DNA from: Gemmatimonadota bacterium
GTDB lineage: Bacteria; Gemmatimonadota; Gemmatimonadetes; Gemmatimonadales; GWC2-71-9
NCBI GenBank assembly: GCA_003222055.1
Contig: QHUT01000075.1
Location: 1-34,990, forward strand
DNA: 34,990 bases
Direction: 5' to 3'
Within the stretch, counting starts at the first letter, position 1. Each line of letters begins with the position of its first letter. Below, one piece after another: positions 1 to 34,990 of this stretch. The notes beneath the pieces were generated by a model. It ran no database searches, had not been told where the DNA came from, and saw only the letters and a program-made list of their open reading frames with translations. The translations under genes were made by a program, and so were the position numbers.

Positions 1-125
1 CCTTGAGCGAATCGAATGGCAGTGCCGCGAACTGGTTGACCTGCTGCGCGAGAACGGCGCCCGCGACGCCGTTCTCGCGCAGCAGGTCAACCAGTTCGCG
101 GCACTGCCATTCGATTCGCTCAAGG
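1..125. repeat. Perfect 59-bp inverted repeat at the window edge
   Basis: Bases 1-59 are the exact reverse complement of bases 67-125, with a 7-base loop at 60-66. The right arm reads on as a normal pilin-like protein, so the left arm looks like the added copy. A perfect fold-back at the very end of a sequence is typical of a chimeric read or contig-end assembly artefact; a real cruciform is less likely. Confidence 0.9.
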
Positions 126-316
126 CCAAGGCCGGAACGATCACCGTCGACAAGCCGCCGCTGCCGTACACGCGCAAGGTCACGGTGGACAGCCTCTCGC
201 CCAAGCTCAGGCGGGTGACGATCGTCGTCACGCCGCTCAACCCGATCTTCAAGCCCGACACGCTCGTGCTGCAGCGCACCAAGCCGGGCAACAACCCGTT
301 CAACAAGAAGCCCTAG
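2..316 (+). CDS. PilV-like minor pilin, C-terminal part (5' end missing)
   Basis: An open frame runs from the window edge to the TAG at 314-316. The reliable part begins near base 62. It reads AVLAQQVNQFAALPFDSL and then a beta-rich tail containing RRVTIVVTP and ending in NPFNKKP. The first stretch matches the region just after the N-terminal helix of PilV-type minor pilins, where an AQ..NQ..ALPFD pattern is common. The hydrophobic N-terminal helix and prepilin peptidase site must lie upstream of the window. The frame also stays open through the left arm of the fold-back (2-59), but that sequence is a reverse copy of the right arm and should not be trusted. Two bases separate its stop from the PilW-like gene, so it probably belongs to the same operon. 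Assignment rests on this short pattern and on context. Confidence 0.6.
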   Translation, partial: LERIEWQCRELVDLLRENGARDAVLAQQVNQFAALPFDSLKAKAGTITVDKPPLPYTRKVTVDSLSPKLRRVTIVVTPLNPIFKPDTLVLQRTKPGNNPFNKKP

Positions 317-318
317 CG

Positions 319-1161
319 ATGAGCGGTCGCCGTGGCTTCACCCTCGCCGAGCTCGTGGTCGGCATGGTCGTCCTGGGCGTGATCGGGGCGGCGCTCACTC
401 GCCTCTACCTGTCGCAGTCGCGCTTCTACGACCAGCAGGGACAGCTGCGCCGTGCCCGACTGGTGTCGCGCATGGCGATCAATGCCACGCTCTCCGACCT
501 GCGCATGGTCGAAGCGACCGGCGGCCTGGTCTCGGCGTCGCCCACCCAGGTGACCATGCGTGTGCCGTACGCGATCGGCGTCGTGTGCGCGAACACGCCG
601 GCACAGACGACGCTGTCCCTCTGGCCGGTCGACTCGACTGTGTTTGCGACCGCCGGCTTCTCCGGGTACGGGTGGCGCGACTCGCTCGGCACCATCGCGT
701 ACGTCGAGGCCGGTACGTCGGTCGCGAACGACAATCCCTCACTGTGCGTGGCGGCGAACGTCGTGACGCTTCCGGGGGGGCGGGTCGTCGGCGTGCGGCC
801 GCCGCTCCCGGCGACCTTGCCGGCGGTCACCGCCGTCGGAACGACCGTGTTCCTGATCCAACGGCTGACGTACGAGTTCAAGCCCTCGGTCGCGCTCCCG
901 GGACGGATGGCGCTGTGGCGCACCACCGTGGTGACCGGGCAGGCGGACGAGCTGGTCGCGCCGTTCGATCCGACCGCGAAATTCCGCTTCTTCGTCGCCG
1001 GGAGCGACACGGCCCAGGCCGGCCCGCCGAACCCACTGAGCAACATGCGCGGTTTGGAGCTGGGCCTCACGAGCCAGAGCGACCGGGCCCCGGAAGGCGC
1101 GGCCGCTCCCCGACAGGCGCAGGTGGTGACGGCGGTGTACTTCAACAACCAGCTCAAATGA
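319..1161 (+). CDS. PilW-like type IV minor pilin
   Basis: This 280-residue protein begins with a type IV prepilin signal, MSGRRG followed by FTLAELVVGMVV. The cleavage Gly is residue 6 and the conserved Glu is at position +5 of the mature protein, followed by about 20 hydrophobic residues. The rest is a long beta-rich domain with one Cys pair candidate, one Cys near VVCANT and one near SLCVAAN. Length and position between PilV-like and PilX-like genes match PilW, a minor pilin that helps prime pilus assembly in the inner membrane. The stop overlaps the next start as ATGA. A second PilW-like gene lies at 5845-6780; the two share only the N-terminal helix and general layout. The start is chosen because it places the signal peptide correctly; the ribosome-binding site is weak. 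Confidence 0.85.
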   Translation: MSGRRGFTLAELVVGMVVLGVIGAALTRLYLSQSRFYDQQGQLRRARLVSRMAINATLSDLRMVEATGGLVSASPTQVTMRVPYAIGVVCANTPAQTTLSLWPVDSTVFATAGFSGYGWRDSLGTIAYVEAGTSVANDNPSLCVAANVVTLPGGRVVGVRPPLPATLPAVTAVGTTVFLIQRLTYEFKPSVALPGRMALWRTTVVTGQADELVAPFDPTAKFRFFVAGSDTAQAGPPNPLSNMRGLELGLTSQSDRAPEGAAAPRQAQVVTAVYFNNQLK

Positions 1162-2234
1162 CCGGACACTCTCACAGTCGGCGCGGCGTTGCGCTGCCGT
1201 TGGCACTCCTCGTGGTGGTCGTGCTCACGATCCTGCTCGCCGCGGGCTTTGCCGCGCTGTCGAGCGAGCGGCGCGTGCACGCCAACGACGAAGCGGCGCT
1301 GGATGCCTTTACGCTGGCCGAGACGGGGCTCGAGCTGTTCATCGCGAAGCGCGACTCGTTTGGTTTCAAAGCGGCGCCCCCCGCCGTGAGCGAGTCCACG
1401 CGCATTACTCTCGGGGGTGGCTACGCCGACGTCATCCTCAGGCGCATCCGCAACGACACGCTGGCGGGGCGCTTCGGCTACGCCATCCGCTCGCACGGCG
1501 TCAGCACGGTCGCCGCCCTGTCGGGGACGCCGCAGGCGGAGCGCACGGTCGCGGAGTACGCCGTGTGGCAGACCGGCTCGATGAACGTGCTCGCGGGCTG
1601 GAGCAGCCTGAGCGGGCTCCACAAGAACGGCTCTTCGGCCATGGGAAGCGGGGCGGACCAATGCGGCAAACAGCCGGCCGTCGCGGGCGTCGCCGTCCCC
1701 GGCAATCCCGGCTACACGCAGAACGGCGGCCAGCTCGCGCCTCAGGGGAGCCCCCCGGTCGACACGGTCGCTCCCACCCCGACCCAGATGGCCGACTCGG
1801 TGAAGATCGACTGGGCCGGCCTCGCCGGCGGAACGGCCCTGACGCCCGACATCACGATTCCGCCGGGCGCGTGGCCGTCGTTCTCGAACCCGAGCTACTG
1901 GCCCACGATCCTGGTCCAGGGCGACTTCGCGCTGCCCGGCAACGGCCAGGGCACCCTGATCGTCACGGGCAGCCTCACCATCAGCGGCAGCATCACCTGG
2001 GATGGCGTGCTGCTCGTCGGCAACAACCTCACGTCCAACGGCGACAATGCGGTGAACGGCGCCACGGTGACCGGGTTGAACGTAAAGCTCGGCGCGACCC
2101 TGCCGCAGGGGGATATCGGCAACGGGACCAAGTCGTTCAACTACAATTCGTGCAACATCGCCAAGGCGATGGCGGGGATGGGACAGCTCGTCGGCTATTC
2201 CAACGCGTGGGTGGATAACTGGCCGACGTACTAG
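1158..2234 (+). CDS. PilX-like pilus assembly protein with beta-repeat C-terminal domain
   Basis: The start ATG overlaps the preceding stop (ATGA), giving 358 residues. The N-terminus is RRG followed by VALPLALLVVVVLTILLAAGF, so it has a prepilin-like Gly and hydrophobic helix but lacks the Glu at +5, as is usual for PilX/GspK-type proteins. Residues LDAFTLAETGLELF match the PilX N-terminal helix pattern. The C-terminal half has a run of short strands (GTLIVTGSLTISGSITWDGV) that looks like a right-handed beta-solenoid, and ends NSCNIAKAM...AWVDNW. The same pattern, in the same order, is found in the PilX-like protein at 6816-8009, so the two are paralogues. Role inferred: minor pilin-complex component at the inner membrane, controlling pilus assembly or adhesion. 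Confidence 0.8.
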   Translation: MTGHSHSRRGVALPLALLVVVVLTILLAAGFAALSSERRVHANDEAALDAFTLAETGLELFIAKRDSFGFKAAPPAVSESTRITLGGGYADVILRRIRNDTLAGRFGYAIRSHGVSTVAALSGTPQAERTVAEYAVWQTGSMNVLAGWSSLSGLHKNGSSAMGSGADQCGKQPAVAGVAVPGNPGYTQNGGQLAPQGSPPVDTVAPTPTQMADSVKIDWAGLAGGTALTPDITIPPGAWPSFSNPSYWPTILVQGDFALPGNGQGTLIVTGSLTISGSITWDGVLLVGNNLTSNGDNAVNGATVTGLNVKLGATLPQGDIGNGTKSFNYNSCNIAKAMAGMGQLVGYSNAWVDNWPTY

Positions 2235-2317
2235 TCGTAAGTTGTAAGCCTTAAGTCGTGAGCTTGAGACTGACGGCCCGCGACTCTTGAGGCTTACAGC
2301 TTGCGGCTTATGACTTG
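2235..2317. repeat. Degenerate 7-bp-period repeat in inverted orientation
   Basis: The spacer between the PilX-like and kinase genes is built of degenerate heptamers: GTCGTAA, GTTGTAA, GCCTTAA, GTCGTGA, GCTTGAG on the left, and a similar series on the other strand on the right. Bases 2238-2251 can pair with 2290-2303 over 14 positions if G-U pairs are allowed, with a 38-base loop. It may act as a weak transcription terminator, but there is no T-run after it. It resembles in style the heptamer repeat at 21197-21313. Confidence 0.6.
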
Positions 2318-2335
2318 GGGCTGAGTATTCTCCCC

Positions 2336-3529
2336 ATGCCGTCCAAGCCTGCGCTCCGAACCGAGCTGCTCTTCTACCTCTCGTTCCTCGCCGCCGCCGC
2401 ACTCCTGGTGGGCGTGGCGACCATGCTGGTGGTGAACGTGCTGGCGCCGCAGCGCACCTTCGTGCTGCTCCTGCTGCTGGTCGCCCTCGAGGTGGGCGTG
2501 TTCGTCGTGTTCGGCCGCCATCTGGTGAACCGGCTGGTGCTGTGGCCGCTCGACCGCGTCGTGGCCACGGCGGACGCCGTGGCGGACGGCGACCTGGCGC
2601 GACGCGCTCCCGACGCCGAGACCAGCGACTTCTCCACCCTCGCCGAGCGTCTCAACCGCATGACCGACCACCTGCTCGACGCCCAGGGCCAGGTGGTGCG
2701 CGCGGAGAAGCTCGCGGGCATCGGTCGGCTCGCGGCGGGAATCGCCCACGAAGTGGGTAACCCGCTGGGCGCGCTCGGTACCTACGTCGAGGTGCTGCGG
2801 CGGCGGGGCGCGGACGCCGAGGTGATCGCCGGCGTGACGCGCGAGCTCGAGCGCATCGACCGGATCGTGCGCGGGCTGCTGGACTACGCGCGCCCCCACG
2901 AGGAGGCGCTGGCCCCGCTCGATCCGGCGGCCGTGGCGCGGGGCGCGTACGGGTTGCTCGAGGCCCAGGGGGCGCTGCGGTCCGCACACTCGACGCTCGA
3001 GCTCGAGCCCGGCGTTCCCCGGATTCTCGGCCGGGCCCATCTGCTCGAGCAGGCCATCGTCAACCTGGTCCTGAACGCGGTGGACGCCGCGCCCGACGGC
3101 GTCGTGATTTTGGGAGCGCGGCCCTGGGACTACCAGCCACGGCAGCCCGACCCGAAGCGGGGAACGGACCCGAGGCCGGCTCGCTACCCCCGCGCGGCAG
3201 AGCGGCGTCCGGCGCGCCCGGAGTTCTCGCCCGGCCAGCCAGGTGCGTTGCTGTTCGTGGCGGACTCGGGGCCGGGCGTGCCGTCCGACGACCGCGACAA
3301 GGTCTTCGACCCGTTCTACACCACCAAGTCCGCCGGCCGGGGCACGGGGCTGGGCCTCGCGATCGTGGCCCGTGCCGTGGACGACATGGGCGGCGTCGTG
3401 TGGGTGGACCGGGCGCGCGAGGGCGGGGCCGCGTTCAAGATGTTCTTCCCACGCGCGGATCTCACCCTCCGTCCCCGTGCGGTTCCCCCGCTCCACAAGG
3501 TGGAGAGGGGCCCAGGGGGTGAGGGATGA
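2336..3529 (+). CDS. Membrane sensor histidine kinase, PilS/NtrB-like
   Basis: The ATG gives 397 residues; an in-frame TTG 21 bases upstream is an alternative, and neither has a strong ribosome-binding site. Two membrane segments (about 12-37 and 41-60) are followed by a HAMP-like region (about 62-115, with PLDRV and ADAVADGDLA). The dimerisation/phosphoacceptor motif is GRLAAGIAHEVGNPLGAL, with His138. The ATP-binding domain has the N-box (NLVLNAVDA, Asn247), the G1 box DSGPGVP (Asp310), DPFYTTK and GRGTGLGLA. It phosphorylates a partner regulator, almost certainly the next gene, whose start overlaps this stop. Position between two minor-pilin sets points to control of pilus genes. Odd: about 40 Arg/Pro-rich residues (roughly 262-300) separate the N-box and G1 box, and the last 15 residues are encoded by a repeat element shared with aroC. 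Confidence 0.9.
   Translation: MPSKPALRTELLFYLSFLAAAALLVGVATMLVVNVLAPQRTFVLLLLLVALEVGVFVVFGRHLVNRLVLWPLDRVVATADAVADGDLARRAPDAETSDFSTLAERLNRMTDHLLDAQGQVVRAEKLAGIGRLAAGIAHEVGNPLGALGTYVEVLRRRGADAEVIAGVTRELERIDRIVRGLLDYARPHEEALAPLDPAAVARGAYGLLEAQGALRSAHSTLELEPGVPRILGRAHLLEQAIVNLVLNAVDAAPDGVVILGARPWDYQPRQPDPKRGTDPRPARYPRAAERRPARPEFSPGQPGALLFVADSGPGVPSDDRDKVFDPFYTTKSAGRGTGLGLAIVARAVDDMGGVVWVDRAREGGAAFKMFFPRADLTLRPRAVPPLHKVERGPGGEG
3461..3524. repeat. Palindromic element, family D (kinase/regulator junction)
   Basis: The core 3482-3524 begins GTTCCCCC, has a hairpin CTCCAC-AAG-GTGGAG (3491-3505) flanked by C and G runs, and ends GGGGGTGAGG. It aligns without gaps to 16854-16896, the aroC/aroK junction, with 35 of 43 positions identical by eye. 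Upstream bases 3461-3476 partly mirror the right end. The element encodes the kinase C-terminus (VPPLHKVERGPGGEG) and its GGGGGTGAGG lies where the Shine-Dalgarno sequence of the next gene should be. Confidence 0.8.
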
Positions 3530-4890
3530 GGCGCGTGCTGGTGGTCGACGACGAGCCGGGGCTGCGCCAGTCGTTGGGCCTGCTGCTCAGCGACGCGGGC
3601 TACGACGTGGTCGCCGAGGGGAGTGGCGCGCGCGCGCTCGAGCGCGCCCGCGCCGAGCCCTTCGACTTGATCCTGTGCGACGTGCGCATGGCCGACATGG
3701 ACGGCCTCGCGTTCCTGCGCGCGTACAAGAGCGGCGGCGGGCCCGCGCTCGTGATCATGATGAGCGCCTACGGGGGCGAGGAGGCGGCCCTCGCCGCCAT
3801 GAAGGAAGGGGCGTACGACTACGTCGCCAAGCCGTTCCGGCCGGACGAGGTGGTGTTGACGCTGCGCAAGGCGGAAGAGCGCGAGCGGCTCGGTCACACC
3901 ATCGCGACACTAAGAGCACAGCTGGACAGCAGTCCCGCCGCCCGTGCCCTGATAGCCGAAAGCCCGGCGATGCGGCAGGCGCTCGACGTGGTGGCACGCG
4001 TGGCCGCGCACCGCACGACGGTGCTCATCACCGGGGAACGCGGCACCGGGAAGGAGGTCATCGCCCAGGCCATCCACCGTGCGGGTCCGCGGGCGGCAGG
4101 CCCGTTCGTCGCGGTGAACTGCGCGGCCATTCCGGAGAACCTGCTCGAATCGGAGCTGTTCGGCTCCGTGAAGGGCGCCTTCACGGGCGCCTCCGGCGAC
4201 CGGCCCGGTCTGTTCGAGCAGGCGGACGGCGGCACGCTGCTGCTGGACGAGATCGGCGAGCTGCCGCTGCCCTTGCAGGCCAAGCTGTTGCGGGTGCTCC
4301 AGGAAAGTGAGATCCGGCGGGTGGGCGACCAGAAGACCCGGCGCGTCGACGTCCGGCTCCTCGCCGCCACGGCCAGAGACCTCGCCGCCGAAGCCGCGGG
4401 CGGCCGGTTCCGGCACGACTTGTTCGATCGAGTGAACGTCGTGGCCATTCATCTGCCGCCGCTCGCCGAGCGACGCGAGGACATCGTACCGATGGCCAGG
4501 CACTTCGCGGCTCAACTGGCGCGCCGGCTGGGCCACAATCTGGGGTTGAGCGAGGCAGCCGTCGCATGGCTGCGCGAGCAACCGTGGCCGGGGAACGTAC
4601 GGGCACTGGAGCACGCGATCGAGCGGGCGGCGGTGCTGACTGACAAGGAGATCCTCGAGCCGGTGGACTTCGGCCCGCCGGCACACGCCGGGCTTGCGCC
4701 CGGGGTCAGCACAAGCCCGACCACAACACTGACCCCGGGGACCCTCCGGGAGGTGGTCGAGGCCGCGGAGCGTCGGGCGATTACGGCTGCCTTGGAGGAG
4801 GCGGGCGGCAACCGCCGGGCCGCTGCGAAGCGGCTCGGCGTAAGCCTTAGGACCCTGTTTTATAAGATGGATCGGTACGGCGTCGACTAA
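3526..4890 (+). CDS. Sigma-54-dependent response regulator, PilR/NtrC-like
   Basis: The protein has 454 residues. An N-terminal receiver carries the acidic pair in VLVVDDE, the phosphoacceptor Asp52 (LILCDVRM) and the conserved Lys in VAKPF. A AAA+ domain follows, with Walker A GERGTGKE (Lys176), the sigma-54 contact motif GAFTGA at 217-222, Walker B LLLDEIGEL and the arginine-finger region. A C-terminal Fis-type helix-turn-helix reads NRRAAAKRLGVSLRTLFYKM. It should activate sigma-54 promoters when phosphorylated by the upstream kinase, with which it overlaps by ATGA. Likely targets are the neighbouring pilin genes, though I did not find a convincing -24/-12 site before 5025. A family-A palindrome is inserted in the linker before the HTH (residues about 388-405). 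Confidence 0.93.
   Translation: MRRVLVVDDEPGLRQSLGLLLSDAGYDVVAEGSGARALERARAEPFDLILCDVRMADMDGLAFLRAYKSGGGPALVIMMSAYGGEEAALAAMKEGAYDYVAKPFRPDEVVLTLRKAEERERLGHTIATLRAQLDSSPAARALIAESPAMRQALDVVARVAAHRTTVLITGERGTGKEVIAQAIHRAGPRAAGPFVAVNCAAIPENLLESELFGSVKGAFTGASGDRPGLFEQADGGTLLLDEIGELPLPLQAKLLRVLQESEIRRVGDQKTRRVDVRLLAATARDLAAEAAGGRFRHDLFDRVNVVAIHLPPLAERREDIVPMARHFAAQLARRLGHNLGLSEAAVAWLREQPWPGNVRALEHAIERAAVLTDKEILEPVDFGPPAHAGLAPGVSTSPTTTLTPGTLREVVEAAERRAITAALEEAGGNRRAAAKRLGVSLRTLFYKMDRYGVD
4688..4740. repeat. Family-A palindromes inside the PilR-like gene
   Basis: A reverse-orientation copy has stem CCGGGC (4688-4693), loop TTGC, stem GCCCGG (4698-4703) and then GGTCAG. A second, partial copy in forward orientation starts CTGACCCCGGGG at 4729. 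Both are translated in frame as AGLAPGVS...TLTPGT in the linker between AAA+ and helix-turn-helix domains. Confidence 0.75.
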
Positions 4891-4894
4891 TGCA

Positions 4895-4921
4895 GCAAAT
4901 TGCACTCGTGCAGTGATTTGC
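4895..4921. promoter_or_regulatory. Imperfect dyad in the 134-bp spacer before the second pilin set
   Basis: GCAAATTGCAC is followed by a related inverted arm GTGCAGTGATTTGC that carries three extra bases. The spacer 4891-5024 is visibly AT-richer than the genes around it and must hold the promoter of the second minor-pilin operon. No good -35/-10 or -24/-12 pair could be fixed. The dyad may be an operator or part of a terminator for the regulator gene. Confidence 0.3.
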
Positions 4922-5024
4922 AGTGCCAGCCGCCCGATCACCATTCACATAACACCAATGCCTACAGTCACTTAACGCATGGCACAAGATGTGATAGGTT
5001 GTCGTCCCGCACGGAGGCTGGTTC

Positions 5025-5474
5025 ATGAGACGCTCGGGTTTTACGACAATCGAGATGGTCATCGTGGTGGTCCTGATCGGGCTCATTGCCGCGATCGGCT
5101 TCCCGAAGATCCGCCGCTCGCTCGACAAAGCGAACGTGCGCTCGGCGCGCGCGGCGGTGGGCACGCTCGCCGCCATGGCCCGCTCCGCCGCGATTCAGCG
5201 CGGCTGTCCCGGCGTGATCCACTTCCTCGCGACCAACGCCACCGTGTGGGTGACGACCAGCTGCGCGGCGAAGGTGGACACGGTCTCGGGCGTGCAGCAG
5301 CTCACGACCCGCTTCAAGGTCACGCTGGTGGCGTCGCGCGACTCGGTGCGCTACGACCCACGCGGCCTCAGTCTGGACAACCTGACCGGCAACACCGTGA
5401 TCAAGTTCACCGGCAGTGTCGGGTCGAACGTGGACTCGACCGTGATCAATCCGCTCGGCAAGGTGGTGCACTGA
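5025..5474 (+). CDS. FimT/GspH-type pseudopilin
   Basis: The protein has 149 residues. MRRSG is followed by FTTIEMVIVVVLIGLIAAIGFPKI: a prepilin peptidase site after Gly5, Glu at +5, and a Pro near +22 as in type IV pilins. The next segment, RSARAAVGTLAAMARSAAIQRG, matches the GspH/FimT helix that follows the hydrophobic part. Two Cys (RGCPG and TSCAA) could form a disulfide. It would sit in the inner membrane and prime pilus assembly with the PilV/W/X-like partners. GGAGG at about 5011-5015 is a good ribosome-binding site for this ATG. Its stop overlaps the next start as TGATG. It has no counterpart in the visible part of the first pilin set, whose beginning is outside the window. Confidence 0.85.
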   Translation: MRRSGFTTIEMVIVVVLIGLIAAIGFPKIRRSLDKANVRSARAAVGTLAAMARSAAIQRGCPGVIHFLATNATVWVTTSCAAKVDTVSGVQQLTTRFKVTLVASRDSVRYDPRGLSLDNLTGNTVIKFTGSVGSNVDSTVINPLGKVVH

Positions 5475-5857
5475 TGAAACGCGAACAGGGGTTCACGCTG
5501 GTCGAGGTGATCATCGCGATTCTCGTGCTCACGGTGGGATTGCTGGGGCTCGTGACCTCGGCGGCGCTCGTGACGCGGATGATCGGCCGGGGACAGCACT
5601 CGGCGGTCGCGGCGCAGTACGCGCAACGGCGGCTCGAGATGCTGCGCATCACGGGGTGCAAGGCGCAGGCATCCGGGACCGAGGTCTGGACGCGCGGGGC
5701 AACGCCGGTCGATTCCGTCTCCTGGCACTTCACGCGCTGGGACCTGGCCAACCAGACGGCCAAGCACTGGCAAGTCGTGGTGCGGAGCAAGTACCAGACG
5801 GCGCTCGGCAAGTGGCGTACCGATAGCACGGAGACGGAGCTCTCATGCCTGTTCTAG
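5474..5857 (+). CDS. PilV-like minor pilin
   Basis: The 127-residue protein begins MKREQG followed by FTLVEVIIAILVLTVGLLGLV, with the prepilin cleavage site after Gly6 and Glu at +5. The next segment, HSAVAAQYAQRRLEMLR, is the PilV pattern that is also seen in the partial gene at the window start. The beta domain is short for PilV, with Cys at TGCKAQ and in the final residues SCLF. The start overlaps the preceding stop (TGATG), and its end overlaps the PilW-like start by 13 bases, so translation is tightly coupled. Role: minor pilin of the inner-membrane priming complex. The identity as PilV rather than another minor pilin rests on gene order and the helix pattern. Confidence 0.85.
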   Translation: MKREQGFTLVEVIIAILVLTVGLLGLVTSAALVTRMIGRGQHSAVAAQYAQRRLEMLRITGCKAQASGTEVWTRGATPVDSVSWHFTRWDLANQTAKHWQVVVRSKYQTALGKWRTDSTETELSCLF

Positions 5858-6780
5858 CACGCCGAGGGTTTACCCTCATCGAGCTGATGATCGCGGTGGT
5901 GCTGCTGGGGCTGGTGTCGGCCGCGGTCTACAAGGTGCTGATCAACAGCCAGCGCGTGTACCTGGCGCAGACACAGACGATCGACCTGCAGCAGAACATC
6001 CGGGCGGCGGCGGCGATCCTGCCGGCGGAGTTCCGCGAGCTGGACGCGGCGGACGGCGACCTCAAGGCCATGACCGCCACGTCGGTGCGCATCCGGGCCA
6101 TGCGGGAGCTGGCGTTCGTGTGCACGGATCCAGTCCTGGGTGGGGGGCTCGGTCAGATCACGCTGACGGTGCGGCAGACGCCTATCTATGGGACCCGGCA
6201 GACGTTCTTGAAGGGCGACTCGATCCTGGTGTACTGGGAGGGCAATGCCACGACCCGGGCCGACGACCAGTGGCTGCCCGCGCAGCTGCAACAGGATGCC
6301 GTCGCGGGAGTCTGCAACGACAGCCTCGTCGCCACGAATCCGGCGTATCTGTTGACGTTGCAGCCGTCGTGGATCAACGACCCGTCGCTCAACCGGGCGG
6401 GCGCGATCACGCGCGGCGCGCCGGTGCGCGGGTTCGACAAGGTCGCCTACGAGCTGTACCAGGCGCCGGCGCCGGACAACAACTGGTACCTGGGGCAGCG
6501 CAATCCGGCGGCGGGCGGCACGATCCAGCCGATGATCGGCCCGCTGATCGGCGCGAACGGCGTCACGTTCACTTACCTGGACAGCGTCGGCACCCAGACC
6601 GCCGATTCGTCGAAAGTGTCGCAGATCCGGATCGTGCTGCGGGCCCGCACGGCGTCGCCGATCCGCAGTGGCGGGACCGGCGTGCAGGCGTACAAGATCG
6701 ATAGTGTCGACACCTGGGTGGCGCTGCGGAACAATCCGCGTTGCGGTCCGGGCTCGCTGCCCCCCATCCCGTGCAACTGA
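5845..6780 (+). CDS. PilW-like minor pilin (second copy)
   Basis: The 311-residue protein starts MPVLARRG then FTLIELMIAVVLLGLVSAAVYKVL: prepilin site after Gly8, Glu at +5. A long extended helix continues as SQRVYLAQTQTIDLQQNIRAAAAIL, as in PilW, followed by a beta-rich body with Cys at FVCTD, GVCND and near the end (NPRCGPG, PPIPCN). The frame starts 13 bases inside the PilV-like gene. It is parallel in position and length to the PilW-like gene at 319-1161, showing that the minor-pilin cassette exists twice. Function inferred as for PilW: with PilV and PilX it nucleates the pilus fibre at the inner membrane and may sit at its tip. Confidence 0.85.
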   Translation: MPVLARRGFTLIELMIAVVLLGLVSAAVYKVLINSQRVYLAQTQTIDLQQNIRAAAAILPAEFRELDAADGDLKAMTATSVRIRAMRELAFVCTDPVLGGGLGQITLTVRQTPIYGTRQTFLKGDSILVYWEGNATTRADDQWLPAQLQQDAVAGVCNDSLVATNPAYLLTLQPSWINDPSLNRAGAITRGAPVRGFDKVAYELYQAPAPDNNWYLGQRNPAAGGTIQPMIGPLIGANGVTFTYLDSVGTQTADSSKVSQIRIVLRARTASPIRSGGTGVQAYKIDSVDTWVALRNNPRCGPGSLPPIPCN

Positions 6781-6815
6781 CGGGCGGGTCACACGTGAAC
6801 CTCAAGGAGTCGGGT

Positions 6816-8009
6816 ATGAAGCACGTCCTGAAGAACGAGCGCGGCATGGCGCTCGCCATCGCGATCGTCGCGCTCGTCGTCGTGGGCGCGCTCATTGCCG
6901 GCGCCCTGTTCTCCGGCACGCAGGAGCAGCGGGTGGCCGAGAACGTGCGCCGGGCCCAGGCGTCGTTCGGCGTGGCCGAGGAAGGGGTGTACGACATCAT
7001 CCGCAACTGGAGTGTCGATACCATCAGAATGAGGTACGCCGGAATGTATCCGTATCCCGGCTCTCCGGTGTCCCTGAGCCAGTCCGCGATCGCGAAGAAA
7101 ACGGCGGCGAGCAAGACGGGGAGCTACAACGGGACCATCACGAAGCTGAACGACGGGATGTACCTGGTCGACATGACCGGTCAGGACACGATGAGCCTCG
7201 CGGGCCGCATCCGCGGCGGCGGCTCGAGTCAACGGATGGGCCTGATCACGCGCATCCGCCCGCTGGCGCTCAACATCCAGGCGGCCGTCACCTCCGGGGG
7301 CACGAACTTCGTGGCCGGTAACGTCAACATCGCCGGCGCCGACAGCGTCCCGGACGGCTGGACCGGCTGCGGGTCCAAGGACTCGACCAAGGCCGGCGTC
7401 CGCATGCAGGTGGGCGACAGCATCAGCAAGAGCGGGAACGCCAAGATTACGGGAACTCCGCCCGTCGTGCATGACCCGACGCTCAAGGACAGCTCGTTCT
7501 CGATCTATGGCGACGTGACGTTCACCCAGCTCGCCGCCATGGCGAACATCAAGCTGACGGGACAGAACTTCTCCAACGGGATCGGACCGGCGTTCCTGAA
7601 CGGGCAGTGCGATCTCACGGTACAGACGAACTGGGGGAGCCCGACGGCTCCGACGGGTCCGTGCGGCAATTACTTCCCCATCATCTACATCAACGGGGAC
7701 GCCACGATCAATGGCCAGGAGGGCCAGGGCATCCTGCTGATCAACGGCGGCTTATCCGTCCAGGGCGGGTTCCAGTTCTACGGCGTCACCATCGTGAAGG
7801 GGTCCGTGAAGACCTCGGGTGGTGGTGGCTCCCCGGCCCATTTTTGGGGCGCCTTGATGGCGCAGGACACGGTACAGTTTGCCGACACCGTCAACAACTT
7901 CTCCGGTGGCGCCACGATGCTTTACTCTAAGTGCGCTATTCTAAAGGCGTTAGACAAGACCGGCACGGGGTCGATGCTGCGGTCCCGGGCGTGGGTACAG
8001 CTGTTTTGA
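6816..8009 (+). CDS. PilX-like pilus assembly protein (second copy)
   Basis: The ATG at 6816 follows AAGGAG at 6803-6808 and gives 397 residues. The N-terminus NERG then MALAIAIVALVVVGALIAGALF is a prepilin-like segment lacking Glu at +5, as in PilX. RRAQASFGVAEEGVYDII is the helix that follows. The distal half has strand repeats (GILLINGGLSVQGGFQFYGV) and ends SKCAILKAL...RSRAWVQLF, matching the other PilX-like protein (1158-2234). Both also share a mid-protein Cys in a similar setting (WTGCGSK and ADQCGKQ). It is the last gene of the second minor-pilin set and is followed by a small hairpin. It likely acts in the inner membrane/periplasm in pilus assembly; the beta-solenoid-like domain may give adhesion or length control, which is inference. 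Confidence 0.82.
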   Translation: MKHVLKNERGMALAIAIVALVVVGALIAGALFSGTQEQRVAENVRRAQASFGVAEEGVYDIIRNWSVDTIRMRYAGMYPYPGSPVSLSQSAIAKKTAASKTGSYNGTITKLNDGMYLVDMTGQDTMSLAGRIRGGGSSQRMGLITRIRPLALNIQAAVTSGGTNFVAGNVNIAGADSVPDGWTGCGSKDSTKAGVRMQVGDSISKSGNAKITGTPPVVHDPTLKDSSFSIYGDVTFTQLAAMANIKLTGQNFSNGIGPAFLNGQCDLTVQTNWGSPTAPTGPCGNYFPIIYINGDATINGQEGQGILLINGGLSVQGGFQFYGVTIVKGSVKTSGGGGSPAHFWGALMAQDTVQFADTVNNFSGGATMLYSKCAILKALDKTGTGSMLRSRAWVQLF

Positions 8010-8011
8010 GC

Positions 8012-8027
8012 GGCCTAACTCTAGGCC
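8012..8027 (+). terminator. Small hairpin after the second pilin operon
   Basis: GGCCTA-ACTC-TAGGCC forms a perfect 6-bp stem with a 4-base loop two bases after the PilX-like stop. There is no T-run behind it, so it is at best a weak or factor-assisted terminator. Confidence 0.4.
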
Positions 8028-8068
8028 AGCAAAGTACTTGTTGGTTCGGCCTCAAGTAGGTTCGAGGC

Positions 8069-8097
8069 TTGACAGGATAAGGGGCGGGGCTTACTGT
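8069..8097 (+). promoter_or_regulatory. Sigma-70-type promoter of the pilM operon
   Basis: A perfect -35 TTGACA (8069-8074) is 17 bases from TACTGT (8092-8097), which matches the -10 consensus at three positions including the first two and the last. It leaves a leader of about 35-40 bases before pilM. The -35 and spacing are strong; the -10 is weak, which could mean regulation or a helper protein. Confidence 0.6.
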
Positions 8098-8139
8098 AGT
8101 TTGCCCTCGCCCTGTCTTGTCTTTAACCCCTAGGCACTT

Positions 8140-9192
8140 ATGGCCCTTTTTGGGTTCTTGGGCGGCAAAAAAACCTCGGTCGGCTTGGACATCGGCTCCG
8201 GGATCATCAAGGTGGCCGTCATTGACCATTCCGGCAGCGAGGCGGAGCTGGTCAAGGTGGCCACGACCGAAGTCGCCGCCGACGCCATTGTGGAGGGGGA
8301 AGTCATGGACCCCGGGATCGTGGCGGAAGCGATCCGGGGTCTGTTTTCCACGGCTGGGGTCAAGCACAAGTCGGTGGTCACGGCGGTCGGGGGCCGCGAC
8401 GTGATCGTGAAGAAGATCCAGATGGACCGCATGAAGGAGGGGGACGCCCGGGAGGTGATCCGCTGGGAGGCCGAGCAGCACGTGCCGTTCGACATGGCCA
8501 ACGTGGAGCTCGACTTTCAGATCCTCGACCCGGACGCCGAGGGGCTGCAGATGAACGTGCTGCTCGTGGCCGCCAAGCGCGAGCTGGTGGAGAGCCGCAC
8601 GTCGCTCCTGGGTGAGGCGGGGCTCGAGGCGGCGATCATCGACGTGGACGCGTTCGCGATCCACAACGCGTTCGAGTTGAACCATCCCGACGCGATGCAG
8701 GGGGTCGTGGGGCTGGTCAACATCGGCCACGAAGTGACCAACGTGAACATTCTGGAGGACGGCGTCCCGGTGCTGACGCGCGACCTGTCGGTGGGCACGC
8801 GGCGGTTCCGCGAGGACCTGCAGCGGGAGAAGGGGCTGTCGGCCGAGGACTCCGAGCGGGTCATCCAGGGGCAGACGCAGAGCGCCGACCTGGCGCAGTA
8901 CGTCGACGCGCGGGGCGAGGAGATCGCGGTGGGAGTGGAGCGGGCGGCCGCGTTCCTCGCGACGGCTTCGCGGTCGGCGGGGGGCCTTGGCCGCGTGTAC
9001 ACGATCGGCGGCGGCGCCCGGGTGCCCGGTCTCAACGAAGCGCTCTCGAACCGGCTGCGCGTGCCGGTGGAGCTCGCGAGCCCGGTGCAACGCCTCAAAG
9101 TGCGCGACAGCGTGTTCGAATCGGTCTCGGTGGACGAAGTTGCGCCGCTGCTGATGCTGTCCGTGGGTCTGGCGCTGAGGCGCGCCGCATGA
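8140..9192 (+). CDS. pilM: Type IV pilus assembly protein PilM
   Basis: The 350-residue protein is an actin/FtsA-like ATPase of the cytoplasmic face of the pilus alignment complex, which binds the N-terminal tail of PilN. VGLDIGSGIIKVAVID is the phosphate-1 motif, GLVNIGHEVTNVNIL the phosphate-2 region, and YTIGGGARVPGL the adenosine motif. REVIRWEAEQHVPFD is a PilM hallmark. Length is normal for the family. It is first in pilMNOPQ, behind the promoter at 8069-8097, and overlaps pilN by ATGA. The ATG is preceded by CCTAGGCACTT, without a clear Shine-Dalgarno sequence, but no other start fits the family N-terminus. Confidence 0.97.
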   Translation: MALFGFLGGKKTSVGLDIGSGIIKVAVIDHSGSEAELVKVATTEVAADAIVEGEVMDPGIVAEAIRGLFSTAGVKHKSVVTAVGGRDVIVKKIQMDRMKEGDAREVIRWEAEQHVPFDMANVELDFQILDPDAEGLQMNVLLVAAKRELVESRTSLLGEAGLEAAIIDVDAFAIHNAFELNHPDAMQGVVGLVNIGHEVTNVNILEDGVPVLTRDLSVGTRRFREDLQREKGLSAEDSERVIQGQTQSADLAQYVDARGEEIAVGVERAAAFLATASRSAGGLGRVYTIGGGARVPGLNEALSNRLRVPVELASPVQRLKVRDSVFESVSVDEVAPLLMLSVGLALRRAA

Positions 9193-9902
9193 TCGAAATC
9201 AATCTACTGCCCGGCAAGAAAAAGAAGGCGGCGGGGGCCGGCGCGGGCTTCAGGCTGGCCCTGCCGGACTTCCAGGGGCTCCTGGCCAGCATCAAGAACC
9301 CGTGGCTCCTCACGGCGAGCGCGGCGTCCGTGATCGTGGTCGGGGGCGGGCTGCTGCTGTTCATCACGCAGAGCACCCGGCTGCGCGTGCTCGAGTCGCG
9401 GCTCGACGCGGTACGGGTCGAGAAGCGGCGCTTCGACGCGGTGATCGCGCAGAAGCGCCAGTCGGAAAAGATCCGCGACTCGCTGGTGTCCCAGATCAAC
9501 ATCATCCGCGGCATCGACGCCGACCGCTATATCTGGCCGCACGTGCTCGACCAGATCACCAAGGCCCTGCCGCCCTACACGTGGCTCACGGGGGTCTCGC
9601 CGGCCGCGGGCGGTTCACCCGGGCAGGCGCCGGCCCCGCCGGCGGGTACGAGCCCCGCGGACTCGACCGGCGCGCCGCAGGTGCGCATCTGGATCACGGG
9701 CAGCACCGTGGACATCCAGGCGTACACGACCTTCCTGCGCCAGCTCGCCGCGTCGCCGTGGCTCACCGACGTGTCTCCCGCGACGTCGTCGACGGTGATC
9801 GAGTCGGACCGGCCGGTGACCGCGTTCAATGTGGCGGTGCGGTACCGGGTCGCGGACTCCGTCTACATCCGCACCGTGCCCGTGTCCCAGGCGGTGAGGT
9901 AG
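9189..9902 (+). CDS. pilN: Type IV pilus assembly protein PilN
   Basis: The 237-residue protein starts MIEINLLPGKKKK, the cytoplasmic INLLP motif by which PilN binds PilM. One membrane segment lies at about 36-58 (WLLTASAASVIVVGGGLLLFI), followed by a periplasmic coiled coil (RLRVLESRLDAVRVEKRRFDAVI) and a ferredoxin-like fold domain. A Pro/Ala-rich stretch of about 25 residues interrupts the periplasmic domain near residue 140. With PilO it forms the inner-membrane heterodimer that links PilM to PilP and PilQ. Its ATG overlaps the pilM stop, and two bases separate it from pilO. Confidence 0.95.
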   Translation: MIEINLLPGKKKKAAGAGAGFRLALPDFQGLLASIKNPWLLTASAASVIVVGGGLLLFITQSTRLRVLESRLDAVRVEKRRFDAVIAQKRQSEKIRDSLVSQINIIRGIDADRYIWPHVLDQITKALPPYTWLTGVSPAAGGSPGQAPAPPAGTSPADSTGAPQVRIWITGSTVDIQAYTTFLRQLAASPWLTDVSPATSSTVIESDRPVTAFNVAVRYRVADSVYIRTVPVSQAVR

Positions 9903-9904
9903 CA

Positions 9905-10552
9905 ATGGCCCTGTTGCCGCAGGACAGGCAGAGCCAGGTGATGCTGCTCATCACCATGCTGATGGGCGGACTGGGCTGGGCGTTCTGGAGCTACTGGGAG
10001 CAGCCGACCGGCCAGCAGATCGAGGCGACGCGCGTCGAGATCGACAGCCTGCAGCGCATCATCGACCGCGCGAAGGCGGATCTCGCGAGCGGCACCGTGG
10101 AAGACCTGCGGCGCAAGGTGGAGCAGTACACGGCGCTGCTCGGCGTGATGCGCCAGCTCGTGCCCGAGAAGAACGAGGTCCCGGCGCTGATCGACGACAT
10201 CTCGACCAAGGCGAAATTGCGCGGCGTGACGATCGGGCGGCTCGAGCCGCTCGCGGTGGAGGCGGGCGCGCCGTTCGACACCTACAGGTACCGCCTGGAG
10301 ATCATCGGGCACTACGACCAGCTGGGCGAGTTCCTCTCCGACATCGCGAGCCTGCGGCGCATCATCGTGCCCCAGGACGTGATCCTCAAGCCGGCGCAGG
10401 CGCAGGCGCAGCGCTTCATGGCCGATACGCTCGGCGCGCTGCTCGAGGCGCAGTTCGCCATCCGCACCTTCGTGAAGGCGGCAGCCCCGCCGCCCGCTCC
10501 GGCCGGCAAGCGACCCGCGGCCAAGCCGGCGGGGGGGGGAAGCGGCCGGTGA
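9905..10552 (+). CDS. pilO: Type IV pilus assembly protein PilO
   Basis: The ATG at 9905 gives 215 residues. One membrane segment (about 12-30, VMLLITMLMGGLGWAFWSYW) is followed by a coiled coil (QIEATRVEIDSLQRIIDRAKADL) and a periplasmic domain containing VPALIDDISTKAKLRGVTI and YRYRLEIIGHYDQLGEFLSDIASLRRII, the typical PilO core that pairs with PilN. The tail is Ala/Pro/Lys-rich and low complexity. It works in the inner-membrane alignment complex. The stop overlaps the GTG start of pilP. A longer open frame upstream exists but lies in another frame of pilN and is not used. Confidence 0.95.
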   Translation: MALLPQDRQSQVMLLITMLMGGLGWAFWSYWEQPTGQQIEATRVEIDSLQRIIDRAKADLASGTVEDLRRKVEQYTALLGVMRQLVPEKNEVPALIDDISTKAKLRGVTIGRLEPLAVEAGAPFDTYRYRLEIIGHYDQLGEFLSDIASLRRIIVPQDVILKPAQAQAQRFMADTLGALLEAQFAIRTFVKAAAPPPAPAGKRPAAKPAGGGSGR

Positions 10553-11016
10553 GCGCGCGCATCGCGGTCGTCCTGGCCGCGCTCGTCGCCGCCGGACCGC
10601 TGGCGGCACAGGCGAAGCCCAAGCCCGCGCCCAGGGCGCCGACCGACAGCGCCAAGGCGGATTCGGCCAAAGTCGACAGCACGGCTGTGGCGCCGGTACT
10701 GGTGCGCGAGCAGTTCTCCTACGAGGGCGGCGGGCGCGATCCGTTCCTGTCGCTGCTCAAGTCGGGTGACATCCGGCCCCTGCTCTCCGACCTGAAGCTG
10801 GTCGGGATCTACTACGACGGGCGCTTCATCGCGCGCAGCGTCGCGGTGCTGCGCGACGTGACCAACAACAAGATCTACCGGGTGAAGCCCGGCGACATCA
10901 TCGGGCGCCTCAAGGTCACCACGATCCGCCCGCGCGAAATCGTGTTTACGGTGCAGGAGTTCGGTTTCGAGCGGCAGGAGAGTCTGCAGCTCGCCAAGCA
11001 GGAGGTAACGCCATGA
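10549..11016 (+). CDS. pilP: Type IV pilus assembly protein PilP
   Basis: The GTG start overlaps the pilO stop, giving 155 residues. A short N-terminal hydrophobic segment ending AAGPLAAQA looks like a cleavable signal peptide; there is no lipobox Cys, although many PilP proteins are lipoproteins. A disordered Ala/Lys/Asp linker follows, then the PilP core: FSYEGGGRDPFLSLL, DLKLVGIYYDGRFIARSVAVLRD, YRVKPGDIIGRLKVTTI. PilP is periplasmic and bridges the PilN/PilO dimer to the N-domains of PilQ. Its stop overlaps the pilQ ATG (ATGA). Confidence 0.93.
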   Translation: MSARIAVVLAALVAAGPLAAQAKPKPAPRAPTDSAKADSAKVDSTAVAPVLVREQFSYEGGGRDPFLSLLKSGDIRPLLSDLKLVGIYYDGRFIARSVAVLRDVTNNKIYRVKPGDIIGRLKVTTIRPREIVFTVQEFGFERQESLQLAKQEVTP

Positions 11017-12935
11017 AGTACATCGCAGCCCTTGTCCCGTTCCTGCTTGGGCTGACCCCGGGCGCAAGCCCGGGGATGACCGGAGCGGAGTTGCGGGACG
11101 GCGAGGTAAAGGCCGTCAGCGTGCTCCCCGCGGCGCGCAGCGTGGAGGTCGTGATCGATCTCCAGGGCGCGGTCGAGGTGCAGGACTTCACGTTGGCCGG
11201 TCCGGCCCGCTTGGTGATCGACCTGCAGGGCGCCCGGCTCGTCGCGCCCGCCGTGCTGTACGACGGCCAGAATCGGGGGGGCATCAAGAACCTCCGCTAC
11301 GCGCAGTTCCGTCCCGGCGTCGTGCGGGTGGTGATCGATCTCGACGTGCTCAAGGACTACCAGATCGAGCGGCGCGCGGGGCAGGTGCGCGTGAAAATCG
11401 GTACCGAGCGGACGACATTCGCCGCGTGGTCGAGCCAGGACTTGGCGTCCCGTAACCCCGGACTTGCGTCCGGGGTCAGCGTGCCCGGGGGTAAGCCTGA
11501 CCCCGGGCGCCAGCCCGGGGTCCACGGGGGTGAGGCCGCCCGTGTGGCGGCCCCCGCGGCGAGCGGGGCCGAGCTCTCGATCGACGCCTACCTCGCGGCC
11601 CATGCGCGCGAGAGCGACCAGTCGCAGGCGCCCCGCATCACGGTCACGTGGGACAACGCGGACTTCCGCGAAGTGGTCGCGGGATTCGCGGCGTTCAGCG
11701 GTCGCACCATCATCATCTCCAAGGACGTGAGCGGGAAAGTCAGCGCGGAGATCAAGAACCAGCCGTGGGATCTCGCGTTCGCTGCCGTGCTCGAGTCGCA
11801 GGCGCTCGCCGCCACCACCCTCGAGGGCGGGATCATCCAGGTCATCGACAAGAAAGACCTGGCGCGCGCCGACTCGACCGTGCCGGTGGAGACACGCCTG
11901 GTGCGCATCAATTACGCCCGCGCCTCGGCGATGGTCGCGTCCATCCAGTCGATCCTCACGAAGCGCGGCGCCGTGGTCGCCGACTCGACCAACAACGCCC
12001 TCGTGATCACCGAGATCTCGAGTCGCATCAATCGGGTCGAGGATTTCGTCAAGGGCCTCGACGTCCGCACGCCGCAGGTGTCGATCCAGGCGAAGATCAT
12101 CTTCGTGGACCGCACCGACGTGGAGAACCTCGGCATCAAGTACGATCTCGGCTCCCAGACCCAGTTCTTCAACCGGCTCATCCAGCGGCCCGATCCGCGG
12201 ACCGCGAAGGCCGTCGACACCAACGGTGACGGGGTGCCGGACGCGTTCGTGCCGCAGGACAACTTCGCGCCCGACCAGGTGATCGTCGACCTGGGCGGCA
12301 ACTCCCTCTCGGCCATCGGCAACGCCTCGCAGGAGGTGGTCAACCCCGCGCTCAACCTGATTTTCTCGACGGCCGTCGGCAACTTCAATCTGACCACGTT
12401 CCTGCAGGCCCTGCAGCGCGTCGAGCTGTCCGACCTGCAAGCCGAGCCCACGATCACCACGCTCGACAACCGGCCGGCCGAGATCCTGGTGGGCGACCGC
12501 GTGCCCATCCGTGTGATCGACGCGAGCGCGGCGACGGGCACCACCAACGCCGTCCCCCGCGCGACCGTCCGGTTCGAGCAGACGGGCATCAACCTCAAGG
12601 TCACGCCGCACGTGACGGCGAACCGCCAGGTGCTCATGGAAGTGCATGCCGAGAACTCCGCCGTGAAGCCCGCGTCGGTGGACATCGGCTTCACGTTCCA
12701 GACGCAGCAGGCCGACAACCAGATTCTCGTCAACGACGGCGAGACGGCGGTCATCGGCGGCCTCACGGTGACCTCGGTCACGGTAACGAAGAGCGGAATT
12801 CCGTTCCTTGTAGACCTGCCCCTGCTCGGGAAGCTGTTCGGCTTCTCGGAAGAGCAGGAGCAGCGGCGCGATCTCCTGATTCTCATCACGCCACACATCA
12901 TCGACGACCTGGTGACGCCCAGCACCGGGAAGTAA
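11013..12935 (+). CDS. pilQ: Type IV pilus secretin PilQ
   Basis: The 640-residue outer-membrane secretin forms the pore through which the pilus passes. Order of domains: signal peptide (about 1-20), AMIN domain that binds peptidoglycan (about 28-130), linker, STN/N0-type domain (about 208-280, ITVTWDNADFREVVAGFA), NolW-type N1 domain (about 290-355) and C-terminal secretin barrel (about 355-630, with VPIRVIDA, GINLKVTPHV and LLILITPHI). It closes pilMNOPQ. Odd features: one family-A palindrome encodes LTPGASPGMTG directly after the short hydrophobic core of the signal peptide, two more lie in the linker after AMIN, and a calcium-loop-like DTNGDGVPDA is inserted near residue 405, where secretins usually have a variable loop. 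Confidence 0.96.
   Translation: MKYIAALVPFLLGLTPGASPGMTGAELRDGEVKAVSVLPAARSVEVVIDLQGAVEVQDFTLAGPARLVIDLQGARLVAPAVLYDGQNRGGIKNLRYAQFRPGVVRVVIDLDVLKDYQIERRAGQVRVKIGTERTTFAAWSSQDLASRNPGLASGVSVPGGKPDPGRQPGVHGGEAARVAAPAASGAELSIDAYLAAHARESDQSQAPRITVTWDNADFREVVAGFAAFSGRTIIISKDVSGKVSAEIKNQPWDLAFAAVLESQALAATTLEGGIIQVIDKKDLARADSTVPVETRLVRINYARASAMVASIQSILTKRGAVVADSTNNALVITEISSRINRVEDFVKGLDVRTPQVSIQAKIIFVDRTDVENLGIKYDLGSQTQFFNRLIQRPDPRTAKAVDTNGDGVPDAFVPQDNFAPDQVIVDLGGNSLSAIGNASQEVVNPALNLIFSTAVGNFNLTTFLQALQRVELSDLQAEPTITTLDNRPAEILVGDRVPIRVIDASAATGTTNAVPRATVRFEQTGINLKVTPHVTANRQVLMEVHAENSAVKPASVDIGFTFQTQQADNQILVNDGETAVIGGLTVTSVTVTKSGIPFLVDLPLLGKLFGFSEEQEQRRDLLILITPHIIDDLVTPSTGK
11052..11083. repeat. Family-A palindrome in the pilQ signal-peptide region
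   Basis: CTGA, then CCCCGGGC (11056-11063), loop GCAA, GCCCGGGG (11068-11075), then ATGACCGG. The stem is a perfect 8 bp with a GNRA-type tetraloop. It is translated as LTPGASPGMTG at residues 14-24. Confidence 0.85.
11456..11520. repeat. Two family-A palindromes in the pilQ linker
   Basis: The first, in reverse orientation, is CCCCGGAC (11456-11463), loop TTGC, GTCCGGGG (11468-11475), then TCAG. The second, forward, is CTGA, CCCCGGGC (11501-11508), loop GCCA, GCCCGGGG (11513-11520). Both have perfect 8-bp stems. They are read in frame as NPGLASGVS and DPGRQPGV between the AMIN and N0 domains. Confidence 0.85.
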
Positions 12936-12947
12936 CCGGGAGCGATT

Positions 12948-15563
12948 ATGCGGCAGGTTCGAGGGATTCGGGGCTGGTGCGGGATGGTCGCGCTCGTCAG
13001 CGGCCTCTGGGCATGCGAGACCGCCCGGAACCCGGGCGGCGTGCAGCGGGATCTCATCCCGCCGATCATCACGCTCACGAGTCCGGGCACCAGTGTGCCC
13101 GACACGCAGGCGATCGCCGGCGGCCTGCACTTCACCGTCGACGCATCCGACAACCTCGGCCTCAAGGACATCCAGCTCACCTACAGCGGTGGCTACCTGG
13201 CGCAGACCGACACCCTGTTCAACACGACGGTGACGAGCGTCACGATCGGCAAGACCATTACGTTCCCGGCGAACTCCGGTGCGGGTGGATTGATCACGAT
13301 CACCGGGACCGCGACCGACGGTGCGGGCAACTCCGCGTCCTCGACGATCACGATCTTTCTTTCGAACGTGCAGGCGCTCACCGTCACCCTGCTGGCGCCC
13401 GTCCCCCCCGCCGTCGCGGCCTCGGGTAAGAACATCCCCGTGCAGGTGGAGGCGCGCCAGCTCGGCGGCATCGCGACCGTCGGGTTCATCATCACGCCGC
13501 GCAACGCCGTCGTCGACCCCACCACGCCGCCCACGGACTCGCTCGTGTTCACGCCGCCCGCGCGCCAGCCGCCGGACACGATCTACTCGGACACGCTGAC
13601 GGTCCAGAGCGGCTTCACCTCCTTTACCGTAACCGGATTCGCGGTGGACGCGGGCGGGCGCCGGGCGCTCTCGCCCCCCGTCACCGTGACGGTGCAGACG
13701 CCCGGGAACGACGTCACGCCGCCGGCCGTCTCACATTCGATCTCGTCGCGCGTCGAGGTGAACGACAACGTCACGGTCCACGCCACCGATCCGAGCGGCA
13801 TCTCCTGGATCGGGTTCCGGGTGGACACGGCGCTGAACGCCGCCCCACCGTTCACGGGGATCGTCGCGCTCAAGGTCGACACGGTGAACGTCAGCGCGGG
13901 GAATCTCACCACCGTGGATTCGACGTTCGCGCTGGCACTTCCGCTGGGCGACAGTGCGCTCCCGAAGAGCGTGGTGGTGCGCGGCTACGCATGCGACCTC
14001 GCCACCGCCCGCAACTGCGCCTACTCGCAGACGAGCACCGTGATCACCGGGACGGCGGCACGCCCCCGCGCGCTGGGCATCGGGGCGTTGTCGGGCGCGG
14101 GCGTGGACACCGTCGTCGTCGTGGCGGGCATCACGCGCCCGCTGCCCCTGGGCGGGCACATCGCCGACGCGATCTACAACACCAACCGGCGCGAGCTGTA
14201 CCTCACCAACGACGTGTTGGGCCGGGTCGAAGTGTTCGACGTCGCGAGCAAGACGTTCTCCCCCTCGGGTATCGTAACCGCCGGCCCCGTGCCGTGGGGC
14301 ATCGCGCTCTGGCCCGACAACACGCTCGGCCGCTACAGCAACGACACGATCGTCGTGGCGGACGCTGGGGGCACCGAGCTCTCGATCCTGAGTGCGGGCA
14401 CCCGGCTGCTGCTGTGGCGCCAGGCGCTGCCCAACTTCTTGATCGAGAAGTACTCGATCGTGCAAAACCCCTTCATCCGCGCCGAAATCACTGTGCACGA
14501 CGTCTCGGACCGGCCGCAGTACGTGGGGACCGTGTGTCGCGCGACGACGGGGTCGGCCACCGGTGCATGTGCCTCGGACTCGATCTACGCGATCTACTCG
14601 ACGACGCCGACGCCGAGCAGCACGTCGCCCTTCAGCGGCCGGGCGACGTTGCGGATGGAAAAGCTCATCAATACAAACAATCCGAGCCAGCTCTTCGGCC
14701 ACCTGTTCTGGGAACTGGGCGACCTGGGCGCGAACGTCACGGGCGACACGCTTCGGATCGTGATGCTTCGGCCGAGCCTGGGAGTGAGCCAGGTGGTGCT
14801 CACGGCGTGCAAAGCGGTCACGGTCGATATGCCGTCGTTCGGCCTGGGTGACCAGACGTTCGTGCGAAACACCGGTGACTTCACCCATGCGTTCGTGGGA
14901 GAGGGTGGTACCATCGCCGCGTCGTTCGCCCGGGTGTTCGCCTACTCGGCGAAAGACTCGTTGCGAACGCGGGCGGACAGCTGCAACATGGCACCCGCTC
15001 CAACCCTCATCCCCGAGGCGGGCACCGACGATCAGGACTTCGGCATGTCCCCCGGCACGCACGTGAGCGACTTCATCAGCAACACCGGCGTCCACGTCGT
15101 CGCGGTGGCGACCAACTTCAACGGCCTCACCAATCTGGTGCGTGCGGGGACCGACTCGATCTATTACCTCGACCAGGGGCTGCGCCTGTCGGGCACGTCG
15201 TCGGTCGGGGCGGGCACGCCCGGGATGGATATGAATTACAATCATGCCTTCGACCCCGGCGCCGGGTGCACACCTCCGCCGACCGGGACGTGCGGGGGTG
15301 GCTCGGGCAACCTCGGCGAGCGCATGGTGTTCGCCGCGTCGCCCGACACGAGCATCGTGGCATTCGACACGTATTTCTTCAACCAGCAGAAGAGCATCAA
15401 GATTCGGGATCCCATCATCGGCCCGCTGCGGGTGGCCAAGGACAGCGTGGCCGGCCAGCCGGCGACCCAACTGCTGTTCGGGATCACCGCGCGCGGACTG
15501 GTGGTGGTCACGCTGCCGACCATCACGAACATCAACGCCCAGGCGCCTCCGGTGCGGCGGTGA
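12948..15563 (+). CDS. Large Ig-like repeat lipoprotein of unknown function
   Basis: The 871-residue protein starts 12 bases after pilQ, with GGGAGC upstream. An N-terminal hydrophobic stretch ends LVSGLWAC, a plausible lipobox with Cys23, so it is probably a lipoprotein. Three Ig-like segments follow (about 37-140, 145-255 and 255-370), each with patterns such as LTSPG...DNLGLKDI and GTATDGAGNSASS typical of bacterial cell-surface Ig folds. The middle (about 385-480) has strand units of a YncE/NHL-like beta-propeller (ADAIYNTNRRELYLTNDVLGRVEVFDV, GPVPWGIALWPDN). The C-terminal half is beta-rich without a family I recognise. Its place at the end of the pil operon suggests a surface or periplasmic role linked to the pilus or secretin, but this is only context. 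No catalytic motif was seen. Confidence 0.75.
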   Translation: MRQVRGIRGWCGMVALVSGLWACETARNPGGVQRDLIPPIITLTSPGTSVPDTQAIAGGLHFTVDASDNLGLKDIQLTYSGGYLAQTDTLFNTTVTSVTIGKTITFPANSGAGGLITITGTATDGAGNSASSTITIFLSNVQALTVTLLAPVPPAVAASGKNIPVQVEARQLGGIATVGFIITPRNAVVDPTTPPTDSLVFTPPARQPPDTIYSDTLTVQSGFTSFTVTGFAVDAGGRRALSPPVTVTVQTPGNDVTPPAVSHSISSRVEVNDNVTVHATDPSGISWIGFRVDTALNAAPPFTGIVALKVDTVNVSAGNLTTVDSTFALALPLGDSALPKSVVVRGYACDLATARNCAYSQTSTVITGTAARPRALGIGALSGAGVDTVVVVAGITRPLPLGGHIADAIYNTNRRELYLTNDVLGRVEVFDVASKTFSPSGIVTAGPVPWGIALWPDNTLGRYSNDTIVVADAGGTELSILSAGTRLLLWRQALPNFLIEKYSIVQNPFIRAEITVHDVSDRPQYVGTVCRATTGSATGACASDSIYAIYSTTPTPSSTSPFSGRATLRMEKLINTNNPSQLFGHLFWELGDLGANVTGDTLRIVMLRPSLGVSQVVLTACKAVTVDMPSFGLGDQTFVRNTGDFTHAFVGEGGTIAASFARVFAYSAKDSLRTRADSCNMAPAPTLIPEAGTDDQDFGMSPGTHVSDFISNTGVHVVAVATNFNGLTNLVRAGTDSIYYLDQGLRLSGTSSVGAGTPGMDMNYNHAFDPGAGCTPPPTGTCGGGSGNLGERMVFAASPDTSIVAFDTYFFNQQKSIKIRDPIIGPLRVAKDSVAGQPATQLLFGITARGLVVVTLPTITNINAQAPPVRR

Positions 15564-15568
15564 GTGCC

Positions 15569-15589
15569 CTTCACCCCCCGACCCCCTCG
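15569..15589. repeat. Partial family-D element upstream of aroC
   Basis: This C-rich stretch reads, on the opposite strand, close to the right end of family D (C/G run, TC(A/G), GGGGG(G)TGA(A/G)G). It lies just after the lipoprotein stop and is a shorter, reversed copy of the element at the other end of aroC. Confidence 0.45.
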
Positions 15590-15598
15590 AAATCCCGA

Positions 15599-15621
15599 GA
15601 GCCCGGCCCGGAGTCGGGCTC
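15599..15621 (+). terminator. GC-rich hairpin between the lipoprotein gene and aroC
   Basis: GAGCCCG (15599-15605) pairs with CGGGCTC (15615-15621) across a 9-base loop. It is followed by GCGTGTTATTAT, which has few consecutive T, so termination would be partial. It overlaps the region of the aroC promoter. Confidence 0.45.
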
Positions 15622-15627
15622 GCGTGT

Positions 15628-15633
15628 TATTAT
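15628..15633 (+). promoter_or_regulatory. -10 element directly upstream of aroC
   Basis: TATTAT matches the -10 consensus at five of six bases and ends 8 bases before the ATG. Transcription would then begin at or within two bases of the start codon, implying a leaderless mRNA. No Shine-Dalgarno sequence is visible in the 8 bases between. No clear -35 was found; it would fall inside the hairpin at 15599-15621. Confidence 0.4.
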
Positions 15634-15641
15634 CGACACCT

Positions 15642-16901
15642 ATGACCTTCCGGTTCACCACCGCCGGTGAGTCGCACGGGCGCGGCCTGGTGGGAATCCT
15701 CGAAGGGATCCCCGCGGGGTTGCCCGTGTCGGCCGAGCGGATCAACGCCGAGCTGAAGCGGCGCATGGGCGGCTACGGCCGCGGCGCCCGCATGAAGATC
15801 GAGTCCGACCAGATCGAATGGCTCGCCGGCGTGCGCGCGGGCGAGACGCTGGGCTCGCCCATCGCGATGCTGGTGTGGAACCGCGACTGGGAGCACTGGC
15901 AGGACGTCATGGCCGCCGAGGCCGACGCGCCCGGTGCCGAGCGACGGCGTCAGGTCACGCGCCCCCGCCCCGGCCACGCCGATCTCGCGGGCTCGCTCAA
16001 ATACGACCGCCGCGACGCGCGCGACATCCTGGAGCGGGCCAGCGCGCGCGAGACGGTGGCCCGGGTCGCCTGCGGCGCGGTCTGCAAGCTGCTGCTGGAA
16101 CAGTTCGGCATCGAGATCGGTTCGCATGTCGTGGAACTGGGTGGGGTCAGGGCCGGTGTAGGGGCGGAGCATGGCAAGGTAGGGGCGCAGCATGCTGCGC
16201 CCCTACAGGTCCCGCAGTCCCTGAACGCCGCCGCCGATGCGAGCCCCGTGCGGTGCTTGGATCCGGACGCGGAGCGAGAGATGATCGCCCGCATCGACGC
16301 GGCAAAAGCAGCAGGCGACACGCTGGGCGGCGTGGTCGAAGTGATCGCCCTCGGCCTCCCGGTGGGGCTCGGCTCGCACGTCTCCTGGGACGCGAAGCTC
16401 GACGGTCGCCTGGCTCAGGCCCTCATGTCCATCCCCGCGGTGAAAGGCGTGGAGCTCGGCCTGGGTTTCGAGGCGGCGCGCCGCAAGGGCTCCGAGGTGC
16501 ACGACGAAATCCTCCCCGGCTTGAGCCGGGCCACCAACCGGGCGGGCGGCACGGAGGGCGGGATGACCACGGGCGAGCCGCTCGTCGCCCGCGTCGCCAT
16601 GAAGCCGATCTCGACGCTCATGTCGCCGCTGCGCACCGTCGACCTGAAGACGGGCGGACCGGCGCAGGCGCAGTCCGAGCGCTCGGACGTGACCGCCGTG
16701 CCCGCTATGGGGGTCATTGCCGAAGCGATGGTGTCGCTGGTGCTCGCCCGGGCGCTGCTCGAAAAGTTCGGCGGCGACGCGCTCAGTGAGACCAAGCGCA
16801 ACTTCGAGGGGTATCTCGCGCAGGTGCGCGCGAGGACCCCGACGGAGTCCCCCGTTCCCCCTCGCCGCATGGCGGAGCGGGGGTCAGGGGGTGAGGCGTG
16901 A
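15642..16901 (+). CDS. aroC: Chorismate synthase
   Basis: AroC makes chorismate from 5-enolpyruvylshikimate-3-phosphate, using reduced FMN, as the last step of the shikimate pathway in the cytoplasm. The ATG at 15642 gives MTFRFTTAGESHG, the family N-terminus; a longer frame from GTG 15564 only adds repeat-derived sequence. Other signatures are RPGHADLAGSLKY, ERASARETVARVA and GGTEGGMTTGEPLVARVAMKPISTL. At 419 residues it is longer than usual. The extra length is a palindrome-derived insertion at about 173-188 and a C-terminal tail (VPPRRMAERGSGGEA) encoded by a family-D element. The stop overlaps the GTG of aroK, so two shikimate genes are coupled. Confidence 0.97.
   Translation: MTFRFTTAGESHGRGLVGILEGIPAGLPVSAERINAELKRRMGGYGRGARMKIESDQIEWLAGVRAGETLGSPIAMLVWNRDWEHWQDVMAAEADAPGAERRRQVTRPRPGHADLAGSLKYDRRDARDILERASARETVARVACGAVCKLLLEQFGIEIGSHVVELGGVRAGVGAEHGKVGAQHAAPLQVPQSLNAAADASPVRCLDPDAEREMIARIDAAKAAGDTLGGVVEVIALGLPVGLGSHVSWDAKLDGRLAQALMSIPAVKGVELGLGFEAARRKGSEVHDEILPGLSRATNRAGGTEGGMTTGEPLVARVAMKPISTLMSPLRTVDLKTGGPAQAQSERSDVTAVPAMGVIAEAMVSLVLARALLEKFGGDALSETKRNFEGYLAQVRARTPTESPVPPRRMAERGSGGEA
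16158..16206. repeat. 28-bp perfect palindrome plus a half copy inside aroC (family B)
   Basis: Bases 16179-16206 are a perfect palindrome: GTAGGGGCGCAGCA followed directly by its reverse complement. An imperfect direct copy of the left half, GTAGGGGCGGAGCATG, lies at 16158-16173. The insertion is in frame and encodes GVGAEHGKVGAQHAAPLQV after the conserved GSHVVELGGV segment of chorismate synthase. Confidence 0.9.
16854..16896. repeat. Palindromic element, family D (aroC/aroK junction)
   Basis: GTTCCCCC, an imperfect hairpin around GCCGCATGGC, then GGGGGTCA and GGGGGTGAGG. It is the second full copy of the element at 3482-3524. It encodes the last residues of AroC, and its purine-rich end precedes the aroK GTG by one base, overlapping the expected ribosome-binding region. 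Confidence 0.8.
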
Positions 16902-17416
16902 AGCGGCACGTCGTGCTGATCGGGCTGCCGGGATCGGGCAAGACCACAGTGGGCCGGCTGGTGGCGGAGCAGCTGCACGCGGAATTCGTGGACATCGACG
17001 CGATCATCGAGCGGCGCGAGGGGCGACCGATCGGCCTGATCTTCGCGGAGAAGGGCGAAGCGGCGTTTCGCGACATGGAGCGCAAGGAAATGGAGGCCGC
17101 GCTCGCGGGCGAGGCGGCGGTGATCGCGCCGGGCGGCGGCTGGGCGGCGCAGCCCGGCGCGATCGAGGGCGCGAAACCGCACGCGCTCGTGGTCTACCTG
17201 AGCGCGCGGCCCGAGAACGCGGCGCAGCGCGCCGCACCCGAGGGAACCCGCCCGTTGTTATCAGGAGACGATCCCGTGGCGCGCATGCGGCTGCTGCAGA
17301 AGGAGCGCGAGCCGTTCTACCGCGGTGCGCACGCACAGGTCGACACCGAGCGCAAAGCGCCACCGCAGATTGCGACCGAGGTCGTCAGGCTTGCGCAATC
17401 GAGTGCAGGATGGTAA
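16898..17416 (+). CDS. aroK: Shikimate kinase
   Basis: The 172-residue protein phosphorylates shikimate with ATP. GTG is the start and overlaps the aroC stop. Visible motifs are Walker A GLPGSGKTT (9-17), the shikimate-binding Asp region VDIDAIIERREG, FAEKGEAAFRDMERKEM with the substrate Arg, the GGG motif in APGGGWAAQPG, and the lid RPLLSGDD with REPFYR. It follows aroC directly, and pilMNOPQ lies upstream, an order also common in proteobacteria, where aroK follows pilQ. Its Shine-Dalgarno sequence appears to come from the family-D repeat. It ends 37 bases before topA. Confidence 0.95.
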   Translation: MKRHVVLIGLPGSGKTTVGRLVAEQLHAEFVDIDAIIERREGRPIGLIFAEKGEAAFRDMERKEMEAALAGEAAVIAPGGGWAAQPGAIEGAKPHALVVYLSARPENAAQRAAPEGTRPLLSGDDPVARMRLLQKEREPFYRGAHAQVDTERKAPPQIATEVVRLAQSSAGW

Positions 17417-17453
17417 AGATGCGCTCTCGTGTCGTTTGACGAAGGATTGATAC

Positions 17454-19880
17454 GTGGCTGGTAAGAACGAAGCGGTGAAACGGAAGAAGGCCGAGGTCAG
17501 GCTGGCTACTGACCCCGGGCGTAAGCCCGGGGATGACGGAGGCACGGAAACCGCCGTGGCCGTGGCTCCGAAGAAGCGGGTACGGAAGCCCAAAGCGTCC
17601 GCCGCCGAGGGCGGGAAGGGTGCGCTCGTCATCGTCGAGTCGCCCACCAAGGCGAAGACGATCGGGAAGTACCTGGGCTCGGGCTACACCGTGAAGGCAA
17701 CCGTGGGGCACCTGCGCGACTTGCCGCAGCGCAAGCTGGGCGTGGACGTGGAAAACGGGTTCACGCCCGAATACGTCACCATCAAGGAGAAGGCGAAGAC
17801 CCTCGCCGAGATCAAGAAGGCGGCCAAGGCGTCCGAGCGCGTCCTGCTCGCCACCGATCCGGACCGCGAGGGCGAGGCGATCGCGTGGCACGTCGCCAGC
17901 CAGCTCGGCAACGGGGGCAAGGTGCGGCGCGTGCTGTTCCACGAGATCACCAAGGATGCCGTCGCCCACGCCCTCGCCAACCCCCTCGACATCGACCAGC
18001 GCAAGGTGGACGCGCAGCAGGCGCGGCGCGTGCTCGACCGCCTGGTGGGCTACAAGACGTCGCCGCTCCTCTGGAAGAGCATCAAGACCGGCCTCTCAGC
18101 GGGTCGGGTGCAGACCGTCGCGCTGCGGCTGATCTGCGAGCGCGAGGGGGAGATCCGCAAGTTCGTGCCGCAGGAGTACTGGACCGTCGAGGCCGATCTC
18201 GAGAAGGACGGCCAGGAGTTCCAGGCCCGGCTGCACAAGCTCGACGGCAAGAAGCCCGAGATCAAGGACGAAGCGACCGCGCGCGCGATCGTAGCGGACG
18301 CGCTCAAAATCCCGTTCAAAGTAACAGCGGTCGAGACGGGCGAGCGCCGCCGCGCGGCGCCGCCGCCGTTCCGGACCAGCACGCTGCAGCAGGAAGCCGC
18401 CAAACAGCTGGGCTTCTCGGCCGCGGTCACGATGCGCCTCGCCCAGCAGCTGTACGAGGGGATCGAAGTCGGGGAAGAGGGCCCGGTGGGCCTCATCACC
18501 TACATGCGGACCGACTCGGTGCGCGTGGCGGACTCGGCCATCGCCCAGGCGCGCGAGTACATCGGCAGAGAATACGGCAAGCGCTACCTGCCCGACGCCC
18601 CCGTGCTGCACAAGGGAGGGAAGAGCAGCACGCGCGTGCAGGACGCCCACGAGGCGATCCGCCCCACCGACGTGCTGCGGCGCCCGGACGACCTGAAGCA
18701 GCACCTCGACTCGCGGCAGTTCAAGCTGTACCAGCTGATCTGGCGCCGGTTCCTCGCGTCGCAGATGACGGCGGCGGTGTTCGAGACCACCAAGGTCGAT
18801 TTCGACCTGGCGGGGGGCCGCTACGTATTCCGGGCCACCGGGTCGCGGGTGCTGTTCGACGGCTACCACGTGCTGTATCACGAAGCGCACGAGCCCGAGG
18901 AAGGGAAGACGCTCGAGGACCTGCCGCCGATTCCGCCGCTCGCGCAGGGCGACGTGGTCACGGTCAAGCAGATCACGCCGAACCAGCACTTCACCGAGCC
19001 GCCGCCGCGCTACAGCGAGGCGAGCCTGGTGAAGGAGCTCGAGCGCCTGGGGATCGGCCGCCCTTCGACGTATGCGAGCATCATCTCCACTCTCAAGATG
19101 CGCTGGTACGCCACCGCCAAGGACCGCCGGTTCGCGCCGACGCCGTTGGGGGAGACGGTGTGGCAGGTGATGAAGCGCTCGTTCCCCGACGTGTTCAACG
19201 TGGGCTTCACGGCTCAGATGGAAGACGAGCTCGACAAGGTCGAGGAAGGCGACCTGGCATGGCAGCAGGTGCTGGGCGACTTCTGGGGGCCGTTCGCCAA
19301 AGCGCTCGACGCGGTCGACGTGCAGAAGCTGATCCACGAGGTGCACGACCTGTCGGAGCTGCACAAGGAGAAGTGTCCGACGTGCGGCAGCGGCCTGGTG
19401 GTGAAGAGCGGGCGCTTCGGGCCGTTCATCGCGTGCGCCCGCTACCCCGAGTGCCGCTTCACGCGGCCGCTGCGGCGCGACCGGGTGCCGGACAAGCCGA
19501 CCAACGAGATCTGTCAGGAATGCGGGGCGCCGATGGTCATCAAGACCGGCCGCTACGGCGAGTTCCTCGCCTGCACGCGCTTCCCGGCGTGCAAGCACAC
19601 GCGTCCCGTGCCGCTCGGCGTGAAGTGCCCGAAGTGCGGCGTGGGCGATCTGGCGGAGCGCCGCACCAAGAAGGGGCGCAACTTCTTCGGGTGCCTGCGC
19701 TATCCCGAGTGCGACTACTCGACGTGGAACCGGCCGGTCCCGGTCGCCTGCCCGAGCTGCGGCTTCCTCGGCATGGAGGAGAAGCAGACCAAGGCGAGGG
19801 GAGTGTCACGCAAGTGCCTGAAGTGCGGACACGAAGTGATCGTGGAGGAGGCGGCGCCCGCGGAGTCGGTGACGACCTGA
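17454..19880 (+). CDS. topA: DNA topoisomerase I
   Basis: The 808-residue type IA topoisomerase relaxes negative supercoils through a transient 5'-phosphotyrosine. GTG start with GAAGGA seven bases upstream. The Toprim domain begins at about 56 (LVIVESPTKAKTI) with the metal motif ATDPDREGEAIAWH. The catalytic Tyr is Tyr350 in GLITYMRTDSVR. Domains II-IV follow, and the C-terminus has four zinc-ribbon-like Cys modules, each beginning CPTCG, CQECG, CPKCG or CPSCG. Odd: about 55 residues precede the Toprim domain; they are Lys-rich and include a family-A palindrome (TDPGRKPGDD, residues about 19-28). No other start codon close to the domain is available. First gene of topA-trmFO-xerC-hslVU. Confidence 0.97.
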   Translation: MAGKNEAVKRKKAEVRLATDPGRKPGDDGGTETAVAVAPKKRVRKPKASAAEGGKGALVIVESPTKAKTIGKYLGSGYTVKATVGHLRDLPQRKLGVDVENGFTPEYVTIKEKAKTLAEIKKAAKASERVLLATDPDREGEAIAWHVASQLGNGGKVRRVLFHEITKDAVAHALANPLDIDQRKVDAQQARRVLDRLVGYKTSPLLWKSIKTGLSAGRVQTVALRLICEREGEIRKFVPQEYWTVEADLEKDGQEFQARLHKLDGKKPEIKDEATARAIVADALKIPFKVTAVETGERRRAAPPPFRTSTLQQEAAKQLGFSAAVTMRLAQQLYEGIEVGEEGPVGLITYMRTDSVRVADSAIAQAREYIGREYGKRYLPDAPVLHKGGKSSTRVQDAHEAIRPTDVLRRPDDLKQHLDSRQFKLYQLIWRRFLASQMTAAVFETTKVDFDLAGGRYVFRATGSRVLFDGYHVLYHEAHEPEEGKTLEDLPPIPPLAQGDVVTVKQITPNQHFTEPPPRYSEASLVKELERLGIGRPSTYASIISTLKMRWYATAKDRRFAPTPLGETVWQVMKRSFPDVFNVGFTAQMEDELDKVEEGDLAWQQVLGDFWGPFAKALDAVDVQKLIHEVHDLSELHKEKCPTCGSGLVVKSGRFGPFIACARYPECRFTRPLRRDRVPDKPTNEICQECGAPMVIKTGRYGEFLACTRFPACKHTRPVPLGVKCPKCGVGDLAERRTKKGRNFFGCLRYPECDYSTWNRPVPVACPSCGFLGMEEKQTKARGVSRKCLKCGHEVIVEEAAPAESVTT
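17509..17537. repeat. Family-A palindrome in the topA N-terminal extension
   Basis: CTGA, CCCCGGGC (17513-17520), loop GTAA, GCCCGGGG (17525-17532), ATGAC. Perfect 8-bp stem with a GNRA-type loop, translated as TDPGRKPGDD. Confidence 0.85.
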
Positions 19881-21229
19881 GAGCCGCGGTCGTAGGAGGC
19901 GGGCTCGCGGGGAGCGAGGCCGCCTGGGCGCTCGCCGAGCGCGGCGTGGCGGTCACGCTGCATGAGATGCGCCCGGTCCGCATGACCGCCGCGCACCAGA
20001 CCGACCGGCTTGCCGAGCTGGTCTGTTCCAATTCCTTCAAATCGGTCGAACACACCAACGCCCACGGGCTACTCAAGGCCGAGATGCGGCGGCTGTCGAG
20101 CGTGGTGCTCGACGCCGCCGATCAGGCGCGCGTGCCGGGCGGGGCAGCGCTGGCCGTGGACCGCGTCGCGTTCGCGCAGGGCGTGCAGGAGCGCGTCGCG
20201 GGTCACCCGCGCATCACCGTGCAGCGGGGCGAAGTGACCGATCTCCCCTCGCCCGGCGTCGTCGCCACCGGCCCGCTCACGTCCGAGGCGCTCGCCACCC
20301 GGATCGCCCAGCGGCTCGAGGCCCGCTCGCTCGCGTTTTTCGACGCCATCGCCCCCATCGTGTCGGGGGACTCGCTCGACCACCAGCGGCTGTTTCGAGC
20401 GTCGCGCTACGGTAAAGGCGGGGGCGACGATTATCTCAATGCACCGCTCACCGAGGCCGAGTACGACGGTTTCGTGGCGGCGCTCAGGACCGGCGAGCAG
20501 TACGAGCCGCATCACGAGTTCGACCGCACGCCCTATTTCGAGGGCTGTCTGCCCGTGGAGGAGATGGCCGCGCGCGGGCGCGACGTGCTGCGCTTCGGGC
20601 CGATGAAGCCGGTGGGGCTCGCTGACCCCGGGCACAAGCCAGGGGATAGCCAACCTTTCGCCGTCGTTCAGCTCCGGCAGGAAGACCGCGCGGGGCAGAT
20701 GTGGAACCTCGTCGGCTTCCAGACCCGGCTCAAGATCCCGGAGCAGCAGCGCGTGTTCCGGATGATCCCGGGGCTGGGAGCCGCGGAGTTCCTGCGCTTC
20801 GGGAGCATCCACCGGAACGCGTACATCAACTCGCCGCGCGCGCTCACGGCGCATCTCTCGGCCAAGGACGACCCGCGGCTGCTGTTCGCCGGCCAGCTCA
20901 CCGGCGTCGAGGGATACACCGAGTCGGCGGCCACGGGGATCCTCGCCGGCATCAACCTGGCGCGGCTGCTCGGGGGTGAGGAGCCGCTGGTGCCCCCGCC
21001 CACGACCATGCTCGGCGCCCTGTACCGTTACGTGCACACCGCCGATCCCGACCGTTTCCAGCCGATGAACGCGAATTTCGGCCTGCTGGAGCCGCTCGAG
21101 CGGCCGGTGAAGGACAAGCAGAAAAAGAAGGAACTCCTGGTGGAGCGGGCACTACGGGACTTGGCTCGGTTCGCGGAGAAGGTCGGGATGCGGGCTATTG
21201 CGGATTGCGGATTGCGGAATGCGGATTAG
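19877..21229 (+). CDS. trmFO: TrmFO, folate-dependent tRNA (uracil-54) methyltransferase
   Basis: TrmFO uses methylene-tetrahydrofolate and FADH2 to make ribothymidine at position 54 of tRNA. The N-terminus is an FAD-binding Rossmann motif, VVGGGLAGSEAAWALAERG, followed by HEMRPVRMTAAHQTD and CSNSFKS, all typical of the family. Later motifs are FDAIAPIV, EGCLPVEEMA, QLRQEDRAGQMWNLVGFQT and GSIHRNAYINSP. The best start is an unusual CTG at 19877 that overlaps the topA stop (CTGA) and gives 450 residues, the usual size; a GTG further upstream inside topA would add about 28 residues. A family-A palindrome replaces the loop between PVGL and the QLRQE motif, and the last residues ([11 protein letters not shown]) are encoded by the heptamer repeat. 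Confidence 0.95.
   Translation: MRAAVVGGGLAGSEAAWALAERGVAVTLHEMRPVRMTAAHQTDRLAELVCSNSFKSVEHTNAHGLLKAEMRRLSSVVLDAADQARVPGGAALAVDRVAFAQGVQERVAGHPRITVQRGEVTDLPSPGVVATGPLTSEALATRIAQRLEARSLAFFDAIAPIVSGDSLDHQRLFRASRYGKGGGDDYLNAPLTEAEYDGFVAALRTGEQYEPHHEFDRTPYFEGCLPVEEMAARGRDVLRFGPMKPVGLADPGHKPGDSQPFAVVQLRQEDRAGQMWNLVGFQTRLKIPEQQRVFRMIPGLGAAEFLRFGSIHRNAYINSPRALTAHLSAKDDPRLLFAGQLTGVEGYTESAATGILAGINLARLLGGEEPLVPPPTTMLGALYRYVHTADPDRFQPMNANFGLLEPLERPVKDKQKKKELLVERALRDLARFAEKVGMRAIADCGLRNAD
20622..20649. repeat. Degenerate family-A palindrome in trmFO
   Basis: CTGA, CCCCGGGC (20626-20633), loop ACAA, GCCAGGGG (20638-20645) with one stem mismatch, then ATAG. Translated as ADPGHKPGDS. The mismatch and changed flank suggest an older copy. 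Confidence 0.7.
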
Positions 21230-21313
21230 AACAACTGGCTCCCGAGCTGAAGGCGGGTCGCAGGATCGAAGCCCGCCGACGGATTCCGCAATCCGCAATC
21301 CGCAATCCGCAAT
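21197..21313. repeat. Inverted heptamer-repeat element at the trmFO/xerC junction (family C)
   Basis: The left arm (21197-21227) is about four units of ATTGCGG; the right arm (21283-21313) is its reverse complement with two mismatches over 31 bases. The 55-base middle has an inner stem GGCGGG/CCCGCC (21252-21257 with 21272-21277). The whole could form one long cruciform. It supplies the end of trmFO and the first ATG and leader residues of xerC. Confidence 0.85.
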
Positions 21314-22217
21314 TCCTGAGATCGCCGACTTCGTCGCCTTTCTCGCCAGGGAGCGCAACGACTCCCCCCACACGGTGAAGGCCTACGCCCGCGACGTGGC
21401 CGACTTCGCGGCGTTCTGCGGGCGTTATTACGGCGGCACTTGGAGCTGGGCCGGTGTCGACCGGCTCGCGGTGCGGGGCTGGCTCGGCGCGATGCAGCAG
21501 CGCGGTCTCGCCAAGCGCTCGGCGGCGCGCGCGCTCTCGGCGGTGCGCACGTTCTATCGGTTCCTCGACGCCACGCGCGGGCTCGAGGTCAACCCCGCCA
21601 AGGCGGCCCGCACGCCCAAGCTCGAGCGCACCCTTCCGACGCATCTGGACCGTTTCGAGATCGACGTGCTGTTCGCGGAAGCGGAACGCCGGGCGGACGC
21701 GGGAGGCTTCAGCGAGGCGCGCGACCTCGCGATGCTCGAGTTGTTCTACTCCACGGGCATGCGCCTCGCGGAGCTGGCGGGGCTGAACGACCAGGATCTG
21801 GATCTGGTGTCGGACCAGGTGAAGGTGCGTGGCAAGGGCAAGAAGGAGCGCATCGTGCCGGTGGGGAGCCACGCGGGTCAGGCGGTGCGGCGCTACTTTC
21901 GGCAGCGCGACGCCATCGCCGCTGCGGGAACGGCGGACCGGCGCGCCCTGTTCGTGAGCCGGCGCGGCAAGCGCTTGACGCCGCGCAGCGTGCAGCTGGC
22001 GGTCAAGCGGCTCCTGGGCACGCTGTCGCGCGGACGCGATCTGCACGTCCATTCGCTGCGGCATTCGTTTGCCACCCATCTGCTCGACGCGGGCGCCGAC
22101 CTGCGAGCGGTGCAGGAGCTGCTGGGCCACGCCTCGCTCGGCACCACGCAGGTGTATACTCATACTTCGGTGGAGCGCTTGAAGAAGGTGTACCATCAGG
22201 CCCATCCCCGGGCGTGA
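21219..22217 (+). CDS. xerC: Tyrosine recombinase XerC
   Basis: The protein is the XerC-type recombinase that resolves chromosome dimers at dif with XerD. The N-terminal SAM-like domain starts with [24 protein letters not shown]. The catalytic set is complete: Arg182 (STGMRLAEL), Lys in [12 protein letters not shown], His278 and Arg281 ([11 protein letters not shown]), His in [11 protein letters not shown] and Tyr in VYTHTS. The start is uncertain. The first ATG, 21219, lies inside the heptamer repeat and overlaps trmFO; about 33 residues from there to the domain ([12 protein letters not shown]..., ending NPQSAIP) are repeat-encoded and not family-like. No closer ATG, GTG or TTG is in frame, so the real start may be this ATG, or a rare codon such as ATT near 21312. 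Located as in the Bacillus codY operon, before hslV. Confidence 0.93.
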
Positions 22218-22222
22218 GGCAC

Positions 22223-22755
22223 ATGACCGGCATTCACAGCACGACGATTCTCGCGGTGCGTCGCGACGGGCGCGTGGCCCTGGGCGGCGACGGCCAGGTG
22301 ACGCTCGGCGACACCGTAATGAAAGCGAACGCGAACAAGGTCCGGGCGCTCAAGGGCGGGAAGATCCTCGCCGGCTTCGCGGGAGCGTCCGCGGACGCGT
22401 TCACGCTGTTCGAGAAGTTCGAAGAGAAGCTCGAGCGCTACCCCGGCAACCTGCCGCGTGCGGCCGTCGAGCTCGCCAAGGACTGGCGCTCGGACCGCGT
22501 GCTGCGCCGCCTCGAGGCGCTGCTCGTGGTGGCCGACAAGGAGCACGGCTACGTGATCTCGGGGTCGGGCGAGCTGATCGAGCCCGACGACGGCGTCCTG
22601 GCGATCGGGTCGGGCGGCAACTATGCCCTCGCCGCGGCGCGGGCGCTGCTGCAGCAGTCGAAGCTCTCGCCCAAAGAGATCGTGCAGCGCTCGCTCGAGA
22701 TCGCCGCCGACATCTGCGTGTACACCAACACGCACATCACCATTCTGGAGCTCTG

Positions 22756-22756
<1 letters not shown>
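22223..22756 (+). CDS. hslV: ATP-dependent protease peptidase subunit HslV
   Basis: The 177-residue proteasome-like threonine peptidase forms a double hexamer capped by HslU. MTGIHS precedes [10 protein letters not shown]; the catalytic residue would be Thr7 after removal of a six-residue leader. [36 protein letters not shown] and [20 protein letters not shown] are diagnostic. It starts five bases after xerC, and its stop overlaps the HslU ATG (TGATG), so the two subunits are made together. Confidence 0.97.
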
Positions 22757-24273
<1,517 letters not shown>

Positions 24274-24283
24274 AGCCGACCGC

Positions 24284-24312
24284 TTGTCTGGGCATTCCCC
24301 CGCGGGTAGAAT
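24284..24312 (+). promoter_or_regulatory. Sigma-70-type promoter of argF
   Basis: TTGTCT (24284-24289) and TAGAAT (24307-24312) are separated by exactly 17 bases; they match the -35 and -10 consensus at four and five positions. The start site would lie about 37 bases before the argF ATG. No arginine-repressor box was recognised. Confidence 0.65.
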
Positions 24313-24355
24313 TAGCAGCCGCCCCCTGTCATTTTGACCGCCTCACGGGGAGTCC

Positions 24356-25258
<903 letters not shown>

Positions 25259-25266
25259 GGTAGACC

Positions 25267-26367
25267 ATGGAGAGTCCGAAGCGCACGCCGCTGTACAAGA
25301 TCCACATGACCCTCGGCGCCAAGATGGTGCCGTTCGGCGGGTACGAGATGCCCGTGAGCTACCCGTCCGGGATCGCCGCCGAGCACCGGGCGGTGCGCGA
25401 GCGTGTGGGGGTGTTCGATGTATCCCACATGGGCGAATTCGAGGTCTCGGGCCCGGACCGCAACGCCTTCGTGCAACGGGCAACGTGCAACGACGTCGGA
25501 GCGCTGCGCCCGGGACAGGCCCAATACTCCGCGATCCTGACTGACCAGGGCACCTTCGTGGACGATTGCCTGGTCTATCGCTTCGAAGACCGGGTCATGC
25601 TGGTGGTGAACGCCGCGAACATCGCGCAGGACTGGGACCACATCGTGGCGCAAAAGCGCGGCGCGAATGTGCGGCTGCGCGACATCTCGGACCAGACCGG
25701 GCTCCTGGCGGTCCAAGGCCCCGCGGCCGAGACGCTACTCGCGCCGCTCACGACCGTGGGCGTGGCCATGATTCCCTATTACCACTTCGCGCAAGGGAAG
25801 GTCGCCGGCGTGGAGTGCTTCATCTCGCGCACCGGGTACACCGGCGAGGACGGCTTCGAGCTGTATGCCCGGGCGGCCGACACCGAAACGCTGTGGCATG
25901 CGCTGGTCGGAGCGGGCCGGGCCGGGCCCTGCGGACTGGGCGCGCGCGACACGCTGCGGCTCGAGGCGGGATACCCCTTGTACGGCAGCGACATCGACGC
26001 CGGGGTGACGCCCTACGAGGCCGGCCTCGGCTGGATCGTGAAGCTCGACAAGGGGGCCGACTTCACCGGACTCGCCGCGCTCAAGCGTCAGAAGCTCGAC
26101 GGCGTGAAGCGGCGGCTGGTGGGCTTCAAGCTGGTCGAGCCCAAGGTCGTCGCTCGGCACGGCTACGGGGTGTACCTGGACGGCACGCAGGTGGACGTCG
26201 TGCGCTCGGGCACGGTCACGCCCACGGTCAACTGTGCCATCGGGATGACGTATCTGCCGGTCGCCCACGCCAAGCCGGGCGCAGGATTCGCGATCGACGT
26301 CCGCGGCAAGCGGGCGGCCGCGGAAGTGGTGGCGCTGCCGTTCGTGCCGAGAAGGACAAAGAAATAG
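25267..26367 (+). CDS. gcvT: Glycine cleavage system T protein (aminomethyltransferase)
   Basis: The 366-residue protein transfers the methylene group from the H-protein arm to tetrahydrofolate, releasing ammonia. Signatures: TPLYKIHMTLGAKMVPFGGYEMPV near the N-terminus, VFDVSHMGEFEVSG, FVDDCLVYRF, ISRTGYTGEDGFELY, GLGARDTLRLEAGYPLYG and the C-terminal barrel with GYGVYL and IGMTYLP. Length is normal. It lies eight bases after argF, probably in one transcript with it and the following mog-like gene. gcvH and gcvP are not in the window. Confidence 0.96.
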   Translation: MESPKRTPLYKIHMTLGAKMVPFGGYEMPVSYPSGIAAEHRAVRERVGVFDVSHMGEFEVSGPDRNAFVQRATCNDVGALRPGQAQYSAILTDQGTFVDDCLVYRFEDRVMLVVNAANIAQDWDHIVAQKRGANVRLRDISDQTGLLAVQGPAAETLLAPLTTVGVAMIPYYHFAQGKVAGVECFISRTGYTGEDGFELYARAADTETLWHALVGAGRAGPCGLGARDTLRLEAGYPLYGSDIDAGVTPYEAGLGWIVKLDKGADFTGLAALKRQKLDGVKRRLVGFKLVEPKVVARHGYGVYLDGTQVDVVRSGTVTPTVNCAIGMTYLPVAHAKPGAGFAIDVRGKRAAAEVVALPFVPRRTKK

Positions 26368-26390
26368 ACGGTGGAGAATGGTGGAGGTTG

Positions 26391-26889
26391 ATGCGGATCG
26401 GGATTCTGACCATCAGTGACCTTGGTGCCCTGGGCCAGCGCGCCGACACGTCCGGTGACGCGATCGTCGGGTGGGCTGGCGACCACGGGTACGAGGTGGT
26501 CGTACGGAGCGTGGTGCCCGACGAGACCGATCGCATTGCCGGCAAGCTCGCGCGCTGGGCGGACTCGGGTGAGGTCGACGTCGTCCTCACGACCGGGGGA
26601 ACGGGCCTCACCGCACGCGACGTGACGCCGGAGGCGACGGAGGCGGTGCTCGATCGGCTCGCGCCGGGCATCGCCGACGCGCTGCGGTGCGCCGCCGCCC
26701 CGGGGTTCCCACGCGCCTGGCTGTCCCGCGGAGTGGCGGGCACCCGCGGCAAGACGCTGATCGTGAACCTCCCCGGATCCCCCGGAGGCGTGAAGGACGG
26801 GCTTGCCGTGCTCGAGAGCCTTCTCGACCACGCTGTGGCGCTCGTGAGTGGGGCGGCAACCGCGCACGGCGCACCGCGCACCGAAGCAG

Positions 26890-26897
<8 letters not shown>
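26391..26897 (+). CDS. mog: Molybdopterin adenylyltransferase, MogA/MoaB family
   Basis: The 168-residue protein has the MoCF-binding fold: IGILTISD at the start, DTSGDAI, a nucleotide/molybdopterin loop TTGGTGLTARDVTPEAT and the PGSPGGVKDGLAVL motif. The family activates molybdopterin with ATP before molybdenum insertion; MoaB relatives have lost or changed this role, and the two cannot be separated by eye. GGAGG lies five bases before the ATG. The gene overlaps the next one by eight bases. No other molybdenum-cofactor gene is nearby, so its link to the neighbours is unclear. Confidence 0.88.
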
Positions 26898-28398
<1,501 letters not shown>

Positions 28399-28440
28399 GT
28401 GTAAGTGACAATCCGACAAGGTGTTGCCCTCGTGTACCCA

Positions 28441-28471
28441 TTGACAGGGTGTGATGGCGGTCACATGTTAG
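28441..28471 (+). promoter_or_regulatory. Promoter with an embedded perfect CRP/FNR-type palindrome
   Basis: TTGACA (28441-28446) is a perfect -35. The palindrome TGTGA-N6-TCACA occupies 28450-28465, between the -35 and the likely -10 (TGTTAG 28466-28471, spacing 19, or a weaker hexamer at spacing 17). This half-site and spacing are exactly the CRP consensus. A CRP-family protein bound here would cover the core promoter and so would most simply repress the hydrogenase-like GGDEF gene, which starts about 55 bases downstream. Confidence 0.65.
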
Positions 28472-28525
28472 GACGCCCTGGTACGCACTCTTTAACTGCG
28501 CCGCCGCGCCCCGGCCCGATGAGAC

Positions 28526-30226
28526 GTGGACTTTAAGATCGATCCGGGACTCTGCGTGGCGTGCATGGCGTGTGTGCGAGTGTGCCCTGCCGACGCCGTC
28601 GCCGTAGAAGGCACCCAGATCCGAATCGTGGACGAGACGTGCACGCGCTGCGGGCTCTGCCTGCCCGCCTGCCCGCATGACGCGATCAAGGCCACGGGCG
28701 ACGTGTCGCGCGCGATCGAGCTGGCGCTGTCGGGCCGGGCCGCGCTCATCCTCTCGGTCGAGTGCGCGGTGTTCTTCTATCCGGCGACGCCGGAGCAGGT
28801 GGTGAACGCCTGCTACGCCGCGGGATTCCGCACGGTGCACCGCGGCGTGCTGGGCGACGAACTGGTGGCCAAGGAGTACCTGACGCTATGGGCGGACCAA
28901 GGCTGGGGGAGCATGATTCGCTCGACGTGCCCGGTGATCGTGGAAACGGTCCGGACGCAATACCCGGAGCTGATCCCGTACCTGGCGCCGATCGCTACGC
29001 CGATCGCGGCGGAGGCGCGCTACTTGAGGGAGCTACATGGCGCGGACACGCCGATCGTGTACGCGGGCGTGTGTCTCACCGAGGGGGGGCGTGACGTGGA
29101 TGCCGCGATCACGTTCGAGGAGCTGGCGGACGTGTTCCGGCGCCGCGACGTGAAGGTCGAGGCCCAGGCGCCGTATTTCACCCGGGTGCCCGAGGAGCGG
29201 CGGCGACACCTGAGCACCGCGGGCGGGTTGCCGCTCGAGCTGCTCATGGAGGAGACGCACGCGAGCCGGCGCTTCCGCAAGCTGCGCGGCTTGGGGGGGC
29301 TGGAAGCGATCGCCCGGGCGGTGGCGGTGGACCGCATCGATGTCGGGTTCGTGGACATCCTGCCGTGCGAGGGGTGTCTCGACCACCCGCTCCTGGGCCC
29401 GCGCAACGAGCTGTTCCGTCGGCGCGAGATCGTGGGGGCCACGGAGCCGGTGCGGGCGCGGGGTCCCGTGGTGGAGGAAGCCGTGGCGCGCGGCGTACGC
29501 GTGGGCGAGGCGTTCCTGATCCTGCGCAACGGCCATCGGCCGCCGGCCGAAGCGGTCGAAGCCGTATTGACCGAGATCGGGCTCGCGCCCAATGGCCGGC
29601 CGTGGGACTGCGGCGCGTGCGGCTACGCCACCTGCCGCGCGTTCGCGGAGTCGGCGGCAACGGGGCGGACCACCCTCAAATCGTGCCCGCCCTACCTCGA
29701 TAAGGTGGGCCGGCAGGCGCAGCTCCAGGCGGCCGTGGACGGGCTCACGGGACTCGCGACGTACCGGGTGCTGCGCGACCGGCTGGCGAGCGAGGTGGCG
29801 CGCAGCGACCGCACCCAGGATCCGTTCGCGGTGCTGTTCGTGGATCTGGACAACTTCAAGCAGGTGAACGACCGGTTCGGCCACGAGGCGGGGAACGACG
29901 TGCTGAAGAGCACCGCGCGGGAATGCGCGGCGCACATCCGCACCACCGACCTCGCGGCGCGCTACGGCGGCGACGAGTTCGTGCTCGTGGTGGTGCACAC
30001 CGGGGTGGAGGGTGCGCGGGTGGTGGCCGACAAGGTCCGCACCGGCGTGGAGGTGATGGGGCGCGACCTGGGCTATCCCGCGGGCCTCGTGACGGTGAGC
30101 ATCGGTGTAGCGGAGCTGTCGCCCGCGCGGGGGCCCGAGCGGGAGGACGTGCTGGTGGCGGCCGACCGCGCGCTGTACCGCGCCAAAGCCATGGGACGCA
30201 ACCAGGTTGCCACGGGAGCAGCGTGA
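28526..30226 (+). CDS. Iron-sulfur / [FeFe]-hydrogenase-like sensor fused to a GGDEF domain
   Basis: The 566-residue protein (GTG start) combines four parts. Residues 1-55 are a two-cluster ferredoxin (Cys10-13-16-20 and Cys39-42-45-49). Residues about 70-350 resemble the [FeFe]-hydrogenase large subunit, but the H-cluster motifs are reduced to single Cys: STCP (Cys135), AGVCLTE (Cys183) and PCEGC (Cys281, Cys284). Residues 355-395 carry a third cluster motif, CGACGYATC (Cys362, 365, 370) plus Cys387, as in the Fes domain. Residues 400-566 are a diguanylate cyclase with GGDEF at 481-485 and an RTTD inhibitory site at 472-475. It probably changes c-di-GMP output with redox state, hydrogen or another ligand; catalytic hydrogenase activity is unlikely. 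No membrane segment is present. Confidence 0.9.
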   Translation: MDFKIDPGLCVACMACVRVCPADAVAVEGTQIRIVDETCTRCGLCLPACPHDAIKATGDVSRAIELALSGRAALILSVECAVFFYPATPEQVVNACYAAGFRTVHRGVLGDELVAKEYLTLWADQGWGSMIRSTCPVIVETVRTQYPELIPYLAPIATPIAAEARYLRELHGADTPIVYAGVCLTEGGRDVDAAITFEELADVFRRRDVKVEAQAPYFTRVPEERRRHLSTAGGLPLELLMEETHASRRFRKLRGLGGLEAIARAVAVDRIDVGFVDILPCEGCLDHPLLGPRNELFRRREIVGATEPVRARGPVVEEAVARGVRVGEAFLILRNGHRPPAEAVEAVLTEIGLAPNGRPWDCGACGYATCRAFAESAATGRTTLKSCPPYLDKVGRQAQLQAAVDGLTGLATYRVLRDRLASEVARSDRTQDPFAVLFVDLDNFKQVNDRFGHEAGNDVLKSTARECAAHIRTTDLAARYGGDEFVLVVVHTGVEGARVVADKVRTGVEVMGRDLGYPAGLVTVSIGVAELSPARGPEREDVLVAADRALYRAKAMGRNQVATGAA

Positions 30227-30227
30227 C

Positions 30228-30980
30228 GTGACGCCACTGAATCCGACGGAGACGCAAGGCGGAGGCGGCGCGGAAGCGCGCGACGCGCTCCCCGTCACGC
30301 CCGCGGCCCAGGCACCCGACCCGTGGGGAGTGAAGCGCGCCGAGAACCTGATCGCGGGCCTCACCGGCGTGTTGTCGGCCCGCGTGGTGGTGACGCCCCT
30401 GGGCGAGGTGAGCGAGATCCACGTGCTCACCACCAGCGACATGCAGCCCAAGCAGGTGGTGCGGAACATCGAGTCGGCGCTCATGGCCCAGCTGGGCGTC
30501 AAGATCGACCACCGCAAGATCAGCGTGGCCCAGACCGCCGACGTGCGGCCCATCGAGCAGATGCAGGAGGAGGCGGTGCGCACCCGCGCCAAGAAGCGCG
30601 TGGTGATCTTCCAGGGGCTCGAGGTACGGCCCTCGGAGCGGCCGCAGCGGGTGCTGATCCGCGTGAAACTGTCGTTCGAGGGGCGGGATGCGGAGTCAGA
30701 GGAGCAGGGGACGGACACGGTGCGGAACCGCGTGGAGGCGGCAGCGCGCGCGGCGTCGCTCTGTCTCGACGAGCTCTTGCCGGACAACTCCGTGGCGCTC
30801 GAGGGGGCGCAGATCATCGAGGCGTTCGATCGGAAATTCGTGCTCGTGGCGGTGCACGGGTTGGGCGGCCGGGAGGCGCAACTGCTGACGGGCACGTGCG
30901 AGATCAAGGAGAGCCCGGAGCGGAGCTCGGTGCTGGCGGTGTTGGATGCGACCAACAGGTGGGCGGATGCGCGGCGGTGA
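30228..30980 (+). CDS. Conserved-looking protein of unknown function
   Basis: The GTG one base after the preceding stop, with GGGAG 10-14 bases upstream, gives 250 residues. I do not recognise the family. After a low-complexity start, residues about 25-100 form an alternating pattern (AENLIAGLTGVLSARVVV, GEVSEIHVLTT, KQVVRNIESALMAQLGVKIDHRKISVAQ), which suggests a small alpha/beta domain. A second, similar block follows about 110-240 (RVVIFQGLEV, VLIRVKLSF, AARAASLCLDELL, VLVAVHGLGG). No signal peptide, membrane segment or catalytic motif was seen. It is co-transcribed with the iron-sulfur GGDEF gene and may be its partner, a point resting on spacing only. Confidence 0.7.
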   Translation: MTPLNPTETQGGGGAEARDALPVTPAAQAPDPWGVKRAENLIAGLTGVLSARVVVTPLGEVSEIHVLTTSDMQPKQVVRNIESALMAQLGVKIDHRKISVAQTADVRPIEQMQEEAVRTRAKKRVVIFQGLEVRPSERPQRVLIRVKLSFEGRDAESEEQGTDTVRNRVEAAARAASLCLDELLPDNSVALEGAQIIEAFDRKFVLVAVHGLGGREAQLLTGTCEIKESPERSSVLAVLDATNRWADARR

Positions 30981-31019
30981 ACCGGCGCCTGGAGGAGCCG
31001 TTCTAGCGCTGTAAGTTAT

Positions 31020-31044
31020 TGTACTTATTGATATTAGATGTACA
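31020..31044. promoter_or_regulatory. AT-rich inverted repeat before the HTH-receiver gene
   Basis: TGTAC (31020-31024) and GTACA (31040-31044) flank a strongly AT-rich 15-base core that contains TATTAG, a possible -10. The 136-bp spacer 30981-31116 is the most AT-rich part of this region and probably holds the promoter. A direct repeat TTGCGCAG occurs at 31058-31065 and 31081-31088. The -35 could not be fixed. Confidence 0.35.
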
Positions 31045-31116
31045 CCCCACCTCGTTGTTGCGCAGATTCTACAAACCCCCTTGCGCAGTTCCCGTTTTGG
31101 TGGTATTTCGTGTTCT

Positions 31117-31716
31117 GTGAGTTTGCCTAAACAGAAGCGGTATTGGGGCACGCAGCGCGTGGCGCGCGTCTGTCAGGTGTCGCCGGCGACGGTAGCGAAC
31201 TGGATCGACCAGGGGCTGCTGAAGGGGCACAAGACACCGACGGGGCGCCGGCGCGTGGAGACGGACGATCTCGCGGCGTTTCTGCGGGCGCACGACATGG
31301 CCGTGCCGCCGGATCTGACGCATGGGAACGGGCAGGCGACGGTGGTGGTGGTGGACGACGATCCGGGCTACCTGAAGGCCCTCGTGCTGACGATCGAGCG
31401 GTCCGACCTGGACGTGGAGGTGGTGGAGGCGGCGACGGGGGTGGACGCGCTGCTCGAGATCGGGCGGGTGCAGCCGACGCTGATCGTGCTGGACTACAGC
31501 CTGCCGGACTTGAACGCGCCGGAGGTGATCCGCCGGCTGCTCGAGCCGGGACGCCAGCTGAATGTCGAGGTGATCGTGGTCACGGGCGGGATGCCGGAGC
31601 GGGCGGCGGTGGAGCTGCGGGAGATGGGCGTGAAGACGATCGTGAACAAGGTGGAGGGGATGCAGGCGGTGGTGGAGGCGATGCAGCAGGCGTTGAAGCG
31701 GCGCAAGGTGGCGTAG
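31117..31716 (+). CDS. HTH (MerR/excisionase-type) DNA-binding protein with C-terminal receiver
   Basis: The GTG at 31117 gives 199 residues; an in-frame TTG 36 bases upstream is possible. Residues about 9-57 (YWGTQRVARVCQVSPATVANWIDQGLLKGH...GRRRVE) form a winged HTH of the MerR/BldC type. From about 72 a receiver follows, with the acidic cluster VVVVDDDPG, phosphoacceptor Asp126 (LIVLDYSLPD), Thr in VIVVTGG and a Lys-like position in VNKVEG. The order, DNA-binding domain first, is the reverse of most response regulators. No kinase is adjacent, so its partner is unknown. It follows the unknown protein after a promoter-like spacer. Confidence 0.85.
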   Translation: MSLPKQKRYWGTQRVARVCQVSPATVANWIDQGLLKGHKTPTGRRRVETDDLAAFLRAHDMAVPPDLTHGNGQATVVVVDDDPGYLKALVLTIERSDLDVEVVEAATGVDALLEIGRVQPTLIVLDYSLPDLNAPEVIRRLLEPGRQLNVEVIVVTGGMPERAAVELREMGVKTIVNKVEGMQAVVEAMQQALKRRKVA

Positions 31717-31729
31717 CGGGTCGTCGAAC

Positions 31730-31760
31730 TGACGGTTTTGGCGGATTTGACGGTTTTGGG
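31730..31760. repeat. 9-bp-period tandem repeat
   Basis: TGACGGTTT, TGGCGGATT, TGACGGTTT and a partial TGGG follow one another, so GACGGTTTTGG occurs twice, 18 bases apart (31731-31741 and 31749-31759). It lies just after the HTH-receiver stop. It is a short-period degenerate repeat like those at 2235-2317 and 21197-21313, but without the inverted second arm. Confidence 0.65.
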
Positions 31761-31953
31761 CTGTGCCGGGCCACTGGGGAGCCGGCGAGCCACATAGAGA
31801 CATCTCGAAAAAAGGGGCCCCTGGTCACCGCTACCAACGAGCGGAGCTGAGCGAAAAGACGACGAGCGGAGCGTCGGGTACGCCATAGCGAGGCGTGCCA
31901 CTCCTAGCGGTCCTTAGAGACTCGCAGTATCTCGGAGGGGGTGACGCTCAATG

Positions 31954-31982
31954 TTGACTGTGCTCGGAGCACTTTTTGCTAA
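31954..31982 (+). promoter_or_regulatory. Promoter-like site with a central palindrome
   Basis: TTGACT (31954-31959) is a good -35; TGCTAA at 31977-31982 (spacing 17) is a poor -10. Between them lies the palindrome GTGCTCGGAGCAC followed by TTTTT. It could be an operator inside a promoter for the HD-GYP gene about 95 bases downstream, or a small terminator with a 5-bp stem and T-run. Confidence 0.35.
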
Positions 31983-32076
31983 GGTGTTTCTCGGCGGTCT
32001 GGTGGCGTGGTGAGTCGGTATAGGGGCCCTTCCCTTTTTCAGTCGTACTCGCGCGGTTCCGACGAAGAGCGAGGCT

Positions 32077-33426
32077 ATGCGTCATAGGTTTCACGCCGTC
32101 AAAATCTACGCTCTTGTCGGCGTAGTTTCCCTCGCCGCCCTCAGCCTCCTGATTCTTCCCGGATGGGAGGCGCCGGGACCATTTCCATCGAAGTTTTGGA
32201 ATGCCCTTGCTGCCTTCGCAATCCTTGGAATTGTCTGCGACTCGTTCTCGTCTCGTCTTCCGTTCGCGAAGGTTAGCACGTCGGTAGGGTTCATTCCCCT
32301 CATCGCGTCTGTCCCGCTGTTCCGGCATCCCTGGCCCATGCTAGTTGCGGGTATCACGGCTCTGGTGGTCGAATCTCTGGTTCGGCACAAACCAGCAGTC
32401 AGAGTCTGGTTCAACACTGCGCAATACATGCTCGCCACAGGCCTCGGGGCCCTCGTCTATGTGTCCCTTGGCGGCGTGGTGAGTTCAGACGTCTTCGACT
32501 TCGCGTTGATCCCGTTCGCAGCACTCGTATTCACGTTCTTCATCGTCAACCAGGGGAGTGTGGCGCTCGCGGTGTCGATGAGTAGCGATGTCTCTCTAGG
32601 GGAGGCGTGGGACAGGATTGGGAAGGACACCATAGCAACCGACGCCTTGTCCAGCACTTTGGCGATCCTTCTTGTATTTCTATATGCGAAGCTACAGCTA
32701 CTCGGCATAGCCATCCTGATATTCCCTCTGTTCTTGGTGCGTCAGCTCTACCAAATGAATCAGCAGTTGCAAGAGGAGTTGGAAGAGAAGCTTGAGTTGA
32801 TGGTAAAGGCCATGGAGGCGCGCGATCCCTACACATCAGGCCACTCTCGCCGTGTTTCAGAATACGCCCTTGCGATAGCCAGAGAGTTGAGGCTCCCCGC
32901 GAGGGACCTCGATGGCATCAAGCGTGCTGCCTTGCTGCACGACGTCGGAAAGATCTATGAAGAATTCGCTCCTCTGCTTAGGAAGGAAGGAAAACTAACG
33001 GCGGAGGAAATGATGACGATGCGAACCCACGTGACGCGTAGCGCTCAGCTTGTTGCAACAGCCACGCGACTCCGCGGCGACGTGGAGGCCATGATTCGTC
33101 ATCATCACGAGAATTTCGACGGGACGGGATACCCGGAGGGATTGGCCGGCGATCAGATCCCTATGGGCGCACGTATTATCATGGTGGCCGACACGATCGA
33201 CGCCATGACCACTGATCGGCCCTACCGAAGGGCAATGAGTCTGGCGCGCGCAGTTGAAGAGCTGGAAAAGTACGCGGGCCGTCAGTTCGACCCAGATCTT
33301 GTGAGATTAGTTGCGAAATCAGGGAGTATCCGCAGGCTGCTGGGGTTGGATCGGCGCTTCCCCGAATCTGATGCCGAATCTTCTCGGGCGACGAGGCCAG
33401 CCTGGGCGCAGCGAATCGCACACTGA
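32077..33426 (+). CDS. Membrane-bound HD-GYP phosphodiesterase
   Basis: The 449-residue protein has a hydrophobic N-terminal half with about seven or eight membrane segments (roughly 9-29, 40-58, 70-110, 118-140, 150-175, 195-225), a short coiled linker (QLQEELEEKLELM), and then an HD-GYP domain: GHSRRVSEYA, the metal pair His288-Asp289 (LLHDVGKI), THVTRSAQLV, RHHHENFDGTGYPEGL with GYP at 351-353, and VADTIDAMTTDRPYR. All metal and GYP residues are present, so it should hydrolyse c-di-GMP to GMP; the membrane part is a putative sensor. G+C and codon use are visibly lower than in the genes before it. It faces the - strand gene after an 89-bp spacer. Confidence 0.92.
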   Translation: MRHRFHAVKIYALVGVVSLAALSLLILPGWEAPGPFPSKFWNALAAFAILGIVCDSFSSRLPFAKVSTSVGFIPLIASVPLFRHPWPMLVAGITALVVESLVRHKPAVRVWFNTAQYMLATGLGALVYVSLGGVVSSDVFDFALIPFAALVFTFFIVNQGSVALAVSMSSDVSLGEAWDRIGKDTIATDALSSTLAILLVFLYAKLQLLGIAILIFPLFLVRQLYQMNQQLQEELEEKLELMVKAMEARDPYTSGHSRRVSEYALAIARELRLPARDLDGIKRAALLHDVGKIYEEFAPLLRKEGKLTAEEMMTMRTHVTRSAQLVATATRLRGDVEAMIRHHHENFDGTGYPEGLAGDQIPMGARIIMVADTIDAMTTDRPYRRAMSLARAVEELEKYAGRQFDPDLVRLVAKSGSIRRLLGLDRRFPESDAESSRATRPAWAQRIAH

Positions 33427-33515
33427 TTCCAGTCGCCGGTCACGTGGCGCTGAGTGGTGCCATGCGAAGTCCCACGAATGCCCTGAACAAGCCTGTCCGA
33501 TTGATCTATTACGGT

Positions 33516-34990
33516 TTACACGAGGAGTCCCTGCGCCACGAGGATGGCCCGCAGCCCTCGGGCTCCAAGTTTCTCAAAGAGAGTGAGTGCACTCTCACTA
33601 TCGGCGGTGTAACGCCCTAGAGACAGCCGGTCTAGCCAGGCGCCGCACGCAATAAGGTCCAGGTAGTAGAACGGATGACGGTCTCGGTACTTCTGCTGGC
33701 CCTCGAGGACGACAGGTCGCGCGGAGTCCGGGCCGCTTGTGTGTGCCAGTCGGTACACTCTCAACTTGTCGAAGAGTCCGGTGTTTGGCACTGCTTTCTC
33801 CTTCCCCCAGGCAAGGCGCTCTGCGGACTCGATCGACTGCAAGGCTAAGCTCACGTCACCAGTCTCGATTGCGAAGCACGCGTAGCCCAAGAGGAATTCC
33901 ATGTTGGTTGTCCAGCTTCGCTCGTTGCGAAGGGCGCGTTCCGCCGCGACGACGGCCCGTTGTGCACCTTCTTGATCACCACTCATCAGGAGTGCAGAAG
34001 CCAAATTGAAGTGCATCGCCACCGAACGGGGCGTCAGGGAACGCGACGCGACTGCGACGGCGCGCTGACCAAATGTCACTGCCGATGCGAAGTCTCCTTG
34101 ATGGAGCCTTGCAACACAAACGTTAGACAATATCATCGCGGACCTGACATCGTCCCCGATTCTCATGTTCAACTGCAAAGCCTTATCATATGCTTCGCAC
34201 GCAGTGTCGAACTCACAGAGCCCCGACTTACACGTTCCATAACCCGTGTAGGCGAGTGAGAGGGCAACTGGGTCCCGTCGGATGTTCAGCGCGTTGATCG
34301 CACTTTCCAGCTCCCTTGCGGCCGAAGCGAGCTCGAAGAAGAAAAAGTCGCAGTATGCCTTCGTGTACCGCAGGATTGGTGGTGTATCCTTTCCCAACTG
34401 AGCAATCGCGTCCTCGGTCCGGCGGCGAACTTCAGTTACCCTTGCTTCATTACCCGCATTCACACCTGATCGAGCGCACTCGAAGAGTGCGTTACCGATT
34501 AGCTCTAGGTCGGCAGTTTCTTGTGCTGCGTCGAGGGCCCTGTCTGCGGCCTCGCAATACGCAGACCCGGGCTCCCGATTCATGAGGTACTCGACTGTAG
34601 CCCGCATCCTAGCCGTGAGTGCCTGTGCGGGCTTCGAGAGGCCCCGTTCCTGGGCAAGACGGGTGAGAACTGAGGTCGCCGCCTCTGCTCGGGACTGACC
34701 CACGAGAGCTCTAGCGAGCAGAAGGAGGAGAGGCTGCGTCGCGCCCTCCGTGCCCTGCTCTCGAAGCAGGACCTCCAAAATCTGCTCTGCTTCGATCAGG
34801 GCTCCGGAAGAGATGGCACCTTCAGCGCCCCTGATTGCACTGCTTGCGGCACGATCGGGAGCGCCTCCCCGCAAGAAGTGCCACGCCACCTCCAAATTAG
34901 CCGACCCCCCGACCTCGTCCCTCCGTACCTCCAGCACCTCCCCCACGCTCCGATGCAAGTGCCGCCGCGCCGGCCCCGCCACCGCGTAGT
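33516..34990 (-). CDS. C-terminal TPR part of a large ATPase-type regulator (5' end outside window)
   Basis: The frame is open to the window edge and ends at the TAA complement 33516-33518. A GTG at 34982 exists, but the sequence before it stays open (Tyr-Ala), and the start of the visible part, RRHLHRSVGEVLEVRR then LEVAWHFLRGGAPDRAA, is what follows the ATPase module in AfsR/MalT/BTAD-type regulators. So this is probably the C-terminal 490 residues of a much larger protein. It is built of helical TPR-like repeats (for example EAEQILEVLL, ALAYTGYGTCKSGLCEFDTACEAYDKALQL, SAVTFGQRAVAVASR, SLALQSIESAERLAW). No DNA-binding domain is visible in this part. Lower G+C, like the HD-GYP gene. Confidence 0.7.
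   Translation of the reverse strand, partial: YAVAGPARRHLHRSVGEVLEVRRDEVGGSANLEVAWHFLRGGAPDRAASSAIRGAEGAISSGALIEAEQILEVLLREQGTEGATQPLLLLLARALVGQSRAEAATSVLTRLAQERGLSKPAQALTARMRATVEYLMNREPGSAYCEAADRALDAAQETADLELIGNALFECARSGVNAGNEARVTEVRRRTEDAIAQLGKDTPPILRYTKAYCDFFFFELASAARELESAINALNIRRDPVALSLAYTGYGTCKSGLCEFDTACEAYDKALQLNMRIGDDVRSAMILSNVCVARLHQGDFASAVTFGQRAVAVASRSLTPRSVAMHFNLASALLMSGDQEGAQRAVVAAERALRNERSWTTNMEFLLGYACFAIETGDVSLALQSIESAERLAWGKEKAVPNTGLFDKLRVYRLAHTSGPDSARPVVLEGQQKYRDRHPFYYLDLIACGAWLDRLSLGRYTADSESALTLFEKLGARGLRAILVAQGLLV

Follow-up and report, generated by a model that had tools for sequence, protein, structure and literature searches.

An open reading frame of the window (the whole stretch of 34,990 nucleotides that was analysed) was read, in the original prediction, as a relative of the sensory [FeFe]-hydrogenases fused directly to c-di-GMP synthesis, which would tie redox or hydrogen state to a switch of lifestyle. 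The locus raises two questions: whether the fusion is genuine, and which signal its hydrogenase-like half could read. The host is a soil Gemmatimonadota, with a 3.69-Mb assembly that is 96% complete; its gene content was probed by family search. The features discussed are collected in Table 1.

Table 1. Features of the cyclase locus, with their positions in the window and the evidence or conservation recorded for each.
Feature	Position	Strand	Evidence or conservation
Sigma-54 activator, upstream	26848..28398	+	Syntenic in 57 of the 72 loci whose upstream sequence is 1.7 kb or longer
Fer4/hydrogenase-like/FeS/GGDEF protein, 566 aa	28526..30226	+	GTG start; Pfam, AlphaFold2, Foldseek
Two ferredoxin-type [4Fe-4S] motifs, C10 C13 C16 C20 and C39 C42 C45 C49 (about residues 4-56)	28535..28693	+	Pfam Fer4
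H-domain-like region (about residues 71-300), Cys135, Cys183, Cys281, Cys284	28736..29425	+	PF02906, alignments, fold match
C-terminal cluster domain C362-X2-C365-X4-C370-X16-C387, then signalling helix 388-402	29576..29731	+	PF04060
Diguanylate cyclase domain, GGDEF 481-485, I-site R472xxD475	29729..30205	+	Pfam and orthologue conservation
Conserved downstream protein, about 245 aa	30207..30980	+	Immediately follows the cyclase gene in 61 of the 63 loci whose downstream sequence is 0.9 kb or longer
MerR-type HTH and receiver protein	31081..31716	+	Conservation limited to the nearer relatives of the window
MASE9-HD-GYP c-di-GMP phosphodiesterase (predicted), HD and GYP motifs	32077..33426	+	At most 3.5 kb away, on the downstream side, in 31 of the 35 loci with sufficient sequence

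All four domains of the 566-aa protein exceed the curated Pfam cut-offs, which bears out the composition originally proposed: ferredoxin clusters (Fer4 dicluster, residues 4-55, E 7e-9 to 9e-12), a hydrogenase-like core (Fe_hyd_lg_C, PF02906, residues 87-285, E 1.2e-17, 64.8 bits against a cut-off of 22.1) with its four cysteines at the predicted places, a Fes-type cluster motif (FeS, PF04060, residues 361-389, E 3e-10) and a complete GGDEF domain (residues 402-560, E 2e-39) with an intact I-site. An AlphaFold2 model, built with 48 orthologues, has a mean pLDDT of 87 and a pTM of 0.63, the relative placement of the domains being uncertain; hydrogenase and cyclase folds are both retained in the prediction. 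When the model was compared with the PDB by using Foldseek, diguanylate cyclases were matched at E 1e-16, the [FeFe]-hydrogenase 8ryh at E 7e-14 over 435 columns and T. maritima HydA at E 3e-13. Model, Foldseek matches and motifs agree that a hydrogenase fold lies within residues 70-350 and that the GGDEF domain is not a dead one, and the original prediction is upheld on both points.

About 80 matches at E 1e-60 or better were found among 395 genomes drawn from the phylum; they fall in family f1 and in families f7 and f9 of the same class. A scan of contigs, with two peptide patterns taken from the cyclase-fusion family, produced 80 loci; diverged fusions in other phyla could escape such patterns. 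According to the record titles, these loci come from Gemmatimonadota or its members, with the exception of L105 (Bacterium HR33), L156 (uncultured bacterium) and L107 (Betaproteobacteria). The last one, on a contig binned as Betaproteobacteria (VBCM01000146.1), encodes a 73%-identical orthologue and has the same upstream genes; the contig is probably misbinned. Searching plasmids with the H-domain/FeS part produced six weak matches, the best of them a Ruminococcus albus protein (L164). The same layout recurs in several Gemmatimonadota families, and a chance or frameshifted fusion is ruled out: the direct joining of a HydS-type scaffold to c-di-GMP synthesis is real, and is conserved across Gemmatimonadota orthologues. 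The counts of cysteines and motif residues given below refer to the 72 orthologues spanning the cyclase domain.

Two observations were made beside these counts. One orthologue (L050:2425-6168, genome G183) continues in frame into a DUF5916 region, reaching 1247 aa, which may be a fusion or an assembly artefact. Genomes of family f2, within the same order, encode Fe_hyd_lg_C-like proteins (L054-L059, L070-L079) with proline-rich extensions and with motifs of the CSCP, GxCPGA and GCxCSGA types; Pfam scans of five of them revealed neither Fer4 nor GGDEF.

The order of ferredoxin dicluster, H-domain and CX2CX4CX16C motif is common to the window protein and to the putative sensory [FeFe]-hydrogenases of groups C (M2f, TmHydS) and D (M2e, TamHydS). 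In group C HydS the signalling output follows the cluster domain, as it does here, and the cubane cysteines of HydS are also present in the window's clade. The window protein, with GGDEF as its signalling output, has the complete HydS-like layout, whereas HydS outputs are PAS, kinase or phosphatase domains. In HydDB, [FeFe] groups C1 to C3 are linked to histidine kinases, chemotaxis and phosphatases, and a diguanylate-cyclase-linked group is present only among the [NiFe] enzymes, as group 2c (PMC5037454). A link between hydrogenase and c-di-GMP has been proposed for group 2c, as here (PMC5037454), but that is an unrelated type of hydrogenase, while the window protein is one polypeptide with no working active site. 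The diguanylate-cyclase-fused form is new among sensory [FeFe]-hydrogenase-like proteins; no description of it was found in a limited open-access search, and it may be described elsewhere.

Six of the ferredoxin-type cysteines (C10, C16, C20, C39, C45 and C49) are present in 72/72 orthologues, C13 in 70 and C42 in 60. Within the C-terminal cluster domain, C365 and C370 are found in all 72, C387 in 71, the remaining row being gapped, and C362 in 60. Since C42 and C362 are lost in some orthologues, the exact cluster types vary. At position 42, A, V or S replaces the cysteine in 12 orthologues among the 31 that keep the H-domain cysteines, and in 0 of the 41 that have lost all or all but one of these (Fisher p 9e-6, the rows being related). 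C387 and D405, at the start of the GGDEF domain, are separated by 17 residues in 70/70 orthologues, and in the AlphaFold2 model a single helix (388-402) lies between the cluster domain and GGDEF; the fixed spacing and the single helix suggest a rigid coupling of the clusters to the cyclase. The GGDEF motif is found in 71 of the orthologues (GGDEM in the other one), and the RxxD I-site, D442 and the metal/GTP residues D440, N448, D449 and H453 in all 72, so that a dead GGDEF domain is ruled out. With the site and the metal/GTP residues of a diguanylate cyclase, the protein is predicted from its sequence to synthesize c-di-GMP. Besides this one, the host genome has 19 GGDEF matches, of which 12 exceed 100 bits and count as strong; the 566-aa protein is therefore one c-di-GMP input among many.

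These residues are largely kept, whereas the ligands of the H-domain are present all together or nearly not at all. In profile alignments, Cys135, Cys183, Cys281 and Cys284 correspond to the cubane ligands of solved [FeFe]-hydrogenases; the third motif is one residue shorter (CX2C, not CX3C). The four [4Fe-4S]H cysteines are present in the window protein, yet they are not family-wide: 31 of the orthologues have all four and 41 at most one (none in 30, one in 11), two or three being never seen. On a tree built without the H-domain cysteine columns and rooted on L051-L053, the pattern needs two changes, most simply read as two independent losses, in the RSTSP lineages and again in the RSTDP lineages. 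Among Cys-less orthologues the mean identity is 0.589 for the H-domain, compared to 0.604 for GGDEF; R132, S133 and P288 are kept throughout the orthologues, and H287 nearly so. The H-domain matches the cyclase in conservation even when devoid of its cysteines and is therefore still under constraint; this, together with the kept residues, suggests that it probably serves a role other than hydrogen chemistry.

The diiron-pocket residues C299 and K358 are replaced in the window protein by Thr134 and Glu186, respectively, in comparison with the R. albus plasmid [FeFe] protein L164, which keeps Cys and Lys at these positions and whose gene adjoins a SpoIIE phosphatase gene. As C299 is also missing from group C/D enzymes (PMC8163306), the loss of K358 is the telling replacement. 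HydE, HydF and HydG, the maturases by which the hydrogen link was to be checked, are all below cut-off in the host genome, and HydG is above cut-off in 0/101 family genomes. Neither a NiFe hydrogenase large subunit nor a second PF02906 ([FeFe]) gene was found in the host genome. In the contrast genome G001, HydG (479 bits) is encoded at the same locus as a kinase-linked HydS-type protein; the relatives of the window protein in this genome (L052, L053) carry kinase or PAS outputs. Pocket replacement, maturases below cut-off and the reduction of the cubane cysteines to 0-1 in 41/72 orthologues all set the window protein and its family apart from HydS.

A true hydrogen sensor, whose cyclase would be switched by H2 bound at an H-cluster in the H-domain, would agree with the H-domain fold, the four cubane-type cysteines and the HydS-like layout. 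It would, however, have to work with no maturase or other hydrogenase detected in the genome, with an altered pocket and third motif, and in a family whose members persist after losing the H-domain cysteines in two lineages; on these grounds sensing of H2 was rejected, as highly improbable, and the hydrogen part of the original prediction is not supported. The sensor half very likely reads redox, oxygen or iron-sulfur status, not hydrogen gas. Eukaryotic Nar1/IOP1 sets the precedent for hydrogenase relatives that have a cubane and no diiron site: the hydrogenase fold and the cubane site occur there with neither [2Fe] subsite nor maturases (PMC12621388). The sequences of the window's clade are compatible with such a cubane-only fold; Nar1 differs from the window protein in lacking a cyclase output and in acting as a cluster-assembly factor.

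The product of the gene directly downstream is a likely partner of the cyclase protein. It has no Pfam match; its model (pLDDT 82) is predicted to contain three-strand-plus-helix repeats, and the C-terminal part is predicted to fold in a way reminiscent of the LeuA/CMS regulatory domain, LeuA being the best match (E 1.5e-6, with a low TM-score). Since the HD-GYP gene is found near the cyclase gene, c-di-GMP synthesis and breakdown appear to be encoded together. No Pfam Response_reg match was found in the N-terminal region of the upstream sigma-54 activator. The window had also been described as rich in type IV pilus genes, and such genes are present: pilin-like N_methyl proteins (4979, 5845), PilM, PilN, PilO and secretin genes are located between 4979 and 12935, with a two-component pair near them, at 2315-4890. 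However, pilM-pilQ (8140-12935) lies some 15 kb from the cyclase ORF, with many housekeeping genes in between, a co-location at a distance only.

The favoured reading, considered rather probable, is that of a soluble one-component Fe-S sensor (of redox, O2/NO or cluster supply) which controls c-di-GMP synthesis from a hydrogenase scaffold. Two ferredoxin-type clusters and the CX2CX4CX16C cluster would be carried on the hydrogenase-derived scaffold, and the trigger would be an altered cluster state, such as reduction, O2/NO damage or a change in cluster supply. The C-terminal cluster domain would hand the signal on to the GGDEF pair by way of helix 388-402, whose length is fixed, and this would raise or lower the c-di-GMP output; the I-site would provide product feedback on the cyclase, and the HD-GYP enzyme encoded nearby would oppose it. 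The H-domain would lack a catalytic H-cluster and, in the window's clade, may carry a plain cubane, as Nar1 does. What counts against this scheme is that the C-terminal cluster of TamHydS, a characterised HydS homologue, did not change its redox state under H2, so that a cluster of this kind is not necessarily what moves (PMC13104023). As the N- and C-terminal cluster domains of TamHydS are predicted to pack together (PMC13104023), the conserved clusters may lie together here too. The contrast between largely kept ferredoxin, C-terminal cluster and cyclase residues and all-or-nearly-none H-domain ligands supports the Fe-S sensor, and the domains and predicted folds, the missing HydE/F/G, the invariant linker, the constrained H-domain and the downstream HD-GYP gene were also counted in its favour. 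The redox link of the c-di-GMP output, the other half of what was originally proposed, is plausible.

Cluster occupancy, rather than redox state, might set cyclase activity, with apo and holo forms as in IscR. Several cluster motifs in one protein would suit a sensor of iron or Fe-S supply, and a tuned stability could account for the ligands that some orthologues have lost; no iron-regulated neighbours were seen in the window, nothing found separates supply from redox sensing, and this version is considered unlikely. The ferredoxin/H/FeS part could also sense nothing, and instead anchor the cyclase, constitutive and limited by its I-site, to a complex for electron transfer or assembly. Such a docking platform would explain why the H-domain is conserved despite the loss of its cluster ligands, and why a homologue of the 30207-30980 product is directly downstream in nearly all loci with enough sequence (61/63), but most ferredoxin and C-terminal cysteines, and the length of the helix leading into GGDEF, are strictly conserved, as a signalling input needs, and its probability is rated as low.

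Among the closest known parallels are also VcBhr-DGC and DgcO, hemerythrin- and globin-coupled diguanylate cyclases cited in a 2022 review of c-di-GMP sensors, in which a metal site exerts one-component O2/redox control of GGDEF; they use diiron or heme, in place of which the window protein has Fe-S cluster motifs (PMC8846402). In that review, the passages on redox and O2 name heme, hemerythrin, flavin and disulfide, and the main text gave no match for iron-sulfur, Fe-S, ferredoxin or hydrogenase (PMC8846402). The finding points to a possible class of c-di-GMP inputs based on Fe-S clusters, which goes unmentioned in the main text of the review under these terms (PMC8846402). That the protein could be the first Fe-S-cluster-gated diguanylate cyclase, a sensory hydrogenase turned from hydrogen chemistry to redox/O2 input for c-di-GMP, is put forward tentatively, as a fair possibility short of a probable one. 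If true, related lineages would show a cluster-gated cyclase before and after the loss of the fourth (H-domain) cluster. Hydrogenase-like proteins are usually read as hydrogen handlers; here the fold was kept, likely as a signalling scaffold, after decay of the cofactor site. Intact and Cys-less orthologues would offer a natural experiment on the roles of the H-domain cluster and of the C-terminal cluster in HydS-type proteins (PMC13104023).
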